Part shown: positions 1 through 64,000 of the stretch, in pieces
How the letters are laid out: each line of letters starts with the position of its first letter
Numbering within the stretch: position 1 is the stretch's first letter
Assembly (NCBI GenBank): GCA_016742275.1
Contig: JACVCD010000008.1
Span: 62,001-126,000, forward strand
Origin: Gemmatimonadaceae bacterium
Lineage (GTDB): Bacteria; Gemmatimonadota; Gemmatimonadetes; Gemmatimonadales; Gemmatimonadaceae
Direction of reading: 5' to 3'
DNA: 64,000 nucleotides
The notes under the pieces: model-generated
What the model was told of the DNA's origin: nothing
Database searches by the model: none
The model's input: the letters and a program-made list of their open reading frames with translations, nothing else
Made by a program: the position numbers and the translations under genes

Positions 1-405
1 CTGCGTTTCATTGCGCGACACGCGCTGACGATCGGCGGTCACGCGCATGGGATCGAGCACGGTGCCAACGGGGGTGAGCTTGGCATCGGCCAGCAACACA
101 TCTTCGTCGGCCACGCGCTTCACTTCGAAGCGCTTGAGGGCATAGCCCACCGCCGTGACGGTAACCATGTAGTCACCATCGCCATTGGGGAAAGTGACGG
201 TGAATCGACCTTGGCGATCAGTGCGGGCCGGTCGGTTGACGTTGCCGGAGATGGACGTGACCAGAATGGATACGCCTTCCAACGGCTCGTTCGTGGCGCC
301 AGTGATGCGGCCGCGAATGACGTCTACTGTCTGCGCGAAGGCGGGAGGGGCCGCTGCCGCAAACAGGAAGAGCGTCAAAACCTGCAGAAAGAGTCGACGA
401 AGCAC
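1..405 (-). CDS. N-terminal part of a secreted carboxypeptidase-regulatory-like / TonB-receptor-type protein (runs off the left edge)
   Basis: Reading leftward from a GTG at 405 gives about 135 codons without a stop up to the window edge. The start is Leu-Arg-Arg followed by a hydrophobic stretch and an Ala-rich tail ending in AFAQ, a good signal peptide. The mature part begins TVDVIRGRITGA and continues with the pattern 'plegVsilVts.sGn..rparTDrqGrFtVtfpnGdYmvtvtavGYalkrfeV', which matches the carboxypeptidase regulatory-like (CarboxypepD_reg) fold. That fold commonly precedes TonB-dependent receptors and other large outer-membrane beta-barrels, so the missing remainder is probably such a barrel (inference). 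A GTG further upstream (about 453) is possible, but 405 gives the best signal peptide. Confidence 0.6.
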   Translation of the reverse strand, partial: MLRRLFLQVLTLFLFAAAAPPAFAQTVDVIRGRITGATNEPLEGVSILVTSISGNVNRPARTDRQGRFTVTFPNGDGDYMVTVTAVGYALKRFEVKRVADEDVLLADAKLTPVGTVLDPMRVTADRQRVSRNETQ

Positions 406-556
406 GACTGTGTGGGTCGAGGGAATTGGGAGTGACTTCCGACTTCGACACACGCCGTTGCAACTGGGTTTCCCGTTGCAAGCGACTTCGCGGAACTTTT
501 TTCGCGGCGCACTGGAGCGCCTCAGTGGTTTGCCTGGAATCCCGAGGGGCCCCGGG

Positions 557-1495
557 TCAGAACTCCCCAATCATGCCAATTTCGGTTTCCAGGTGATATC
601 CGAACTTCTCAGCTACTGCCTGTTGTGCATACGCGATGAGAGCGCGGACATCAGCCGCCGTAGCATGCCCCAGATTCACCAGAATGTTGGCATGGATGTG
701 CGAGATCTGTGCATCGCCAACACGGTACCCCTTGAGGCCACACTGATCGATGAGTCGACCGGCACCAATGCCTTCAATCTTCTTGAACACGGACCCAGCG
801 CTCGGATGCACCTGAAGCCACGGATGCCGTGAGCCGCGCCAGGACAGATTCTCCTGGAGCACACGATGGAGGCGCGCCGAATCATCAGCTGTGAGCTGGA
901 ATCGGGCACTCAGTACAATGTCGCGCCGGTGATGAAAGACGGTGTCGTCGTATCCGAAGTTGATATACGACGCATCCACGGTACGCCGCGTGCCGTCTTC
1001 AGCGAGGATCTCGCAGTCCGAGAACACCTCACTGATGAACATTGTGCGCTCGCGCTCAGGGGCCGGCGAAAGAAAGTGCAGATTCTGCCAGAGGGCTCCG
1101 CCAATGGTGCTCGGGATACCAATGTAGTGCTCAAGTCCTGACCAGCCGGCACGCACGGTGTCGAGGACCACATCCTGTACGACAGCACCACTCTCGGTCC
1201 ACAGCACGCCATTGGCATCCAGCGTGTGTGCCGAAGCGGAATTGCGAATGACCAGGCCGCGTACGCCGCGGTCACTCACCAGGATGTTGGCACCCAGGCC
1301 GAGCACGAACCAGGGAACGCCGGCTGCCCGGGCTGCCGTGATGGCATTGGCCAGGTCATCAGCGCTGGTGGCCTCATAGAACCATTCGGCGGGTCCACCG
1401 ATTCGAAAGGTGGTGTACGGCGCGAGCGGCACCTGGGCACGCAGCCGGCTGGCATCGAGCGTGCCGAAGGGATGAACGGCGGGGACCATGGTCAT
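557..1495 (-). CDS. murB: UDP-N-acetylenolpyruvoylglucosamine reductase (MurB)
   Basis: Cytosolic flavoenzyme that reduces UDP-GlcNAc-enolpyruvate to UDP-MurNAc with NADPH in peptidoglycan synthesis. The 312-residue protein has the usual length. The FAD-binding N-terminal part shows TTFRIGGPAEWF (28-39), GLGANILVSD (66-75) and GIPSTIGGALWQN (126-138). The catalytic region has SAGSVFKK (S235 is the expected proton donor), GLKGYRVGDAQIS (253-265), and a C-terminal LETEIGMIG whose E305 matches the conserved glutamate. The second glycine-rich motif is followed by WQN rather than the more usual MNAG, a minor variation. It stands alone on the minus strand, divergent from the M16 peptidase genes. 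An ATG two codons downstream is an equally possible start. Confidence 0.93.
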   Translation of the reverse strand: MTMVPAVHPFGTLDASRLRAQVPLAPYTTFRIGGPAEWFYEATSADDLANAITAARAAGVPWFVLGLGANILVSDRGVRGLVIRNSASAHTLDANGVLWTESGAVVQDVVLDTVRAGWSGLEHYIGIPSTIGGALWQNLHFLSPAPERERTMFISEVFSDCEILAEDGTRRTVDASYINFGYDDTVFHHRRDIVLSARFQLTADDSARLHRVLQENLSWRGSRHPWLQVHPSAGSVFKKIEGIGAGRLIDQCGLKGYRVGDAQISHIHANILVNLGHATAADVRALIAYAQQAVAEKFGYHLETEIGMIGEF

Positions 1496-1516
1496 GCGGG
1501 GAATCTAGCTCAGCGG

Positions 1517-1540
1517 CGGATCCCGATTCGGATCCCGATT
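1517..1540. repeat. Two tandem copies of a 12-bp unit between murB and the M16 genes
   Basis: CGGATCCCGATT occurs twice head to tail, followed by a degenerate third start (CGGGACCC). It lies in the 108-bp divergent gap between murB and the M16 peptidase gene. It could be a chance duplication or a binding site; nothing more can be said. Confidence 0.5.
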
Positions 1541-1603
1541 CGGGACCCGGTTATCGTATGGTGGGGTATCGGTCGCACCATTCTCTCCTTCAGCCGCTTG
1601 TCC

Positions 1604-3061
1604 ATGTCCCAGACGTCCTCCATCCAGACGTCCGCAGGCCGCCTCGCGCCATGGGGGCGCCGGACCTTCGTCTGGATCGCGCTAATACTGCTTGCTCCGA
1701 CTGTTCTGCAGCCCTCCTGGCTGTCTGCGCAGTCGCGTGCGGAATTGCAGAAGGTGATCCGTCGCAAGGTGCTGACCAACGGTCTCGAAGTAATCGTCGT
1801 GGAAAATCACGGTGTGCCGATCGCCACGCTCGAGATCAATGTGCGAAATGGCGCGTTTACGCAGACGCCCGAGTACGCCGGTCTCGCGCACATGTACGAG
1901 CACATGTTCTTCAAGGCCAACAAGGATCTGCCATCGGCCGAAGCCTTCACTGATCGCGCCGGCGAATTGGGTGCCGTGTTCAACGGCACAACGCAGGAAG
2001 AACGCGTCAATTACTATCTCACGCTGCCAGCAGATTCCGTGGCCGGTGGTCTCAGATTCCTTGCCAGCGCGCTCATCAACCCGCTCTTCCTCGAAGAAGA
2101 GCTCAAGCGCGAAAAGGAAGTTGTCCTCGGCGAATACGATCGCAATGAAGCGCAACCCGGTTTTCATTGGCAGCAGAAGGCCAATGCGTTGCTGTATCCG
2201 GGACAGACGAGTCGCAAGAACACGATCGGTGATCGCACGGTGCTCGCGAATGTTACGCCAGCGCAGATGCGGGAGATTCAGCGCAAGTATTACGTGCCGA
2301 ACAACTGCGCGCTCATTGTCACGGGTGATGTGAATCCCGAGCAGGTTTTTGCGCTGGCCGAACAGATCTATGGCAGCTGGCCGCGCGGCGCCGATCCGTT
2401 TGTCGCTGATCCCATCCCACCGATTCCTGCGCTCGACGGCAACAAGTCACAGATCGCGGAAGAGCCGATTGGTGTGGTGGCTGTGCTGATCCAGTGGCAG
2501 GGGCCGAGTGTCGGAAAGGATCCCGCTGCGACATTTGTCGCTGACGTGTTCAGTGACGTGCTCAACACACCGGGCAGCACGTTCCAGAAGAATCTGGTGG
2601 ACTCGGGCCTCTGGCAGGGTATCGGCGTCAACTACTACACGCTCAATCAGGTGGGGCCGATCTCCATCAGTGGTCAGACCACGCCGGACAAGTTTCGCGC
2701 GGCCATGGCCGCGCTGGAAAAGGAACTCGCGCGATTCACCGATCCTACGTACATCACGACGCGCGAACTCGAAGCGGTAAAGGCGCAGCGCGCAGTATCG
2801 AGTGCGTTCGGTATCGAGAAAGCATCAGAGATTGCGCACACGATTGGCTTCTGGTGGAGTGTCGCCAGTCTTGACTACTTCATGGGTTACACGGACACCA
2901 TGGCGCAGCAACGCATCACGGATCTCATGCGCTACACGCGCACGTACATCGCGGGTAAGCCGCGTGTGGTGAACGTGCTGTTGTCGAATCAGGCTCGGCG
3001 CATCATTGGCCTGACCGAGCAGGAACTGCTTTCACCGATCAAGGCGGAGATCAAGCCATGA
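1604..3061 (+). CDS. M16 family zinc peptidase, catalytic subunit, secreted
   Basis: Zinc metallopeptidase of the pitrilysin/insulinase (M16B) family, 485 residues from the ATG at 1604. The reading frame is open further upstream, but only this start gives a signal peptide (WIALILLAPTVL... ending near SAQS, residue 44), so it is exported. The inverted zinc motif is intact: H96-MY-E99-H100, and E177 in VVLGEYDR sits about 80 residues downstream, as expected for the third ligand. The C-terminal half (around STFQKNLVDSGLW) lacks the Arg/Tyr pair that M16B partners use to grip substrate. The stop overlaps the start of the second M16 gene (ATGA), so the two are co-translated and probably form one heterodimer. 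Confidence 0.88.
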   Translation: MSQTSSIQTSAGRLAPWGRRTFVWIALILLAPTVLQPSWLSAQSRAELQKVIRRKVLTNGLEVIVVENHGVPIATLEINVRNGAFTQTPEYAGLAHMYEHMFFKANKDLPSAEAFTDRAGELGAVFNGTTQEERVNYYLTLPADSVAGGLRFLASALINPLFLEEELKREKEVVLGEYDRNEAQPGFHWQQKANALLYPGQTSRKNTIGDRTVLANVTPAQMREIQRKYYVPNNCALIVTGDVNPEQVFALAEQIYGSWPRGADPFVADPIPPIPALDGNKSQIAEEPIGVVAVLIQWQGPSVGKDPAATFVADVFSDVLNTPGSTFQKNLVDSGLWQGIGVNYYTLNQVGPISISGQTTPDKFRAAMAALEKELARFTDPTYITTRELEAVKAQRAVSSAFGIEKASEIAHTIGFWWSVASLDYFMGYTDTMAQQRITDLMRYTRTYIAGKPRVVNVLLSNQARRIIGLTEQELLSPIKAEIKP

Positions 3062-4476
3062 GTATCCGCCCGGGAATTCGTGTGTGGAGTGTGGTGCGTG
3101 GTGCCGCTCTGGCAACGACGCTGCTGGCACTGAAGCTCGATGCGCAGGCAACGGGCACGCGTCCTCCGGTACGTCGGCCCGCTGCTCCCGCCGCTGCTCG
3201 GCCTGTTGAGCCGCCACCGTCGCCTGCCATCATGGGCGACGATTCACTCACGATGAAGTTCGAAGTGAGTGGTATCCCCGTGATTCTCAGGCAGGTCACG
3301 GCCAACAACGTGGTGGCGGCCAACCTGTACCTGATGGGTGGTGTGCGGCAGCTCACGCCCACGACGCAGGGCATCGAGTTGATGCTGCTGGAAGCCAGCG
3401 AGCGTGGCACGCGCAAGTATCCACGCGATGTCCTACGCACCAAGATGGCGCAGTTGGGTAGCGCCATTGGTGTGAGTCCTGGCGTGGACTGGACCTCTGT
3501 TGGACTGCGAGCAACAACCACCGGATTGGATAGCACGTGGGCCATTTTCGCTGATCGCATCATGGCGCCGCGTCTCGATGCTGCTGATGTGGACTTGCTG
3601 CGAGAGCAGTTCGTGACGGCTGTTGGTCAGCGCAAGGACAGTCCGGATGCTCTGCTCGACTTTCTCGCCGACAGTATTGCATTCGCCGGACATGCCTATG
3701 GCCTTGAGCCTACCGGCACGGAAGAAACACTGAAGCAGATGTCGGTGGCGGATTTGCGTGCCTATCACACATCGCAGATGGTGACGTCGCGCATGATGCT
3801 GGTGGTGGTCGGCAATGTGTCGCGCAGCAAGGTAGAGCGATTGGTACGTGAGACATTGGGTCGGTTGCCGCGTGGCACGTATGCGTGGTCGTTGCCCGAC
3901 CCGCCCATGGATCTGCCGGCCGCCTATACGGTGGCGCAGCGACAGCTTCCTACGAACTACCTGCAGGGCTACTTCCATGGCCCCAAGGCCACAAGCGCCG
4001 ACTACAACGCGCTGCGGCTGGCATGCGCCGTACTGTCGGGTCGACTGTTCGGTGAAGTGCGACAGCGTCGCAATCTCACGTATTCGGTCAACGCGCCATT
4101 CGTGGAGCGTGCCTTTTCACTCGGCGGGCTCTACGTGACCACGACACAACCCGATGAAGTGCTGGCCATCATGCAGCAGCAGATCCGCGCGCTGCAGGAA
4201 GGTGTGATCACGCAGGACGGACTCGAGCTGCTGCGGCAGCAGTTCATTGTCACGTACTTCCTGGACAATGAGACGAATGCCGACCAGGCCAACATGCTGG
4301 CGCGCGCCGAGCTGTATCAGGGGGACTTCCGTCGTGCGTCACGATTCGTGCAGGAGCTCCGCGCGGTGACGCCAGAGGATATTCAGCGGGCGGCCCGGAC
4401 GTACATGACACGCATTCGCTGGGCCTACGTGGGCGATCCCAAACTCGTGACACCCGCGCGACTATTGCGATTCTGA
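3058..4476 (+). CDS. M16 family protein, non-catalytic partner subunit, secreted
   Basis: A 472-residue M16-fold protein whose start overlaps the previous stop by four bases. A hydrophobic N-terminus (VVRGAALATTLLAL...) and a Pro-rich linker suggest export. At the place where HxxEH should be, the sequence reads GIELMLLEAS, so the zinc ligands are gone. The C-terminal half keeps LFGEVRQRRNLTYSVNAPF, matching the R...Y substrate-binding element of M16B partners. Paired with the upstream subunit, which has the reverse pattern, this fits an obligate heterodimer in which one chain holds zinc and the other holds peptide. Substrate is unknown. Confidence 0.85.
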   Translation: MSIRPGIRVWSVVRGAALATTLLALKLDAQATGTRPPVRRPAAPAAARPVEPPPSPAIMGDDSLTMKFEVSGIPVILRQVTANNVVAANLYLMGGVRQLTPTTQGIELMLLEASERGTRKYPRDVLRTKMAQLGSAIGVSPGVDWTSVGLRATTTGLDSTWAIFADRIMAPRLDAADVDLLREQFVTAVGQRKDSPDALLDFLADSIAFAGHAYGLEPTGTEETLKQMSVADLRAYHTSQMVTSRMMLVVVGNVSRSKVERLVRETLGRLPRGTYAWSLPDPPMDLPAAYTVAQRQLPTNYLQGYFHGPKATSADYNALRLACAVLSGRLFGEVRQRRNLTYSVNAPFVERAFSLGGLYVTTTQPDEVLAIMQQQIRALQEGVITQDGLELLRQQFIVTYFLDNETNADQANMLARAELYQGDFRRASRFVQELRAVTPEDIQRAARTYMTRIRWAYVGDPKLVTPARLLRF

Positions 4477-4504
4477 CGGATCGCGCGTTTCTGTAATAAA
4501 TTGG

Positions 4505-4538
4505 GCGGACTGCTTGTCCCTTGGGACGTGCGGTCCGC
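4505..4538. terminator. Nested hairpin after the M16 pair
   Basis: GCGGACTGC (4505-4513) pairs with GCGGTCCGC (4530-4538) with one wobble, and GTCCC/GGGAC forms an inner stem. It lies in the 98-bp gap between the M16 pair and the oxidoreductase gene. Only a weak T-rich tail follows, so it may be a terminator or a leader structure. Confidence 0.45.
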
Positions 4539-4574
4539 TGCGTTGTTTCATCCCCTCCACACCCCTCCCCAGCC

Positions 4575-6086
4575 ATGTCCCAACCGTTCTCCCGCCGCGA
4601 TTTCGTCGCGACGACATCCACTCTGGCGATGGGCGCGATGGTCGTGCCGCGTCACGTGCTGGGTGGCCAGGGCTATCGTGCGCCGAGTGCGAAGCTCAAC
4701 ATCGCCTGCGTCGGTATCGGCGGCATGGGCATGAACAACATGTCGCAGATGCTCACGGAGAATATTGTGGCCGTGTGCGACGTGGACTTTGCGTACGTCG
4801 ATCGCAACATCGAGGGACGTCTCAAGCCGCGAGAGGGCCAGCCTACTCCGCGCAACGTGGAATTGGCAGAGGCCTACAAGGCAGCCACGAAGTACACGGA
4901 CTTCCGTGAGATGCTTTCCAAGCAGAAAGACATCGACGCGGTGCTGATTGCCACGCCCGATCACCTGCACGCCACCATTGCCCTGGCAGCCATGCAATTG
5001 GGCAAGCATGTGTACGTGCAGAAGCCGCTGGCGTACTCCGTGTACGAAACACGTCTACTGGCCAAGGCCGCTGCTGCGAACCCCAAGGTGGTCACGCAGA
5101 TGGGCAATCAGGGTCACTCGATGGATGGATCCCATCGTGTGACGGAGATCGTGCGCAGTGGGGTGCTGGGCAAGATCAAGCAGGTGCATGTGTGGACCGA
5201 TCGCCCCGTGCGCTACTGGGCGCAGGGCATTCCGCGCGCCCGCGCGGCGGGTGCTCAGGTGCCGGCGCCGAACACACGTCCCACCTGGAACATGGGTACG
5301 GTCGACAATGCCGTGCGCGCTGCGATGGCCGCCAACGAACAGACGCCGCCGCCGGGCATGAACTGGGATCTCTATCTCGGACCCGCGCCGGAGATTCCGT
5401 ATCATCCGTCGTATCACCCGTTCGCGTGGCGTGGATGGATCGACTTTGGTGTCGGCGCCATTGGCGACATGGGCGCCCACTTGATCGATCAGTCGTTTAC
5501 TGCACTCGAACTCACGCATCCTACCAGCATCGTGGCGTCGTCGAGTCCGTGGGGTGGTGGTGCGCAGAATCCGGCCACGTATCCGTTGGCCACGATGGCG
5601 CAGTTTGAGTTCCCGGCCGTCGGCAAGCGTGGTCCGGTGGATCTCTTCTGGTACGACGGTGGTCTGTTGCCGCCACGGCCCGAGATGATGCCTGAGGATG
5701 CGCCATTCTCGGCGCCAGGATCTGATGGTGGTGGTGGTATGCTCGTCGGTGAGAAGGGCATTCTGATTCACGAGACGTACGGCAATCGTCCGCGCATCTA
5801 TCCCGAGTCGGTGGCCAAGAAGGCCGAAGCCGTGAAGCAGACGATTCCGCGCATCACGGTGTCGCATGAGCAGAACTGGATTCAGGCGTGCAAGGGTGAG
5901 GCGCAGGCCAGTTCTCCGTTTGCCCAGGCGGCGCCTCTTACCGAGACCATGCTGCTTGGCATGGCTGCGTTGCGTGCTGGTCAGGGTCGCAAGGTGTTGT
6001 ACGATGCGGCCAAGATGGAGTTCACGAACGCACCGGACGCGAACAAGTTCCTCACGCGTGAGTATCGGAAGGGATGGGAGCTTTGA
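4575..6086 (+). CDS. Gfo/Idh/MocA family oxidoreductase with twin-arginine signal
   Basis: 503 residues from the ATG at 4575, chosen because it places a Tat signal (SRRDFVATTSTLAMGAMV) at the N-terminus; the frame is open further upstream without such a signal. The NAD(P)-binding Rossmann domain follows with ACVGIGGMGMNN (G-x-G-x-x-G type), and VLIATPDHLHATIALAAM and GKHVYVQKPLA supply the conserved EKP-like lysine element (here QKP). The C-terminal substrate domain includes DMGAHLIDQ, which carries the usual catalytic-site histidine. Family members oxidise or reduce sugars and cyclitols; the substrate here cannot be read from sequence. Export through Tat fits a cofactor-loaded periplasmic enzyme. 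The next gene overlaps its 3' end by 13 bases. Confidence 0.85.
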   Translation: MSQPFSRRDFVATTSTLAMGAMVVPRHVLGGQGYRAPSAKLNIACVGIGGMGMNNMSQMLTENIVAVCDVDFAYVDRNIEGRLKPREGQPTPRNVELAEAYKAATKYTDFREMLSKQKDIDAVLIATPDHLHATIALAAMQLGKHVYVQKPLAYSVYETRLLAKAAAANPKVVTQMGNQGHSMDGSHRVTEIVRSGVLGKIKQVHVWTDRPVRYWAQGIPRARAAGAQVPAPNTRPTWNMGTVDNAVRAAMAANEQTPPPGMNWDLYLGPAPEIPYHPSYHPFAWRGWIDFGVGAIGDMGAHLIDQSFTALELTHPTSIVASSSPWGGGAQNPATYPLATMAQFEFPAVGKRGPVDLFWYDGGLLPPRPEMMPEDAPFSAPGSDGGGGMLVGEKGILIHETYGNRPRIYPESVAKKAEAVKQTIPRITVSHEQNWIQACKGEAQASSPFAQAAPLTETMLLGMAALRAGQGRKVLYDAAKMEFTNAPDANKFLTREYRKGWEL

Positions 6087-7579
6087 GTCGTCGGTTTTCG
6101 CTTCGCGTAGTGGGACGTGCGCTGTCGCTCGGTGTGTTGGTCGCACCGGGCGCAGCGTTGGCACAGGGCGCAACTCAGGGCGCGTCACCGTGGACGGTTA
6201 CGACGGCCGCGCCGGCAGGTTTTGATCGTGCGCTCGCGCAGCGTATGTCGCAGGTGCATCTCACGCGCCTGATCGGACTCAACACACAGAATCCGCCGGG
6301 CAATGAATTGCTCACGGCGCAGTATTTCGATTCGGTGTTTGCCACGGTGCCGGGTGTCGAGCGTCATGTGCTGCCAGCTGCTGAAGGACGTGCCAATTTC
6401 TTGGCGCGTCTCAAGGCACCCAATGCCACCAAGCGTCCCGTGATCATCATGGGGCACATGGATGTGGTGGGTGTGGATAGCACCAAGTGGAAGACGCCGC
6501 CATTCACGGCCACGGTCGTGAAGGAAGGGAGCGTTGAATATCTGTATGGCCGCGGCGCGATCGACGACAAGGGCATGTTGGCCACGGCGCTGGCCGCCAT
6601 GCAGCAACTCGCCACACGTCGGGATCAGCTCGATCGCGATGTGATCTTCATGGCGACGGCCGCCGAGGAAGGTGGGCCAGGTATCGGCGTCGAACACATG
6701 GTCACGCAGCATTGGCGGTTGATCGAAGACGCCGAGTTCGCGCTCAATGAGGGCGGACGCATCCGGGTGTCGGATGGTTTCGTGAAGTCGGTAAACATTC
6801 AGACTACGGAAAAGGTGTCGTACAGCGTGGTCGCGAGAGCGACGGGACCCAGCGGGCACGCTTCGGTGCCTCTGCCCGACAATGTGCTGGCAGCGCTCGC
6901 GCGCGCAGTGCAGCGGGTACATGCGTGGAAAGCACCGGTCAAGCTCAACGAGACTACCCGCCTCTATTTCTCCCGACTCGCCCGTATCGAGAAGGATCCG
7001 GTACTCAAGTCGGCCATGCAGCGTCTTACCGCTGCCAATGCCACGCCGGCGCAGATCGATGCGGCCGCCGCTGTGCTGTCGAAGGAGCCGCTGCACAACG
7101 CGGTATTGCGCACCGGTCAGTCGCTCACACTCATGCAGGGTGGCATTCGGAGCAACGTGATTCCCAGCGATGCCTCGGCCACTTTCAATGTGCGTGTGCT
7201 GCCCAACGATGATGTGCGCGGCATTGTGGAAGCGTTCAACCGCGTGGGCGCCGAAAAGCAGGTCACGTTTACACTGAGCGGCCAGCCTCGGACTTCGCCT
7301 CCAGTGTCGCCGGTGACTACGGCGTTATATCAGGCCATGGAGAGTTCGGCGTTGGCCATGGTGCCCAGTACCACTGTTATTCCGTTCATGAGCACGGGTG
7401 CCACCGATGGTGCGGCGCTACGCGCCAAGGGTATCCCCACGTATGGCATTCTGCCGTTGCCGCTGCCCATGGAAGACGAGCTGCGCATGCATGGCGACAA
7501 CGAGCGAACGCCGGTGCAGGCAATCGGATGGGCAACGGAATTTTTGTATCGTACGCTCGAACGAGTAACTGCCAAGTGA
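6074..7579 (+). CDS. M20 family zinc peptidase, secreted
   Basis: 501 residues with a signal peptide (VVGRALSLGVLVAPGAALA, cleavage near 30). The di-zinc site is complete: H128-x-D130 in GHMDVVG, bridging D164 in GRGAIDDKG, the E198-E199 pair in TAAEEGG, and further acidic and histidine ligands downstream. The dimerisation (lid) domain is the middle section containing GPSGHASVPLPDN. M20 enzymes cleave dipeptides or N-acyl amino acids; this secreted form probably trims peptides in the periplasm. It overlaps the oxidoreductase gene by 13 bases and is followed six bases later by the epimerase gene, so the three are likely one transcript. Confidence 0.88.
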   Translation: MGALSRRFSLRVVGRALSLGVLVAPGAALAQGATQGASPWTVTTAAPAGFDRALAQRMSQVHLTRLIGLNTQNPPGNELLTAQYFDSVFATVPGVERHVLPAAEGRANFLARLKAPNATKRPVIIMGHMDVVGVDSTKWKTPPFTATVVKEGSVEYLYGRGAIDDKGMLATALAAMQQLATRRDQLDRDVIFMATAAEEGGPGIGVEHMVTQHWRLIEDAEFALNEGGRIRVSDGFVKSVNIQTTEKVSYSVVARATGPSGHASVPLPDNVLAALARAVQRVHAWKAPVKLNETTRLYFSRLARIEKDPVLKSAMQRLTAANATPAQIDAAAAVLSKEPLHNAVLRTGQSLTLMQGGIRSNVIPSDASATFNVRVLPNDDVRGIVEAFNRVGAEKQVTFTLSGQPRTSPPVSPVTTALYQAMESSALAMVPSTTVIPFMSTGATDGAALRAKGIPTYGILPLPLPMEDELRMHGDNERTPVQAIGWATEFLYRTLERVTAK

Positions 7580-7585
7580 GCGCGA

Positions 7586-8455
7586 GTGACTGACGTCGCG
7601 GCTGCAGTCACGCAAAAAACAGACGCGCCGTTTGTGGAGCTACTTGCTCCCGACGGCGCGTTTGCGCGTGTGTACCTGGATGGTGCGCAGGTGGCGTCGT
7701 GGATACCGGTCGGTGGTGAAGAGCAATTGTTCGTGAGCGAGCGGGCGCTATATGGGCCGGGTGTGAGCATCCGTGGTGGAGTGCCCGTCTGCTTTCCGCA
7801 GTTCGGGCCATTTGGCGCGTTGCCGCAGCATGGATTTGCGCGGAACTGTCGGTGGCGATTGCTCAAGTCTTCCGTGCCCGATCAGGGGCGTGTGGTGTTC
7901 GAGCTCACGCCGAGCGACATGTCGCACGAGCTGCGCGAGCGCATGGCGGCGTGGCCGCATGACTTCGCGGCGCGTCTGCTGGTGTCGGTGCAGGCGGCGG
8001 AGTTGTCGATCACGCTCGAGGTGGAGAACACCGGAACTGATGCTTTCTCATTTACCGCTGCCTTGCATCCGTACTTCCGTGTCTCCGATTCAGCAGTCGC
8101 ACTCGTTGTCGGGCTTGATGGATGCACGTATCGCGATGCGCTGCGCGGTGGCCACGAGTTTGTGGAGCAGGCGTCCGAAGTACGGTTCCCGGGCAATGTG
8201 GATCGGGTGTACTACGATGCGCCGGATGTTCTGGAGTTACACGATGGTGGCCGATTCCTCCGCATCGCAAAGAGTGGCTTTGCCGATGCGGTCGTATGGA
8301 ATCCCGGCGCCGAAGGCACGGCATCAAAGACAGACTTTGCACCGGGCGACGAGCGCCACATGGTGTGTGTGGAGGCAGGGGCTGTTCGAGATCCGGTGTG
8401 TCTTGAACCTCGGAGTTTTTGGCGCGGTACCCAGCGCATGACGTATGGCGATTAG
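7586..8455 (+). CDS. D-hexose-6-phosphate mutarotase / aldose 1-epimerase-like protein
   Basis: 289 residues from a GTG at 7586, six bases after the M20 stop. It has the YeaD-type pattern of glucose-6-phosphate 1-epimerases: DGAQVASWIPVGGEEQLFVS near the N-terminus, SIRGGVPVCFPQFGPFG (the phosphate-recognition arginine region), LHPYFRVSD (conserved His) and the late VVWNPGAEGT ... DFAPGDERHMVCVEAG block. The enzyme interconverts alpha and beta anomers of hexose 6-phosphates in the cytosol. No signal peptide is seen, unlike its upstream neighbours. The last 11 bases overlap the following gene. Confidence 0.88.
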   Translation: MTDVAAAVTQKTDAPFVELLAPDGAFARVYLDGAQVASWIPVGGEEQLFVSERALYGPGVSIRGGVPVCFPQFGPFGALPQHGFARNCRWRLLKSSVPDQGRVVFELTPSDMSHELRERMAAWPHDFAARLLVSVQAAELSITLEVENTGTDAFSFTAALHPYFRVSDSAVALVVGLDGCTYRDALRGGHEFVEQASEVRFPGNVDRVYYDAPDVLELHDGGRFLRIAKSGFADAVVWNPGAEGTASKTDFAPGDERHMVCVEAGAVRDPVCLEPRSFWRGTQRMTYGD

Positions 8456-9137
8456 GACTGTTCTCATTGCTTGCGTGGCGCTGTTTGCGCGGACCGCCGA
8501 GGCGCAGGACTCGCTGCAAGTACCTCTGCCTGTCGACAGCATGTCGTTCGCGCTGCACGTCCGACTCACAAGAGAGCAGCGAAAGGTTCGGGTGGTGCGT
8601 CGCGGTCGGAATCCGCTCAAAGGGGAACTCGCCAGTGTAGACTCCGCCTTTCTCAGCGTACGAACACAAACGGGCGTTCAAGTCATCGAGCTGGCCTCGG
8701 TGGATTCGGTGTGGGTGTACCGGGGAAACAAGGCGAAGGCTCTCGGAGGAACAGTCGCCGTTTTTTGTGGCGGAATTGGAGCATTCACCGGTGCCCTGTT
8801 GCTGAGTGCTCTGGCGGATTCGTACGCGGCCGCGCCGCGCGGGGGACTTATCGGCGGAGTCCTCGGGGCCGTGGTCTGTGGGCTGACTGGTGCATTCGCC
8901 GGCGCGATGGCCGAGCAATGGCAGCTCGTCTTTGTGCGGGAATCGCTTCCTGCGTCGTTGCCTGCTACTTCGCTCTCCCCGCCAGCACCGCCCGCACATC
9001 ATCAAGCGATCCACCAACCGCGCGCAGAGCAACCAGCGCGTGATACAGAAGATCCGCTGTTTCTTCAGCTGCGCGCGCGCGATCACCATCGACACACGCC
9101 GTGGCCAGCTCAACTGCCTCCTCACCAAGCTTCTTGA
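8445..9137 (+). CDS. Hypothetical exported/membrane protein overlapping hisIE in antisense
   Basis: 230 residues. An N-terminal signal ([17 protein letters not shown]) is followed by a basic stretch ([27 protein letters not shown], quoted in part: [13 protein letters not shown]), then two Gly/Ala-rich hydrophobic segments (about 98-118 and 128-147) like a glycine-zipper hairpin. No known family was recognised. After about residue 165 the sequence turns into low-complexity Pro/Gln/His text, and the last 173 bases run antisense to the end of hisIE. The natural end may have been lost by a frameshift or stop mutation, or the tail may be a chance extension. The start overlaps the epimerase stop by 11 bases. 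Confidence 0.5.
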
Positions 9138-9579
9138 GCCGAAGATTGCGATCGGCCAACAGCTTCTGTGTGTAGCTCGGCCTGGCATCGTCAGGTGCGG
9201 ACGCTTGTCGTGCCGCGATTGTTCGATCCAGAGCGCTGAACACGTCAGCACTCAGTGCATCATCGCGAAAGCAGGATGTAGTGCCGTTGTGACACGCCGG
9301 CCCCGCGGGCACAACCCGCGCCAACACGGCATCGGCATCGCAGTCGGCGGTGAGTGACACGACACGCTGCACATTCCCGCTCGTGCCACCCTTATGCCAC
9401 AGGCCGCGACTGCGCGAGCGATAGTGCATCTCGCCAGTACGCAGCGTGTGCTCCAATGCCTCGCGGTCCGCGTGTGCCACCATCAGCACCACACCGCTGT
9501 GCGCATCCTGCGTCACGACCGTCACCAGGCCATTGCCTTTGGTGAAGTCGAGTGTGTCGAGATCAAGCGTTTCACTCAT
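8965..9579 (-). CDS. hisI: Bifunctional phosphoribosyl-AMP cyclohydrolase / phosphoribosyl-ATP pyrophosphatase (HisIE)
   Basis: 204 residues, last gene of the histidine operon, catalysing steps 2 and 3. The HisI half (1-110) shows [20 protein letters not shown], the metal-binding DCDADAV and the zinc cysteines in [11 protein letters not shown]. The usual KGETSGN appears here as KGGTSGN. The HisE half (about 112-204) has [26 protein letters not shown] and the EETADLLYH acidic site typical of the MazG-like pyrophosphatase fold. The start overlaps the hisN stop by four bases (ATGA). The 3' end converges on and overlaps the plus-strand hypothetical gene, and no terminator is visible there. Confidence 0.93.
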
Positions 9580-10364
9580 GTAGATGCCGGTGCAGTATCA
9601 AGCAGCATACGACGTACAACGCCATCGAGCGCGCCATTGGTGACAATTACATCACCACCAAACGCGGTATTCACACCACGCCAGTCGGTAAACACACCGC
9701 CGGCTTCCGTGATGATGGGATGTACCGCTGCCGAGTCCCACGGGTTCATGATGTCATCCGCCATGATCTCAGCGCGTCCGGTGGCCACCAGCAGATAGCC
9801 ATAGCAGTCGCCCCACGTGCGACTCACGCCACACTGTGCAGATAAATCGCGCCACGCGACGCGGCGTTCCGGATGCTGAGGAAATCGTTCGTCGGTGATC
9901 AGCGCGGTAGCTTGGTCCAGCGTAGAAACGTTCGAGACACGCGCCCGCGATCCGTTGGACCAGCAGCCTTCACCAGGCGCTGCGGCGATGATCTCATCCA
10001 CGACGGGATAACACGCCGCGCCAGCCAACACCGTATCACCTTCACAGCAGGCCACCAGTGTGCCCCACAGCGGCACACCACGCACAAAGGCCTTGGTGCC
10101 ATCGATAGGATCGAGAATCCAACGACGTTTGGCGTCCGGACGCACGGTGTCGAATTCTTCTCCGACCAGACCATACGCGGGGAAGCGCGCTTCAAGCCAT
10201 TCACGCGCCTGGCGTTCAGCTTCACGATCAGCAATCGTGACGGGAGATCCATCGCCTTTGGCTTCCACGGCAAAATCGGATCGATACCAACGCATGGCGA
10301 CCGACGAGGCAAAGCGGGCAACATCAGCCGCTGCCTGCATGAGCTGTTCAGGTGTATCGGTCAT
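9576..10364 (-). CDS. hisN: Inositol-monophosphatase-family histidinol-phosphatase (HisN-type)
   Basis: 262 residues of the lithium-sensitive, Mg-dependent IMPase fold. Motifs are GEEF (metal Glu), [20 protein letters not shown] (metal-binding DPIDGT) and the late [17 protein letters not shown] (third metal Asp). Its place between hisF and hisIE, with four-base overlaps on both sides, points to the histidinol-phosphate phosphatase step. That step would otherwise be missing, because HisB here lacks a phosphatase domain. Function is therefore assigned from fold plus operon position. An IMPase acting on another sugar phosphate is the main alternative, but less likely in this context. Confidence 0.88.
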
Positions 10365-11143
10365 GCCGCTGCTCCAAGAGTCGATGAGTCGCGCACGACG
10401 AGACCGGCATCGCGCATTACACGTTTGAGTTGCTGCACGGTGGTCAAGCCATCGTGCAGGATGCCCGCTACCAGCACCGCATCTGCGTGCGCCTGCTGAA
10501 CCGCGTCTACTAAATGCTGCGCTGTTCCCGCACCTCCTGAAGCAATCACCGGCACGTTCACGGCACTCGCCACGGCTCGTGTGATTTCCAGATCGTATCC
10601 CGTGCGAGCACCATCACGATCAATACTGGTGAGCAGAATTTCACCGGCACCCCGCTCCACGCATTCCTGCGCCCACGCCACGGCTTCGAGCGGCGTTTCT
10701 TCGCGTCCGCCTTTCACCCACACCTTGTATACGCCGGCGGCGTTCTTCTTGGCATCGATGCTGGCAACCACGCATTGTGCGCCAAATCGATCAGCCGCTG
10801 CTGTAAGCACCGAAGGATCAGAAACCGCCGCCGAGTTGAGTGACACCTTGTCTGCGCCAGCGCGCAGCGCACGAGCCACATCTTCGGCCGTACGCACGCC
10901 CCCACCAATGGTGAGCGGAATGAACAGACGTTCGGCCGTGCGACGCGCGACATCCAGCAGCGTCGCGCGCTCTTCGCTGCTGGCCGAGATATCGAGAAAA
11001 GTGATTTCGTCGGCGCCCTCCAATTCATAGCGAGTTGCCAGCGCCACGGGGTCACCTACATCACGCAGGCCAACGAAGTTCACGCCCTTCACCACTCGCC
11101 CGCCTTTCACATCCAGGCACACGATGACACGACGCGTCAACAT
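10361..11143 (-). CDS. hisF: Imidazole glycerol phosphate synthase, cyclase subunit (HisF)
   Basis: 260-residue (beta/alpha)8 barrel that uses ammonia from HisH to convert PRFAR to IGP and AICAR. Diagnostic stretches are VIVCLDVKGGRVVKGVNF with the catalytic Asp in CLDVK, LTIGGGVRTAEDV with the first phosphate-binding loop, and ILLTSIDRDGARTGYD carrying the second catalytic Asp, then VIASGGAGT. Length is normal. The start overlaps the hisB stop by one base and the end overlaps hisN by four, so translation is probably coupled along the operon. Confidence 0.95.
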   Translation of the reverse strand: MLTRRVIVCLDVKGGRVVKGVNFVGLRDVGDPVALATRYELEGADEITFLDISASSEERATLLDVARRTAERLFIPLTIGGGVRTAEDVARALRAGADKVSLNSAAVSDPSVLTAAADRFGAQCVVASIDAKKNAAGVYKVWVKGGREETPLEAVAWAQECVERGAGEILLTSIDRDGARTGYDLEITRAVASAVNVPVIASGGAGTAQHLVDAVQQAHADAVLVAGILHDGLTTVQQLKRVMRDAGLVVRDSSTLGAAA

Positions 11144-11700
11144 CAGCGTGCGCCGCCGGTGATGTCGAGTTTCACGGCACCCTTCGTGCTGAACACGGCA
11201 CCTGTTTCCACGAGCGCCTCACGCAAGGCAAAGCCCAGTGCCTTGAACGCCGCTTCGATGATGTGGTGCCGATCCGTTCCGCGCAGCACCCGTACGTGTA
11301 TGGTGGCACGCGCATTGTCTGCAAACGATCGGAAGAAGTGATCGTACAGCTTGGCCGGCAGCGGTCCGCGATAGTACGGGCGTCCACCCATATCCACCAC
11401 GACTTGTACGAGGGCGTCATCCATGGGCACTGTGCGCTCACCATAGCGGGCGCATGTGGCGGGAATGTGCGCCGCAAACGCCTGACCAAGTGCGATGGCA
11501 ACATCCTCGATGAGGTGATGACGCAGATCGCCACGCGCCTGAATGTTGAATGGCACACCACTGTACCGCGACAGGGCGACCAGCATGTGATCCAGGAATG
11601 GCTCGGTGGTGGCGATGGAAGCTTCCACGTTTGGCTCCGCAAGACCGATGCGGATTTGTGTTTCGTTGCTCTCGCGAACCACGACAGTACCGGTACTCAT
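11143..11700 (-). CDS. hisB: Imidazoleglycerol-phosphate dehydratase (monofunctional HisB)
   Basis: 185 residues, slightly short of the 190-200 typical for IGPD but with all manganese-binding blocks: FLDHMLVALSRYSG, DLRHHLIEDVAIALGQAF, and the repeat-related DRHHIIEAAFKALG near the C-terminus. It dehydrates imidazole glycerol phosphate to imidazole acetol phosphate. There is no fused HAD phosphatase domain, consistent with a separate hisN in the same operon. It overlaps hisA by four bases upstream and hisF by one base downstream. Confidence 0.95.
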   Translation of the reverse strand: MSTGTVVVRESNETQIRIGLAEPNVEASIATTEPFLDHMLVALSRYSGVPFNIQARGDLRHHLIEDVAIALGQAFAAHIPATCARYGERTVPMDDALVQVVVDMGGRPYYRGPLPAKLYDHFFRSFADNARATIHVRVLRGTDRHHIIEAAFKALGFALREALVETGAVFSTKGAVKLDITGGAR

Positions 11701-12410
11701 GCGCCAAACTCCTCTGCGAGACGGCGTGCATCAATCACGCCTGTGTAAAGCGCCATGCCCAGTACCGCCCCCGCGAGTCCGCGGTGTTCGAGGGCACGCA
11801 TGTCGTCCAACGAAGTCACGCCACCGGATGCCAGCACCGGCCAACGACTGGCTGCCGCCACATCGTCCATGAGCGGCAAATCGGTGCCCTGCATCTGTCC
11901 CTCCAGATGCACGGCAGTAACCAGCACACCGGCCAACGGCAGGTTGTTGAGTTCTTCCACAAAGTCCAGCACATCGACGCGTGATGTCTCCGCCCAACCC
12001 TTGGTGACCACACGACGCTCCCGCACATCGGCTGCAATGATGAGCTGACCGGGAAACTGCGACGCCATTTCCTCGCGCCATGACTCGTCCTCAACGGCAC
12101 GTGTGCCCACCACGACGTAGGTAGCACCATCGTCGAGCAACCGTTCGATGCGGCTTTCATCGCGTACACCACCACCCACTTGCACGGGCACCTGGGCGTC
12201 GCGCAGCAGATCGCGAATAACCTCGTGGTTGTTGCCGCGACCAGTGGCCGCGTCGAGATCGACCACATGCAGGCGCGGGAAACCGGTGCGTGCCCATTCG
12301 CGCGCGACACCGAGTGGGTCTTCGAGGCGCACGCGCTCTGCGTCGTAGTCACCACCCACCAACTGCACACAGTGACCACCGCGCAGATCCACGGCAGGTA
12401 TCGCGATCAT
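11697..12410 (-). CDS. hisA: ProFAR isomerase (HisA)
   Basis: 237-residue (beta/alpha)8 barrel opening the sugar ring of ProFAR by Amadori rearrangement. The N-terminal IPAVDLRGGHCVQLVGG carries the catalytic Asp of the first strand, and the opposite phosphate-binding loops are PVQVGGGVRDESRIERLL and VLASGGVTSLDDM. The YDAERV/EDPLGVAREW block is also standard. Four-base overlaps with hisH upstream and hisB downstream place it inside the operon. In some actinobacteria the same fold (PriA) also serves tryptophan synthesis; nothing here argues for that. Confidence 0.93.
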   Translation of the reverse strand: MIAIPAVDLRGGHCVQLVGGDYDAERVRLEDPLGVAREWARTGFPRLHVVDLDAATGRGNNHEVIRDLLRDAQVPVQVGGGVRDESRIERLLDDGATYVVVGTRAVEDESWREEMASQFPGQLIIAADVRERRVVTKGWAETSRVDVLDFVEELNNLPLAGVLVTAVHLEGQMQGTDLPLMDDVAAASRWPVLASGGVTSLDDMRALEHRGLAGAVLGMALYTGVIDARRLAEEFGA

Positions 12411-13057
12411 GAGGCTCTCCGCTGCGCTGCAGCGAACTGAAGAAAGGCGCGCACGAAGTTCACGCCGGGAGTGCTGGACTTTTCAGGATGGAACTGTGTG
12501 CCGATGACATTGCCACGTCGCACACTGGCGGGGAAGCGATCCCCCTCATGTGTGCTCCATGCCGATACGGATGACATGGCCTCAATCGTTGGACGGCACA
12601 CGTAGCTGTTGGCGTAGTAGGCCGTACGCAGATCTGCCTCGTGAAGGAGTGGTTCCTGCACGTCATCCAACGCATTCCATCCGATCTGCGGAACACGAAC
12701 AGCCTCGAGTCGCTGCACGCGGCCCGGTACGATGCCCAGGCCATCGCCTTCGCCTTCGTCGCTGGCATCAAACAGCAACTGCATCCCGAGGCAGATACCA
12801 AGTGCCGGGAGACCATTCAGCAGCGCGTCGCGCATGGCGATGCGTCCACCGGCCAGTCGTTCGGCCGCTGGTGCGAATGCTCCAACACCGGGCAGCACGA
12901 CGGCCTGCGTGTCTTGCACAGCACGAGCCGCATCGGTTTCCACACGAACCACCGCGCCACCAGCTTCGAGCGCCTTGATAAGTGAATGGAGATTGCCGGC
13001 GCCGTAGTCGAACAATGCGACCTGCACCGGTTCTTCACGCGTGATCGAGCTGCTCAT
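12407..13057 (-). CDS. hisH: Imidazole glycerol phosphate synthase, glutaminase subunit (HisH)
   Basis: 216-residue class I glutamine amidotransferase that feeds ammonia to HisF. Visible features are VALFDYGAGNLHSLIKALE at the N-terminus, the nucleophile loop ALGICLGMQLLF with its Cys, and the catalytic His/Glu in GTQFHPEKSS. Starts four bases before the hisDC stop and ends four bases into hisA. Length and motif order are those of the family. Confidence 0.95.
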   Translation of the reverse strand: MSSSITREEPVQVALFDYGAGNLHSLIKALEAGGAVVRVETDAARAVQDTQAVVLPGVGAFAPAAERLAGGRIAMRDALLNGLPALGICLGMQLLFDASDEGEGDGLGIVPGRVQRLEAVRVPQIGWNALDDVQEPLLHEADLRTAYYANSYVCRPTIEAMSSVSAWSTHEGDRFPASVRRGNVIGTQFHPEKSSTPGVNFVRAFLQFAAAQRRAS

Positions 13058-15507
13058 GACTGCCTCGCCGTAGACTCTGCGACCACCGAATCAATGGCCG
13101 AATCAAAGGCTGTCAGGAACTGCTCGAGCAATTCCCATGGTCCCACGCTGATACGCAGCGCATCGCCAATGTGCGGCAACGCCGGAAATGGCCGTGCGGC
13201 CACGCCACGTGCGCGCAGCGCCTGACCGATATCCACCGCATTAGGCACGGGAACACAGAGGTAGTTGGCCGACGAAGCGAGTGGTGCAAATCCACGCTCA
13301 CGCATCGCGACGGCGAGGCGTTCGCGATTGGCTACGGCGAGTGCCACGTGTTCGTCCACCCAGACACGGTCTTCGCGAAGCGCGGACAGTGCCACCTGTT
13401 CGGCCATGGCATTCAACTTGTACGGTCCGCGTGACTTCTCCACGTCGCGCACGAGCGCTGGCGACCCAATGCCATAGCCCACGCGAAGGCCCGCCAATCC
13501 GAACGCCTTGGACATGGTGCGAATGACCAGCAGATTGTCGACCCGATTGGCGAGATCCACCGCCGACACTCCGGCAAACTCGGCGTAGGCCTCGTCGAGG
13601 AATACCACACCCGGCGCTTCGCGAATCACACGCTCAATCGTTTCGCGGGCAACCAAAGCGCCGGTGGGATTGTTGGGTGTGCACAGATACAGAATGCGCG
13701 GATTGGCGGCCAGCAGCGCGTCGACATCCGGTTGATGATCCGCGAGCTCGGTGACTCCCACGTAACGCAGCCCATTCATCTGCGCAAAGATCGGGATCAT
13801 GGCAAATGACGGTTCGCTCGAGGCCACGACACTGCCCGGCTCCCCGAATGCCCGCATGGCGCTGTCGAGAATGTCGTCCGAACCACAACCGGTTACGATG
13901 CGATCGGCTGTGGTGCCGACAAAGCGCGCCAACTCCTCCTTGAGTTCCGCGGCATACAGCGAGGGGTATCGCGTGACGCGCGCAGCAGGCGACTCGCGCA
14001 GTGTACGTTCCGCTTCCGGTGGCAGGCCCCAGAGATTGGTGTTGTCGGTCAGGTCGAGTGCAACGGGGGATCTCTTGGGATCATAGAGTGGCACCGCGTC
14101 ATACAGACGACGCGCGAAGGATGTGCGGCTTTCCGTTTTGACCGAATCCTTCATGCTGCCGGATGCGCCACTCCACGCCCGCGCCGCCGCGGCGTGGGCC
14201 GGCAAACTTTCAGAGTCTGCAAATCGCCCCACATCTGCCGACAAGCGGTCAGCGGCAGACGGCGAGACTTCCTGCCACGTCGTCCATCGCACGAAATCGA
14301 GTGTGGACAGGCCCGAATAGCTGCGCCCTGCACCCGCGGTAGGCAGTACATGATTGGCACCCGTCATGTAGTCGCCGAAGGCCACCGAGCTCGACGCACC
14401 GACAAACACTGTGCCCGCGTTACGCAGTGTGGCCAGCGTGCCCTGGCGTTCGGTGTCTCCAACCAGAAGCAGCAGATGTTCTGCCGCCCATTCGTTGGCC
14501 AACGCAACGGCTTCTTCACGTGTCGCACACCAGACAATGGCGCCACGTGCGGCAAGTGACTGTCGCACAATTTCGCCGCGTGGTGTCGATGAGACTTCCA
14601 CGTCCAGTGCGAGTCGAATACGCTCGGAGAGCGCCCGCGCTTCATCACTGCTGCCGAACAACACGGCCAGCACCGCCGCATCCGGATCGTGTTCAGCCTG
14701 CGCGGTCATCTCCCGCGCAATTACGTTGGCGTCGGCGTTCGCCATCGTACTCGTGTCAGCCAGCACCAGTAGTTCACTCGGACCAGCAGGCGCGTCGATG
14801 GCCACGCTGTTCACCAACTGCAGCTTGGCCTCCGCCACATACGCATTGCCCGGTCCCACGATGCGATCGACACGGGGAACGGATGTCGTCCCAAGTGCCA
14901 TGGCCGCCACAGCTCCCGCACCGCCGATGGCAAACACACGATCGACGTTGGCGAGTGCCGCTGCTGCCAACACCACGGGCGATGGCAGTCCATCCTTCCC
15001 CGGCGGTGTGCACACAATCACTTCGCGAACACCAGCCACGCGCGCGGGAATGGCACCCATGAGCAATGAACTCGGGTAGGCGGCACGTCCGCCGGGAGCA
15101 TATATGCCGACGCGTTGCAGTGGGTCGGGACGGCGACCCACCGTGATACCCGGCTCCGGAGTGGACACGATTTCTGTGGGGCGCAATGCTTCATGGACCG
15201 ACGCAATGTTTCGCGCAGCACGTTCGAGTGCGGTGCGCAACGACGTGTCGAGCGCATCAAGTGCCGCATCCCACAGAGCGCGAGGCACTTCGAATGCGGG
15301 CAAGGCAACGCCATCGAACGCCAGGGCAAATTCGCGCAACGCATCATCGCCGCGCGCGCGCACTTGTTCGATCATGTCGCGCGTCCGGGCACGCACGTCA
15401 GCGTTGGTGCTGCTCGCGCGATCCATCAGGACGCGGCGCGTCTCCGCGTCCAGGGAAGACAACGGCCCAACGGCGCGAAGCTCAACCGGAGTAGTGACTC
15501 GTGTCAT
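13054..15507 (-). CDS. hisD: Histidinol dehydrogenase - histidinol-phosphate aminotransferase fusion (HisD-HisC)
   Basis: One uninterrupted frame of 817 residues from the ATG at 15507 (MTRVTTPVEL), four bases after the hisG stop; an ATG 24 codons upstream would overlap hisG and is less likely. Residues 1 to about 445 are HisD: RVGIYAPGGRAAYPSSLLMG, IVGPGNAYVAEAKLQL, IDAPAGPSELLVLAD, WAAEHLLLL and the ending NHVLPTAGAGRSYSGLS. A linker leads at about M452 (codon at 14154) into HisC, a fold-type I PLP aminotransferase: LDLTDNTNLWGLPPE, YLCTPNNPTGALV, FLDEAYAEF and TMSKAFGLAGLRVGY with the Schiff-base Lys. HisC gives histidinol phosphate (step 7) and HisD makes histidine (last two oxidations), so the fused steps are not consecutive. 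An internal start at M452 could also give free HisC. Confidence 0.93.
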   Translation of the reverse strand: MTRVTTPVELRAVGPLSSLDAETRRVLMDRASSTNADVRARTRDMIEQVRARGDDALREFALAFDGVALPAFEVPRALWDAALDALDTSLRTALERAARNIASVHEALRPTEIVSTPEPGITVGRRPDPLQRVGIYAPGGRAAYPSSLLMGAIPARVAGVREVIVCTPPGKDGLPSPVVLAAAALANVDRVFAIGGAGAVAAMALGTTSVPRVDRIVGPGNAYVAEAKLQLVNSVAIDAPAGPSELLVLADTSTMANADANVIAREMTAQAEHDPDAAVLAVLFGSSDEARALSERIRLALDVEVSSTPRGEIVRQSLAARGAIVWCATREEAVALANEWAAEHLLLLVGDTERQGTLATLRNAGTVFVGASSSVAFGDYMTGANHVLPTAGAGRSYSGLSTLDFVRWTTWQEVSPSAADRLSADVGRFADSESLPAHAAAARAWSGASGSMKDSVKTESRTSFARRLYDAVPLYDPKRSPVALDLTDNTNLWGLPPEAERTLRESPAARVTRYPSLYAAELKEELARFVGTTADRIVTGCGSDDILDSAMRAFGEPGSVVASSEPSFAMIPIFAQMNGLRYVGVTELADHQPDVDALLAANPRILYLCTPNNPTGALVARETIERVIREAPGVVFLDEAYAEFAGVSAVDLANRVDNLLVIRTMSKAFGLAGLRVGYGIGSPALVRDVEKSRGPYKLNAMAEQVALSALREDRVWVDEHVALAVANRERLAVAMRERGFAPLASSANYLCVPVPNAVDIGQALRARGVAARPFPALPHIGDALRISVGPWELLEQFLTAFDSAIDSVVAESTARQS

Positions 15508-15511
15508 GAGA

Positions 15512-16402
15512 TCACGGCACCAGGCGTTCGATGCGCGTGACGAGAATGCCTTCGGCGCCCAAGCCTCGCAGTTGCGCAATGGTGCGATAAATCGTGTCGG
15601 CGCTCACAACCGCGTGTACGGCTACATACTTGCCGTGATTGGCGATGTCGATCACGGTCGGACCATTGAGCCCGGGTAGCACACCGCGCACCTGCGGCAA
15701 CACATCGCGCGGCACATTGGCCATGAGGTAGCGCTGACCGCGCGCACGAATGACCGAACCCAGCGCGGTGGCCAGTTCTTCAAGCGCACGAAGTCGCTCT
15801 TCGGCTTCACTGGCAGTCCCGCGGCGTGGTCCATCGACCGCCGTGATGAGGTGGGCGCTCGAGCGCAGCACCGTGTCGATTTCGCGGAGGCCATTCACCC
15901 GAAGCGTGGAGCCGGTGGAGGTGAGGTCGACCACGATGTCGGCGATGCCCAGGTGCGGGGCGATCTCAGCCGCACCCGACACCGGCACGATGTCGACCGG
16001 ACGACCCCGTTCGGCAAAAAAGCGCCGGGCGATGTTGGGGAACACCGTGGCTACCCGTACCGGTGCACCGTCCTGCCCAATGTCCTCCACCGACCGAACG
16101 CCCGAGTCCTCGCGGGCGGCTACGACCAGCCGGCAGCGGCCAAACCCGAGATCGAGGTGCGAGGTGAGCTCCCGTCCGGACTCGTTCACCAGATCCCATC
16201 CCGTCACGCCGACATCCGCGGCGCCGTCGGCCACAAATTCGGGGATGTCCTGGGCGCGAACAAAAATCGCCTCGAACTCACCGCCCAGTGAGGCAGTGAG
16301 GGCGCGTTCGCCGGACGACCGGACTTCGAGACCGGCGTCGTTGAACAGTTCGCGGGTGTCTTCGCTGAGACGCCCTTTGTTGGGCAGTGCGATGCGGAGC
16401 AT
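15512..16402 (-). CDS. hisG: ATP phosphoribosyltransferase, long form (HisG)
   Basis: 296 residues from the ATG at 16402 (MLRIALPNKGRLSEDTREL); the frame is open further upstream, but that part holds the leader and terminator. First enzyme of the pathway, joining ATP and PRPP. Catalytic domains show the N-terminal PNKGRL loop, DVGVTGWDLV, and the PRPP loop IVDLTSTGSTLRVNGL. The extra C-terminal 75 residues (NVPRDVLPQVRGVLPGLNGPTV..., ending RIERLVP) form the ferredoxin-like regulatory domain of the long HisG type, so it should be histidine-inhibited on its own and need no HisZ. First structural gene after the attenuator. Confidence 0.95.
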   Translation of the reverse strand: MLRIALPNKGRLSEDTRELFNDAGLEVRSSGERALTASLGGEFEAIFVRAQDIPEFVADGAADVGVTGWDLVNESGRELTSHLDLGFGRCRLVVAAREDSGVRSVEDIGQDGAPVRVATVFPNIARRFFAERGRPVDIVPVSGAAEIAPHLGIADIVVDLTSTGSTLRVNGLREIDTVLRSSAHLITAVDGPRRGTASEAEERLRALEELATALGSVIRARGQRYLMANVPRDVLPQVRGVLPGLNGPTVIDIANHGKYVAVHAVVSADTIYRTIAQLRGLGAEGILVTRIERLVP

Positions 16403-16442
16403 GGGACCGGGTACGGGAGCTGGAGCGGGGAAATCGGTCGGG

Positions 16443-16477
16443 CAAAACAAAAAAGGCCCGTCCGAAGGGACGGGCCT
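16443..16477 (-). terminator. Rho-independent terminator of the his attenuator
   Basis: Read leftward: AGGCCCGTCC, loop CTTC, GGACGGGCCT, then TTTTTTGTTTT. This is a perfect 10-bp GC-rich stem plus T-run, 40 bp before the hisG start and 40 bp after the hisL stop. No complete structural gene ends just upstream on this strand, so it can only serve to stop transcription entering the his operon. The 5' arm CCCGTC (bases 16469-16474) can instead pair with GACGGG inside hisL (16546-16551), a plausible antiterminator. Confidence 0.9.
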
Positions 16478-16517
16478 GAGGTCGCTTGTGTTCCGGGGAT
16501 CGGAATGCCGCTGTTTC

Positions 16518-16601
16518 TTACCCCATAACGCACAAGGCGCCCCGACCCGTCGGGCCGTGGCCATGATGCGTATGATGGTGGGCGGAGCAGAAACGGCGCA
16601 T
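16518..16601 (-). CDS. hisL: His operon leader peptide (27 aa, six His in eight residues)
   Basis: A 28-codon frame from ATG at 16601 to TAA at 16518 encodes MRRFCSA-HHHTHHGH-GPTGRGALCVMG. The His-rich block (codons 8-15) is followed by a short hairpin (CCCGA/TCGGG), a possible antiterminator segment and then the rho-independent terminator ahead of hisG. This is the classic ribosome-mediated attenuation layout: when charged tRNA-His is scarce the ribosome stalls on the His codons and the terminator cannot form. No clear Shine-Dalgarno is visible; the candidate promoter would start the RNA almost at the ATG, so translation may be leaderless. The frame continues upstream as an antisense shadow of the cupredoxin gene; only this last part is proposed as real. 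Confidence 0.88.
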   Translation of the reverse strand: MRRFCSAHHHTHHGHGPTGRGALCVMG

Positions 16602-16610
16602 AGTCTTGGG

Positions 16611-16639
16611 ACGGTAGTGCTCGACCGTAAGGTCGTCAA
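16611..16639 (-). promoter_or_regulatory. Candidate sigma-70 promoter for hisL-hisG
   Basis: On the minus strand, TTGACG (16639-16634), 17 bp, then TACCGT (16616-16611), nine bases before the hisL ATG. The -35 is good and the -10 is poor. A 14-base inverted repeat (CGACC-TTAC-GGTCG, 16622-16635) overlaps the -35 and fills much of the spacer, where a repressor could sit. Confidence 0.4.
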
Positions 16640-16674
16640 GGGGATTGGGGAGGGGGACTTGGATTGTGGCCAGC

Positions 16675-16728
16675 TTGTGAATAACTTCACAAGGCTCGCA
16701 GGGCCCTGCGAGCACAGGACAATCCTGT
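16675..16728. repeat. Three abutting perfect inverted repeats between hisL and the cupredoxin gene
   Basis: In order: TTGTGAA-TAAC-TTCACAA (16675-16692), a 20-bp perfect palindrome GCTCGCAGGGCCCTGCGAGC (16694-16713), and ACAGGA-CAA-TCCTGT (16714-16728). They fill 54 bp with almost no spacing, upstream of the cupredoxin start at 16767 and of the his promoter on the other strand. As RNA they could fold into three consecutive hairpins; as DNA they are operator-like. No T-run follows, so they are not ordinary terminators. Confidence 0.75.
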
Positions 16729-16766
16729 AGAAAGAACTCTCGAATAGGCTCTGGAGGCCTCTCGAC

Positions 16767-17261
16767 ATGCGGTTTCTCGGCTTTGCGGTTGTGACGGGCG
16801 CGGCGATCCTGCTCGGCGCGTGTGGTGGTGGCGACAAGGCGGCGACGGATACGGCGGCTGCGCCTGCGGCTGATTCGGCTGCGCCCGCTGCGGCGGCGCC
16901 GGCTGGTGCGATGGCCCCGATCACGGGCACCACGCACACGATCAACATGGTGGGCGATGGTCAGGGTTACCGCTTCGAGCCGGCTGACCTCACGATCAAG
17001 GCCGGCGACGGCATCAAGTTCGTGTTCGTGAGCGGCGGCCCGCACAACGTGGCGTTTGATCCCGCCACGCTGTCGCCGGAAGCCAAGTCGGCCCTCATCG
17101 CCAACATGCCGGAGCAGGCGGGTGAGCTGACGGGCAAGATGATGCTGAACGCCAACGAAGAGTACACGGTGTCGTTCGCCAACGTCCCGGCTGGTGTGTA
17201 TGACTACTTCTGCACGCCGCACCTTGCGATGAACATGAAGGGCAAGATCACCGTTCAGTAA
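16767..17261 (+). CDS. Cupredoxin (plastocyanin-like) lipoprotein
   Basis: 164 residues with RBS GGAGG (16753-16757). A lipoprotein signal ends in LLGAC (lipobox, Cys19), followed by an Ala/Pro-rich flexible linker to about residue 50. The rest is a blue-copper fold: FEPADLTIKAGDGIKFVFVSGGPHNVAF supplies the first His ligand (in GPHNVAF), and YDYFCTPHLAMNMKGKITV gives Cys, His and Met. All four type-1 copper ligands are present, so a periplasmic electron carrier anchored to a membrane is expected. It is transcribed alone, divergent from the his leader and closed by its own terminator. Confidence 0.92.
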   Translation: MRFLGFAVVTGAAILLGACGGGDKAATDTAAAPAADSAAPAAAAPAGAMAPITGTTHTINMVGDGQGYRFEPADLTIKAGDGIKFVFVSGGPHNVAFDPATLSPEAKSALIANMPEQAGELTGKMMLNANEEYTVSFANVPAGVYDYFCTPHLAMNMKGKITVQ

Positions 17262-17286
17262 GCCGAACGGAGTTCTGCAGGACTGC

Positions 17287-17319
17287 GGGGGCTGGCGATA
17301 AATCGCCAGTCCCCGTTTT
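17287..17319 (+). terminator. Rho-independent terminator after the cupredoxin gene
   Basis: GGGG-G-CTGGCGAT, loop AA, ATCGCCAG-T-CCCC, then GTTTT. The 13-bp stem contains one G-U pair, located 25 bp after the stop codon. Confidence 0.9.
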
Positions 17320-17361
17320 GCATTTCACCGCCCAATGACGCTTGTCTGCTAGTATTCGCAC

Positions 17362-18822
17362 ATGACGCGAGCGGATCGCGCGCCTTCGCGCGCCACCTGG
17401 TTACGGGGCCGCACCCGCAATGCTGCTCGTCGTGGTTTGTTGATCGCGGCAGTTGGCAGTCTGGTCATGATCGCCGCGCTCATTCTGTTCGTGCTCATTC
17501 CGCGGCGCGTGGATCAGGTCCTCACGGCGGCGCTGCGTGCGGTCCCGCCGGATCGCGATACGGTCGTGTGGCAGCGCACCATGGCGAATGCCATGCGCAC
17601 AGAGCGGCGCGCATCCGCCATGCTGGATTCGTTGGCACAGGACGCGGTGGCGCGGGACGCGTTGGGATTGCTGATTGCCCGTGCACGCGCGGCGCCACTG
17701 ATAGAAAGTTATCGGGCATTGGCCGCCGCACCTGCGTTGCAGAACGATGCGCGCACTCAGGCACTGCGTGACGCGATTGAACGTGTGCATGTGGCGCGCG
17801 AAGCGAGTGTGGCGCTCAGTGGTCCGGATGCACGCTATGCCACACTGACGCGCGATCTGACGACGCTCGGACAACAGCTGGTCGCTCACGCGGATTCACT
17901 GCGGCCGGCCATCCTTGCTGCGTCCGCTTCACTCGCCATACCAACAGCCGTCGATAGCGTGTTGCGTGAGGAGGTACGCCGGGCATCGCGGGCTGCTGCG
18001 ACAGCCGATTCCACATTGCGTGCGGTGAGGCAGACCAATGATTCGTTGCATGACGCGCGCGAATCGCTGCGTCGCAGTCATGCGCTGGTGTTGCCGCCGT
18101 GGGCGATGCTTGGTGCGGCGGCCATCATGGGACTGGCTGTTGGATTCGTGGTCGCGTTGTGGCGGGAAATGCGTCGCCCGACAGTTGCTGATGCTGCCGA
18201 GCTCTCCGCACTGGTTGGCGTGCGTGTGCTGGAAGCGGAAACCACTCGACTCGAAGCGTGGCCGTTGTTGCATCTGACGCTGTCGAACATCGGAGATGTC
18301 GTTTCGCAGGTGCAGTTGCTGGCGCCTGAGGCTTCACTCGTTGCCCATGCGGGTGTGCAGTTGGCCTCGGTAGCCGCCCGGGAGAGTCGTGCCACGGTTC
18401 TCGTGGATGGTACGCGCCGTGGCCGCACGCTCGAGCCGTGGTTGGCACACGGGCTACTCGCAACGGCGGAACCACCGGCGGGGGTCGACTCGGTGCATGA
18501 CCATCAATGGGAAGGCACGCGCGCGCTCCGTGTAGGACGAGACCAGGCAGTGGATCTGTTGTGGCCTGATCGCGGCGCGAGACTGTCGTCAGTTGCCGAA
18601 CCCTTACGTCGACGACTCGGCGGCTATGACTTCGTGGTCATCATCGCCGATCAGGTGGAGCCGCGTACGGTCCCCACCGTTTCCGATGTGGTGCTGTGTG
18701 TACGATTGGCGTCCACGCCGTTGCCGTGGATACGAAGCACGATGGCCTCGCTGCATTCCAATGGCCGACGTGTTCGCGCGGTCGTGCTGTGGACCGGTGC
18801 CACGCCATTGGCGTCGGCATAG
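17362..18822 (+). CDS. Wzz-like inner-membrane protein with degenerate tyrosine-kinase-like tail
   Basis: 486 residues. A basic N-terminus leads to TM1 (about 25-47), then a roughly 200-residue helical/coiled-coil periplasmic part rich in Ala, Arg and Asp, then TM2 (about 246-268, WAMLGAAAIMGLAVGFVVALW) and a cytosolic domain. This two-TM layout with a long coiled coil is that of polysaccharide chain-length regulators. The C-terminal domain has a BY-kinase flavour (ATVLVDGTRRGRT, then YDFVVIIADQVEP) but no Walker A lysine, so catalytic activity is unlikely. Role in polysaccharide export is an inference; no glycosyltransferases lie nearby. Confidence 0.55.
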   Translation: MTRADRAPSRATWLRGRTRNAARRGLLIAAVGSLVMIAALILFVLIPRRVDQVLTAALRAVPPDRDTVVWQRTMANAMRTERRASAMLDSLAQDAVARDALGLLIARARAAPLIESYRALAAAPALQNDARTQALRDAIERVHVAREASVALSGPDARYATLTRDLTTLGQQLVAHADSLRPAILAASASLAIPTAVDSVLREEVRRASRAAATADSTLRAVRQTNDSLHDARESLRRSHALVLPPWAMLGAAAIMGLAVGFVVALWREMRRPTVADAAELSALVGVRVLEAETTRLEAWPLLHLTLSNIGDVVSQVQLLAPEASLVAHAGVQLASVAARESRATVLVDGTRRGRTLEPWLAHGLLATAEPPAGVDSVHDHQWEGTRALRVGRDQAVDLLWPDRGARLSSVAEPLRRRLGGYDFVVIIADQVEPRTVPTVSDVVLCVRLASTPLPWIRSTMASLHSNGRRVRAVVLWTGATPLASA

Positions 18823-18890
18823 CGAACGGTATTGTGTCGGTGGCACTACGCCGCTGGTCGCCTGACGGTCCTTCGGCTAGTCTCCGCTGC

Positions 18891-19325
18891 ATGTGGGCTG
18901 ATACGCTGATGTCATTGGAGCAGGGGCACCTGCTGCGCCTGGGGGCGTGGGCGGTGCTGTGCATCGTGGGTGGAACGGCCGTATTGGCAATTCTTGCCGT
19001 GCGGCGACTCGATGCTCCGATGGCGCGACATTTTGCCATCCAGACGGCGGCGTGGGGCGCAATCTGCGGCGCTCTCGCGCTGTGGGCCTCTCGTGGACTG
19101 GCCTATCGCGACTTCGCCGGCGTGCAGAAGCTCGTGAACATGCTCTGGCTGAATACGGGGCTGGACATCGGGTACGCTGCCGTTGGCGCCACCATGATGA
19201 TTACCGGTTGGCGATTGGGGCGGCGCCTTGGTGTCGTGGGCGCGGGTCTCGCTATCGTCATTCAAGGTGTGGTGCTCGCGTTGCTGGACTATCGCGTGCT
19301 GGTTCTCATCGGACCTCTTCGCTGA
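18891..19325 (+). CDS. Small four-helix membrane protein
   Basis: 144 residues from the ATG at 18891 (MWADTLMSLEQGHLL). Four hydrophobic segments are visible: about 17-36, 48-64, 82-101 and 111-138, with a conserved-looking loop GLAYRDFAGVQKLVNMLWLNTGLDIGY (quoted in part: NMLWLNTGLDIGY). I believe it belongs to a small uncharacterised membrane family (possibly DUF6992), but this is from memory of the pattern, not a search. It is a short distance upstream of the msrC-like gene (37 bp) and may share its transcript. Confidence 0.6.
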   Translation: MWADTLMSLEQGHLLRLGAWAVLCIVGGTAVLAILAVRRLDAPMARHFAIQTAAWGAICGALALWASRGLAYRDFAGVQKLVNMLWLNTGLDIGYAAVGATMMITGWRLGRRLGVVGAGLAIVIQGVVLALLDYRVLVLIGPLR

Positions 19326-19362
19326 TCACTTCCGATCTCTCGTCGCTTTCTCAATCGCCGTC

Positions 19363-19854
19363 ATGGAACCCGTCATTCCCGATCTTCGTGATGTTCCGCG
19401 GGACGAAGCCTACGCTCGATTGCTCGAGATGCAGTCACTCGTGCTGGAAGGCAGCACGGATGTGATTGCCGGAATGGCGACGACAAGCGCGTTGCTGCAT
19501 CACGCCTTCGGTCATTTGTGGACAGGGTTCTATCGGGTGGTGGAGCCCGGCCGGTTGCTGCGTGTGGGGCCCTATCAGGGATCACTTGGCTGTCAGGATA
19601 TCGCCTTTGGTCGCGGCGTTTGTGGTACATCAGCCGCTGAACGGCGGACCGTGGTGGTGCCCGATGTGCATGCATTCCCGGGGCATATTGCCTGCGATGC
19701 CCGATCCGCCAGCGAGATCGTTGTTCCGGTGACCAACGTGCATGGGGAGCTCATCGCCGTGCTCGATATCGATTCACCCGTGCGCAACGCCTTCGGTGAC
19801 GCGGATGTTGCAGGCCTCGAGCAGCTGGTGGCCTGGTTCGCGCGCGCGGCGTAA
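19363..19854 (+). CDS. msrC: Free methionine-(R)-sulfoxide reductase (GAF-fold, YebR/MsrC type)
   Basis: 163 residues, the usual size. It is a single GAF domain reducing free Met-R-sulfoxide with thioredoxin. The three-cysteine signature is present: Cys in GSLGCQDIAFGRG, the next in GRGVCGTSAAE, and the catalytic Cys in DVHAFPGHIACDARSASEIVVPV. The start at 19363 (MEPVIPDLRDVPRDEAY) gives the normal N-terminus; the frame is open further upstream inside the preceding gene. Cytosolic oxidative-damage repair. Confidence 0.92.
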   Translation: MEPVIPDLRDVPRDEAYARLLEMQSLVLEGSTDVIAGMATTSALLHHAFGHLWTGFYRVVEPGRLLRVGPYQGSLGCQDIAFGRGVCGTSAAERRTVVVPDVHAFPGHIACDARSASEIVVPVTNVHGELIAVLDIDSPVRNAFGDADVAGLEQLVAWFARAA

Positions 19855-19944
19855 GTTCGACACACGTTCCGGACGTGTCGTCACGCCTTCGCCACTGCGC
19901 AGGCCGCGATACGCTCCCGCACCCCTGCCCAGACGACAGGATCC

Positions 19945-20541
19945 ATGACCGGGTACTCCGATCGGATCAACCATGCGTTCGCGTTCGCCGCGAAGCATCA
20001 CGATCAGCAGGTTCGCAAAGGCACGCGCCTGCCATATCTCACGCATCCCGCTAACGTGGCGATCATCCTCACCCGCTACGGGTGCAGTGAAGACGCGGTC
20101 GTGGCCGGTGTGTTGCACGATGTCGTCGAGGACTGTGTTCGCGATGGCATGACACGCGATATGCTCGAAGAGCGCATCGGTCGAAAGTTTGGCGCCTCGG
20201 TGCTGGCTTCCGTACTGGCGGTGACGCAGCGCAAGACCGACGATGATGGCATCGAGTTGTCGTCAGATGATCGCAAGGCGGACTATCTCGATCGACTCGC
20301 GCTGGCGGACACCGACGCGCTGTGGGTGTGTGCGGCTGACAAGGTGCACAACGCGAATTCGATTCTGTCCGATCTTCGCCGCACGGCGTTTCCGGAAACC
20401 GTGTGGGGACGCTTCTCTGCCGGACGCGAAGGCACGGTGCGCTGGTATCGGCGCGTCGTCGTGCGTTTGCGGGAGCTTGGGTTCACGGCGCCCATCGTGG
20501 ATGAGCTTGAAGCGGCGGCGGCGGGGCTTGAACAGGCGTGA
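19945..20541 (+). CDS. HD-domain protein, stand-alone (p)ppGpp hydrolase-like
   Basis: 198 residues. The N-terminal part matches the HD hydrolase domain of RelA/SpoT: FAAKHHDQQVRKGTRLPYLTHPANVAIIL, VAGVLHDVVEDCV (the HD pair with the following ED) and CAADKVHNANSILSDLR with the late metal-binding Asp/His. No synthetase or TGS domain is attached, so it resembles small alarmone hydrolases of the Mesh1 class. It would degrade (p)ppGpp or a related nucleotide; substrate is inferred. It is the last gene before the first CGCAGAG repeat element. Confidence 0.78.
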   Translation: MTGYSDRINHAFAFAAKHHDQQVRKGTRLPYLTHPANVAIILTRYGCSEDAVVAGVLHDVVEDCVRDGMTRDMLEERIGRKFGASVLASVLAVTQRKTDDDGIELSSDDRKADYLDRLALADTDALWVCAADKVHNANSILSDLRRTAFPETVWGRFSAGREGTVRWYRRVVVRLRELGFTAPIVDELEAAAAGLEQA

Positions 20542-20554
20542 TTTGTTGGTGCGG

Positions 20555-20730
20555 CTAGACCGTTAACTGCGCACGCAGAGCCGCGGAGGACTGCAGAGTC
20601 GCAGAGATGTGCTTCGGTGCATGCCTGCGCAGAAACAAGATTCGAAATTCTTTATTCTTTGTAGTTCATCCTGGCCTGAGCACGAAACCTCTGCGACTCC
20701 GCGGCTCTCTGCGCCTCTGCGTGCGCAGTT
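20555..20730. repeat. CGCAGAG-type intergenic inverted repeat, element 1
   Basis: Left end CTAGACCGTTAACTG, then arm AACTGCGCACGCAGAG (20565-20580), perfectly complementary to CTCTGCGTGCGCAGTT (20715-20730). Inside the arms further CGCAGAG/CTCTGCG units extend the pairing imperfectly around a unique centre of about 70 bp. It begins 14 bp after the HD gene stop and ends before the LVIVD gene. Same family as the elements at 24034, 42938, 47390 and 56758. Confidence 0.85.
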
Positions 20731-20809
20731 GAGCCAACTGTCCCTCGAGCAATCGTCAGTCGTATCGCACTACCGCAACTTTGCAACACACCCAATGAGG
20801 AGAACCCCG

Positions 20810-22810
20810 ATGCTGTTGATGCTGCTGTCCGCCACGATGCTGCAGGCCCAACCGCCCGCCTCGGGGGCTCGTCTTGAAGTGAGCCCCGCAGATCCCGTCG
20901 TCATTGCCCAGGATACACTGCGTTTGCGCGCACGGGTGGTTGGTGCGGATGGCCAGCCGATCGCGAATGCGCAGGTGCGGTTCGTTGCTGCCGGCGGCCG
21001 ATTCGAGGGTGGTGTATCGCCGGATGGTCTGATCTCGTCAGGATCGACCGGTACGCTGCCGGTTACAGTATTGGCGCAGGTTCCGGGGCAGCCGAACATC
21101 ACGCAGCGCGTCGAAGTGCGCATGGTGCCGGGGCCGGCGGCGTCGATCACACTCGACAATGCACCAACTCGATTGGTTGGTGGACAGCGCATCGCGCTCG
21201 CGCCTCAGGTGTTCAGCGCCGCTGGTGATGCGCGCGTCGATCGTGTCACGTGGACCAGCAGCAACCCGGCCGTTGCTGTCGTTAACGCCGATGGCCTGCT
21301 TGAAGCCAAGACCGTTGGTCGTGCGGTGCTCACAGCGCGCGCCGATCGTGCGGTGCTGTCGCATCCAGTGCAGGTGGTGGCCGCTCGCGTTGGTGCCTTC
21401 AGCATTATGCCCAGCGCCAAGGATGCACGCACGGGTGACGTGATCCGCTTCACTGTGAATGCGCGTGATGCAGCCGGCAAGGCGATCACCGGTGTGACGC
21501 CAAGTTGGAGTTTCAGCCCCGGTCAGGGTGTGATTGATCGCGATGGTGCGTTCACTGGGTACGAAGGTGGCACGTATGTCGTGACCGCCACGCTCGGCAC
21601 GCAGAGCGCGCAGACCATCATTCGTCTTTCGCCGCGCGATGTGCGTCGTCCGGCCACGGTGGTGGGTCGTTTGCCGCGCACCGGTTTCACGACCGAAGAA
21701 GTGTGGCTGCATCCGACGCGCGAGATCGCGTACCTGGGCACCGGTTCCGGTGGCGATCGCATGTTCACGATCGATATCACCGACAAGGCCAATCCGGTCG
21801 TGACGGACAGCATCGTCGAGAATACACGTCGTGTGAATGACATCATGACGTCGCCCGATGGCAAGCACCTCGTGTTCACACGCGAAGGAGCAAGTGATCG
21901 CAAGAACGGCATCGTGATAGCGTCGCTCGAGGATCCGCTGCACCCCAAGAAGTGCGCCGACTTTACCGAAGGACTGACGGGCGGCGTGCATAGCACGTAC
22001 GTGTACAAGCAGGACAAGTTCGGCACGCACATCTATCTCACGAATGATGGCACGGGTGCCATTCACATCATCGATTGGAACGACCCGTGCAATCCGAAGA
22101 CCGCCGCCGTGTGGAAGACGCCGCGCCCCGATGCCGGTCGTTCGCTGCATGACATCGATGTGCAGGATGGTCTGGCGTATCTGAGCTACTGGAACGACGG
22201 TCTCGTCATTCTCGACATCGGCAATGGCGCGAAGGGCGGTTCGCCGAGCAATCCGCAGGTGGTGAGCCAGTACAAGTACGATCTGAACGACATGTATCGT
22301 CAGGTCGAAGCGTCAGGTGGTCCTGGGTTCATTCGTGGTACGCACACGGCGTGGCGGCACAAGAACTACGTCTTCATTGCCGACGAAGTGTTTCCTGCGG
22401 CGGGTGTGAAGGGCGCCAAGGATGCGTCGGCTGGTCGTGCCTACGGTCGTTTGCAGGTGATTGACGTGTCGGACATCGCCAAGCCGAAGAGTGTGGCGTT
22501 CTATGAGCCCGAGTTCGGCGGCGTGCACAATGTGTGGGTGGCCGGTGACACGCTGTACATGGGCGCGTACAACGCCGGTTTCCGCGCGTTCGACATCAGC
22601 GGTGAGTTGCGTGGCGATCTGCGCGCGCAGCAGCGCGAAATGGTGCATGTGCACACGGCGGACATGAACGGCTACGTGAAGAACGCCGCCATGACCTGGG
22701 GTGTGGTGGTACGCAATGGGTTGGCGTACGTGAACGACATGTACAACGGGTTGTGGATTGTGCGCATGGATCCCAAGCCCGAGCCCAAGAAGGCGGTCAT
22801 CGTTCCGTGA
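20810..22810 (+). CDS. Secreted Ig-like plus LVIVD-repeat beta-propeller protein
   Basis: 666 residues from the ATG at 20810, chosen because GAGGAG (20797-20802) sits seven bases before it. Signal peptide MLLMLLSATMLQA. The first half is Ig-like: SPADPVVIAQDTLRLRARVVGADGQPIANAQVRF, then a Big_2-type block (WTSSNPAVAVVNADGLLEAKTVGRAVLTAR) and a third (WSFSPGQGVIDRDGAF). The second half is a propeller of LVIVD-type blades, e.g. MFTIDITDKANPVV, LVILDIGNG, LQVIDVSDIAKPKSVAFYEPEFGGVHNVWV and GLWIVRMDP. Probably a periplasmic or surface scaffold protein; no catalytic motif is seen. The stop overlaps the start of the next propeller gene, so the two are coupled. Confidence 0.78.
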   Translation: MLLMLLSATMLQAQPPASGARLEVSPADPVVIAQDTLRLRARVVGADGQPIANAQVRFVAAGGRFEGGVSPDGLISSGSTGTLPVTVLAQVPGQPNITQRVEVRMVPGPAASITLDNAPTRLVGGQRIALAPQVFSAAGDARVDRVTWTSSNPAVAVVNADGLLEAKTVGRAVLTARADRAVLSHPVQVVAARVGAFSIMPSAKDARTGDVIRFTVNARDAAGKAITGVTPSWSFSPGQGVIDRDGAFTGYEGGTYVVTATLGTQSAQTIIRLSPRDVRRPATVVGRLPRTGFTTEEVWLHPTREIAYLGTGSGGDRMFTIDITDKANPVVTDSIVENTRRVNDIMTSPDGKHLVFTREGASDRKNGIVIASLEDPLHPKKCADFTEGLTGGVHSTYVYKQDKFGTHIYLTNDGTGAIHIIDWNDPCNPKTAAVWKTPRPDAGRSLHDIDVQDGLAYLSYWNDGLVILDIGNGAKGGSPSNPQVVSQYKYDLNDMYRQVEASGGPGFIRGTHTAWRHKNYVFIADEVFPAAGVKGAKDASAGRAYGRLQVIDVSDIAKPKSVAFYEPEFGGVHNVWVAGDTLYMGAYNAGFRAFDISGELRGDLRAQQREMVHVHTADMNGYVKNAAMTWGVVVRNGLAYVNDMYNGLWIVRMDPKPEPKKAVIVP

Positions 22811-24021
22811 TGTCCCGCATGACGTGGTCGGCGGCAGCACTCGGTGCACTCGGCATTCTTGGTCTGAGTGGTGCACTGCATGCGCAGACGAGTGCGCCCG
22901 CATCGGCGCCTGCACCGGCGCTGCCGACCACGACATACACGGCGCTCGTGGCAAGTGAGTCAGTCGATCGTGTTGCGGTGGTGGAGTTTGGTCCGCAGGG
23001 TGCGCGCGTGGCGAGTCAGCACGAAGTCGGAGTGATGCTGGCCGATCCCGATGGGCCGCATGGTGTGGCAATCGATCCGGCGGGCCGTTGGTACTATGTG
23101 ACCACGGCCCATGGTACGCCCTATGGTGTGCTGTGGCGATTTGATGCGCGCACCAACACGTACGATAGCCAGGTGATGCTGGGCAACTTTCCTGCCACGG
23201 CGCAGGTGAGTCCCGACGGCAAGTTGGTGGTGGTGGTGAATTTCAACCTGCACGGTGACATGGTGCCCAGCGATGTGAGCATCGTGCGCACCGACAGTCT
23301 GCAGGAGATCGCGCGCATTCCCACGTGCACGATGCCGCATGGTTCACGCATCAATCGCACGAGCACGCGCCACTACTCGGCGTGCATGATGGACGACATG
23401 CTGGTCGAGATCGATCTCGATGGTCTGCAGGTATCGCGCCATTTTGTACTCACGAAGGGCAGTGAGCATGGCATGTCCGGTGCGCCGGCTCCGCGCGCAG
23501 CGGTTCATGCCGGTCATGGTGCAGCGGCGGCCGCTTCTGCGCATGACATGGGGCACGGACTCGCGCAGCCGGCGGCTGGCAGCACCACCTGCTCACCCAC
23601 GTGGGCCCAGCCAAGCGCCGATGATCGAACGATCTGGGTGGCCTGCAATGGCACGAGTGATCTGGTAGAGATCGATGTGGCGTCATGGGCCATGCGGCGG
23701 CGCATTCCCGCGGGGAACGGCGTGTACAATCTCGCCGTGACGCGAAACGGTCAGACGCTCGTCGCCACGAACAAGCGTGGGCAGAGTGTATCACTCATCG
23801 ATACCCAAAGTGGTGCGGTGCTGGCTACGCTGCCGACGCAGCGCCGGGTCGTGCACGGTGTCGCGATTACCCACGATGATCGTTATGCGTTCATCTCCGT
23901 CGAGGGCGTGGGCAGTGAGCCGGGGACGGTGGAGATCATTGATCTCGCCGCACGAAAGACCGTGGCGCGCGTAGATGTGGGGCAGCAGGCGGGCGGTATT
24001 GATGTGATGCCGGGGCGCTGA
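22810..24021 (+). CDS. Secreted YncE-like beta-propeller with His-rich insertion
   Basis: 403 residues; the ATG at 22810 shares its A with the upstream TGA. Signal peptide ends near ALHAQ. Blade motifs include PDGPHGVAIDPAGRWYYVTT, AQVSPDGKLVVVVNFN, ADDRTIWVACNGTSDLVEIDV, VYNLAVTRNGQTLVATNKR, VSLIDTQSGAVLATL and VHGVAITHDDRYAFIS. Between two blades lies an insertion of about 40 residues with His/Met/Gly clusters (SEHGMSG, VHAGHGAA, AHDMGHGL), which looks metal-binding. Two Cys pairs flank it. Likely works with the LVIVD protein upstream; function unknown. Confidence 0.75.
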   Translation: MSRMTWSAAALGALGILGLSGALHAQTSAPASAPAPALPTTTYTALVASESVDRVAVVEFGPQGARVASQHEVGVMLADPDGPHGVAIDPAGRWYYVTTAHGTPYGVLWRFDARTNTYDSQVMLGNFPATAQVSPDGKLVVVVNFNLHGDMVPSDVSIVRTDSLQEIARIPTCTMPHGSRINRTSTRHYSACMMDDMLVEIDLDGLQVSRHFVLTKGSEHGMSGAPAPRAAVHAGHGAAAAASAHDMGHGLAQPAAGSTTCSPTWAQPSADDRTIWVACNGTSDLVEIDVASWAMRRRIPAGNGVYNLAVTRNGQTLVATNKRGQSVSLIDTQSGAVLATLPTQRRVVHGVAITHDDRYAFISVEGVGSEPGTVEIIDLAARKTVARVDVGQQAGGIDVMPGR

Positions 24022-24033
24022 GTTGTTGTGCCT

Positions 24034-24182
24034 CTAGACCGTTAACTGCGCACGCAGAGCCGCGGAGAGTCATAGAGACGCAGAGGACCAGCTTCTGACA
24101 ATTGAGAAGCTGGTCCTCTTCTTTTCTTTGCTTCGCGAACCTCTGCGACTCTGCGTTTCTCTGCGCCTCTGCGTGCGCAGTT
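24034..24182. repeat. CGCAGAG-type intergenic inverted repeat, element 2
   Basis: Starts TCTAGACCGTTAACTG as in element 1. Perfect 16-bp outer arms AACTGCGCACGCAGAG (24044-24059) and CTCTGCGTGCGCAGTT (24167-24182), with inner CGCAGAGG/CCTCTGCG pairing. The centre is occupied by a strong terminator hairpin. Placed between two convergent genes. Confidence 0.9.
24082..24130 (+). terminator. Rho-independent terminator nested in repeat element 2
   Basis: AGAGGACCAGCTTCT (24082-24096), loop of 8, AGAAGCTGGTCCTCT (24105-24119), then TCTTTTCTTTG. The 15-bp stem is perfect. It ends the propeller operon. Confidence 0.9.
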
Positions 24183-24192
24183 CAACGGACTG

Positions 24193-25497
24193 TCAGCCTA
24201 CGCTGTACGTCCTAGTCACGTACTCATCAAGAATCCCAAGAAACTCCGGCACGATACCCTCACCCTTGAGCGTCGTGAACAACTTGCCGTCCACATAGAC
24301 CGGCGCCTTGGGTTCCTCGAATGTACCGGGCAATGAAATCCCGATATTGGCGTGCTTGGACTCACCGGGCCCATTCACCACGCACCCCATGACGGCCACC
24401 TTCATGTCCACAACGCCAGGCCGCGATTCGCGCCACACGGGCATCTGCTCACGGAGATAGCCTTGGATATCCTCGGCCATCTTCTGAAAGAACGTGCTCG
24501 TCGTGCGCCCGCAGCCCGGGCATGCGGTGACCTGCGGTGCGAATGATCGCAAACCAAGCGACTGCAGGATCTGCTGCGCCACGTAGACCTCTTCGCGGCG
24601 ATCCCCACCGGGCTTTGGGGTCAATGAAACACGAATGGTGTCACCGATGCCTTCGCTGAGCAGAATGGCGAGCGCGGCACTGGAGGCGATCACACCCTTG
24701 TTGCCCATGCCGGCTTCGGTGAGACCCAAGTGCAATGGATAGTCACAGCGCTTCGCGAGACGCCGATAGCACTCCACCAGATCGGGCACCACCGAAATCT
24801 TGGCACTCACGATGATGTGATCGTGCGGTAAACCCACCTCTTCGGCCAACGCAGCAGAACGCAGCGCGCTTTCAAGCATGGCGTCCATGTAGACGTCTTT
24901 CGCATCGCGCGGTGTAGCGGCCGATGCGTTGGCGTCCATCATCTGCGTGAGGAGATCCTGGTCGAGCGAACCCCAGTTTACGCCGATACGGACAGGCTTG
25001 CCGTGATCGATGGCCGCCTGCACGATGGTCGTAAAGTTGGTATCGCGATGCCGCGTCCCGACGTTGCCGGGGTTGATGCGATACTTGTCCAGTGCCGCAG
25101 CGGCCTTGGGGTGCTTCGTGAGCAGCAGATGCCCGTTGTAGTGAAAGTCGCCGATCAGAGGAACATCGAGACCCCGATCCTCGAGCCGCTGGCGAATTTC
25201 CGGAACTGCCTGCGCCGCTTCGTCGTTGTTGACCGTGATGCGCACCTTCTGCGACCCGGCCTCGAACAGGGCGGCGACTTGCTCTGCCGTTGCGGCTGCA
25301 TCCGCCGTATCGGTGTTGGTCATGGACTGCACCACGACTGGGGCCGATGAGCCAACGGCTACGCCACGGACCTTCGTGGTAACGGTTGAACGACGATGGC
25401 CGAAGCCTGCAGCGGCAAGTGACACGGGAACAGTTCCAGGTAAGAGTGACTCCCGTAAGCTAGCGCGTCCCGGTGGAGTCCCCCAAGTTCTAGTCAT
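24193..25497 (-). CDS. ispG: 4-hydroxy-3-methylbut-2-enyl diphosphate synthase (IspG/GcpE)
   Basis: Iron-sulfur enzyme of the MEP isoprenoid pathway, reducing MEcPP to HMBPP. 434 residues from the ATG at 25497; a GTG at 25425 would give 411 residues, closer to the common N-terminus, and would leave 72 bp for promoters. The TIM-barrel part has [37 protein letters not shown] and LGLTEAGMG. The reductase part supplies the [4Fe-4S] cysteines in [10 protein letters not shown] and [14 protein letters not shown], with the third sulfur ligand Cys in the latter. The stop lies only 10 bp from repeat element 2. Confidence 0.95.
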
Positions 25498-25980
25498 ATG
25501 GTTCCCCCTCCCGAAGTGCCTGAAGAACCGGCAATGGGCAGTGACGCCGACCCGATCCCGACGGATCGAGGACCGCAAGCCACACCGATACCGCCCCGCA
25601 AGTCATTCCTTCGCCGTCATTGGCTTGCTGTCACACTGCTCATCCTGATTGGCCTGCCCGCACTCGGCATGACGATCTGGTCATATGCTGCGCTGTCGAT
25701 TTCCTATTCCAGCGGAAAGCGCGCAGGCTATGTGCAGAAGATCTCCAGTAAGGGATGGCTATGCAAAACGTGGGAAGGCACGCTCTATACGGATATTGCA
25801 CAGGGTTTCCGCTCTGACAGCTTTTCGTTCTCCGTTCGGAGCGATTCTGTAGCACATGCCATCGAAGCATTGAGTGGACGTCGGGTTGCTGTGGACTACG
25901 AGCAACATGTCGGCGTTCCCACATCGTGCTTCGGTGAGACCGAGTATTTCGTGGTTGGCGTCACAGCTATACCTGAATAA
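25498..25980 (+). CDS. Conserved single-TM hypothetical protein
   Basis: 160 residues if it starts at 25498; the ATG at 25534 ([10 protein letters not shown]) is a plausible shorter start. A Pro-rich cytosolic segment precedes [28 protein letters not shown] (one TM, about residues 44-62). The remaining 90 residues have the pattern [25 protein letters not shown], then [26 protein letters not shown], which I recall from a widespread uncharacterised family with no assigned function. Two Cys may form a disulfide outside. Its first ATG abuts the ispG ATG back to back (CATATG). Confidence 0.65.
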
Positions 25981-26099
25981 GCGCGGTATATAGGTGATGT
26001 TGTAACAAAGAGGTGGTGTGCGGGGTAACGCCCGCATTCGCGGCGTGTCAGCCGCAACTGAGCAGGACCCAGCATTCCCAAACACTCAGGAGGTACACG

Positions 26100-26657
26100 A
26101 TGAAGCGTACACTGCGAGCCCTTGGCCTTGTTGCAGCTCTTGCTGCACCCGCTGCTCTCACCGCGCAGGCTGCCGAAAAGACGGTCGGTATTGGTGTCTC
26201 GGGCGGTCTTTCACTCCCCATGGGTGACTTGGGAGAGGGAGCAGAATCTGGGTTCAACGTGACCGGTCACCTGTATCTCAAGCCGGCGGCGCTCAAGGCG
26301 TTCCGTCTGCGCGGTGACGTGAGCTACGACAAGTGGAACGCCAAGGGTGTCGATGGTGCGAGCGTCAGCGCGCTCGGCTTCGTGGCCAATGCCGTGTTCG
26401 ATCTTGGCACCTCCAGCACATCCTCCGTGAAGCCGTATGTGCTTGGTGGCGTTGGCATGTTCAACTCGAAGTACAAGTTTGAGAGTTCTGTCGTTGAGGT
26501 GAACGAAAGCAGCACGGATGTCGGCATTCAGGCCGGTGCAGGAATCAACTTCCAGCTCTCCGGTTTCTCGACATTTGCAGAAGCGCGGTTTGTGAACGTC
26601 TTCGGCGATAACAGCAGTTCGAACTGGATTCCAATCACGTTTGGCATCCGCTTCTAA
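26100..26657 (+). CDS. Outer-membrane beta-barrel protein (OmpA/OmpW-like size)
   Basis: 185 residues with an excellent RBS (AGGAGG, 26089-26094). Signal peptide TLRALGLVAALAAPAALTAQA. The mature protein alternates hydrophobic and polar residues in strand-like blocks (VGIGVSGGLSLPMG, FNVTGHLYLKP, FRLRGDVSYDKW, VKPYVLGGVGMFNS, STDVGIQAGAGINFQL, FAEARFVNVF) and ends with the typical barrel C-terminus ...PITFGIRF (terminal Phe). This fits an eight-stranded barrel for BAM insertion. Cargo or role unknown. First of several such genes in this region. Confidence 0.82.
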   Translation: MKRTLRALGLVAALAAPAALTAQAAEKTVGIGVSGGLSLPMGDLGEGAESGFNVTGHLYLKPAALKAFRLRGDVSYDKWNAKGVDGASVSALGFVANAVFDLGTSSTSSVKPYVLGGVGMFNSKYKFESSVVEVNESSTDVGIQAGAGINFQLSGFSTFAEARFVNVFGDNSSSNWIPITFGIRF

Positions 26658-26680
26658 TTCCTCGACCCAGAGTGAAAACA

Positions 26681-26716
26681 CAAACGCCCGGACATCGTCC
26701 GGGCGTTTGTGCTTTG
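26681..26716. terminator. Bidirectional rho-independent terminator
   Basis: ACAAACGCCCGGAC (26681-26694), loop ATC, GTCCGGGCGTTTGT (26698-26711): a perfect 14-bp stem between two convergent barrel genes, with A-rich sequence on its left and T-rich on its right, so it can serve both. Confidence 0.9.
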
Positions 26717-26729
26717 GTTACTGCACAGG

Positions 26730-27290
26730 TCAGCGTGTGAAGTAACTGAGGCCGATCAAGAGATGGAAACGATCCTGGTCTGGCAAGGGACCACTCTCGA
26801 GCGCGCGCTGATATTCGAGCCCGGTGCGAAATGCCATGCGATTGTTGCCATGAACCTTGAGACCACCGCCCAATCCGAAATAGGGTTGGCTGCGGGATTC
26901 ATTGGCGTTGTAACCGGTGAATCCAACCAGTGGTTTGAAAAACAGCTGCGGTGCATTGCGCACCTTCCGCGTGTGAATCAGCAGACCGGTGTTGATATCG
27001 TATGAAGTAGTGCCGTCGCCGTCTCCAAACTTGCCCCACGTCAATCGCATCGATGGCTCGATGGAAACGCGATCGCTGACAAAGAAACCCACGCGGAAAA
27101 ATTCCAACGGAATTGCAAGCCGCGTGAAGGAGTCGCCGTCAGAGCTGATGCGGGAGAACGCTGCATCCGCACCAAGCTCGATGGGATTGGAGGACGAACG
27201 CTGCGCGTGCACTGGTGAGACCGTCAACGCCGCGAGTGCAGTAATCGCGGCGATATGAATCAAACGAATTGGTTTACGGGTAAGAGACAT
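26730..27290 (-). CDS. Outer-membrane beta-barrel protein
   Basis: 186 residues. Signal peptide IAAITALAALTVSPVHAQ. Strand-like alternation continues through the mature part (LAIPLEFFRVGFFVSDRVSIEPSM, FFKPLVGFTGYNA, PYFGLGGGLKVHG, MAFRTGLEYQRAL, HLLIGLSYF) and it ends YFTR, slightly off the canonical terminal aromatic residue. No family name recognised. Convergent with the upstream barrel gene and divergent from the next one. Confidence 0.75.
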   Translation of the reverse strand: MSLTRKPIRLIHIAAITALAALTVSPVHAQRSSSNPIELGADAAFSRISSDGDSFTRLAIPLEFFRVGFFVSDRVSIEPSMRLTWGKFGDGDGTTSYDINTGLLIHTRKVRNAPQLFFKPLVGFTGYNANESRSQPYFGLGGGLKVHGNNRMAFRTGLEYQRALESGPLPDQDRFHLLIGLSYFTR

Positions 27291-27409
27291 GTGTGCGCTC
27301 CGTTACGGGAATCAGAAGTGGAAACCCGACTTTTGAGGGATTCCGTACCAGTCGTATTGCGGCATACTTCGTCATGTGGTCCAGCGTTCCCTCTCGAACC
27401 GAAATCTCC

Positions 27410-28006
27410 ATGCTATCGAGACTTCTTCGTCATCAGCGACAGATCGTGTTGACGGCAACGTTGCTCGGTCTCACTACTCTTCCTTCCCATGCAGAGGCGC
27501 AGTCGCTTGCACAGCAGACGCGCGATGCGGGCTCATCATCCACGCACATCCTGGCCATCAATCCGTTTCTTCCCCTGTTTGGATACTTCCAGGGAGAATA
27601 CGAACGTCGATTACAGGACAATCTCAGTCTGGCCATTGCTGGTTCGCATGTCCGATATGATGAGTACTACACAAACTTCGATGTGAAACTACGGCTTTAT
27701 CCGCAGGACAAGGCGCTCGATGGTTTTGGTATCGCGGGTGGGATAGGCGTGGGGTCTGCGAAACCGACCAGTCCTGTCTACTACTGCGATGCAGATGAAT
27801 GCGGAGATCGAGAGGCGCGCCGTGTGACAGCACCCACGTTCTCAGTGGAAGCCCAGTATCAGTGGTTGCTGGGGCGTACACGCCGCACAGCCGTCTCGTT
27901 CGGAGGTGGTGCCAAGCGCTACTTCTTCACCAAGGAAGACACGCAGGATCGATTGCAGCGTGTGTTGCCTACAGCGCGCTTTACCATTGGCTACGTGTTT
28001 CGCTGA
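27410..28006 (+). CDS. Outer-membrane beta-barrel protein
   Basis: 198 residues from the ATG at 27410; the frame is open upstream without a signal peptide. Signal: LTATLLGLTTLPSHAEAQ. Mature strands: HILAINPFLPLFGYFQGEYERR, LSLAIAGSHVRYDEYYTNFDVKLRLYP, GFGIAGGIGVG, FSVEAQYQWLLG, TAVSFGGGAKRYFF and the terminal FTIGYVFR. The 'inP...l.G.f.geYErrl..n.sl' beginning resembles the DUF3575-like barrels of Bacteroidota, only loosely. A Cys pair (YYCDADECGD) sits in one loop. Role unknown. Confidence 0.75.
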   Translation: MLSRLLRHQRQIVLTATLLGLTTLPSHAEAQSLAQQTRDAGSSSTHILAINPFLPLFGYFQGEYERRLQDNLSLAIAGSHVRYDEYYTNFDVKLRLYPQDKALDGFGIAGGIGVGSAKPTSPVYYCDADECGDREARRVTAPTFSVEAQYQWLLGRTRRTAVSFGGGAKRYFFTKEDTQDRLQRVLPTARFTIGYVFR

Positions 28007-28038
28007 ACGCGTGCCAGTCATGCAGAAATAGGCAAAAC

Positions 28039-28078
28039 ACAAACGGGCGACATCATGCGATGTCGCCCGTTTGTTATT
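28039..28078 (+). terminator. Rho-independent terminator
   Basis: ACAAACGGGCGACATC, loop ATGC, GATGTCGCCCGTTTGT then TATTTA. The 16-bp stem (28039-28074) is perfect and bidirectional, between convergent genes. Confidence 0.9.
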
Positions 28079-28096
28079 TACGACTCAGAAATGAGA

Positions 28097-28705
28097 TCAG
28101 CGTGCGGCCAGCGCCGATGCCTGCAACTGCTGGACGCGGGCGGCGGCGGCATCAACTTCTGAAGCGGTCAGCGTGCGCGGCGCGCGACCTGCGGTGGCAA
28201 TGGTCAATGCACCAGCTTCATCAGCCGAAAGTGTCCGCGTTTCCTTGCGGCCATCGGCAAATTCGGTCTCAGCGGTGACGACCTTGGCGCCAGCCGCTTG
28301 ATGCATGATGGTGCGGCTTCTGAACTGACCAGCAACGGTCTCCTCGAGGACCATCGTGCGCGCGCCCGATGCAAGACGCGTCATCGTCTGCTTCACCGTG
28401 ACATCACCGCGAACAAGGGTCTTGGTCTTCGTCTCAGGGCCAGACGCCAGAGCCGGTTCGCCTGTCCAGAACTCCATCGAGTTCAGAATCACGACGTCGA
28501 TGAGTGCCGCGACGCCGTACACGGGTACCAGCACGGCGGTCGCCAGGAAGAACAGCTCCTGCACAAACTTGTCGGACGAGATGCCCTTGTTGAACGCGTA
28601 AAACTTACGCGTGAGCGGGAAGCTGCCGAAGCAAGCCGTATTGCTTGCCACCGTGGTCAACAGGATGCCGGCCACAACGGCGCGGCGCATCGAGACATGT
28701 CGCAC
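28097..28705 (-). CDS. DUF3332-type lipoprotein
   Basis: 202 residues. The N-terminus has AVVAGILLTTVASNTACFG, a lipoprotein-type signal with Cys25. The following block GSFPLTRKFYAFNKGISSDKFVQELFFLATAVLVPVYGVAALIDVVILNSMEFWTG is characteristic of the DUF3332 family (quoted in pieces: LTRKFYAFNKG, VPVYGVAALIDVVILNSMEF). It contains one hydrophobic helix. The C-terminal 90 residues are charged and Ala-rich, ending in a helical QQLQASALAAR. Function of the family is unknown; in other genomes it occurs as a small exported protein. Confidence 0.8.
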   Translation of the reverse strand: MRHVSMRRAVVAGILLTTVASNTACFGSFPLTRKFYAFNKGISSDKFVQELFFLATAVLVPVYGVAALIDVVILNSMEFWTGEPALASGPETKTKTLVRGDVTVKQTMTRLASGARTMVLEETVAGQFRSRTIMHQAAGAKVVTAETEFADGRKETRTLSADEAGALTIATAGRAPRTLTASEVDAAAARVQQLQASALAAR

Positions 28706-28740
28706 GGGTACCTCTCCTGAAAATGGTGAACAGAAAAAGT

Positions 28741-28775
28741 ACGCGCGGGGACGGCCACTGGCCTCCCCCGCGCGT
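28741..28775 (-). terminator. Hairpin terminator after the 28797-29336 barrel gene
   Basis: ACGCGCGGGG...CCCCGCGCGT with an inner GGCC/GGCC pairing, followed leftward by ACTTTTTCTG. It lies 22 bp past the stop of the minus-strand barrel gene. Confidence 0.7.
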
Positions 28776-28796
28776 CACCAACTTCAGTAAAACGTA

Positions 28797-29336
28797 TTAC
28801 TTGAGCTTGAACGTCACGCCAACGTTGATCGTGGCATCGCCAGCACCAAGGTCAGCGTAGGCCGACATGTTCGGCTTGAAGAAGTAGCGGCCACCGGCGC
28901 GGCCGATGAAGTACACCGCGCTGTTGTCGCAGAGGTCGACCGAGCCACCAGCACCGCTGTAGTCGCAATTGATGACCTGGTAGCCGAGACCCAGACCAAG
29001 GAACGCGTCCAGCTTCTTGTTGGAGAGCTTGAAGTGGTAGTTGCCCGTTGCGCCGATCGGCATGTAGGACACATCCCAGCTCGAGCCGAGGAATCGATCG
29101 CTCCAGGAGTAGTAACCCACGCCAACGCCAATGCCGAGCGTGCCGCCGCCGAGGTCGGGCAAGTCCTTGATGATGCGCTCAAAACGGAAACCAGGGGCGA
29201 TACCGGCATCGCCGATGTTGCCGAGACCGGCAACGACACCGATGTCCGTGTAGCCCTTCGGGAGCTGCGCTTCGGACTGGCTGGGGGCAAATGCAACAAG
29301 CGCGGAAAGCGCGGCGGTGAACCAGAGCTTCTTCAT
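28797..29336 (-). CDS. Outer-membrane beta-barrel protein
   Basis: 179 residues from the ATG at 29336 (MKKLWFTAALSALVAFAPSQ, signal peptide ending SEAQ). Mature part: KGYTDIGVVAGLGNIGDAGIAPGFRFE, then glycine-rich strands (LGIGVGVGYYSW, FLGLGLGYQVI, YFIGRAGGRYFF) and a C-terminus ATINVGVTFKLK. Two Cys (VINCDY, VDLCDN) probably form an extracellular loop disulfide. The start upstream of M1 is not used because the extra 31 residues would spoil the signal peptide. Confidence 0.78.
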   Translation of the reverse strand: MKKLWFTAALSALVAFAPSQSEAQLPKGYTDIGVVAGLGNIGDAGIAPGFRFERIIKDLPDLGGGTLGIGVGVGYYSWSDRFLGSSWDVSYMPIGATGNYHFKLSNKKLDAFLGLGLGYQVINCDYSGAGGSVDLCDNSAVYFIGRAGGRYFFKPNMSAYADLGAGDATINVGVTFKLK

Positions 29337-29492
29337 CGAATCTCCAAGTGAAAGTGACCTCGACCGTCGCCTGGCGGCCGGATACAGGCGGTAGACGGTG
29401 GAGTAGAACGGCCGACTGGGTGAACACACTCAGGAAGTGTGGGCCTACGACGACTGGAACAGCGGGGTTTCAGCTTCGACGACCCACGTTCA

Positions 29493-30053
29493 TCACAGCC
29501 GGATGGAAACACCGGCCTGAATCAATGGGAGGTCGACCAACCCGACCTGACCCATAAGCGACAAACGCGACGCGATTTTATATCGGCCACCGACCTGAAT
29601 GCCAACCGCCGCTCTGGTCTCGGATTCCTTGACTGAACCCAACGAGCTTTCGGTTGATTCGGCCGATGCCCTCACAAAGCCGAAACTTGCTCCACCGTAC
29701 AGATCCAGTCGCGGCTGATTTCCGAGTGGGAAATGCAGGTTGGCCACCGCGAGCACAGGCACTGCGCTCGCCGTGACTTCCAGCGCACGGACCTGGGAGG
29801 TTTTGCGCTGAATGCCAGCGAATGCGCCGAGCGACAAAGTGGCTTTGCCGAGCGATGCGACGCCCCATTCCATCTGCGCCGCAGCACCGGTCCCCCCATC
29901 ATCACCACCGGCTATCACGCCAAGCGACACCAGCTTCGTGCCTTTGGCGAACCCGCTGTTGGTCGCGGGGGCCGTTTGGGCTGCGCTGACAGAGGAAAGG
30001 CCCATGCATAGGACCCCTGTCAGTGCAAGCACCGTCGCCTGCATCCGTGCCAT
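29493..30053 (-). CDS. Outer-membrane beta-barrel protein
   Basis: 186 residues from the ATG at 30053, preceded by GGAGG at a proper distance. Signal peptide ATVLALTGVLCMGLSSVSAAQ. Strands such as KGTKLVSLGVIAGGDDGG, AAAQMEWGVASL, ATLSLGAFAGIQ, PRLDLYGGASFGFV, AVGIQVGGRYKIA and the terminal IQAGVSIRL support a small barrel. Family not recognised. It is upstream of and co-directional with the 28797 barrel gene, but 156 bp apart. Confidence 0.72.
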   Translation of the reverse strand: MARMQATVLALTGVLCMGLSSVSAAQTAPATNSGFAKGTKLVSLGVIAGGDDGGTGAAAQMEWGVASLGKATLSLGAFAGIQRKTSQVRALEVTASAVPVLAVANLHFPLGNQPRLDLYGGASFGFVRASAESTESSLGSVKESETRAAVGIQVGGRYKIASRLSLMGQVGLVDLPLIQAGVSIRL

Positions 30054-30198
30054 CCTGCACCTCCATACTTGATGAAGCAAACTTCCTGCAACGGCAGAAG
30101 CTGGCCTCGTGGGAACGCGGCGTCAATCACCATTTGCTGCAAATGCGGAATCCTCGGGACTATTCGCATGCAGCGGGTGATAACGCGTGGATTACAGC

Positions 30199-30885
30199 CT
30201 ACGGCATACTCCACATGGTTAGCAGCTGTGATAGCTCTGCTACAGTAGAGGTAGCACCAGCGGCATGAAGACGCTCGGCTGACACGAGTTCGGCATATCC
30301 TATAACGGTCATGCCTGCTGCATGTGCACCCTGCACACCAAGCGGGCTGTCTTCCACGACGATGGTGCGCTGTGGCAGCACATCAAGCGCGCGGGCCGCG
30401 TGCAGGAAGAGATCGGGTGCCGGCTTGGGGCGGGCAACTTCCACGGCGGAGAAGCGGCGCCCCTCGAATCGCGATAGCAGTCCCGTGGTACCAAGAGTGG
30501 TCTGCATCTTCTCGTGTTCGCCATTGCTGGCGACGGCGTACGGCACACCTGCCGCATCGAGTGCATCAAGGACTGAGACGATGCCGTGTACCGGGACGAC
30601 ATCACGTGCCAATGCGACCTTGGCGTCCGCATGAAATCGCGGCAGCAGATCTGATGGCGGGGCGTGTCCCAGTTTTTCTTCGACTATTTCAAGGCACCGC
30701 GCCATCGTATTGCCGAGATACGTGGCCAACGATTGTTCGGTGGTGGTGGGAAGGCCGATTTCCGTGAGAAGACCGGCCCACACCCGATTGGTGATGCGCT
30801 CGCTGTCTACGAGCACACCATCACAATCAAAGATCACCGCATCGAACGTCTCTCCGCGAAACGTCAGATTTGCGGAAGCCTTCAC
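30199..30885 (-). CDS. HAD-superfamily hydrolase (phosphoglucomutase/phosphatase-like)
   Basis: 228 residues of the HAD fold with an alpha-helical cap. Motif I is AVIFDCDGVLVDSE (nucleophile DxD), motif II is in PYAVASNGEHEK (Ser), motif III the Lys in RPKPAPDLFL, and motif IV VVEDSPLGVQGA. This is the beta-phosphoglucomutase/phosphoglycolate-phosphatase branch, whose substrates cannot be told from sequence. Its start overlaps the argH stop by four bases, so it is translated with argH; whether it has a metabolic link to arginine synthesis is unknown. Confidence 0.85.
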   Translation of the reverse strand: MKASANLTFRGETFDAVIFDCDGVLVDSERITNRVWAGLLTEIGLPTTTEQSLATYLGNTMARCLEIVEEKLGHAPPSDLLPRFHADAKVALARDVVPVHGIVSVLDALDAAGVPYAVASNGEHEKMQTTLGTTGLLSRFEGRRFSAVEVARPKPAPDLFLHAARALDVLPQRTIVVEDSPLGVQGAHAAGMTVIGYAELVSAERLHAAGATSTVAELSQLLTMWSMP

Positions 30886-32267
30886 GCGAGCGCCGCTCGT
30901 GCCTGTGCCAGCTGCGCCTTCACCGCTTCGGGACCCGTGCCGCCGGCAATGTTGCGCGCCGCCAGTGAAGCCTCTGCACCCAGTGCATCACTCGCATCAC
31001 TGCCAAACAATGCGTGTGCCTTGGAGAAGGCATCGGCGGGCAGCTCGGTCATCTCGATACCAGCTTCTTCGGCCTGACGCACAAGCGAGCCTACGGCGCC
31101 GTGGGCCTCGCGGAAAGTGGCGCCCTTCTTGACCAGATAGTCCGCAAGGTCGGTGGCCATCATCGCACTCGAGACGGCCGCGCGCATACGTGTGCGATCG
31201 AAGCGCAGTTCGCTGATCGCTCCGGCCATGGCCGGAAGCACCAGGTGCATGAGATCCACCGCATTGAACAACGCCCGCTTGTCGTCCTGCAGATCCTTGC
31301 TATAACCACTCGGCAGGCCCTTGATGGTGCCAAGAATGGATACGAGGTCGCCGAGCACACGTGCTCCTCCACCACGCGCCAGCTCGAACACATCGGGATT
31401 GCGCTTCTGCGGCATCATGCTGCTGCCCGTGCTGAAGCCATCGCCGAACTTCACGAAACCGAATTCGCTCGAGCCATACACGATGAGATCTTCGGCAATG
31501 CGCGAGCAATGCACGGCCGTCATGGTGCACACGAACATTGTTTCGGCCACGAAGTCGCGATCACCAGTGGCATCGATGCTGTTGGGCGAAATGGCGTTGA
31601 AGCCCAACTCCTCCTTAATGAGCGTACGCGACACCGGAAACGCCGAGCCGGCGATGGCACCGGAGCCCAGCGGTAGCGTGGAGGTGTTGTTCAGCGCATT
31701 GGCGAGTCGTGTGCGATCGCGCTCGAGCGGCCAGAAGTGCGACAGCAGCCAATGCGCGCCACTCACCGGCTGTGCGCGCTGCAGGTGCGTGTAGGCCGGG
31801 AGAATCGCGTCGGCGATCGATGCGGCCTGCGTGAGCAGAGCTTCCTGGAGTTCGCGAATGGCTGCGTCGAGTTTACGGCACGCGTCCATGGTCCAGAGGC
31901 GCGACGCCGTGGCCACCTGATCATTGCGCGACCGGCCCGTGTGCAACTTCGACGCGACGGTACCGGCTTCCTCGTGCAATAGCCGGTCAATCATGGTGTG
32001 AATGTCTTCGTCGGTGGCGATCGGTTGCGCCCCGTCAGCAATGCGCATTCCCACGCGATCCAGTCCGCTGCGCAGCTGCTCCGCTTCCTCATGGGTCAGG
32101 ACACCCGCTTGGCCAAGCGCCAGAGCCCAAGCGCGCGACAGGCGAATGTCGTGCGGCCACAAACGAAAATCAGTTCCGATGGAACGATTGATGGCGTCAA
32201 GCAGCGGTGAAGGGCCGCCGGCAAAGCGACCGCCCCAGAGTTTATGCGTCGAGTCGGAAGTAGACAT
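30882..32267 (-). CDS. argH: Argininosuccinate lyase (ArgH)
   Basis: 461 residues, normal length. Last enzyme of arginine synthesis, splitting argininosuccinate into arginine and fumarate. Fumarase-superfamily signatures are present: LWGGRFAGGPSPLLDAIN at the start, TGRSRNDQVAT, PAYTHLQRAQPVSGAHWLL with the catalytic-region His, and the mobile loop GSSMMPQKRNPDVFEL. Sits between argR (48 bp upstream, same strand) and the HAD hydrolase gene (four-base overlap), so argR-argH-HAD are likely one transcript. Confidence 0.96.
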   Translation of the reverse strand: MSTSDSTHKLWGGRFAGGPSPLLDAINRSIGTDFRLWPHDIRLSRAWALALGQAGVLTHEEAEQLRSGLDRVGMRIADGAQPIATDEDIHTMIDRLLHEEAGTVASKLHTGRSRNDQVATASRLWTMDACRKLDAAIRELQEALLTQAASIADAILPAYTHLQRAQPVSGAHWLLSHFWPLERDRTRLANALNNTSTLPLGSGAIAGSAFPVSRTLIKEELGFNAISPNSIDATGDRDFVAETMFVCTMTAVHCSRIAEDLIVYGSSEFGFVKFGDGFSTGSSMMPQKRNPDVFELARGGGARVLGDLVSILGTIKGLPSGYSKDLQDDKRALFNAVDLMHLVLPAMAGAISELRFDRTRMRAAVSSAMMATDLADYLVKKGATFREAHGAVGSLVRQAEEAGIEMTELPADAFSKAHALFGSDASDALGAEASLAARNIAGGTGPEAVKAQLAQARAALA

Positions 32268-32315
32268 GGATCGGAAATGCGTCGTCAGGGAAGAACTCGG
32301 TACTCGGAACTCTAA

Positions 32316-32774
32316 CTACCGGATGTACGCCCGCAGTTTCTTGAGCACCCGTTCACGGCCATCGGTGCTGCGGCAGATGATGAGGACCGTATCGTCGCCG
32401 GCAATCGTGCCGGCCACATCGGGCCACTCGAGCTGATCGAGGGCCTCGGCTACCGGTTGAGCCCCCGATTTCATCGTACGGGCCACTACCAGCACCTGCA
32501 CGCCCTCCACACCCACCAGCAACTCCGGGAGCATGCGTTCAAGTCGCGCGAGCGCGATGTCGCCATTGCCATTTTCAGGGAACGTGTAGCGCGCCTGCCC
32601 CTGATTGTCGGGGATTCGCGCCAGTCGCAATTCGCGGAGATCGCGGGAAAGGGTCGACTGCGTGACCTCCCATCCTCGTCGCGCGAGCTGTTTTCGCAGC
32701 TCCTCCTGACTGGCCACGACATGCGACGAGACGATGTCGCGGATGGCGTGATGACGTGCGGTTTTATCAGACAC
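32316..32774 (-). CDS. argR: Arginine repressor (ArgR)
   Basis: 152 residues, the standard size. The N-terminal winged helix contains SQEELRKQLARRGWEVTQSTLSRDLRELRLARI, whose TQSTLSRDLREL recognition helix is diagnostic. The C-terminal hexamerisation and arginine-binding domain has VLVVARTMKSGAQPVAEALDQLEWPDVAGTIAGDDTVLIICR, with GTIAGDDT holding the arginine-contacting Asp pair. It is divergent from argC with only 28 bp between the start codons, so ArgR probably represses both directions from the palindromes there. Confidence 0.95.
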   Translation of the reverse strand: MSDKTARHHAIRDIVSSHVVASQEELRKQLARRGWEVTQSTLSRDLRELRLARIPDNQGQARYTFPENGNGDIALARLERMLPELLVGVEGVQVLVVARTMKSGAQPVAEALDQLEWPDVAGTIAGDDTVLIICRSTDGRERVLKKLRAYIR

Positions 32775-32788
32775 GGGAACCCCGGGAA

Positions 32789-32830
32789 TTGACAGCAGGC
32801 TTATGCAAAATTATGCATTCAATATGCATA
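32789..32830 (+). promoter_or_regulatory. Candidate argC promoter and overlapping ArgR operator
   Basis: TTGACA (32789-32794), 17 bp, TATGCA (32812-32817, weak -10). The palindrome TATGCAT-TCAAT-ATGCATA (32812-32830) and an overlapping half (ATGCAAAATTATGCAT from 32803) look like paired ArgR boxes with TGCAT half-sites. They cover the -10 and both possible argC start codons. Confidence 0.6.
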
Positions 32831-33849
32831 CTCTACCGGTTGGTTCGCAACCGTCCTATCGCATCGGCGTCCTTGGCGCGTCCGGATATTCCGGGCGCGA
32901 ATTGTGTGCGCTCATTCTCGGGCATCCGCAGTTTTCCCTGCACTTTGCCACCGCACATTCCCAGAAGGGCAGCACGCTGCGCGTGCGCGCGGCCGGTCGT
33001 GTGCACGATGTGCCATTGATCGGACCGGACGAAGCCGATCTCGCAGGTGCCGATCTCGTATTCGCGGCGCTCCCGCATGGTGCGAGCGCCGAATGGGTGG
33101 CCAAGGCCATCGCGGCCGGTACGCGTGTGGTGGACCTGTCGAGCGATCTACGTCCCGGACACGGTGGTGTGACCCACGCGCTGCCGGATGGCGTACCGCA
33201 TGACGCCCCGTATGGTATGCCGGAACTGTTTCGGAGCAGCGTGCAGGGCGCGCGCGTGGTGGCGAATCCCGGTTGTTATGCAACCAGCATTCTCGTTGCA
33301 CTGGCTCCGCTCGCCAAGGCCGGTCTCATCGCACCCGGAAGCACGGTGAGCATTGCCAGTGCGAGTGGCGTGAGCGGCGCCGGTGTCACGCCGAAGTTCG
33401 AATACATGTTTGCCGAAGTCGCCGAGAATTTCCGCGCGTACGGTGTGGGAAATTCGCATCGTCACCTGTTCGAGATGCGCGACACCATGCAGAAGCTTGG
33501 CAGCGACTGCGACCTGCTGTTCACACCGCATTTGCTGGCGGTAGATCGTGGCATTCTCAGCACGATCACCGTGCCGCTGTCACGCCCGCTGACGGATGCG
33601 CTGGAGCCGTTCCGCGCGGCCTACGCCAACGAACCATTTGTGGAACTCACGACGTCGTTGCCAGCGCTCGCCGACGTACAGCATCGGAATGTGGTGCGCA
33701 TCGGCGCCGTGCTGCCATCCGGTATGCGTCAGCCCACGCTGCTCGTGTTCAGCGCCATCGACAACCTGGTGAAGGGTGCGGCTGGACAGGCCGTGCAGAA
33801 TGCCAATCTCATGCTCGGTCTCGACGAAATCGCGGGGCTGCAGCAGTGA
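32803..33849 (+). CDS. argC: N-acetyl-gamma-glutamyl-phosphate reductase (ArgC)
   Basis: Up to 348 residues. Third step of arginine synthesis, NADPH reduction of N-acetylglutamyl phosphate. Motifs: IGVLGASGYSGRELCALI (NADP-binding), FAALPHGASAEWV, VVDLSSDLRPG, and the active-site Cys in VANPGCYATS. The ATG at 32824 (MHTLPVGSQPSYRIGV) is an alternative start; if the promoter at 32789 is used, transcription would begin close to it and the mRNA would be leaderless. The stop overlaps the argB GTG (GTGA), so argC-argB-argD form an operon. Confidence 0.95.
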   Translation: MQNYAFNMHTLPVGSQPSYRIGVLGASGYSGRELCALILGHPQFSLHFATAHSQKGSTLRVRAAGRVHDVPLIGPDEADLAGADLVFAALPHGASAEWVAKAIAAGTRVVDLSSDLRPGHGGVTHALPDGVPHDAPYGMPELFRSSVQGARVVANPGCYATSILVALAPLAKAGLIAPGSTVSIASASGVSGAGVTPKFEYMFAEVAENFRAYGVGNSHRHLFEMRDTMQKLGSDCDLLFTPHLLAVDRGILSTITVPLSRPLTDALEPFRAAYANEPFVELTTSLPALADVQHRNVVRIGAVLPSGMRQPTLLVFSAIDNLVKGAAGQAVQNANLMLGLDEIAGLQQ

Positions 33850-34664
33850 GCGCAGCCAGCGGTTCAGTGAGTACAGGCGAGCTGATCGTGGTCAAGCTGG
33901 GTGGACGCACGCAGAACGATGCGGCGTTGCCGTCGGCGTTGGCTGCGCTCTGGAAGGCGAGCAGCGGGCGTGTCGTTGTTGTGCACGGTGGTGGAGACCA
34001 GATCAGCGCGTTGCAGCGACTGCGCGGTGAAGAGCCGGTGTTTATCGGCGGCCGGCGTGTCACCACTGATACGGCGCTTGAACTGGTGCGCATGGTGCTG
34101 TCCGGGCTGGCCAACAAGCAGATGGTAAGCGCGTTGGTTGCTGCAGGGGCGCCGGCCGTTGGTATCAGCGGTGAAGATGCCGGGTTGCTGCGTGCGACGC
34201 CCATTGATGTCGAACAGTTCGGACATAGCGGGACACCGGCAACGGTGGACGCGGGTGTGGTGCAGGCTTTGTTGACGGCCGGTTACCTGCCTGTGATCTC
34301 GCCGGTGGCTGCGCGCGCATCACATTCGGAGAGTGGTGCGTACAACGTGAATGGGGACGATGCGGCCGCAGCAATCGCCGCTGCACTCGGCGCGGCCGAG
34401 TTGTTCCTGATGGCCGATGTCCCGGGTGTGCTCGATGGCGACAAGCAGCGTCTCGCGCTGCTTACCCTGGATGACGCGCGCGCCCTTGTGGCGAGCGGCG
34501 TCGCTGGAGGCGGCATGGCCGCCAAGTTGGATGCCTGCGCGATGGCGCTGGCCGGAGGTGTTTCCCGAGTGCGGATCGGTGATCTGGCCGCGCTCACAGT
34601 CCCCGAGGCGGGGACCGCGATCGTTGCGCGCGATCACGCAACGGCTGTCGAATCTTCCAGGTAG
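33846..34664 (+). CDS. argB: Acetylglutamate kinase (ArgB)
   Basis: 272 residues from the GTG at 33846 overlapping the argC stop; a GTG at 33867 is an alternative. Amino-acid-kinase fold: IVVKLGGRTQNDAAL, VVVVHGGGDQISALQ, VFIGGRRVTTDTALELVRMVLSG (substrate-binding arginine), GAYNVNGDDAAAAIAAALGA and FLMADVPGVLDGD. It phosphorylates N-acetylglutamate. The N-terminus does not show the long helix of arginine-inhibited hexameric forms, so direct feedback inhibition is uncertain. Six bases precede argD. Confidence 0.93.
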   Translation: MSAASGSVSTGELIVVKLGGRTQNDAALPSALAALWKASSGRVVVVHGGGDQISALQRLRGEEPVFIGGRRVTTDTALELVRMVLSGLANKQMVSALVAAGAPAVGISGEDAGLLRATPIDVEQFGHSGTPATVDAGVVQALLTAGYLPVISPVAARASHSESGAYNVNGDDAAAAIAAALGAAELFLMADVPGVLDGDKQRLALLTLDDARALVASGVAGGGMAAKLDACAMALAGGVSRVRIGDLAALTVPEAGTAIVARDHATAVESSR

Positions 34665-34670
34665 CTGCCC

Positions 34671-35915
34671 ATGACGTCGACGATGATTCCGCCGCAGTCC
34701 GCTCCGTTCACGCCCGCTGTGGCGAGCGCGGGTACGAACACGGACACCGCTCCGTTGCCCGCGATTCTGGGCACGTACAAGCGACAGGCGCCGCTCTTCG
34801 TGCGAGGCGAGGGCGTCTACATGTTCGACGAAACCGGGAAGCGCTATCTCGACTTCGTGGCCGGCATTGCCGTGACGTCACTTGGTCACAACGATGCTGG
34901 TGTGAATGGTGCCATGCAGGAGGCGCTGGCCACCGGTCTCATTCACACGTCGAATCTGTACCGCACGGCGCCGGGCGAAGCGCTCGCGCAGTGGTTCGTG
35001 GACAATTCGTTTGCGAGCAGCGTGTTCTTTGCGAATTCGGGCGCCGAAGCCAACGAAGGAGCCTTCAAGTTCGCGCGGCGCTGGGCCAAGAGTACTGGCG
35101 CACCGGCCAAGCATGAGATCATCGCCGTGCGCGGATCATTTCATGGCCGTATGCCCGGCACGCTGGCGGCGACGGATCGGCCCAACTATCGGATGCCGTT
35201 CCGTCCGCTGATGGGTGGCGTGTCCATCGTGGAGCGCGATCTCACCGAGCTCTCGGTAGCGCTTGATCCGGAAACGGCAGCGGCCGTGATCGTGGAGCCC
35301 ATCCAGGGTGAAGGCGGAGTGCGCGTGCTCGACACGGCCTTCCTGCAGGGGCTGCGCAAGCTCACGGAAGAGCGGAACGTCCTGCTCATTCTCGACGAAA
35401 TTCAGTGCGGTCTCGGTCGCACGGGCACGCTGTTCGCGCATGAGCAGTTGGGCTTCACTCCGGACATGCTCACCATTGCCAAGCCGATTGCCAACGGGTT
35501 GCCGATGGGTGCGATTCTCGTGACGGACGAGGTGGCGCGTGTCATGCAGCCGGGCGACCATGGCACCACGTTTGGCGGCGGTCCGCTGCTCGCTCACGTT
35601 GCACACCATGTGGTGCAGCGTCTCTCCGATCCTGCGCTGCTCACGCATGTGCGAGAGACGGGCGAATGGTTTGGTGAGCAGCTGCAGGGTATCGCGCAGC
35701 GTACCGGCGCCGTGCGCGCGGTGCGCGGCAAGGGACTCATGTGGGGCATGGATGTGCATGAGCCGGCGTCGGCGGTGATTGCGCGCGCGTTCGAGCAGGG
35801 TTTGCTGCTCGTGAGTGCCGGTGAACACACGCTGCGTTTCCTGCCGCCGCTCGTCATCACGCGTGACGAACTGACAGCTGGCCTCACCATCCTCGAGTCA
35901 GCGCTCAAGAGCTGA
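34671..35915 (+). CDS. argD: Acetylornithine aminotransferase (ArgD)
   Basis: 414 residues, class III PLP transaminase making N-acetylornithine from the semialdehyde. Motifs: YLDFVAGIAVTSLGHN, FFANSGAEANEGAFKFAR, AVRGSFHGRMPGTLAATD, VIVEPIQGEGGVRV, LLILDEIQCGLGRTG with the PLP-contacting Asp, and MLTIAKPIANGLPMG with the Schiff-base Lys. About 25 extra N-terminal residues (Thr/Pro-rich) precede the fold. Last gene of argCBD; argJ/argA, argF and argG are not in the window. Confidence 0.93.
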   Translation: MTSTMIPPQSAPFTPAVASAGTNTDTAPLPAILGTYKRQAPLFVRGEGVYMFDETGKRYLDFVAGIAVTSLGHNDAGVNGAMQEALATGLIHTSNLYRTAPGEALAQWFVDNSFASSVFFANSGAEANEGAFKFARRWAKSTGAPAKHEIIAVRGSFHGRMPGTLAATDRPNYRMPFRPLMGGVSIVERDLTELSVALDPETAAAVIVEPIQGEGGVRVLDTAFLQGLRKLTEERNVLLILDEIQCGLGRTGTLFAHEQLGFTPDMLTIAKPIANGLPMGAILVTDEVARVMQPGDHGTTFGGGPLLAHVAHHVVQRLSDPALLTHVRETGEWFGEQLQGIAQRTGAVRAVRGKGLMWGMDVHEPASAVIARAFEQGLLLVSAGEHTLRFLPPLVITRDELTAGLTILESALKS

Positions 35916-35948
35916 TCGCACGCGGATCGCAAGCAAATCACAGATGTG

Positions 35949-35975
35949 TGGGCGCACGAAATCGTCGTGCGCCCA
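35949..35975 (+). terminator. Hairpin after argD
   Basis: TGGGCGCACGA, loop AATCG, TCGTGCGCCCA: a perfect 11-bp stem 33 bp past the argD stop. It has no clear T-run, so it is a terminator candidate or RNA 3' structure. Confidence 0.6.
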
Positions 35976-36291
35976 ATGCACACAACACATTTCTGCGCGC
36001 TTGCGCGGCACCCAAAAAAACTCGCCCTAGTGCATTTGCATAAAATGCACAATATTGACGTCGCCTTCGCGTGCCTCCGTGAACGGTGCGGGACTCTCAC
36101 GCGGTGCGTTCGCGTGGACGCAACCGCGCAGCGCATCACCCGCGTGGCGAGAATCACCGGCGGAGTTGGCCCTGTCCTGGCGCGTCGATCCGGCGACGCG
36201 CACGAGGCCGGACGGGGCCGCCGGAGATGCCGTTACGGCGATGTGATACGGCTGTGTGATGCGTGGTGGCTGTGTGCGCTATTTTATTGGT
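35976..36291. other. Gene-free stretch between argD and the alkaline phosphatase gene
   Basis: About 316 bp with no reading frame I can defend. It holds GTGCATTT-GCATA-AAATGCAC (36030-36050), an eight-base-arm palindrome with the same TGCAT core as the argR/argC site, followed by AATATTGACG. The rest is ordinary GC-rich sequence. A 63-codon frame at 36055-36246 and a longer one in another phase exist but have no recognisable protein features. Confidence 0.5.
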
Positions 36292-37959
36292 ATGACCACA
36301 CACCGACCCCTCCGCGTGCCGTGCCTTCGCACCACGCTGCTCGGCGTGGCCGGCGCGTTTGTTCTCAGCGCGCCCGCTCCCAGACTCGCGGCGCAGTCCA
36401 CGACTGCCACACCGCCTCCGCCGCCCGTTCTGATCGTACAGATCACGGTCGATCAGTTGCGCCCAGACTATCTCGACAAGTGGTCGTCGCAATTCACCGG
36501 CGGATTTGCGCGACTGCTCAAGCAGGGTGCGTTCTTCACGCAGGCGTTTCATGATCACGCCGCCACGGAAACGGCACCGGGCCACGCAACACTGTGGTCC
36601 GGCCGTACGCCCGCACATACGGGCGTCGTTCTCAATGAAATCGGTGTGGCCGATCCACAGTCGCCACTGCTGTTCGGACGTGGCGGTGGTGCATCGCCGT
36701 ACCGGTTCCGCGGTTCCGCGTTCTTTGACTGGCTCCGCACGCGCGATCAGTTCAGTCGTGCGCTTTCCGTCAGCCGCAAGGATCGCGGCGCCATCCTGCC
36801 GCTCGGTCGGGCCAAGCAGCAAGTGTACTGGTATTCACTCGAAGGACGCTTCACCACCAGCCGCTACTACGCCGACACGATTCCCAGCTGGGTGAAGACC
36901 TTCAACGATCGCGATCCGGTGGCGCCGTACCTGGGTGCAGAGTGGACGACATTGCTGCCGGCCTCCGCGTATCCGGAAGTGGATTCCATTCCATACGAGC
37001 ATGGCGGGAAGGATTTCACCTTCCCGCATCGCGTCCCCACCGATCGACGCACCGGCACGTACCAGTTCACCGACTATCCGTGGATGGACGAGATCACGGT
37101 GGACTTTGCACTCGCTGGCGTGCAGGCGCTGGATCTGGGCAAGGGACCCAGCACGGACGTCTTGTCGGTGTCACTCTCCTCGACGGACGCGATCGGGCAT
37201 GCGTATGGCCCCGAGTCGCGCGAATTGCACGACCAGGTACTGCGTGTGGATCGTGCGCTTGGCCGACTCATCGATTCACTGTACAAGCTTCGGGATTCGA
37301 CGCGAATCGTTTTTGCGCTTGGCGCTGATCACGGCGTGGCACCGTATCCCGAGTCGTTCTTCAAGGGTGACGATCCCAATCGCGGGCGCGTGGATACCCG
37401 TCCCGTGATGGACAAGGCGCGAAGCTCGCTCGCCGCTCGGGGCATTGAGGGAGATGCGCTGCTGTTGCAGTCGGGTATCGTGTCGCTCGATCGCCGCCGC
37501 CTGGCCGCCAAGGGTGTGAACGCTGACTCCGTCATCACGGCGCTGCAGAAGCAGCTTCTGGCTATTCCAGGTATGGCGCGCGTGGATCGTGTCTCCCAAC
37601 TGGCTGCCAAGGCGGCCACCGGAGACAAGATTGCGCGGCGATGGTTGAACGCCGTGCCTTCGGACCTGCTGGCGGTGCTAACGCTGACCTACAAGCCGAA
37701 TCACTACTCGTTCACGACGCGCTATGCCACGCACGGCACCCCCTACGACTATGATGCGCACATTCCGGTGCTCTTCATGGGATCGGGGATCGTGCCGGGA
37801 CGTCGCACCATGATGGTGCGTTCAGTGGATATCGCGCCGACGCTCGCCGAAATCTCCGGTGTCGAACCCATCGAGCCGGTGGATGGGCGTTCATTGTGGC
37901 CACTGCTGCGTGTCGCACCGTCGGCGCCGAAACGTCCGGCTGCGGCAACTGGTCGTTGA
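36292..37959 (+). CDS. PafA-type alkaline phosphatase (secreted)
   Basis: 555 residues from the ATG at 36292 (MTTHRPLRVPCLRTTLLGVAG...), which gives a signal peptide ending near RLAAQ. The alkaline-phosphatase fold starts VLIVQITVDQLRPDYLDKW (metal Asp). The nucleophile is T94 in ATETAPGHATLWSG, with N115 in VVLNEIG and the K163-D-R165 pair in SRKDRGAIL; these match the Thr/Asn/Lys/Arg set of PafA/SPAP rather than the Ser/Arg of PhoA. Metal ligands continue in LSSTDAIGHAYGPES, GADHGVAPYPES and ATHGTPYDYDAHIPVLF. It should release phosphate from monoesters in the periplasm. Confidence 0.85.
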   Translation: MTTHRPLRVPCLRTTLLGVAGAFVLSAPAPRLAAQSTTATPPPPPVLIVQITVDQLRPDYLDKWSSQFTGGFARLLKQGAFFTQAFHDHAATETAPGHATLWSGRTPAHTGVVLNEIGVADPQSPLLFGRGGGASPYRFRGSAFFDWLRTRDQFSRALSVSRKDRGAILPLGRAKQQVYWYSLEGRFTTSRYYADTIPSWVKTFNDRDPVAPYLGAEWTTLLPASAYPEVDSIPYEHGGKDFTFPHRVPTDRRTGTYQFTDYPWMDEITVDFALAGVQALDLGKGPSTDVLSVSLSSTDAIGHAYGPESRELHDQVLRVDRALGRLIDSLYKLRDSTRIVFALGADHGVAPYPESFFKGDDPNRGRVDTRPVMDKARSSLAARGIEGDALLLQSGIVSLDRRRLAAKGVNADSVITALQKQLLAIPGMARVDRVSQLAAKAATGDKIARRWLNAVPSDLLAVLTLTYKPNHYSFTTRYATHGTPYDYDAHIPVLFMGSGIVPGRRTMMVRSVDIAPTLAEISGVEPIEPVDGRSLWPLLRVAPSAPKRPAAATGR

Positions 37960-37974
37960 TCTGAGCCTACTCTG

Positions 37975-38568
37975 ATGCGTGCCGTAGACCGCGCTTTCGA
38001 CGAATTGCGATTCGGCAACGCTCGCACGCTCAACTTGCGAGCGTTGCAGCCCACGGCATTGCAGGCGGCTGAGCTCACGGAGCGATGGCTCCGTGAGCAG
38101 CAGGTTCGCGGCGTCGACGAAGTGTTGGTGATCACCGGTCGTGGCAACAGCAGTGTGGATGGATACTCACCGGTTCGTGAAGCCATTGTGCGACTGCTGC
38201 CTTCGCTGCGTCGCCGGAACGTGCTCGCGACATACGCTGAGCACACGCCGGGTTCATTTGTGGTGAGTTTTGCGCCGGTGACCGCCTTGTTCGAGGTGCC
38301 GCGTCGGCGTCGTGAAAAGCCGGTGCCTCCGCCCCGTCCGGCGACGCTCAAGGCGCTCGATGAGGAAACTGTGCGGCAATTGCGCGACCTCGCCGTCATG
38401 TCGCTGTCGGTACTGGGTATCAACAGCCCCACCCGTCCTCAGCTTGAGGATGAAATGCTGCGGCACTACGCCGCGCTGTCGGCGGCTCTCCCGGAAAACG
38501 GCGACAAGGAAGCATTGCTGCAGCAGGCCATGCTGCGCGCCGCCGAGGAGTACGAAGCGGGAATGTAG
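37975..38568 (+). CDS. Smr-like domain protein (degenerate)
   Basis: 197 residues. The first 95 look like a Smr fold: LNLRALQPTALQAAELTERWL stands where LDLHG...A...l..fl is usual, VDEVLVITGRGNSSVDGYSP replaces the v.iiHGkGtg loop, and VREAIVRLLP and LATYAEHTPGSFVVSF follow. The conserved His of the LDLHGL motif is Arg-Ala here, so nuclease activity is doubtful. A Pro/Arg linker leads to a helical C-terminus of about 80 residues with acidic ends. It lies 15 bp after the phosphatase gene. Function unknown; assignment is by pattern only. Confidence 0.55.
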   Translation: MRAVDRAFDELRFGNARTLNLRALQPTALQAAELTERWLREQQVRGVDEVLVITGRGNSSVDGYSPVREAIVRLLPSLRRRNVLATYAEHTPGSFVVSFAPVTALFEVPRRRREKPVPPPRPATLKALDEETVRQLRDLAVMSLSVLGINSPTRPQLEDEMLRHYAALSAALPENGDKEALLQQAMLRAAEEYEAGM

Positions 38569-38672
38569 GCTGGGCGAGACTTCGCACGGTTTTCCCCTTG
38601 CCCTCATGCGGGGGATTGGGCATGGTCAGGATTCTTCCCGTGTTCGAAGCGTCCGTGATTGGAGAATCCGCC

Positions 38673-40829
38673 GTGAACTCACGTCGTAGGCCGCACGCTG
38701 TCGCGGCACTGGCCGTGCCCGCGCTGCTCGCCGCTGCTCACGCTGCATGGCCTACAGTGGCCGCGGCGCAGCAACTCCCCACTATGCCGGGTTTCTCGCC
38801 AGCGCAGTCACTGGCGCAGCGCCAGCTGGAGCAAATGGCCATCGGTGGTCCATTGCCCACACGCGCCAAGACCCATTCGTTTGAGCTTTCCAAGGAGCCG
38901 CACATTGCCGGTACACCCGCGCAGCGTCGAACGGCCGACTATGTGATCGCGCAGATGAAGACCATGGGGTTGCAGACGGAGCTCCGCACCTACGATGTGT
39001 GGCTCCCGCACGCGACCTCGGTTTCTGTCACGATCATGGGACGCGATTCGGTGTCGCTGCCATTGGCGGAACAGCCGATTCCCGGTGACCCGGTCACGGC
39101 GATGCCGCAGTATCTCACGGTGAACGGTTCGAGTGCGGCCGGTGTGGGCGAGGGCGAACTGGTGTTCGTCAACTTCGGTCTCATTGAAGACTACGCCACG
39201 CTCGACTCACTTGGTGTGTCGGTGAAGGGTAAGGTGGTGCTGGCGCGTTATGGTCGCAGCTTCCGTGGCATCAAGGCACGTGAAGCGGAGAAGCGTGGTG
39301 CGGTGGCGTTGCTCATTTACACCGATCCACTCGATGACGGATTTGTGCAGGGCGATGTGTATCCTGAAGGCCCGATGCGTCCGATGTTTGGTGTGCAGCG
39401 CGGCAGTGTGTTCAATGGACAGGGCGATCCGCTGACGCCGGGATATGCCAGCAAGCCTGGTGCGCCGCGCCTGCAACCGTCGGAAACAGTGCTGCCGAAG
39501 ATTCCGGTGGTGCCCATCGGTGGTGCCAATGCGCAGCGTCTTCTGGCCGGAGTGCGCGGCACCGACATCCCACGCAACTGGCAGGGTGGACTCGCACTGC
39601 GTTATCACGTGGGTCCGGGTCCTGTGCGTGTGAAGGTGCAGGTCACCACCGACGCCGCAACGGCCGGTACCAAACAGATTCACAACACACTGGGATACCT
39701 GCGCGGCAGCGAGTATCCCGAGCAGTATGTGTATATCGGCGCGCATCGCGATTCGTGGGGTGCGGGCGCCGGCGACAACATCAGCGGTACGGTGAGTGTG
39801 TTGGAAGCGGCGCAGGCGCTGTCAGATATGGCCAAGCGCGGCGAACGACCCAAGCGCACGATCGTGTTTGCCACGTGGGACGCCGAAGAATGGGGCCTGA
39901 TGGGCAGCACCGAATACGTGGAAGACGATTCGCTGCGACTCAAGAAGGGCGCGGTGGCCTATCTCAATCAGGACGTATCCGCGCAGGGTAGTCAGTTTGG
40001 TGGTGGTGGTACGCCCAGCATGCGCGCGCTGCTGCGTGATGTGGTGAAGAGCGTGCCTGACCCACGTGGACGCGGGACCGTGTATGAAGCGTGGCGTCTC
40101 ACGAGTGGTACGCGCGCCGATACGCTGGAGCCGCCCATGGGTGATCCGGGTGGCGGAAGTGATTTCGCCGGTTTCTACAATCACTTCGGCATCCCCACCG
40201 CTGACTGGGGTTTTGGTGGACCGTCCGGCATCTATCACTCGGCGTATGACACACATGCGTGGATGGAGAAGTTCGGTGATCCCGGTTTTCTCTATCACGC
40301 CACGGCGGCGCGTATTGGCGCGGCCATGGCATTGCGTCTCGCCAATGCCGAAGTGCTGCCCTACGACTACGCGGAGTTCGCACGCACCATGTCGCGGTAC
40401 CTCACGCCGGTGGAGCGTGGGCTTTCGCAGAAAGGATGGAGCACGGCGCCGGTTGGCCAATTGGCTGCCGCCATCACGCGACTCGAGCAGGCGGCAACGG
40501 CGTTCAATACCGCCCGGGACGGTGCTCTCAGCAAGAATGTGAGCAAGGCGCAGCGCGATGCGGCCAACAATCAGCTGCTGCTGGTAGAACGAGCCTTTGC
40601 GCGTGACAAGGGGCTCAAGAGTCGTCCGTGGTATCGCACGCTCATTTACGCTGCGGACGTCGACAACGGTTATTCGAGCATGGTCTTTCCAGGTGTGAAC
40701 GAAGCCATCCGCTACGGAACGCAGGCGGACACGCAGGCCGAAGTCACGGATCTGGTGGCACGGTTCGATGCGGCGGCCGCTTCGCTCAAGGCGGCGCAGG
40801 GTGCGTTGACGCAGGCACCGGGGAAGTGA
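38673..40829 (+). CDS. M28 family peptidase, glutamate-carboxypeptidase-II-like, secreted
   Basis: 718 residues from the GTG at 38673, preceded by GGAGAA; the frame is open upstream but only this start puts the signal peptide (AVAALAVPALLAAAHAAWPTVAAAQ) first. Order: M28 N-part, a protease-associated (PA) insert (GVGEGELVFVNFGLIEDY..., KGKVVLARYGRSFRGIKAREAEKRGAVALL), then the di-zinc site: H and D in IGAHRDSWGAGAGDN, the E-E pair in WDAEEWGLMGSTEY, D in YLNQDVS, and H in IYHSAYDTH. The helical dimerisation tail follows. Resembles PSMA/GCPII; it likely removes C-terminal Glu or other residues in the periplasm. Confidence 0.9.
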   Translation: MNSRRRPHAVAALAVPALLAAAHAAWPTVAAAQQLPTMPGFSPAQSLAQRQLEQMAIGGPLPTRAKTHSFELSKEPHIAGTPAQRRTADYVIAQMKTMGLQTELRTYDVWLPHATSVSVTIMGRDSVSLPLAEQPIPGDPVTAMPQYLTVNGSSAAGVGEGELVFVNFGLIEDYATLDSLGVSVKGKVVLARYGRSFRGIKAREAEKRGAVALLIYTDPLDDGFVQGDVYPEGPMRPMFGVQRGSVFNGQGDPLTPGYASKPGAPRLQPSETVLPKIPVVPIGGANAQRLLAGVRGTDIPRNWQGGLALRYHVGPGPVRVKVQVTTDAATAGTKQIHNTLGYLRGSEYPEQYVYIGAHRDSWGAGAGDNISGTVSVLEAAQALSDMAKRGERPKRTIVFATWDAEEWGLMGSTEYVEDDSLRLKKGAVAYLNQDVSAQGSQFGGGGTPSMRALLRDVVKSVPDPRGRGTVYEAWRLTSGTRADTLEPPMGDPGGGSDFAGFYNHFGIPTADWGFGGPSGIYHSAYDTHAWMEKFGDPGFLYHATAARIGAAMALRLANAEVLPYDYAEFARTMSRYLTPVERGLSQKGWSTAPVGQLAAAITRLEQAATAFNTARDGALSKNVSKAQRDAANNQLLLVERAFARDKGLKSRPWYRTLIYAADVDNGYSSMVFPGVNEAIRYGTQADTQAEVTDLVARFDAAAASLKAAQGALTQAPGK

Positions 40830-40836
40830 TTCACTC

Positions 40837-41985
40837 GTGACGGATTCCGCAGCGCCCGCAGGCGCGGTGTTCGACGCACGCTACGCGCGCCAAATCGTAC
40901 TCAAGGGATTTGGCGCGTCCGCGCAGTCACGTCTTCTGACATCGCGCGTGTTGATTGTTGGTGCCGGTGGGCTGGGTTCACCGGCTGCGATGTATCTCGC
41001 TGCGGCTGGAGTTGGTCAGATCACGCTAGTCGATCACGATGTGGTCGATGAAACCAACCTGCATCGGCAGTTGCTGTACGGAACGCCGGATATTGGTCGG
41101 TCCAAGATCGAAGCGGCTGCGGAGCGATTGCGGACCATCAATCCGGGGGTCCAGGTCATTGCGCACGAAATGAAGCTGTCGGCGCAGAACGCTGAAGCCT
41201 TGGTGCGAGATCACAATGTCGTGCTCGATGCGACTGACAACTTCCCCACACGCTACGCACTGAATGACGCCTGTCTTTCACATGGCGTGCCGCTCGTGTA
41301 CGGCAGTGTGGCGCGATTTGAAGGGCAGGTCAGTGTGTTCGCAGCGCCGGATGGGCCGTGCTATCGCTGTCTTTTTCCCGAAGCGCCAGCGCCAGGTACA
41401 GTGCCGACATGCGCTGAAGAGGGTGTGCTTGGTGTCGTGCCGGGCATTGTCGGGATGCTGCAGGCAACAGAAGTGATCAAGCTGCTCGCGCAGATCGGTA
41501 CACCACTGATCGGTGAGCTGCTGCTCCTCGATCTTCTTACGCACGATCAGCAGCGCATCACCATTTCTCGTAGACCGGACTGCGCTGCCTGCCGCACACA
41601 GGTACGTGCCAGGAACTCCAGTGCGTCCTCCGGCCCATCACCCTCCGCATCACGCTCCATGAACGACGTGCAGCATCTCTCCGCAATCGAGGTCGCCGCG
41701 CTTCTCGCGAGTGACACTCCACCGGTTCTTCTTGATGTTCGCGAGCCGTGGGAGTTCGATACGGCGCATGTGGCTGGCAGTACACTCGTTCCGCTCAATA
41801 CACTGCCGTCAGCCATCAGTGCGCTCAATCCGCAGCAGTCCTATGCGGTGCTGTGTCATCATGGCATGCGCAGTGAGATGGCAGCCAATTGGCTCGCGCA
41901 GCAGGGTTTTGTTTCGCTGATCAATGTTGCTGGGGGCATCGACGCGTGGAGTCGCACCGTCGACCCGTCCGTGCCGCGCTACTAG
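40837..41985 (+). CDS. MoeB/ThiF-type E1 adenylyltransferase fused to rhodanese
   Basis: 382 residues from a GTG at 40837. The E1-like part (1-260) shows YARQIVLKGFGASAQSRLL, VLIVGAGGLGSPAAMYLAAAGVG (ATP loop), DHDVVDETNLHRQLLY, DATDNFPTRYALNDA and two zinc Cys pairs (CYRC and CAAC). After a Ser-rich linker, residues 278-382 are a rhodanese domain with active-site Cys in YAVLCHHGMRSEMAA and LINVAGGIDAW. This is the bacterial MoeZ/MOCS3 layout, activating and thiolating a sulfur-carrier protein for molybdopterin, thiamine or cysteine synthesis. No carrier-protein gene is next to it. Confidence 0.92.
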   Translation: MTDSAAPAGAVFDARYARQIVLKGFGASAQSRLLTSRVLIVGAGGLGSPAAMYLAAAGVGQITLVDHDVVDETNLHRQLLYGTPDIGRSKIEAAAERLRTINPGVQVIAHEMKLSAQNAEALVRDHNVVLDATDNFPTRYALNDACLSHGVPLVYGSVARFEGQVSVFAAPDGPCYRCLFPEAPAPGTVPTCAEEGVLGVVPGIVGMLQATEVIKLLAQIGTPLIGELLLLDLLTHDQQRITISRRPDCAACRTQVRARNSSASSGPSPSASRSMNDVQHLSAIEVAALLASDTPPVLLDVREPWEFDTAHVAGSTLVPLNTLPSAISALNPQQSYAVLCHHGMRSEMAANWLAQQGFVSLINVAGGIDAWSRTVDPSVPRY

Positions 41986-42007
41986 TTCTGCTTCAGCAGC
42001 GTACGCG

Positions 42008-42901
42008 ATGAAATCACGATTGGCAGGCGTGGCGTTGACTGCTGCGGCGTCAACGGCAGCCACGGCCGTGTGGCGCTGGCGTTCCCGTGTTGCGGAGCGG
42101 TTCGAAGCCGGGGACACGTCCCGTCGTCCGCGTGATGCGCAGGGCATCGTGATCGGTGCCGAGGAAATTCGGCTGGAGGGCACGTCGGGTCATGCGGTGC
42201 TGGTGCTGCATGGGTTCAACGACACACCGCAGTCGATGGCATATCTGAGTGCGCGACTGCATGACGCCGGGTATTCCGTGCATGCACCGCGCCTCCCAGG
42301 ACATGGGCGCGGACTTCGCGATATGGCGCGCGAAGCAAATGCCGATGCATGGATGGAGCATGTGCAGCAGTGTTATTCAGCGCTGCGCCAGTCGCACCAC
42401 CATGTGTACCTCTGTGGGCAGAGCATGGGTGGTGCTTTGGCGGTGCTGCAGGCGCAGGCGTTCCCTCGCACACCCGCCCTTGCGCTACTCGCACCGTTCC
42501 TCGGCATGCCGGATGCGCTGCAGTGGCAGGCGCGATTGTCGACATTCATGCCGGCGCCGTACTTCCGAAGTACAGGCGGCGAGCGGTCCATTCATGACGC
42601 CGAAGCACGACGGGCGGCGCTGGGACCTGGCATCGTGACGTCCACCATGTTGCGCGGATTGCGACGTGTGGCGCTGGCGGCCGAACAAGCGTTGCCTGGG
42701 TTGTCGGTGCCGACGTGCTACATCCAGTCGGTGCACGACAATCGCATCGCGAAGGAGCGCGCGGAGCAGAGTTATGCCGCGCTTGGTGTGCGGGACAAGG
42801 AGCAACATTGGCTCACGGGGTCCGGGCACATCATTTCGGCGGACTATGAGAAGGATCGAGTCGCGGAGACGGTGCTGAGGTGGTTTGAGAGGCACCCGTA
42901 G
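42008..42901 (+). CDS. Alpha/beta hydrolase (carboxylesterase / monoacylglycerol lipase-like)
   Basis: 297 residues from the ATG at 42008. A short hydrophobic/Ala-rich N-terminus (LAGVALTAAASTAATAVWRW) may be a signal anchor. The hydrolase core has AVLVLHGFNDTPQSM (oxyanion hole), PGHGRGLRD, the nucleophile elbow YLCGQSMGGALAVLQA, acid SVHDNRIAKER and His GSGHIISADYEKDRV. Layout is that of Est30-like esterases and monoacylglycerol lipases. Substrate not determinable. Repeat element 3 follows 37 bp after its stop. Confidence 0.85.
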   Translation: MKSRLAGVALTAAASTAATAVWRWRSRVAERFEAGDTSRRPRDAQGIVIGAEEIRLEGTSGHAVLVLHGFNDTPQSMAYLSARLHDAGYSVHAPRLPGHGRGLRDMAREANADAWMEHVQQCYSALRQSHHHVYLCGQSMGGALAVLQAQAFPRTPALALLAPFLGMPDALQWQARLSTFMPAPYFRSTGGERSIHDAEARRAALGPGIVTSTMLRGLRRVALAAEQALPGLSVPTCYIQSVHDNRIAKERAEQSYAALGVRDKEQHWLTGSGHIISADYEKDRVAETVLRWFERHP

Positions 42902-42937
42902 AGGGGGCCGATGCTACGAGCAGTGGTGCTGTCTCGA

Positions 42938-43100
42938 GACCGCTAACTGAATTTCATGGAGAACTGCGGAGGACGCGGAGCCGCAGAGGTTTGCGTACTG
43001 CAGGTTCAATTCATTCGGCTGGTGACTCTCATTGACCTGTCGGTCCCGCACCTCTGCGGCTCTGCGTCCTCTGCAGTTCTCCATGAAAGCAGTTAGACCA
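42938..43100. repeat. Intergenic inverted repeat, element 3 (variant arms)
   Basis: Arms of 47-48 bp: left 42943-42990, right 43050-43096, almost identical in reverse complement, with one indel and three substitutions. Key words are CTAACTG at the outer end, TTCATGGAGAACTGC in the middle and GCCGCAGAGGT at the inner end. It has the TCGAGACCGCTAACTG left boundary like elements 1 and 2, but the second word replaces CGCACGCAGAG. A centre of about 60 bp separates the arms. It sits in a 387-bp gap; the rest of that gap (43101-43288) shows nothing I can name. Confidence 0.85.
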
Positions 43101-43288
43101 AGCCAGTAGAACACTCGAGTCCCTGGGGAATCGTCTCGAATGAGGATGTCCATATCCTGAACAGAGCCTCCTCGGCGCCTGTTCTCCAGGCCCCCGGGTA
43201 GCGCAGGGGGGTGTGGTGGCTAGCTTTCCATAGCTGGCCCGGACGATGACGATGTACGGGCGGCGTTTGTCCACGTACTGGAGTTTGC

Positions 43289-44062
43289 ATGCCCGAGTTT
43301 GGAAGCTGGGGAGCCGACTGGTGGAAGCCGGTTGTGTTCGTGCTGGTGGCTGGTCATCTCACCAACATCTGCGTCACACTGTTCCTGCACCGCGCGCAGA
43401 CGCATCGCGGCGTGCAATTCCATGGGCTGATCGAGATGCCCATGCGCGTGTGGTTGTGGCTCACCACCGCGATCAAAACCAAGGAATGGGTGGCGTGTCA
43501 TCGCAAACATCACGCCTACGCCGATCGCGAAGGCGATCCGCACAGCCCCGTGGTGGAAGGCCTGCGCAACATCCTGCTCAAGGGCGCCTTCTACTATCGC
43601 AACGCCGTGCGTCAGCCGGGCATGCTCGACAAGTACGGCAAGGGAACGCCGGATGACTGGATGGAGCGCCATCTGCTCGACAAGCGTTCGAACATCGGCA
43701 TTTTCTTCATGCTAGCCATCAATATCTGGTTGTTTGGCTGGTTCATCGGTCCCGTCGTGTGGGGCATTCAGATGATCTGGATTCCCTTCTGGGCGGCCGG
43801 CGTCATCAATGGCATTGGCCACGCGTTGGGCTATCGCAACCACGACGTGAAGGACGAAAGCCGCAATATCTCACCGCTCGGCATCATCATCGCCGGCGAG
43901 GAGCTGCACAACAATCATCACGCCGATCCGCACAGCGCCAAGTTTGCGCACCGCTGGTTCGAATTCGATATCGGCTGGATGTACATCAAGCTGTTGTCAC
44001 TGTTCGGGCTCGCTGAAGTGAAGTACGCACGCCAGGGCGTGCACGTGCGCATCACGGAGTAA
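43289..44062 (+). CDS. Membrane fatty-acid desaturase (acyl-CoA/acyl-lipid delta-9 type)
   Basis: 257 residues. Three His boxes for the di-iron centre are clear: HRAQTH (about 34-39), HRKHH (about 71-75) and HNNHH (about 211-215), plus HALGYRNH as the fourth element. Hydrophobic segments at about 12-32, 50-66 and 145-190 fit a four-TM topology. The enzyme introduces a double bond in saturated fatty acyl chains using oxygen; its short form is common in bacteria. Followed two bases later by the YggX-like gene, so the two are co-transcribed. Confidence 0.92.
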   Translation: MPEFGSWGADWWKPVVFVLVAGHLTNICVTLFLHRAQTHRGVQFHGLIEMPMRVWLWLTTAIKTKEWVACHRKHHAYADREGDPHSPVVEGLRNILLKGAFYYRNAVRQPGMLDKYGKGTPDDWMERHLLDKRSNIGIFFMLAINIWLFGWFIGPVVWGIQMIWIPFWAAGVINGIGHALGYRNHDVKDESRNISPLGIIIAGEELHNNHHADPHSAKFAHRWFEFDIGWMYIKLLSLFGLAEVKYARQGVHVRITE

Positions 44063-44064
44063 TC

Positions 44065-44343
44065 ATGGCCGATGTGACCTGTACCCGCTGCAGCACCACG
44101 CGCGAAGGTTTTGAGCGACCGCCATTTCCTGGCGCAATCGGCACGCGCATCGTTGCCGAGATCTGCAAGGATTGCTGGGGCCAGTGGCTCAAGCAGCAAA
44201 CCATGCTCATCAATCACTACGGGCTCAACGTGATGGACCCGCAGGCCCGCACGTTTCTGACTCGCAACATGGACGCCTTCCTGTTCAAGGCCGGACAGCA
44301 GGAAGACGTGGATACCACAAAGCAGGGCACCATCAATTGGTGA
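44065..44343 (+). CDS. YggX-like Fe(II)-trafficking/oxidative damage protein with two CxxC pairs
   Basis: 92 residues. The core matches YggX: PPFPGAIGTRIVAEICKDCWGQWLKQQTMLINHYGLNVMDPQARTFLTRNMDAFLF (seen as PGAIGTRI, WGQWLKQQTMLIN and NVMDPQARTFL). Unlike the classical protein, it has CTRC at 6-9 and CKDC near 35-38, enough for a four-Cys metal site. YggX protects Fe-S clusters in enterobacteria; the role here is inferred. Direct neighbour of the di-iron desaturase, a sensible client for an iron-handling protein. Confidence 0.8.
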   Translation: MADVTCTRCSTTREGFERPPFPGAIGTRIVAEICKDCWGQWLKQQTMLINHYGLNVMDPQARTFLTRNMDAFLFKAGQQEDVDTTKQGTINW

Positions 44344-44390
44344 GTACTGAGGGATTTAACGAGATCTGACGAGATCGTCACTCCAAAGAC

Positions 44391-44424
44391 AAACGCCCCG
44401 GCCATGATGACCGGGGCGTTTTGC
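44391..44424. terminator. Bidirectional rho-independent terminator
   Basis: AAACGCCCCGG (44391-44401), loop of 9, CCGGGGCGTTT (44411-44421) then TGCG; A-tract before, T-tract after. It closes both the desaturase-YggX unit and the small minus-strand zinc-ribbon gene. Confidence 0.9.
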
Positions 44425-44452
44425 GTTAGGGGCGTGGAGGGTCGTAAGACCG

Positions 44453-44662
44453 TCAGTTGACGCCGGCGATGTAACGGGCCAACCGACCACAATCCGTGCA
44501 TTTCAGCGTCACGTGTGAGTTCGGTGGCGGCGGATGAGCCATGGGGTCGCGGTCGACTTGACCGGAGCAGGAGGGACAGCTCAAGGGAAGTCCAGTGCGG
44601 TCGGCGGCAATCAAATGCAGCGCCTGCGCTGGATTGTACGTGTTCGGTCGTGGCTTTCGCAT
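44453..44662 (-). CDS. Small zinc-ribbon protein
   Basis: 69 residues from the ATG at 44662, with GAGGAGG just upstream. CPSC (about 29-32) and CTDC (about 56-59) are spaced like a zinc ribbon, with a His/Pro-rich segment between. The N-terminus (MRKPRPNTYNPAQALHLIAADRTGLPLSCPSC, part: YNPAQALHLIAADRTG) is distinctive, but I do not recognise a named family. Could bind nucleic acid or act as an adaptor. Supported by its RBS, its terminator at 44391 and its divergent place before the MarR gene. Confidence 0.6.
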   Translation of the reverse strand: MRKPRPNTYNPAQALHLIAADRTGLPLSCPSCSGQVDRDPMAHPPPPNSHVTLKCTDCGRLARYIAGVN

Positions 44663-44774
44663 CACGCCTCCTCGCTTTGAGTGCGTCGGCCAGGTGGGGA
44701 AAACGGCCAACCACCGCAACTTAGTCCCCCCTTGCGCAATTGTGTACCGCTCTTCGTAAAAATCCGACTACTGG

Positions 44775-44804
44775 ATAACCTGTTATATTGCTGTCACAGG
44801 TTAT
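44775..44804 (+). promoter_or_regulatory. Palindromic operator over an extended -10, upstream of the MarR gene
   Basis: ATAACCTGT (44775-44783), 12 bp, ACAGGTTAT (44796-44804): a perfect nine-base inverted repeat. The spacer includes TGTTATATT, an extended -10 (TG at 44781-44782). A protein bound here would block the promoter; autoregulation by the MarR product is the obvious guess. Confidence 0.6.
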
Positions 44805-44917
44805 TGTTGCTGATCTCCAGATATCTCAATGAGTTGGCTATTTGGACCCGAACCATTTCTGGCGAAGCTTGCCGGTCGCTCTTGCGTACGGCGAGCAAAC
44901 CTTCGACTGTTGGAATT

Positions 44918-45442
44918 ATGGCCACAACCTCCCGTCCCCAATCTGTGTCCCAGCCACACCCGGAAGCACACGAACCAGACCTTGATACCACGACAGCTGC
45001 GGCGCTGCGGCTGTGGGTGATCATGTCTCGTGCGCATGCCGCTGTGTCCAACCACGCCGCCGCCGATATTGCTCGGCACGGTCTCACGTTGGCCGAATTC
45101 GGCATTCTGGAAGCGCTGTATCACCGCGGTCCCATGCTGCTCGGAGAAGTCCAGAAGCGCATTCTGGTCTCGAGTGGCGGTATCACCTTCCTGGTCGATC
45201 GACTGGCCGCGAAGGGACTGGTCGAGCGGCGCACCTGCGAAACGGACCGGCGCGCGCGCTATGCGGCGCTGACGGCGAAAGGTGAGGAAGTCCTTCGCGA
45301 GATTTTCCCGGTGCATGCAGCCGTCATTGCCAAGGCTGTGAGCGGTATCTCGATCGAAGACCAGCAGTCCGTGGCTGATCTGCTTCGCGAGATGGGGCGC
45401 CATGCGGCCAGCCTGCCGACTCCGGACGACAGTCGAGGCTGA
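44918..45442 (+). CDS. MarR-family transcriptional regulator
   Basis: 174 residues from the ATG at 44918 (MATTSRPQSVSQ). The winged helix is HGLTLAEFGILEALYHRGPMLLGEVQKRILVSSGGITFLVDRLAAKGLVERRTCETDRRARYAALTAKG, recognisable by the LVSSGGITFLVDRL recognition helix and the DRRARYAALT wing. N- and C-terminal helices make the dimer interface. A perfect palindrome covers its promoter. The next gene, yceI, is 118 bp downstream with its own promoter and a different palindrome, so control of yceI is possible but not proven by matching sites. Confidence 0.9.
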   Translation: MATTSRPQSVSQPHPEAHEPDLDTTTAAALRLWVIMSRAHAAVSNHAAADIARHGLTLAEFGILEALYHRGPMLLGEVQKRILVSSGGITFLVDRLAAKGLVERRTCETDRRARYAALTAKGEEVLREIFPVHAAVIAKAVSGISIEDQQSVADLLREMGRHAASLPTPDDSRG

Positions 45443-45480
45443 GTCGCAACGATTGGTGTGACGAGGGGATCAATCGGGCC

Positions 45481-45521
45481 TTGACGGGCCCTTTGATTTG
45501 AGTATACTACTCACTAGTGAG
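45481..45521 (+). promoter_or_regulatory. yceI promoter with palindromic operator at the start site
   Basis: TTGACG (45481-45486), 16 bp, TATACT (45503-45508), then at once the 12-bp palindrome CTCACTAGTGAG (45510-45521) spanning the expected start of transcription. The ATG follows 40 bp later. A repressor on the palindrome would block RNA polymerase. Confidence 0.7.
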
Positions 45522-45560
45522 ATACTGTTTCTCCAACCAAACAATTTCCGGGTAATAGCC

Positions 45561-46082
45561 ATGCAGTGGACCATCGACCTCGCACACAGCCAGATCCAGT
45601 TCTCCGTCAAGCACATGGGGATTTCCACCGTGCGCGGAACGTTTGGACAGTTTGCTGGCACGATCGACGAAGACAACGGCAATGTGAAGCAGTTGACCGT
45701 GGACATTGACGTCGCATCACTCAACACCGGCAATGGCCAGCGTGATGGGCACCTCAAGAGCGCGGACTTCTTCGACGTGGAAAATCATCCGTCGGCCAAG
45801 TTCGTCCTCACGAACTTCTCGCGCTCCGGCGATGACATCACGGCCACGGGTGACTTGACCATCCGCGGTGTGACCAAGTCCGTCACGCTCAAGGGTGATG
45901 TGGCTGGTCCGGCCAAGGATCCCTGGGGCAACGACAAGGTGTCGGCCACGCTCGAAACCAAGATCAACCGCAAGGACTGGGGGCTCACCTGGAACGTGGC
46001 GCTCGAGGCGGGCGGTGTGCTGGTGAGTGAAGACGTGAAGCTTCACATCGACGTGCAGGCACAGCCGGCCGCTGCGGCCTGA
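45561..46082 (+). CDS. YceI-family lipid/isoprenoid-binding protein
   Basis: 173 residues from the ATG at 45561 (MQWTIDLAHSQIQFSVKHMGISTVRGTFG...). The whole protein is the YceI lipocalin-like barrel: HSQIQFSVKHMGISTVRG, DVASLNTGNGQRDGHLKSADFFDVENHPSAKFV, GDLTIRGVTKSVTLKGDV and RKDWGLTWNVALEAGGVLVSEDVKLHID. No signal peptide, so it is probably cytosolic, unlike E. coli YceI. Such proteins bind polyisoprenoid or fatty-acyl compounds; their role is often in stress response. Own strong promoter and terminator. Confidence 0.92.
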   Translation: MQWTIDLAHSQIQFSVKHMGISTVRGTFGQFAGTIDEDNGNVKQLTVDIDVASLNTGNGQRDGHLKSADFFDVENHPSAKFVLTNFSRSGDDITATGDLTIRGVTKSVTLKGDVAGPAKDPWGNDKVSATLETKINRKDWGLTWNVALEAGGVLVSEDVKLHIDVQAQPAAAA

Positions 46083-46098
46083 TCGTCGCGAACAAACG

Positions 46099-46135
46099 AA
46101 AGCGGGCTGCGTGAACAACGCAGCCCGCTTTGCAT
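46099..46135 (+). terminator. Rho-independent terminator after yceI
   Basis: AAAGCGGGCTGCG (46099-46111), loop of 7, CGCAGCCCGCTTT (46119-46131), then GCATTT. The 13-bp stem is perfect and probably also serves the convergent TolB-like gene. Confidence 0.88.
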
Positions 46136-46159
46136 TTCATATGGCCGAAGACCGCGTGA

Positions 46160-47272
46160 TTACGGCTTCCACTCGGCAACAAAAAGATTCGTTTCGCCTT
46201 CCTTGGTTGCACCACGATTGCTGGCGAAGATGAGCTTCGTGCCATCGGGGCTGAACATCGGGAAGCCATCGAACTCCGGATTGAACGTGATCTGCTCGAG
46301 GCCTGAGCCATCGAGCTTCACGGTATAGAGATCGAAGTTGCGGCTGCGCGGATTCTTGTGATTGCTCGAGAAAATGATGCGCTGTCCATCAGGGGTCCAC
46401 GAGGGACCGAAATTGGCGCCACCGAGCTGCGTGATCTGCTTCTGATCGCTGCCATCGGCGTTCATGACCCACAGCTCCATCTTGTTTGGGCGAATCATGT
46501 TCTTGCCAAGCAAGTCCTTGTAGGCCTGCAGATCCTTGTCGTTGTCGTAGTGCCACGCGCGGTACACAATCTTCGTGCCATCAGGTGACCACCACGGGCC
46601 GCCATCGTAGCCAGGCGTCGTCGTAAGACGCTTCACATCGGTGCCGTCGACATTCATGGTGTAGATGTCGAGGTCTCCGTCCTTGAGGCTGGTGAACACG
46701 ATGCGCTTGCCATCGGGCGACAGCACACCTTCGGCTGTGTACACATCGTAGTTGGTCAGTCGCTTGAGATCGGTGCCATCACGATTGACGGTGTAGATGT
46801 CGTACTTGTCGATGCCCCACACATAGCCAGCCGACGGATCGGGGCGCGGCGGGCACGCGCTGTCGGCGTGATGCGTGGCCGCGAAGAACAGACGATTGCC
46901 GCCGGGCAGGAACCAGCCACAGGTGGTCTTGCCGCCCACGCTCACCTTGGTGAGCTGCGAGCCGTCGGCCTTCATGGTGTACTGCTGATCGCAGCTCCGA
47001 CCGTCGCGCGTGCTCTGGAACGTGATCCACTGACCGTCGGCACTCCAATAGGCCTCGGCGTTTTCACCACCATCGGTCAGCTGGGTCAATCCACCGAAAT
47101 GCATTTCGCCGGAATCGGCGGTGATGACCTTGTTCACGTTGCTCGCCGAGGCGGTTGCCGCAGCCGAGTCAGCAGGCGGGGCAGCCTTATCGCCACAGGC
47201 GGCGAGGGCGGAAAGAGCAGCCAGCGTGATTGCGGTGGCTACTCGGGAGCGAATAATCAGGGAGGGAGTCAT
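46160..47272 (-). CDS. TolB-like WD40/PD40 beta-propeller lipoprotein
   Basis: 370 residues. Lipoprotein signal ITLAALSALAACGD (Cys26), then a Ser/Ala linker. Six or so PD40-type repeats follow, each with a 'WSpDGkwI.F.S.rdG..diYtm..DGs.l..LT' core: AYWSADGQWITFQSTRDG, FLPGGNRLFFAAT, VLSPDGKRIVFTSLKDGDLDIYTMNVDG, WWSPDGTKIVYRA, SWTPDGQRIIFSSN and MFSPDGTKLIFASNRG. This is the TolB/tricorn propeller type. It is anchored to a membrane on the periplasmic side and no enzymatic domain is attached. Possibly a sensor or scaffold. Confidence 0.82.
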   Translation of the reverse strand: MTPSLIIRSRVATAITLAALSALAACGDKAAPPADSAAATASASNVNKVITADSGEMHFGGLTQLTDGGENAEAYWSADGQWITFQSTRDGRSCDQQYTMKADGSQLTKVSVGGKTTCGWFLPGGNRLFFAATHHADSACPPRPDPSAGYVWGIDKYDIYTVNRDGTDLKRLTNYDVYTAEGVLSPDGKRIVFTSLKDGDLDIYTMNVDGTDVKRLTTTPGYDGGPWWSPDGTKIVYRAWHYDNDKDLQAYKDLLGKNMIRPNKMELWVMNADGSDQKQITQLGGANFGPSWTPDGQRIIFSSNHKNPRSRNFDLYTVKLDGSGLEQITFNPEFDGFPMFSPDGTKLIFASNRGATKEGETNLFVAEWKP

Positions 47273-47389
47273 GGCGCGAAGGCTAGGTCGGGCGCCACGG
47301 GCGGGCCATTGGGGTTAATACCGAGAATGAGGAGAGATTCTGTCGGGTTGCTGTGCGACGGGTGATGGTGCATTCGGCGAGCTCCGTTG

Positions 47390-47532
47390 AACTGCGCACG
47401 CAGAGGCGCAGAGAACCGCGGAGTCGCAGAGAAACTGCTCAGAAAGGAAAACAAAAAAGAGAGGGTCGCTCCGGATTTTCCGAAGCGACCCTCTGCGACT
47501 CTGTGGTTCTCTGCGCCTCTGCGTGCGCAGTT
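47390..47532. repeat. CGCAGAG-type intergenic inverted repeat, element 4
   Basis: The best-preserved copy: 42-bp arms, left 47390-47431 (starts AACTGCGCACGCAGAG) and right 47491-47532 (ends CTCTGCGTGCGCAGTT), differing at two positions only. A terminator hairpin of about 35 bp is nested inside. It lies between two minus-strand genes, ending the S41 peptidase unit. Confidence 0.92.
47446..47494 (-). terminator. Rho-independent terminator nested in repeat element 4
   Basis: Read leftward: AGAGGGTCGCT-TCGG, AAAA loop region, CCGG-AGCGACCCTCT, then CTTTTTTGTTTTCC. It stops transcription 58 bp past the S41 peptidase stop codon. Confidence 0.9.
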
Positions 47533-47551
47533 TAAAGCAACCAGAGGCTAC

Positions 47552-49162
47552 TTACTGTCCTGACCGCCGCGCCACACCCGGCTTGCTGGTGCTCGGCTCT
47601 GCGGCTGCCGCCGCAAAGATCTCGCGCTGGGTCGTGCCCTTCCGCATCAGCTCCATCGCACGGCGGAGCTGATTGTCGTCCTTGAGACGGCGACGGAGCA
47701 CGAGCGTGTCACCGAACGAGATCTTGGCTACGCGCTCCTCCACCGTGCGATCCACGTCCGTCGCACCGGCATCCCACACGGCCTTGTCGATCTTCACCGT
47801 GTCGGCCACGAGGCGCTTGTACACCTCATCACGCCACGTCGGGCTGAGCACGAAGTCCGGCTTCACCTTGCCCTTCTGTTCTTCGGCCACGGAGTTCACG
47901 TGCGCGAAGTACTTGGCCATATGCGGCAGCAGTGCGCGGCGGAGTGACTGTTCGGCACTCGACAGCGTGTCTGGCGACACGATCACATCAGGCGTGATGG
48001 CACCACCACCATATACCGTGCGGCCACTGGCTGACTTGAACACCGGGCGCGCCTTGCGCACCGAGTCCGTCTCCATGCTGTCAGGCAGCACTTCGACATA
48101 CTGACCCTCGGCGTTCATCTTGCGATCCTTCTGAATAGAGCGACCCGACGGCGTATACCACTTGCCGGTCGTGATCTTGAGCGCATAACCGCCGTCGAGA
48201 TTGTACACGCTCTGCACGAGGCCCTTGCCGAAGCTCGTGGTGCCGAGCACCAGGGCGCGATCGTAGTCCTGCAGCGCGCCGGCCACGATTTCCGAAGCGG
48301 ACGCCGAACCACCGTCGACCATCACGACGAGCGGAATTTCCGGAGCGAGCGGATCCTGCTGCGACACGAACTTCTGGAATTCGCCACGTCCACGCACCGA
48401 GAGCAATTCCTTGCCCTTGGGGAGGAAGAGGTTCGACATCGAGAAGGCTTCCTCGAGAATGCCGCCTGGATTGCCGCGCAAATCGATGATGACGCCCTTC
48501 GCGCCCTGCTTGCGGAGTGCGAGCACCGAGTTGGCGATGTCTTCCGTGGTCTGCTCGGAGAAACGCTGCAGCGGCACGTACCCCGTGCGCTCGTCGAGCA
48601 TCATGGCATACGGCACGGCCGGCACATGAATTTCGGCGCGCTTGAAGCTCAGCTTGACCGGCTGCGCCACACCAACACGCAGGAACTGCACGGTGACCGG
48701 TGAGCCGATCGGGCCGAGCAACTTGTTCTGAACCTGCTGCGTGTTGAAGCCACGCGAATTGACCGTGTCGATGACGGCGATCTTGTCGCCTTCCAGCACA
48801 CCGCCCTGCTCGGCCGGTGAATTGGGGAAGACTTTGTTGACGGTGACGTAATCACCGATCTTCGAGATCTCCATGCCGATACCGGCATAGCGTCCATTCG
48901 TGTTACGCGAAAACTCTTCCAGCTGCTTGGGCGTGAAGAGTTCGGTGTACGGATCGTTGAGTTCCTTCACGAGGCCGCGCGCGGCGCGCTCGTAAAGCTG
49001 CTGTGCATCGAGCGTGTCCACGTACCGAAGGGCCACGAATGTGAGCACCTGGTCGAGGAGCTGCGCTCCACCCCGTGTCGCGCGAGCCTGAAGGGCAAAG
49101 CCCGAGGCGATCAGGGGGACGAGCACGAGGCTGGCCAATACGGCCTTGCGGTTCCGGGTCAT
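47552..49162 (-). CDS. S41 family C-terminal-processing peptidase (CtpA-like)
   Basis: 536 residues from the ATG at 49162 (MTRNRKAVLASLVLVPLIASG); an ATG 17 codons upstream (49213) is also open, with no better RBS. A signal anchor is followed by a helical region (LLDQVLTFVALRYVDTLDAQQLYERAARGLVKELNDPYTE, core YVDTLD and LNDPYTE), a PDZ domain (GIGMEISKIGDYVTVNKVFPNSPAEQGGVLEGDKI) and the protease core with VIIDLRGNPGGILEEA, nucleophile Ser in GGSASASEIVAGALQDY and Lys in TSFGKGLVQS. It trims C-termini of envelope proteins. A C-terminal extension of about 150 residues after the core is unusually long and charged. Confidence 0.92.
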   Translation of the reverse strand: MTRNRKAVLASLVLVPLIASGFALQARATRGGAQLLDQVLTFVALRYVDTLDAQQLYERAARGLVKELNDPYTELFTPKQLEEFSRNTNGRYAGIGMEISKIGDYVTVNKVFPNSPAEQGGVLEGDKIAVIDTVNSRGFNTQQVQNKLLGPIGSPVTVQFLRVGVAQPVKLSFKRAEIHVPAVPYAMMLDERTGYVPLQRFSEQTTEDIANSVLALRKQGAKGVIIDLRGNPGGILEEAFSMSNLFLPKGKELLSVRGRGEFQKFVSQQDPLAPEIPLVVMVDGGSASASEIVAGALQDYDRALVLGTTSFGKGLVQSVYNLDGGYALKITTGKWYTPSGRSIQKDRKMNAEGQYVEVLPDSMETDSVRKARPVFKSASGRTVYGGGAITPDVIVSPDTLSSAEQSLRRALLPHMAKYFAHVNSVAEEQKGKVKPDFVLSPTWRDEVYKRLVADTVKIDKAVWDAGATDVDRTVEERVAKISFGDTLVLRRRLKDDNQLRRAMELMRKGTTQREIFAAAAAEPSTSKPGVARRSGQ

Positions 49163-49294
49163 GCGGGTCTCGCTAAGGAAGGACCGAAAAAGGTACTGCA
49201 TATACGTACGCATCGGATGGGCCGCTGTTCCTGCGAACCAGTGCGGTCCTGTGACACCGGGGTCAGGCCCCGTGGTTGCGACTGGACTCCCGTC

Positions 49295-50155
49295 TCAGGC
49301 TTCGTCCTTGGGGCGGGACCCGATGACATAGTCCACGTGCCAGTTCTTGTCGTACTGGCGAATGGCAATGTCACGAACCAGGCCGGCGCTCAGGAGCATT
49401 TCATGCGCTGGTTGTAAGACGCGCTGGAGGTGGCTCGGGTATCGCTGGGTGAGCGGCAGCTGTTCGGCCAGCCGCTCAAGCGGCACGCGCCAGGACAGAC
49501 GCCCATCGGAGCGGGCGACCTCAAGGATGCGATACAGCCGGCGGGCGACCGGGCTCGTGAGGGCTGAATAGCGCGAAGCTGACAGCGTAACCGTATGCCG
49601 GGCCGCGAGATTGGCTCGCAGGGTGGCGGAGAGGGTCACGCGGGCATCGCCCGGTTCGCCGGCGGCAAGGTTGCCGAAGAGGTGCAGCTGCTCGCGGTCG
49701 GCCACGCGGCGGCGCTGCACCGACACGGTGCTCAGCACGGTGAAGCTGATGTCGGCCTGGCCGGATTGGGCCGACCAGTAGGCCCCTTCGTTGCTCTCGA
49801 GGGTGGTGCGTTCAAGGCGGGTGAGCGCCGCACGCAGCTGTTCATACGTGCGTCCATCGGCTCGGCGTCCCATGGACCGCAGAAACGCGTGCAGCGTGAA
49901 GGTCACCGCACCGTCCGTTGGCGAACCCGCTTCGTGGTAGCGGTGCAGCAGTTCGACGTAAACGTCCTGGTCGAATGTGCCGGGCAGGCGGTCGCCGGGT
50001 GCAGGGATGACGCGCCAGCGCCCCCCGTTTTCCGTAGTGAACGAAACGGGGGCGTCGTCGGCGGAATCACTCAGCCGGAAGAGCGGGAGTTCCTCAAGTG
50101 CACGATCGAGGACTACACCCCGGACGGCCGGACGTCGGCGGGCGGCGAGGGTCAT
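49295..50155 (-). CDS. Replication initiator protein A (RPA)-like protein
   Basis: 286 residues. The pattern LPLFRLSDSADDAPVSFTTENGGRWRVIPAPG, then GTFDQDVYVELLHRYHEAG, LHAFLRSMGRRADGRTYEQLRAALTRLERTTLES, VQRRR, ARHTVTLSASRYSALTSPVARRLYRILEVAR and WRVPLERLAEQLPLTQRYPSHLQRVLQPAHEML (quoted in short pieces: RTYEQLRAALTRL, SPVARRLYRILE) fits the RPA family of plasmid replication initiators, two winged-helix units. Here it sits between chromosomal housekeeping genes with no partition genes or iterons nearby, so it may be a domesticated DNA-binding protein. Family assignment is from memory of the pattern. Confidence 0.7.
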   Translation of the reverse strand: MTLAARRRPAVRGVVLDRALEELPLFRLSDSADDAPVSFTTENGGRWRVIPAPGDRLPGTFDQDVYVELLHRYHEAGSPTDGAVTFTLHAFLRSMGRRADGRTYEQLRAALTRLERTTLESNEGAYWSAQSGQADISFTVLSTVSVQRRRVADREQLHLFGNLAAGEPGDARVTLSATLRANLAARHTVTLSASRYSALTSPVARRLYRILEVARSDGRLSWRVPLERLAEQLPLTQRYPSHLQRVLQPAHEMLLSAGLVRDIAIRQYDKNWHVDYVIGSRPKDEA

Positions 50156-50200
50156 CGTCGTGTAAGCTGGGTCACCGAAGGAGCGGGCGCCAGTGCGTAC

Positions 50201-50575
50201 CTACTTGCCGAGCGTCTCTGCCCACGTTGCTGCCTTGAATCCGAGCAGCAGTTGGTCGCCCGTGTCGAGTACCGGACGCTTGATGAGATTGGTTTCGGCC
50301 AGAATCATGCGCTTGGCCTTCTTCTCGGTGATGTCGGTCTTCTCGCTCTCGGGCAATTCCTTAAACGTGGTCGAGTTGCGATTGAAGACCTTCTCCCATC
50401 CGGCGCGCGCGAACCAGTCGTCGACCACCTTGGCGTCGAGATCGTCTTTGCGATAGTCGAAGAACTCGTACGCCACGCTGTTGGCATCGAGCCACTTCAT
50501 GGCGTTGCGCACCATGTCACAGGACTTGAAGCCGTACAGCGTGGCCTTCTTTGCGGCATGCTTGCTGGCCGGCAT
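50201..50575 (-). CDS. ArsC/Spx-family protein (YffB-like)
   Basis: 124 residues with the ArsC-like thioredoxin fold: ATLYGFKSCDMVRNAMKWLDANSVAYEFFDYRKDDLD, then FNRNSTTFKELPESEKTDITEKKAKRMILAETNLIKRPVLDTGDQLLLGFK (recognisable as LIKRPVLDTGDQLLLGF). One Cys is present at the active-site position, CDMV, without a second CxxC cysteine, so it is the single-Cys type of YffB/Spx-like proteins rather than a Spx redox switch. It follows the peptidase E gene with no gap (stop at 50576, start at 50575). Confidence 0.85.
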   Translation of the reverse strand: MPASKHAAKKATLYGFKSCDMVRNAMKWLDANSVAYEFFDYRKDDLDAKVVDDWFARAGWEKVFNRNSTTFKELPESEKTDITEKKAKRMILAETNLIKRPVLDTGDQLLLGFKAATWAETLGK

Positions 50576-51400
50576 TCAGATCATCTCCGGCTGCATGACA
50601 CGCTCTTCGACTTTGCCATTCACCACGCTCACGTAGTAGCACTTCGCTTCGGCGCGTGTGTGTACTACGCGCTTGACGGTGTTGTCTTCGAAATAGATAC
50701 CGGCGTCGTTATCACAGGCGTAACCCGCCTGCATTTCGCCTGAGCCGATGAGCTTGTGATACAGCGGGCGACGACCAGCTTCGGCGTCATAGTGTGGCGA
50801 GTGACTGCCCTTGATGAAGCCCAGGCACTTCACGATGGACAGAGCCTTGGGGCGCGAATCGGTGGTGCCTTCATCGAACCAGCAGAGTGAACCTGCGCTG
50901 GCGCCGCCGAGCACGATGCCCTTGTCCCACGCCTGGCGGAGGATGACGTCAACACCCTGCGCCTTCCAGATGGCCTGCTGATTGAGTGTGTTGCCGCCGC
51001 TCACCACGATGGCGTCCATAGACAGCAGCACTTCATCGAAGCCCTGCGTTTGCGACAAGCTTTCGATGTACATGTTCTGCACGAACGGTTCGACGTTGAG
51101 TGGTGCACACGCCTGATAGAAGCCGAGCGCCGACTGTGGACTATCCGCGCTGGCTGTTGGCAGATAGCAGATGCGCGGACGTGTCTTGCCCGTGAGCTGC
51201 GCCATGTAGCCGATGAACTTTGTGCGGAAGCCACCACCGGCAATGAGGATTTTGCGTGTGGCGCGCGGCGTGTTGGTGTCGGTCATGTGCGATGATGAGT
51301 CCGAGGCGAGATGCGTAGGCGAATCTGCGTGCGCGACGTTCGGGAGAGCAAACGAAGCAACGGCCAGCGTGGATGAGGCGACAAAATCACGGCGGTTCAT
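50576..51400 (-). CDS. Peptidase E-like serine dipeptidase (S51), exported form
   Basis: 274 residues. The N-terminus [24 protein letters not shown] looks like a Tat signal, unusual since peptidase E is normally cytosolic. An internal ATG at codon 39 (51286) would give a 236-residue cytosolic enzyme. The core matches S51: [47 protein letters not shown], and the nucleophile S168 in [16 protein letters not shown] with H in [15 protein letters not shown]. It cleaves Asp-X dipeptides in Salmonella. Overlaps the SEC-C gene stop by four bases and abuts the ArsC-like gene. Confidence 0.83.
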
Positions 51401-52230
51401 GTCTGCTCCGGATCAGGTTGACCGAGGACGCCATGATCGGCGGCGTTTTGTTCGTGATCGTGCTCAAGTGCGTCCCAGTAGCCGGTGGCGTGCTCGTGCC
51501 ACGCATTGCGCATGGGGATGTGATGGCGATGGTCGCTCAGGTAGGCCTTGGGAACGACGCCTGTTGTCACGCCGGCTTGTTCGCGAATGATGTTGGCGAC
51601 CAACTGCGCTTCTTCCACGGGCAGAAGATCGAGATGCCCACCAGTGGCAATTTGCAGGTCGTCTACTGTGCAGACATAGCCAAGAAAGACGTCGTCGGGT
51701 TGCTCGCCAAGTGCGCCGGTGTCGTCGTGCACGAAGGCCGCAGTATTGGTGAGCAGGTCGTGCAGCGTATAGCCAACGCCGGGTTCAACACCCTGCACGC
51801 GCCACAGGCCAACACGCGATTCTGCTTGCGCGACAACGAGGGCATCGACATCCGGATCCATGCGTGCGCCGTGTCGAGCACGCTGTGCTTCGAGCCACTG
51901 CATGGCCGGTGTGCGCTCATTCGCTTTTACCGGGCGATGATGCAGCAACCAATGCACGTAGTACTGCTCGTCGTACTCGGTGAGGTCCGTGTCCTTGCTG
52001 CCCGCGAACTCGGTGAGCGCCGCGTTGGCCCACTCGGAGCCGAGCTTACGATCGCACCAGTCGTTCAACTCGGTGTGCACGCGGCGATCCCGCTCAAGCA
52101 ACTGCATGGCGCGCATGAGTTTTTCGCGCTCGGGTGCCGGCAGTGCCGCAGCTTCAGGTGGTACGGCCGCGCCATGACACTTCTTGTATTTGCGGCCGGA
52201 GCCGCAGGGGCAGGGAGCGTTGCGATCCAT
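51397..52230 (-). CDS. SEC-C motif protein
   Basis: 277 residues. The first 20 are a SEC-C zinc motif, [18 protein letters not shown] (CxC...CH), as found at the end of SecA. The rest is an alpha-rich domain with [11 protein letters not shown] and [20 protein letters not shown], and a metal-looking His cluster near the C-terminus ([21 protein letters not shown]). No known enzyme domain was identified. Four-base overlap with the peptidase E gene downstream suggests co-translation. Role unknown; SEC-C proteins often bind translation or secretion factors. Confidence 0.75.
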
Positions 52231-52261
52231 CGAGTAAGTCGAGCGTTACGTGGGTCGAGCG

Positions 52262-53245
52262 TCAGGTCGCGAGATGCGTGCTGAATGTAGCTGCATCAAT
52301 ATTGCCGCCGCAGATCACCAAGCCCACTGTCTTGCCGGCTAATTGTTCGCGCAGCGGATGGAGCAGGGCGGCCATGCTGGCGGCGGCGGCGGGTTCGGTC
52401 ACGAGCTTGGCGCTGCGGAACAGCAGCCGCATGGCGTCGCGAATCTGATCATCGGAGACCAACACCACTTCGTCCACGAACTGACGATTGAGCGCGAATG
52501 AGTACGGTTCACACCGCGGCGCGCCGAGTGAGTCGGCAATGGTGCGAACCTTGTCGATGGACTGCGGAGAGCCGGCTGCGAAGCTGCGATGCATGGTATC
52601 GGCGCCTTCCGGTTCCACCACGATGACCCGTGTATTGGGCGCGAGTTGTTTCATGGCACAGGCCACACCGCCGGTCAGCCCACCGCCGCCAGCGGCGACG
52701 ATGACAGCGTCCGGCGTGACGTGATGTGCGGCGAGTTGTTCGATGAACTCGAGGCCAACGGTGGCGGTACCGAGTGCGGTGCGCGGACCTTCGTAGGGAT
52801 GCACAAAGGTGCGCTGCTGCGTGGATTCAATTTCGCGTACACGTGTGAAAGCATCGTGTACGGTGTCCACGAGTTCGATGGTCGCGCCGAGTTCCTGGCA
52901 CAGCTGAATGCGAAACGGGCTGGCGGTGCGCGGCATGACCACGGTGGCGGTGGTGCCAAGTTCTTTCGCCGCATACGCGAGCGAGATGGCGTGATTGCCG
53001 GCCGATACGCCGGTCACGCCTTTCGCGAGTTGCTCGGCGGTGAGGTCGAACATCACGGTGAGCGCGCCACGGGGTTTGAAGGAGCCGGTACGCTGGAAGA
53101 GTTCTTCTTTCAGCCAGACTTTCGTGCCTGGTGGCACGCGTTCGGCAACGGCGTGGTCGACGAGTTCCCGTACGGGAGTTGTGACGACGCGAGTGCCGAG
53201 GCGAGAGCGGGCGGCGCGGATTTCTTCGAGGGTGGGAAAGGACAT
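52262..53245 (-). CDS. Threonine dehydratase / serine racemase-like PLP enzyme
   Basis: 327 residues, fold-type II PLP enzyme. Schiff-base Lys in RTGSFKPRGALT, the glycine loop AAGGGGLTGGVACAM that binds phosphate, SAGNHAISLAY (the SxGNxAQ-type substrate loop), and the PLP-nitrogen contact near VICGGNIDA. No ACT domain follows, so it is a catabolic-type (TdcB/serine racemase-like) rather than feedback-inhibited biosynthetic IlvA. It would deaminate Thr/Ser or racemise Ser. 31 bp upstream of the SEC-C gene. Confidence 0.87.
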   Translation of the reverse strand: MSFPTLEEIRAARSRLGTRVVTTPVRELVDHAVAERVPPGTKVWLKEELFQRTGSFKPRGALTVMFDLTAEQLAKGVTGVSAGNHAISLAYAAKELGTTATVVMPRTASPFRIQLCQELGATIELVDTVHDAFTRVREIESTQQRTFVHPYEGPRTALGTATVGLEFIEQLAAHHVTPDAVIVAAGGGGLTGGVACAMKQLAPNTRVIVVEPEGADTMHRSFAAGSPQSIDKVRTIADSLGAPRCEPYSFALNRQFVDEVVLVSDDQIRDAMRLLFRSAKLVTEPAAAASMAALLHPLREQLAGKTVGLVICGGNIDAATFSTHLAT

Positions 53246-53331
53246 TCGTGGGGACAGCAGAAAGCGGAAGCGTTGGGCGGAAGCGAAGAGGCGGAAGCTC
53301 GTGAGCGGATGCGAGGTGGCGGTGCTGCGTG

Positions 53332-54069
53332 TTAAGAGAGCTTGAGGACTTGACCCGTCACGTTGCGTGCGGCGGTGCTGAGGAGGAATGCGATCACCTC
53401 GGCGACGGATTCGCGCTCCACGTAGTCGGTTTTGTCACCCATGTCGGCCATGTTGGTGGCGGTGCGAATGGATGTGGGTGCGACGGCGTTGGCGCGCACA
53501 CCGTTCTTGCGTTCATCCACGGCCACGGTGCGCATGAGGGTGAGGACACCACTTTTGGCGGCGGCGTAGGCGGCCATGCCTTTGGGACTGCCGTCGGGGA
53601 GCGCGGCGGCGCTGCCGAAGTACACGAGACTGCCCTTGCCGTCGCGCAGCGCGGGGAGAAACGCGCGCGTGGTGGCGAAGGCGGTGTCGAGATTGATGAT
53701 GAACTGCTTGTGCCACGCATCCGGATCGGCGTCGGCGAGTGGGCCGGTCATGCCAAAGCCGCCGGCGGTGCAGATCACGCCGTGTACTGCGGTGGTTTGA
53801 TGCTGCGCGAGCACCTCGGCTGCGGTGCGCTGCGCTTCGGCGGCGTCGGCGAGGTTGGCGGCGTGCGCGGTGAAGCATTGGCCGTCGCGCACTGGAGTGA
53901 GATCGGCAGCGCGGGCCTTGGCTTCATCGCCGTTCAGATCAAGCAGGGCGAGTGAGGCGCCAAGCTGCGCGAAATGTCTGGCCAGGGCCTCACCGACCTG
54001 ACCGGCGCGGCCGACGCCGGTGATGACGATGAGGTGGGAGGCGATTGGCGGGTGCGTTTGGGAGTGCAT
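53332..54069 (-). CDS. Short-chain dehydrogenase/reductase
   Basis: 245 residues. Rossmann start LIVITGVGRAGQVGEALARHFAQLG (a slight variant of TGxxxGxG), LLDLNGDEAKARA, VICTAGGFG in place of NNAG, SLVYFGSAAALPDG with the catalytic Ser, YAAAKSG with Tyr/Lys, and a C-terminal AFLLSTAARNVTGQVLKL. All catalytic residues for SDR chemistry are there; the substrate is unknown. Stands between the dehydratase gene (86 bp) and the fic gene (48 bp). Confidence 0.87.
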   Translation of the reverse strand: MHSQTHPPIASHLIVITGVGRAGQVGEALARHFAQLGASLALLDLNGDEAKARAADLTPVRDGQCFTAHAANLADAAEAQRTAAEVLAQHQTTAVHGVICTAGGFGMTGPLADADPDAWHKQFIINLDTAFATTRAFLPALRDGKGSLVYFGSAAALPDGSPKGMAAYAAAKSGVLTLMRTVAVDERKNGVRANAVAPTSIRTATNMADMGDKTDYVERESVAEVIAFLLSTAARNVTGQVLKLS

Positions 54070-54117
54070 TGCAGACCTCAGCGGCTGGTGACGCGGACCA
54101 AGAAGGGGGTTTGCCAG

Positions 54118-55503
54118 TCAATGCGTTGCGTTCGAATTCTGCCAGGTGCCCAGCTGTCCTGCCAAGTCAACGGCCGGCTCAAACACAAACGCCTTGCTCA
54201 CCTTGAATTGCCGGAGCAAGCCCAGTTCGGCCATGCGCAACAGGTCTGTTCGCGCCGTCTGGTAGCTGGTGCCATGTGATCGCTGATGCGATGCCACGGT
54301 GTAACGCGCGTCGGGTGTGTTGAGTGCATGGCGCAACAGTGCAAGCTGCCGCGGGTTGAGATCGCTTTGCGCAATGGATGTCTGCCGAACCAGTCGTTCG
54401 ATATCCCGCATTTGCCGTGTCTTGCGTGCGAGATACTCGTGCAGGTCGTCTATGGCTCGTGCGAGTGTGCGTAGCTGATGCAGTACGAAGTACGTGGTGT
54501 CGTTGCTGTCGCTCTCCGTATACAGATAGGAGCGGGCGTAGGCACCACGCGCTTTGCGGAGGATGCGTGAAATGGACACGTACTCGCACAACCAGTAGCC
54601 GGAGCGCGCCATCGACCAGTAGAACAGCGCACGGGCGGTGCGTCCGTTGCCGTCTACAAATGGGTGATCGTAGGCCAACCAGAAATGCAGCAGGATGGCA
54701 CGAATGACGGGGTGCAGAAATTCGGTGTCGGATGTGCCATTCGCAAAGTCACACATCGCAGCGAGCCGCTGCGGCAATTCGTCGGCATGCGGCGGATGGT
54801 GAAGAATGGTTCCCGTTTCGTCTTCGATTACGATGTGTTCTTCGGTTCGACGAAAACGTCCCGCCCCCGATGGATCGTCCATCGTGTCTTCGGTCAGCGT
54901 GCGCTGCAGCGCAAACACCAGCTCCGGTGTGAGCGCCTCCAGGCCGTGCTCCCGTACCAGCAACATGCCCCGATAGTTGTTGAGGATCATGCGCTCACTG
55001 CGTGTCGATGCAGGCCTTCCTTCCTGGATCATGGCCTTGGCTACCCGGCGAGTGGTCGATGCGCCCTCCAGTTGGCTGGAGGTGATGGCCTCTTCCACGA
55101 TCGACTTGAACAGGTAGGTATCGCGTGTGGCCGCATTGGTGATGGGCTCGGCGCCGACAAAGCCCCCGCCCACGTTGCCACTGGCATCCCGATCGATCCG
55201 GTGGAGGAACTCCAACACGGGTGCCGGCATGGCCACAGTGAACGGACGTGACCTGATATCCAGCAACGGGAGTGGCCGTACCAGCGCATCACGGGATGTG
55301 CGTACTGCCAACCACTGCTCTTCGGCGGAGTAGTCGGCAAGGGGCGGGGCGTGCCTGAAGTTGTCCCAGTGGCGATACTTGCCGCCGGGAGCGGGCCCAA
55401 GGCCACTCTGCAACAGTGCCTGGAAACGAGCCGGTCCTCCTTCCTTGGCAAGGAGGGTGCTCAGAATACTTGAGGTGGTTGGTGGACTGACCGGCAGTTT
55501 CAT
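54118..55503 (-). CDS. Fic-domain protein with N-terminal inhibitory motif and C-terminal winged helix
   Basis: 461 residues. The Fic active site is HPFVDGNGR (280-288), complete with His, the metal-binding Asp and Arg, so AMP transfer from ATP to a target hydroxyl is expected. The inhibitory motif SSQLEG (142-147, S-x-x-x-E-G) lies before the Fic core, placing it in class II (self-inhibited in cis). The last 100 residues (NPRQLALLRHALNTPDARYTVASHQRSHGTSYQTARTDLLRMAELGLLRQ) look like a winged helix, so it may bind DNA, perhaps the two palindromes just upstream. The neighbour upstream is an ADP-ribosylglycohydrolase. Confidence 0.9.
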   Translation of the reverse strand: MKLPVSPPTTSSILSTLLAKEGGPARFQALLQSGLGPAPGGKYRHWDNFRHAPPLADYSAEEQWLAVRTSRDALVRPLPLLDIRSRPFTVAMPAPVLEFLHRIDRDASGNVGGGFVGAEPITNAATRDTYLFKSIVEEAITSSQLEGASTTRRVAKAMIQEGRPASTRSERMILNNYRGMLLVREHGLEALTPELVFALQRTLTEDTMDDPSGAGRFRRTEEHIVIEDETGTILHHPPHADELPQRLAAMCDFANGTSDTEFLHPVIRAILLHFWLAYDHPFVDGNGRTARALFYWSMARSGYWLCEYVSISRILRKARGAYARSYLYTESDSNDTTYFVLHQLRTLARAIDDLHEYLARKTRQMRDIERLVRQTSIAQSDLNPRQLALLRHALNTPDARYTVASHQRSHGTSYQTARTDLLRMAELGLLRQFKVSKAFVFEPAVDLAGQLGTWQNSNATH

Positions 55504-55523
55504 GGTGACCGCGTTGGTGTCAA

Positions 55524-55628
55524 TTTTCTACTAATTTGTACAAAATTAGTAGAAACCCGCGCGACTGTCAGTGGTGAAAGCACGTGAAATGTCAATTTTC
55601 TACTAATTCATGTCAAATTAGTAGAAAA
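55524..55628. promoter_or_regulatory. Two AT-rich palindromes upstream of fic
   Basis: Copy 1: TTTCTACTAATTT (55525-55537) / AAATTAGTAGAAA (55543-55555), loop of 5. Copy 2: TTTTCTACTAATT (55596-55608) / AATTAGTAGAAAA (55616-55628), loop of 7. Each is preceded by TGTCAA, so 19 bases are shared in direct orientation, 72 bp apart. They lie 22 to 125 bp upstream of the fic ATG and right behind the hydrolase stop codon. In a GC-rich genome these AT islands stand out; they look like a paired operator for the winged-helix of Fic. Confidence 0.75.
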
Positions 55629-55637
55629 CTACATCGA

Positions 55638-56717
55638 TCACCCCACAAACCGCTCCACCGCTGCGTCCACCACATCGAACAGACGTCCATCGTCATCGCC
55701 GGTGATGCGGCCGAGCAGCTGTTCGGTCCACGGCGCGGGCATCCAGGCCGTGCCGTGCGCGGCACCCATGGCGGCGCCTACAATGGCGGCAATGGTGTCG
55801 TTGTCGCGGGTGTCGTTGACGGCCACGAGCATGGCCTCGTGCGGATCATGACCATGCTGCGACACGATGTGCATGACCGCCGGCACGGTCTCCAGTAGAA
55901 ACGCGCCGCTATTCCATTCGGCGCCGGTATCGCGCACGGTCCGTTTTCGCTTGAGTGCGTCGCGCACATGGATGTCGAGAAAACCGGACAGGCTGCCGCG
56001 CCAATGTTCGAGGGGCCCATGATCGACCTGCGACTCGTAGGCCTGGCCATGATCGAGAATGCGCAGCACTTCGGTGTAGGTCTCGAGCCACTCGCCCGGT
56101 GAGTCGGGCACATCACCATTCAGCAGACGCCATAACAGCGCGACCCATGCCACGCTGCTGGATATGGCCATGGGGTCGTTGTGGGTCACCGCGGCACTCA
56201 ACGCGGTGTCATACCACAACTGGGTGCCGCCCTCCTTGAGATGCGGCAGCACCATGGGCGCCATGCGCATGAGCGCACCATTGCCGGCACTCAACTGTGT
56301 GGCTTCCCACCACGGGGCACCGGTGCGCAGCGCGTTGCAGAAGTCGCGCGTGGCGCGGCCAATGCCGAAGATGCGGTCGTTGGCGATGCGGAAGGCGAGT
56401 TCGTCTGGATCGAGCGCGCCATCGTTGAGCAGCTGTTCGACGGCTCGGAATGTGAGCTGGGTGTCGTCGCTCGGTGTGCCTGCCTCTTTGCCGCCTGCAA
56501 ACTTGCTCGGCAGATAGCCCGTGATGCGACCGAACTCGGCTTCGCGCTCGGCGGGATTCATGCTTTCGGTGCGGTTGCCCAGTGCGTCACCGATGGCCAC
56601 ACCCAGAAGCATGCCGCGAACCCGGTCGGCCAGATCGGGAGCGTCGACCGGCGGTGCGGGGGGCAGGATCGCGAGGCGTTCGCGATCCAGGCGGGGGATC
56701 CAGGTGTTCTGAGGCAT
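55638..56717 (-). CDS. ADP-ribosylglycohydrolase (DraG/ARH family)
   Basis: 359 residues from the ATG at 56717 (MPQNTWIPRLDRERL). The frame extends 38 codons upstream into half-element 5, which is not counted. Family motifs: GMLLGVAIGDALGNRTE near the N-terminus, GTPSDDTQLTFRAVEQLL with the di-magnesium Asp pair, AGNGALMRMAPM, VTHNDPMAISSSVAWVALLWRLL, and late VNDTRDNDTIAAIVGAAMGAAHG with the second Asp set. It should release ADP-ribose from a protein or nucleic acid target. The fic gene follows 134 bp downstream on the same strand. Confidence 0.9.
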   Translation of the reverse strand: MPQNTWIPRLDRERLAILPPAPPVDAPDLADRVRGMLLGVAIGDALGNRTESMNPAEREAEFGRITGYLPSKFAGGKEAGTPSDDTQLTFRAVEQLLNDGALDPDELAFRIANDRIFGIGRATRDFCNALRTGAPWWEATQLSAGNGALMRMAPMVLPHLKEGGTQLWYDTALSAAVTHNDPMAISSSVAWVALLWRLLNGDVPDSPGEWLETYTEVLRILDHGQAYESQVDHGPLEHWRGSLSGFLDIHVRDALKRKRTVRDTGAEWNSGAFLLETVPAVMHIVSQHGHDPHEAMLVAVNDTRDNDTIAAIVGAAMGAAHGTAWMPAPWTEQLLGRITGDDDGRLFDVVDAAVERFVG

Positions 56718-56757
56718 GGGGGAGAAAACTAGCTGGGGTTCGAGAGCAAGCTGGTCC

Positions 56758-56796
56758 AACTGCTCACGCAGAGGCGCAGAGAAAAGAGTCGCAGAG
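56758..56796. repeat. CGCAGAG-type half element 5
   Basis: AACTGCTCACGCAGAGGCGCAGAG followed by AAAAGAGTCGCAGAG: one arm only, no matching right arm. It lies between the ADP-ribosylglycohydrolase and the DUF3568 gene. It appears to be a decayed copy of the family. Confidence 0.8.
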
Positions 56797-56903
56797 GGAG
56801 AATCTGAGTGATCTGGATCACTGATCCTCAAGAAAATCCTGGGTCAGGGACGAATCTGGCGGGTATGTGATGCAGGACCCAAATCCCCTCACAGGACTTT
56901 CCG

Positions 56904-57302
56904 ATGATCCGTTCCCTTCGAGTTCTTCCGATGCTTGCCTTGGCTGCGGTGGTCGCGTCCACCAGCGCCTGTTTTGTCGTGGCGGCCGGTGCCGGCGCTG
57001 GCGCGGCGATTGCCTACACCAATCGCGGCGCGAGTGCGTCAGTGCCGGGCACCATTGATGCGGTGTTCGACCGCTCGGTGTCGGCGTTTGGTGCGCTGTC
57101 GGTGAACGAAACGGGACGCGCCACCGAAAACAGTGGCGCGCTGCGTCGACTGGAAGGCAAGCAGGGCGATCGTGAGATCATCGTGGAGCTCAAGCGCAAC
57201 ACGGATGACGTGACGGCCGTGGAAGTGATCGCCAAGAAGAGTGTCGTGGAATACGACAAGGAACTGGCGAAGAAGGTGCTGGATCGCATCGTGGCCAACT
57301 GA
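56904..57302 (+). CDS. DUF3568-type lipoprotein
   Basis: 132 residues. Signal VLPMLALAAVVASTSACF with lipobox TSAC (Cys23), then a Gly/Ala-rich segment (VVAAGAGAGAAIAYTNRG). The rest has the short beta-alpha pattern of the DUF3568 family: ASVPGTIDAVFDRSVSAFGALSVNETGR, REIIVELKRNTDDVTAVEVIAKKS. No enzymatic features. Convergent with the serine operon. Confidence 0.75.
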   Translation: MIRSLRVLPMLALAAVVASTSACFVVAAGAGAGAAIAYTNRGASASVPGTIDAVFDRSVSAFGALSVNETGRATENSGALRRLEGKQGDREIIVELKRNTDDVTAVEVIAKKSVVEYDKELAKKVLDRIVAN

Positions 57303-57314
57303 TCAACAGGTTGG

Positions 57315-57329
57315 CCCGATGCAATCGGG
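57315..57329. terminator. Short hairpin between convergent genes
   Basis: CCCGAT-GCA-ATCGGG in the 27 bp between the DUF3568 stop and the end of the class V aminotransferase gene. Too short to be certain as a terminator. Confidence 0.4.
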
Positions 57330-58439
57330 TCACAGGTCCAGTACTTCCTCAATCGTTTCGGCCGTTGCTTCGAGCACCGCATCCAGGCCTTCCATGGTGT
57401 GATCTCCCATGTGGCCGATACGGAACGTGTTGGCTTTGAGTTTGCCGTAGCCACCACCAATCACGAAGCCGCGCCTCGCCACGCCCTTCACGATGGCGTC
57501 GGATGACACGCCGATGGGTACGGTCACCGCGGTGACCGTGGACGTGCAGGCGTCGAACGGGGCATACACACCAAACTCTGCACCCACCCGCTGACGGAGT
57601 TCATGCACCCAGCTGTGCGTGTGCTCCATCATGCGCGTATGTCGGTCCCAGCGGCGCTCGATGGATTCCTTCGCTATGCGCTCGCCCTGCACAGCGGTGG
57701 CATACAACAATGACAGCGCCGGTGTGTTGGGCGTTTGATTCTTGTGCACGTACTGCTCGAACTCGACGAGATCGTAGTACAGTCCGCGGCCTTCGGCCTG
57801 ACCCGCTTCGGCAATGAACTTCTCGCTCGCCACGCCAAACGCGAGACCCGGCGGTAATGCGAGCGCCTTCTGCGAACCGGTGAGAACAAAGTCGAGATTC
57901 CATGCATCAGTTTCGACCGGCACGCCGGCCAGCCCCGTCACGCTGTCCACCAGTACGGCACAGTCATAGCGATGTGCGAGCTCGGTGAGCGCCTGAATAT
58001 CCGTGAGCACACCGGTGCTGGTTTCGCTATGCACGACGGTAAGCGCCGCATACGGCCTGGCCTTGAGGGCTTGCTCGACGGCATCGAGCGAGACCGGAGC
58101 GCTCCATTCACCGCCAACCACCGTGGCATCACGTCCGCATGATTGCGCGATGTTGGCAAAGCGCTCACTGAACGCGCCATTCACCAGACAGAGAATGGCG
58201 CCGGGGCGCGCGCAGCGAATGGCCGCTTCCATGAGCCCCGTGGCGCTCGAACTGCTCACATACACCGGGCGCTGCGTACGGAAGATGGGCTTAAGACCGC
58301 GCTGAATGCGTGCAAACAACTCTTCAAACGCGGCACCACGATGCGGCAGCATGGGCTGCAGCATGGACTGCAACACTTCCGGGCGCACTTCGGTGGGGCC
58401 GGGCAGAAAAAATGTGCCGAACGGTGAGTTGCCAGACAT
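57330..58439 (-). CDS. Class V aminotransferase, probable phosphoserine aminotransferase of the serine operon
   Basis: 369 residues of the alanine-glyoxylate / serine-pyruvate aminotransferase branch of class V PLP enzymes: FFLPGPTEVRPEVLQSM, PHRGAAFEELF, VSSSSATGLMEAAIRCARPG, VVHSETSTGVLTDIQAL, LVDSVTGLAGVPVE with the PLP Asp, and VLTGSQKALALPPGLAFG with the Schiff-base Lys. By sequence alone it could use alanine, serine or aspartate. Directly downstream of serA and serB in one operon, its best role is making phosphoserine from phosphohydroxypyruvate, as archaeal-type members do. Shares its first base with the serB stop. Confidence 0.82.
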   Translation of the reverse strand: MSGNSPFGTFFLPGPTEVRPEVLQSMLQPMLPHRGAAFEELFARIQRGLKPIFRTQRPVYVSSSSATGLMEAAIRCARPGAILCLVNGAFSERFANIAQSCGRDATVVGGEWSAPVSLDAVEQALKARPYAALTVVHSETSTGVLTDIQALTELAHRYDCAVLVDSVTGLAGVPVETDAWNLDFVLTGSQKALALPPGLAFGVASEKFIAEAGQAEGRGLYYDLVEFEQYVHKNQTPNTPALSLLYATAVQGERIAKESIERRWDRHTRMMEHTHSWVHELRQRVGAEFGVYAPFDACTSTVTAVTVPIGVSSDAIVKGVARRGFVIGGGYGKLKANTFRIGHMGDHTMEGLDAVLEATAETIEEVLDL

Positions 58440-59122
58440 CAGGGAGCCTCGAAGAGCAACGGATAGAGTGCGTCCACGCTGGATGCTTCTGCGTCGGCGA
58501 CCTTCACGACATTCTCGCGTCTTGCGACGGCGGTGAAGGCAAAAAAAGCATCGACCACACCGCGTACTGCCGCGTCCGTGCTACCATCACCCACCATGGC
58601 CACGGCTTTACGGAGCTGCAAACGTTGCACGATGAGGGGTTTGCCGCGCTGTGTCGCCAACGGCTGCTCGCCATCGAGCATACTGAATGTGCCATCTTCG
58701 CTGCGCGCGAGTGAGACGGCATGCACACGGTCTACCGGTACACCCAAATGCAGCGCCATGGGCACGATGCTGGCGCGCAAACCGCCGCTTAGGAGATGCA
58801 CGTGCACGCGCGCACGATGTAGCGTGGAAATGAGATCACGCATGCCGGGCAGTACGGACTGCTGGTATGCATCGGCAAGCATCATGAGCTCCGATGCCGC
58901 CGGGCGAATACGCTCGAGGCGACGGAGATAGGCCGCTTCGATAGGAATCTCACCGGCCATGGCCTGCGCCGTGAGACGTTCACTCTCCTCAGCCACCTCG
59001 GCGTCGCGTAATGTGGCCAGCCAGTCGATGCCTTCGATCGACGCAACCGTGCTGTCGACATCGAACACCACTGTCTTGAACTTCGGATCACCCACGGCCG
59101 CCGCGGTTGCGGATGCGGTCAT
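58439..59122 (-). CDS. serB: Phosphoserine phosphatase (SerB)
   Basis: 227 residues from the ATG at 59122 (MTASATAAAVGDPKFK), eight bases after the flavoprotein stop. HAD motifs of the PSP branch: FDVDSTVASIEGIDWLA (nucleophile DxDST), HLLSGGLRASI (motif II), and VAMVGDGSTDAAV (motif IV). It completes serine synthesis by removing phosphate from phosphoserine. No N-terminal ACT domain, like the short SerB types. The frame is open upstream into the flavoprotein gene and is not used. Confidence 0.9.
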   Translation of the reverse strand: MTASATAAAVGDPKFKTVVFDVDSTVASIEGIDWLATLRDAEVAEESERLTAQAMAGEIPIEAAYLRRLERIRPAASELMMLADAYQQSVLPGMRDLISTLHRARVHVHLLSGGLRASIVPMALHLGVPVDRVHAVSLARSEDGTFSMLDGEQPLATQRGKPLIVQRLQLRKAVAMVGDGSTDAAVRGVVDAFFAFTAVARRENVVKVADAEASSVDALYPLLFEAP

Positions 59123-59130
59123 TGCATTCC

Positions 59131-60540
59131 TCACAACGGGTTTCCGGATAACACGTTTCCTGGTGCCAAGAGCCCGAGCGGATCGAATTCCTGCTTGAGT
59201 GCGCGCATGACTCGTTGCTGCGCGACAGATGCCTGAAGTGGCAGCCATTTGCGCTTGATCTTGCCGATGCCGTGTTCGGCTGCGACGGTGCCACCCATGC
59301 CAATAACTTCCTTGAGCGTGGCATAGACGACCTGCTCGATACGCTGCAGTTCGTCGGCATCCTGGGCGATGAAATTCTGATGCGGATGACCGTTGCCCGC
59401 GTGCCCATAGGCAATACCTCGGGCAATGCCGGCTTCGTCAGCGAATCGACGCGCCAGCGTGAGCGCGTCACCAAGTCGCGGGTACGGGACTGCCCAGTCG
59501 GTGCTCACCTTGCGGCCACCAAACGCGCGCCGTGCAGCTCCACGTTCGTTCATGGTCGCGGGAACGGCATGGCGCATACGACGCGCTTCCGTCTGGGAAG
59601 CCGGTGAATCGTAGACGCGAATGTCTTCGGTCAGCGCCCCATGATGCTCCGCGAGTGCGAGCCACTCATCGAGCGGCAATTCACCGTCACTCGATGCTTC
59701 ATCGGCTCCGGTCTCTTCGACATACACCATCGCCACCGCGCTCGTAGCCCATCCACTGCTGCCTTCGGCGGCCCGCGCTATGTCCATGGCGCCGGCATCG
59801 AAGTACTCGAGGCACCGCGGGTGCACCGAACGGCTGCGACGCGCGCTGACCACAAACGCCAGGGCATCAGCATCCGACGCAAATGGAATGACAAGTCCCA
59901 GCAACTGCGTTGGCAGCGGATGCAAGGCCAGCTCCGCCTCTACCACCACACCCAGTGTGCCTTCGCTGCCGATGAACCAATCGACGGGGTCATGCGCGAT
60001 GGGGTAACCCACCGTGTTCTTCTCGAGCTGCGGTCGTTGCAGGTCGAGTCGCTCACCATTGGCCAGCAATACGGTGAGTGCACGCACATGCGGACGTGTG
60101 GCACCATATCGCAGTGATCGTGCGCCACTGGCATTGCAGGCAATGGCGCCGCCAATGGTGCTTTCTTCTTCGCTGGTGGGATCGGGCGTGAACAGCAACC
60201 CTGCTGCCTCCGCTGCGCGACGCACATCAGCTACGATGGCGCCCACGCCAACACGAATGCTGCGTGTGTCGGTATCTACTGCACTGATGTGCGACAGATT
60301 GCGAAGAGACAGCAAAACACCCTGGTCCACGATGGATGCGCCGGTCGTGCTGCTTTGCAGTCCCGCTGGCGTGACAGCCGTTCGCGTAGCGGTGGCTTCG
60401 CGCAACAGCTCCGCTACTTCCTCGATACTGGTGGGTCGTGCCACTGCCTCGGGGATCAGCTCCAGTCCGGACACATCACGAGCAAACGCAAAGCGAACGT
60501 CTGCGTCTGTCGTGACTGTTGGCAGCGTGAATACCGTCAT
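59131..60540 (-). CDS. FAD-linked D-2-hydroxyacid dehydrogenase, probable D-2-hydroxyglutarate dehydrogenase
   Basis: 469 residues of the FAD-binding GlcD/D2HGDH/D-lactate dehydrogenase family. FAD-binding domain: AVTPAGLQSSTTGASI, PDPTSEEESTIGGAIACNASGARSLRYG, FIGSEGTLGVVVEAEL. The C-terminal domain has YGHAGNGHPHQNFIAQ (metal/substrate His) and GGTVAAEHGIGKIKRKWL, typical of this group. Being between serA and serB strongly suggests it oxidises D-2-hydroxyglutarate, made by SerA when it reduces 2-oxoglutarate, and so pulls the SerA reaction. D-lactate or glycolate are the alternatives. Confidence 0.85.
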   Translation of the reverse strand: MTVFTLPTVTTDADVRFAFARDVSGLELIPEAVARPTSIEEVAELLREATATRTAVTPAGLQSSTTGASIVDQGVLLSLRNLSHISAVDTDTRSIRVGVGAIVADVRRAAEAAGLLFTPDPTSEEESTIGGAIACNASGARSLRYGATRPHVRALTVLLANGERLDLQRPQLEKNTVGYPIAHDPVDWFIGSEGTLGVVVEAELALHPLPTQLLGLVIPFASDADALAFVVSARRSRSVHPRCLEYFDAGAMDIARAAEGSSGWATSAVAMVYVEETGADEASSDGELPLDEWLALAEHHGALTEDIRVYDSPASQTEARRMRHAVPATMNERGAARRAFGGRKVSTDWAVPYPRLGDALTLARRFADEAGIARGIAYGHAGNGHPHQNFIAQDADELQRIEQVVYATLKEVIGMGGTVAAEHGIGKIKRKWLPLQASVAQQRVMRALKQEFDPLGLLAPGNVLSGNPL

Positions 60541-60563
60541 GCGTTCTGCGCCGAGCTGGGAGA

Positions 60564-62165
60564 CTATTCGTCGCGAAAGTGCACGACACTGGCCGACAGT
60601 ATATCGGGCAGTTCGAGCAACGCGCGACGGGTCTCTTCGCTCACGGCGCCGTCGACCGAAATCGCGGCCAACGCATCGCCACCCTGCGCCAGTCGCGCCT
60701 GATGATACTCGGCGATGTTGACCTTCTGCTCACCAAGCAGCGTGCCGACACGCCCGATGACACCTGGCACGTCGTGGTTGCTGAGAATGAGCAGCGTCTG
60801 CCGCGGATTGACATCGATGTGGAACGATCCGATACGTGTGAGGCGCGGCGTACCCACCTCAGGAGCGTGTCCAGTCACCGCCAGCTGCTGCATGCCTCCG
60901 GAGAGCGCGACCTCGATACCGCGCGCACCGAGTTCGTGCGACTCGCCGACGCTGAGCTCGAGTCCGCGGGCTTCAGCGAGTGAGCGTGCGTTGATGAGAT
61001 TGAGACGTTCCGTCTCGATCACACCCTCCAACACACCTGCAGCAGCGGCCGACAGCAAGGGGCCGGTGCTGTGTGCGAATTCAGGACTCACGCGCAACGC
61101 GACACGACGCACTGCGCGCATGCCCTGATCGGCAAGCACGGCACGCGCCACAGCTGCTGCACGACGCGCGACCAGCATGGCCGAGTGCAGATTCTCCCAC
61201 TCACCCGTGCCACTGGCCACGTTGATGGAGCGCGACAGGTCGTTTCGCAGCAGCGCATCACGCACCGCGAGACACACATCACGCGACACATTGCGCTGCG
61301 CCTCGACGGTGTTGGCGCCGAGGTGCGGCGTGAGCAGCAGGTTTGGAGCCTTGCGGAGCGGCGAGTCTACAGCAAGAGGTTCGGCGCTGAACACATCGAG
61401 CACAGCGCCACGCAGCTGATCGGTTTCGAGCGCCGCCAGCATTGCCGCTTCATCCACGATACCGCCACGCGCGAGATTCACCACCACCGAACGCGAGGGC
61501 AGGCGGCCAAGTTCACGCTTGCCGATCATGCCCTTCGTTTCCTCAGTGAGAGGCACGTGCAGCGTGAGAATGTTGGATTCAGCCAGCAGTGCATCAAGCG
61601 AAGGTGCGCGCCGCACACGCAACGCGTTGAAGCGTTCGTCGCTGATGAAGGGGTCGTGCGCCACCACCGTCATGCCGAAGGCGTGCGCACGCGTGGCCAC
61701 TTCGCTGCCGATGCGGCCGAGACCCACGATACCCAGGGTCTTGCCCTTGAGTTCACGGCCCATGAACGACGCACGATCCCAGCGACCATTGCCCATGACT
61801 TCGGATGCGCGCGGAATTTGCCGCAGCAGCGAGAGCACGGTGCCGAAGAATAGTTCCGCTACGGCAACCGTGTTGCCGGCCGGCGCATTGATGACGGCAA
61901 TGCCGAGGGATGTAGCAACATCGAGTGCGATGTTGTCGATACCAACACCAGCGCGACCAACCACCTTGAGTCGCGTACCCGCCTGCAGCAGCTCCGCTGA
62001 AATACGCGTGGCGCTGCGCCCGACGATGGCATCGTAGTCGCCGATGCGCTGCAGCAGTTCGTCCTTGGGGAGCGTCGGGACCTCGTCGACCTGCAGACTG
62101 GGTTCTGCGGCGAGAAGGGCCAGGCCCTCCTGGTCGACATCATCGGTGACGAGGACTCGGTGCAT
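60564..62165 (-). CDS. serA: D-3-phosphoglycerate dehydrogenase (SerA, long form with ACT domain)
   Basis: 533 residues. First enzyme of serine synthesis. Substrate/cofactor domains: VGRAGVGIDNIALDVATSLGIAVINAP, GIVGLGRIGSEVATRAHAFGM (NAD loop), VNLARGGIVDEAAML with catalytic Arg, LDVFSAEPL and LTPHLGANTVEAQ with the catalytic His. The intervening (ASB) domain spans about 320-450, and the C-terminal ACT domain (LLILSNHDVPGVIGRVGTLLGEQKVNIAEYHQAR, part: NHDVPGVIGRVG) is the serine-sensing unit. The first gene of the operon serA-flavoprotein-serB-aminotransferase, 23 bp before the flavoprotein. Confidence 0.96.
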   Translation of the reverse strand: MHRVLVTDDVDQEGLALLAAEPSLQVDEVPTLPKDELLQRIGDYDAIVGRSATRISAELLQAGTRLKVVGRAGVGIDNIALDVATSLGIAVINAPAGNTVAVAELFFGTVLSLLRQIPRASEVMGNGRWDRASFMGRELKGKTLGIVGLGRIGSEVATRAHAFGMTVVAHDPFISDERFNALRVRRAPSLDALLAESNILTLHVPLTEETKGMIGKRELGRLPSRSVVVNLARGGIVDEAAMLAALETDQLRGAVLDVFSAEPLAVDSPLRKAPNLLLTPHLGANTVEAQRNVSRDVCLAVRDALLRNDLSRSINVASGTGEWENLHSAMLVARRAAAVARAVLADQGMRAVRRVALRVSPEFAHSTGPLLSAAAAGVLEGVIETERLNLINARSLAEARGLELSVGESHELGARGIEVALSGGMQQLAVTGHAPEVGTPRLTRIGSFHIDVNPRQTLLILSNHDVPGVIGRVGTLLGEQKVNIAEYHQARLAQGGDALAAISVDGAVSEETRRALLELPDILSASVVHFRDE

Positions 62166-62231
62166 TGCAGCGATCAGGGGGACGTGAGATGAGTTCGTGC
62201 GGCGCTATGAAACAGACTACCACAGATGAAC

Positions 62232-62345
62232 CCGCAGACCAACGGAAGGGGCACGGAATTCATGAAATCCGTGCCCTCGTCATGGTCCCTGTTGTGGTTT
62301 CCACGGTTTTCCAGATTGGCCCCGCGGAAGTCCGGTTTTCTGCGG
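62232..62345. repeat. Nested inverted repeat between serA and merR
   Basis: Outer arms CCGCAGACCAACGGA (62232-62246) / TCCGGTTTTCTGCGG (62331-62345), 12 of 15 matching. A central perfect hairpin GGGCACGGA-...-TCCGTGCCC (62249-62257 / 62268-62276). Same nested design as the CGCAGAG elements but unrelated sequence. Lies downstream of the merR gene, upstream of serA. Confidence 0.6.
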
Positions 62346-62359
62346 CTAAGCCGGCGCGA

Positions 62360-62893
62360 TCAGAGCCCGAGTTGGCGACGCAATGAGTCGCGCAGGCTGA
62401 CGAGTGTCTCGTCGGTGACGGCCGGTGTGTCTTCGCGTATCGACAGTTCGATGCCATCGGCAATGCTGACCCGTCGCCAGCTCATGACCGGATTGCCGCT
62501 GCGCGGCGAAGCTGACTCGAGCTGCAAGGACAGCGCAGGGGCCAGCGAACCCGCGACTCGACGTTCGAGTGCGTCGCCGGTGACTTCCCGCATCTCGGCC
62601 TTGATGGCGTCGAGCGTCTGTCCTTCACGCTGACGGATCTTGATGGCGAGCAACTGCAGGAGATGACGATAGCCATACGTGGCTGCCGTACCGGCTCCCT
62701 CGGGGCGATCGAGCAGGCCGTTGGCCACATAGAAGCGCACCGCACGAGCACTGGGCATGGCCCGGGCACTCGCATTGGTGGGCTTCACGCCAGCGGAATC
62801 CACGAGTGCCGCGGCATGAGCCGCGAGCCCGCGGGCGTTCCACGGGGCATGACGCGCATGAGCGCGCAGGAGTTGAACGGGAGACTCGGCCAT
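62360..62893 (-). CDS. MerR-family regulator
   Basis: 177 residues. About 50 variable N-terminal residues precede a MerR-type winged helix: SARAVRFYVANGLLDRPEGAGTAATYGYRHLLQLLAIKIRQREGQTLDAIKAEM, recognisable by VRFYVANGLLDRP and YRHLLQLLAIKIRQ. The C-terminal 75 residues have no metal-binding Cys, so it is of the non-metal type and the effector is unknown. It sits upstream of serA on the same strand (194 bp) with a hairpin between. Confidence 0.8.
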   Translation of the reverse strand: MAESPVQLLRAHARHAPWNARGLAAHAAALVDSAGVKPTNASARAMPSARAVRFYVANGLLDRPEGAGTAATYGYRHLLQLLAIKIRQREGQTLDAIKAEMREVTGDALERRVAGSLAPALSLQLESASPRSGNPVMSWRRVSIADGIELSIREDTPAVTDETLVSLRDSLRRQLGL

Positions 62894-62990
62894 GGGATCG
62901 GCAAATATACGCGCGTTCCCGGCTGCGTGCCGCGAGAACGCATTGCCAGTACAAATCGCGTTATACAGCGCGCCCCTGTTGTGAGATCAC

Positions 62991-63383
62991 CTACTTGAAC
63001 GCGGTATGCACGCCGATGCTCGAAGCGTGCATCGCCAATGTGCCGAGATCGACGGGTTTTTCGAGGAAGTGCAGTGCGCCGAGCCGCTGCGACGCCTGAC
63101 GACTGGCGTCGTCGGGGAATGCGGTCAGCACGAGGACGAGGGCATCTGGAGACAGCATCCCGGCCAGTGCGATCACTTGCAAACCGCCTTCGCGCTTGGG
63201 GCCGAGGCGCAGGTCGGTGACGATGAGATCGAAACGACGGCGGCGCATGAAGTCGATGGCTTCTGTGAGCTCAGCTGCCGCAGTGACCTGATTGCCCTCC
63301 ATCTCGAAAAACTCGACGAGGGTGTCCCGGATGGAGGTCTCATCTTCGACGATGAGAATCTGATGGGGTGTTGAGGTCGGCAT
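62991..63383 (-). CDS. Single-domain response regulator
   Basis: 130 residues from the ATG at 63383 (MPTSTPHQILIVEDETSIRD); a start eight codons upstream is possible. It is a receiver domain only: acidic pair in VEDE, phosphoacceptor Asp in DLIVTDLRLG, Thr in VLVLTAFPD, Lys in LHFLEKPVDL. No output domain, so it may act by protein contact with the sigma-54 activator encoded just upstream, or in a phosphorelay. Confidence 0.88.
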   Translation of the reverse strand: MPTSTPHQILIVEDETSIRDTLVEFFEMEGNQVTAAAELTEAIDFMRRRRFDLIVTDLRLGPKREGGLQVIALAGMLSPDALVLVLTAFPDDASRQASQRLGALHFLEKPVDLGTLAMHASSIGVHTAFK

Positions 63384-63443
63384 GGCGTTCGGCAAAGCGA
63401 AAGTCATGCCGGAAAACGAAAAGCATGTAATATGTTCCAGTTA

Positions 63444-63461
63444 AACAACTTACTAGTTGTT
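63444..63461. promoter_or_regulatory. Palindrome upstream of the response-regulator gene
   Basis: AACAACT-TACT-AGTTGTT, a perfect seven-base inverted repeat in an AT-rich 167-bp gap between the sigma-54 activator stop (63551) and the regulator start. Operator or short terminator without T-run. Confidence 0.45.
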
Positions 63462-63550
63462 AAGTCACAAAAATGACATTTTCTGACGCTCGGATTTCGG
63501 TCAGCTTTCATGGCATCGACCGATTTTCGCTCAGTCATCCACGGCGCGGC

Positions 63551-64000
63551 CTACTCCAGGGAATACTTTCGGAGCTTTTCCAGGAGTGTCGACCGGGCAA
63601 TTCCGAGCAGCCGAGCCGCCTGCGAGCGATTGCCATTGGCCGAACGGAGCGCGCTCCGAATGGCATCGCGTTCTGTTTCCTCCAACGTGCGGACTGGCGT
63701 ATTGCCGCGGGTCGCCAGCGCTCCGGCATCCGATGGCAACCCAAGATGCACGACGTTGATTGGTTCGCCGCGAGCCAGAATTGAGGCTCGCCACAGGGTG
63801 TTCTTGAGTTCACGGATATTGCCGGGCCACTTGTACTCGACCAGCGCGTCCTGCGCTGCACGCGTGAGTGTGTGATCGTCGGCGTGACCACTCGCCAGGA
63901 ACACCTGTGCCAGTGGGAGAATTTCTTCCGGGCGTGCGCGAAGCGGCGGCAGGGTGAGGGTCAGCACTTGCAGCCGATAGTAGAGATCCGCGCGGAACTT
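63551..64000 (-). CDS. Sigma-54-dependent transcriptional activator, C-terminal part (runs off the right edge)
   Basis: 150 codons in frame from the right edge: KFRADLYYRLQVLTLTLPPLRARPEEILPLAQVF, the end of the AAA+ domain of NtrC-type activators, then YKWPGNIRELKNTLWRASIL, and a C-terminal Fis-like HTH (GNRSQAARLLGIARSTLLEKLRKY). The upstream part (receiver or other sensor domain, Walker A, GAFTGA loop) is outside the window. With the response regulator next door this is a two-component-type regulatory locus. Confidence 0.9.
   Translation of the reverse strand, partial: KFRADLYYRLQVLTLTLPPLRARPEEILPLAQVFLASGHADDHTLTRAAQDALVEYKWPGNIRELKNTLWRASILARGEPINVVHLGLPSDAGALATRGNTPVRTLEETERDAIRSALRSANGNRSQAARLLGIARSTLLEKLRKYSLE

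Follow-up and report, generated by a model that had tools for sequence, protein, structure and literature searches.

A candidate ribosome-mediated attenuator, probably leaderless, ahead of the his operon in Gemmatimonadota

A His-rich leader and a terminator ahead of hisG

Directly upstream of hisG in a Gemmatimonadaceae genome, a short reading frame crowded with histidine codons is followed by an intrinsic terminator. This raises the question of whether the his operon is controlled by a ribosome-mediated transcription attenuator, as an initial annotation of the 64-kb stretch of DNA analysed here (the window) had proposed. Conservation, an alternative RNA pairing and folding all support this proposal computationally, and we regard it as very likely that the element is such an attenuator, by which operon expression would be tied to charged tRNA-His. 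The genes of the operon, in their order from the first, are as follows:

15512–16402, minus strand: hisG, ATP phosphoribosyltransferase, first gene of the operon (TIGR00070 and PF01634/PF08029 profile matches)
13054–15507, minus strand: hisD-hisC in a single reading frame, histidinol dehydrogenase plus aminotransferase (profile domains)
12407–13057, minus strand: hisH (profile matches)
11697–12410, minus strand: hisA (profile matches)
11143–11700, minus strand: hisB, IGPD (profile matches)
10361–11143, minus strand: hisF (profile matches)
9576–10364, minus strand: hisN-like histidinol-phosphatase (TIGR02067, 272.1 bits, slightly below the cut-off of 275.15)
8965–9579, minus strand: hisIE, last gene of the operon (profile matches)

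The start and stop codons along this chain from hisG to hisIE mostly overlap, and one leader therefore heads the whole pathway. The neighbouring reading frame on the other side (16767–17261) lies on the plus strand and is directed away from the his operon. The hisD-hisC frame is an apparent gene fusion of 817 aa, with Histidinol_dh at residues 30–443 and Aminotran_1_2 at residues 485–800; a comparable long frame was seen in one other locus (L042), and the two genes are separate in most relatives checked.

Between this operon and its divergent neighbour lie the following parts:

16518–16601, minus strand: leader peptide reading frame (hisL-like), 27 aa, MRRFCSAHHHTHHGHGPTGRGALCVMG, stop codon TAA (ORF list and translation; conserved in relatives)
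16557–16580, minus strand: putative regulatory His-codon stretch, six His in HHHTHHGH (translation; shuffle test)
16454–16477, minus strand: intrinsic terminator, AGGCCCGTCC-CTTC-GGACGGGCCT, a perfect 10-bp stem closed by a CTTC loop, then a T-run up to about 16446 (terminator search)

The leader frame, with six His in eight codons, and the terminator 40 nt past its stop codon were thus found as originally annotated, whereas the distance from the terminator to hisG, put at 40 bp, proved to be 51 nt (hisG start at 16402). When the 300 nt ahead of hisG were dinucleotide-shuffled 3000 times, no shuffle contained six His in nine codons, and on both strands of the whole window a single 300-nt tile reached this density. 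When the peptide was compared with the leader-peptide families of Pfam and NCBIfam, no profile matched, which is a weak test for a peptide this short.

Relatives were fetched by the similarity of their HisG to that of the window, and the upstream regions were then compared. This gave 136 distinct regions from Gemmatimonadota, Myxococcota and Eisenbacteria, which are not independent events because they were chosen by HisG similarity and include near relatives. With a criterion of at least four His in nine codons, a His-rich leader preceded hisG in 133 of them, across all three phyla. A terminator was present in 127 of these 133 leader-bearing loci, the remaining six having none by the search used; it lies at a median of 34 nt after the leader stop codon and 42 nt before hisG, and in most loci it has the arm GGCCCGTCC. 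Their absence from close relatives had been named as a finding against attenuation; the His-rich frame and the terminator are kept upstream of hisG in close and distant relatives alike. The usual leader pattern is HHHxHHxHGPTGRG, with six as the commonest number of His. Family leaders use both His codons about equally (CAT 399, CAC 371), and a His-run pattern fixed to CAC codons did not pick up the leader in the source genome.

Alternative pairing and the predicted switch

If the element is an attenuator, part of the leader should be able to pair with the terminator in place of the terminator's own stem. Such a pairing had been noted between CCCGTC and GACGGG. It is indeed present, extends to 8 bp (GACGGGTC with GGCCCGTC) and continues into a long hairpin; in RNA letters, ACGGGUC pairs with GGCCCGU and further on. 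Both folding, which had been suggested as a check, and comparison support it. The two arms are:

16537–16550, minus strand: antiterminator 5′ arm within the leader reading frame, ACGGGUCGGGGCGC, codons for TGRGA (pairing analysis and folding)
16470–16485, minus strand: antiterminator 3′ arm, GCGACCUCAGGCCCGU, overlapping the terminator 5′ arm (pairing analysis and folding)

The resulting hairpin of about 80 nt (16550–16470) takes up the second half of the leader frame and the stretch up to the terminator. Its predicted energy in the window is −36.0 kcal/mol (z −2.3), and among the 127 loci with a terminator the medians are −39 kcal/mol and z −2.8, with z below −2 in 85%. The leader arm keeps a near-constant distance to the first His codon in these loci (median 30 nt), and in 117 of them six or all seven of the core pairs with the terminator 5′ arm can form. 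When the alignment was extended to a 12-pair helix, 81.9% of its cells were paired, compared with a shuffled mean of 78.1, and none of 500 shuffles reached this value; slid versions of the alignment gave 32–50%. Furthermore, 66 cells had changed on both sides, twice the mean of 33 obtained by shuffling, and none of the 500 shuffles gave as many. The pairing result held after thinning to 71 sequences at 70% identity, and clear compensated cases were found, such as GACAGG with CCTGTC in L141 and GGCGGGCC with GGCCCGCC in L015. Within Gemmatimonas, 97.3% of cells were paired (0 of 500 shuffles reached this; 22–48% when slid), and two pairs with double changes were seen, which is not above shuffles, because the pairing core is nearly invariant in the genus. 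The stronger covariation support, as read from the alignment, comes from the distant loci. The analysis shows the parts, their conservation and the alternative pairing.

The pairing also bears on the peptide itself. One could suppose that the His-rich frame encodes an independent small protein, for example a metal-binding one, with a terminator of its own and ahead of hisG by coincidence; the peptide is after all rich in His, stops before a strong terminator and carries a conserved (P)TGRG motif. However, this motif is accounted for by the RNA, because its coding sequence ACGGGTCGGG is the antiterminator arm and co-varies with the terminator: where the terminator arm differs, the TGRG position varies along with it, reading AGR, DGS or TGL in other loci. 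The N- and C-termini of the peptide vary freely among relatives. The comparison thus suggests that TGRG is dictated by RNA pairing and not by peptide function. The position ahead of hisG in nearly all loci of three phyla likewise speaks against coincidence. Our own covariance model, built from 23 Gemmatimonas-type sequences and too narrow for the rest of the family, matched 12 of 99 family genomes at one place each, always directly upstream of hisG, and no second site of the element was found in these 12 genomes; six of them lie outside the genus, and the source genome gave one match. We consider an independent small protein very improbable.

How a ribosome on the leader would affect the hairpin was modelled by folding RNA that ends with the terminator 5′ arm while a ribosome footprint was placed codon by codon; taking the first base of the A-site codon as reference, this footprint spans 17 nt upstream and 13 nt downstream. 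The scan represents equilibrium folding before the terminator 3′ arm is made, with an assumed footprint and no kinetics. In the window, the predicted probability of the antiterminator was 0.97 with the A site on His 1–5, 0.47 on the next Gly and 0.00 from the sixth His onward; the family median was about 0.85 and dropped to 0 at the same place. The predicted switch point is therefore reached where the His run ends. Past the run the window value was at most 0.31, and it was 0.01 on the stop codon. Near the stop codon the antiterminator was predicted to re-form partly in relatives, to about 0.4–0.5 (the genus median was 0.38 at the window's stop-codon offset), since in this model the RNA behind the ribosome may re-pair. 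With no ribosome on the RNA, the window was predicted to be terminated (0.005), and the relatives varied (quartiles 0–0.82).

These features permit a mechanism to be proposed, in which expression of the whole his operon would depend on charged tRNA-His. When histidine is short, the ribosome would stall on the His codons (codons 8–15) and leave the rest of the leader free to pair with the stretch before and into the terminator 5′ arm; with the long antiterminator hairpin formed, RNA polymerase would read through into hisG. When histidine is ample, the ribosome would move on past the His codons to the antiterminator 5′ arm and the stop codon and so block the hairpin; the terminator would then fold and end transcription. 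We infer the histidine response and the direction of the switch from the folding and from known attenuators, and the same applies to the transcription start described below.

Control by a T-box, a histidine-binding RNA or an RNA-binding protein, with the reading frame merely a spacer, would also involve a long conserved hairpin and a terminator. Against this, no Rfam family reached threshold in the window at gathering or permissive settings, the weak sRNA-type matches being driven by the terminator, and the His run, at whose end the predicted folding switch lies, ranks with the best-conserved parts of the element. There is accordingly little to recommend such control over a ribosome-mediated attenuator, and we give it only a slight chance. 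Three features that define the attenuator class were found in silico: a reading frame rich in the product amino acid, a terminator before the first gene, and a mutually exclusive antiterminator that involves the leader frame. The fourth, an expression response to starvation for the amino acid by way of leader translation, is predicted for the element.

The predicted promoter and start of the leader

A simple sigma-70 scan reported no promoter, owing to the GC-rich −10 boxes, which emerged once loci were compared. This comparison drew on 88 loci in which a TTGAC-type −35 box is followed, 17–18 nt further on, by a −10-like box. The boxes of the window are:

16634–16639, minus strand: predicted −35 box, TTGACG (spacer of 17 nt; TTGAC in the corresponding position of the 88 promoter-scored loci)
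16611–16616, minus strand: predicted −10 box, TACCGT (weak match to the E. coli consensus; locus comparison)

The leader ATG of the window lies 9 nt after the −10 box, with transcription expected to start at about 16604, 3 nt before the ATG. A transcription start past the terminator had been named as a finding that would speak against attenuation; the promoter predicted from the sequence is situated ahead of the leader. The start codon was located 5–11 nt after the −10 box in each of the 88 loci, mostly at 6, 7, 9 or 10 nt, and in 85 of the 88 it was the first ATG or GTG in any frame after that box. A Shine-Dalgarno-like sequence before the leader start was seen in none of the 88. A transcription start some 7 nt past the −10 box would leave a 5′ UTR of 0–4 nt. 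The leader frame is thus probably leaderless, given the start codon 5–11 nt past the −10 box and the missing Shine-Dalgarno sequence in these loci. Transcription would begin at or a few nucleotides before the leader ATG, and the ribosome would load directly on the leaderless 5′ end.

The attenuator might instead work with a longer 5′ UTR and a conventional ribosome-binding site, as the promoter is deduced from the sequence. The uniform spacing to the −10 box, the lack of Shine-Dalgarno-like sequences and the use of the first available start codon run counter to this arrangement, which we therefore judge unlikely, and we retain the leaderless start as the favoured reading.

Relation to known attenuators and distribution

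His-leader attenuators have been reported for gammaproteobacteria, and a survey by Vitreschak et al. in 2004 (FEMS Microbiol Lett) reportedly extended to proteobacteria, some Bacteroidetes/Chlorobi and Thermotogales. The initial annotation had likened the present element to the enterobacterial his layout. This holds for the His-codon leader, the terminator before hisG, the antiterminator pairing and the control of a whole operon, which are shared with hisL (RF00514). It does not hold for the remaining anatomy: here the His codons are interrupted (HHHxHHxH), the predicted transcription start falls on the start codon or beside it, probably with no 5′ UTR and with no Shine-Dalgarno sequence, and there is one long antiterminator hairpin, whereas the E. 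coli his leader forms several alternative stems. A single antiterminator hairpin is closer to the logic of trp attenuators. The Rfam model for His_leader (RF00514), proposed as a check, did not match anywhere in the source genome, although it did match E. coli as a positive control.

A leaderless ribosome-mediated attenuator is known from Sinorhizobium meliloti, in which the trpL RNA begins at the ATG of the leader frame (PMC7298713). The leaderless start, predicted for the his element, would be common to both; trpL, in contrast, has Trp codons, precedes trpE(G) and belongs to alphaproteobacteria. In Firmicutes, PMC9413887 describes predicted his attenuators with 3–5 His codons and a terminator/antiterminator (Bacillus cereus group, Eubacteriales, Erysipelotrichales), and PMC2965389 describes His leaders before hisS paralogues in bacilli. 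These belong to another phylum and resemble the present element in layout, with no demonstrated sequence relation. As of 2010, the latter source gave Proteobacteria and Actinobacteria as the only groups with known leader-peptide systems, and neither text, as far as accessible, treats attenuators of Gemmatimonadota. No report of a his attenuator in Gemmatimonadota or Myxococcota was found in the literature searched, which mostly excluded subscription papers. The novelty claimed for the phylum thus stands to the extent that no report was found, but the device is not peculiar to the source genome. The mechanism is classical; what is new, so far as the literature could be checked, is its setting and its anatomy.

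Beyond the compared loci, leaders were also found ahead of some 40 additional hisG genes of the window's hisG lineage in Myxococcota and Eisenbacteria. Between Gemmatimonadota and part of the Myxococcota, HisG of the window type reaches 75% identity; in other Myxococcota, HisG stays at 46% or less. The window type occurs in 7 of 47 genomes of the Eisenbacteria phylum at 61–72% identity. In a HisG tree the window type stands apart from most divergent HisG, with the order of phyla too unresolved for a direction of transfer. From these sequence comparisons, transfer of hisG together with its leader between phyla is plausible. In two records, titled Comamonas sp. KCTC 72670 (L084) and Candidatus Kuenenia stuttgartiensis (L042), the hisG genes and their leaders are of myxobacterial and gemmatimonad type, and the titles are probably wrong.

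Very divergent hisG genes (about 29–34% identical to that of the window) of Myxococcota and Gemmatimonadaceae also had His-run frames upstream (L239, MNSCVHHHHHHHQTRGVG; L240; L252; L241 and L242 in Gemmatimonadaceae); upstream of the divergent hisG of L237, L238 and L251 no His-run leader was found. These leaders suggest that his attenuation is wider still. Within the source genome attenuation may not extend to trp, since inspection by eye revealed no obvious Trp-rich leader before trpE (L173). The large subunit of acetolactate synthase (TIGR00118, ilvB) is absent from this genome, which is 99.6% complete, while the model matched 14 of 14 control genomes; branched-chain amino acid auxotrophy is possible.

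We think it likely that histidine synthesis across Gemmatimonadota is as a rule regulated by a leaderless his attenuator with a single hairpin, which Myxococcota and Eisenbacteria would share by way of a common hisG lineage. Ribosome-mediated his attenuation would then be far older or more mobile than the Proteobacteria-centred picture implies, with a start codon at +1 built in. A phylum in which little is known of gene regulation thereby gains a well-supported switch for amino-acid control, and an attenuator class missed by Rfam is added. Moreover, with ribosomes loading on a leaderless 5′ end, the element would be a simple natural system whose coupling of transcription and translation is timed by that loading.
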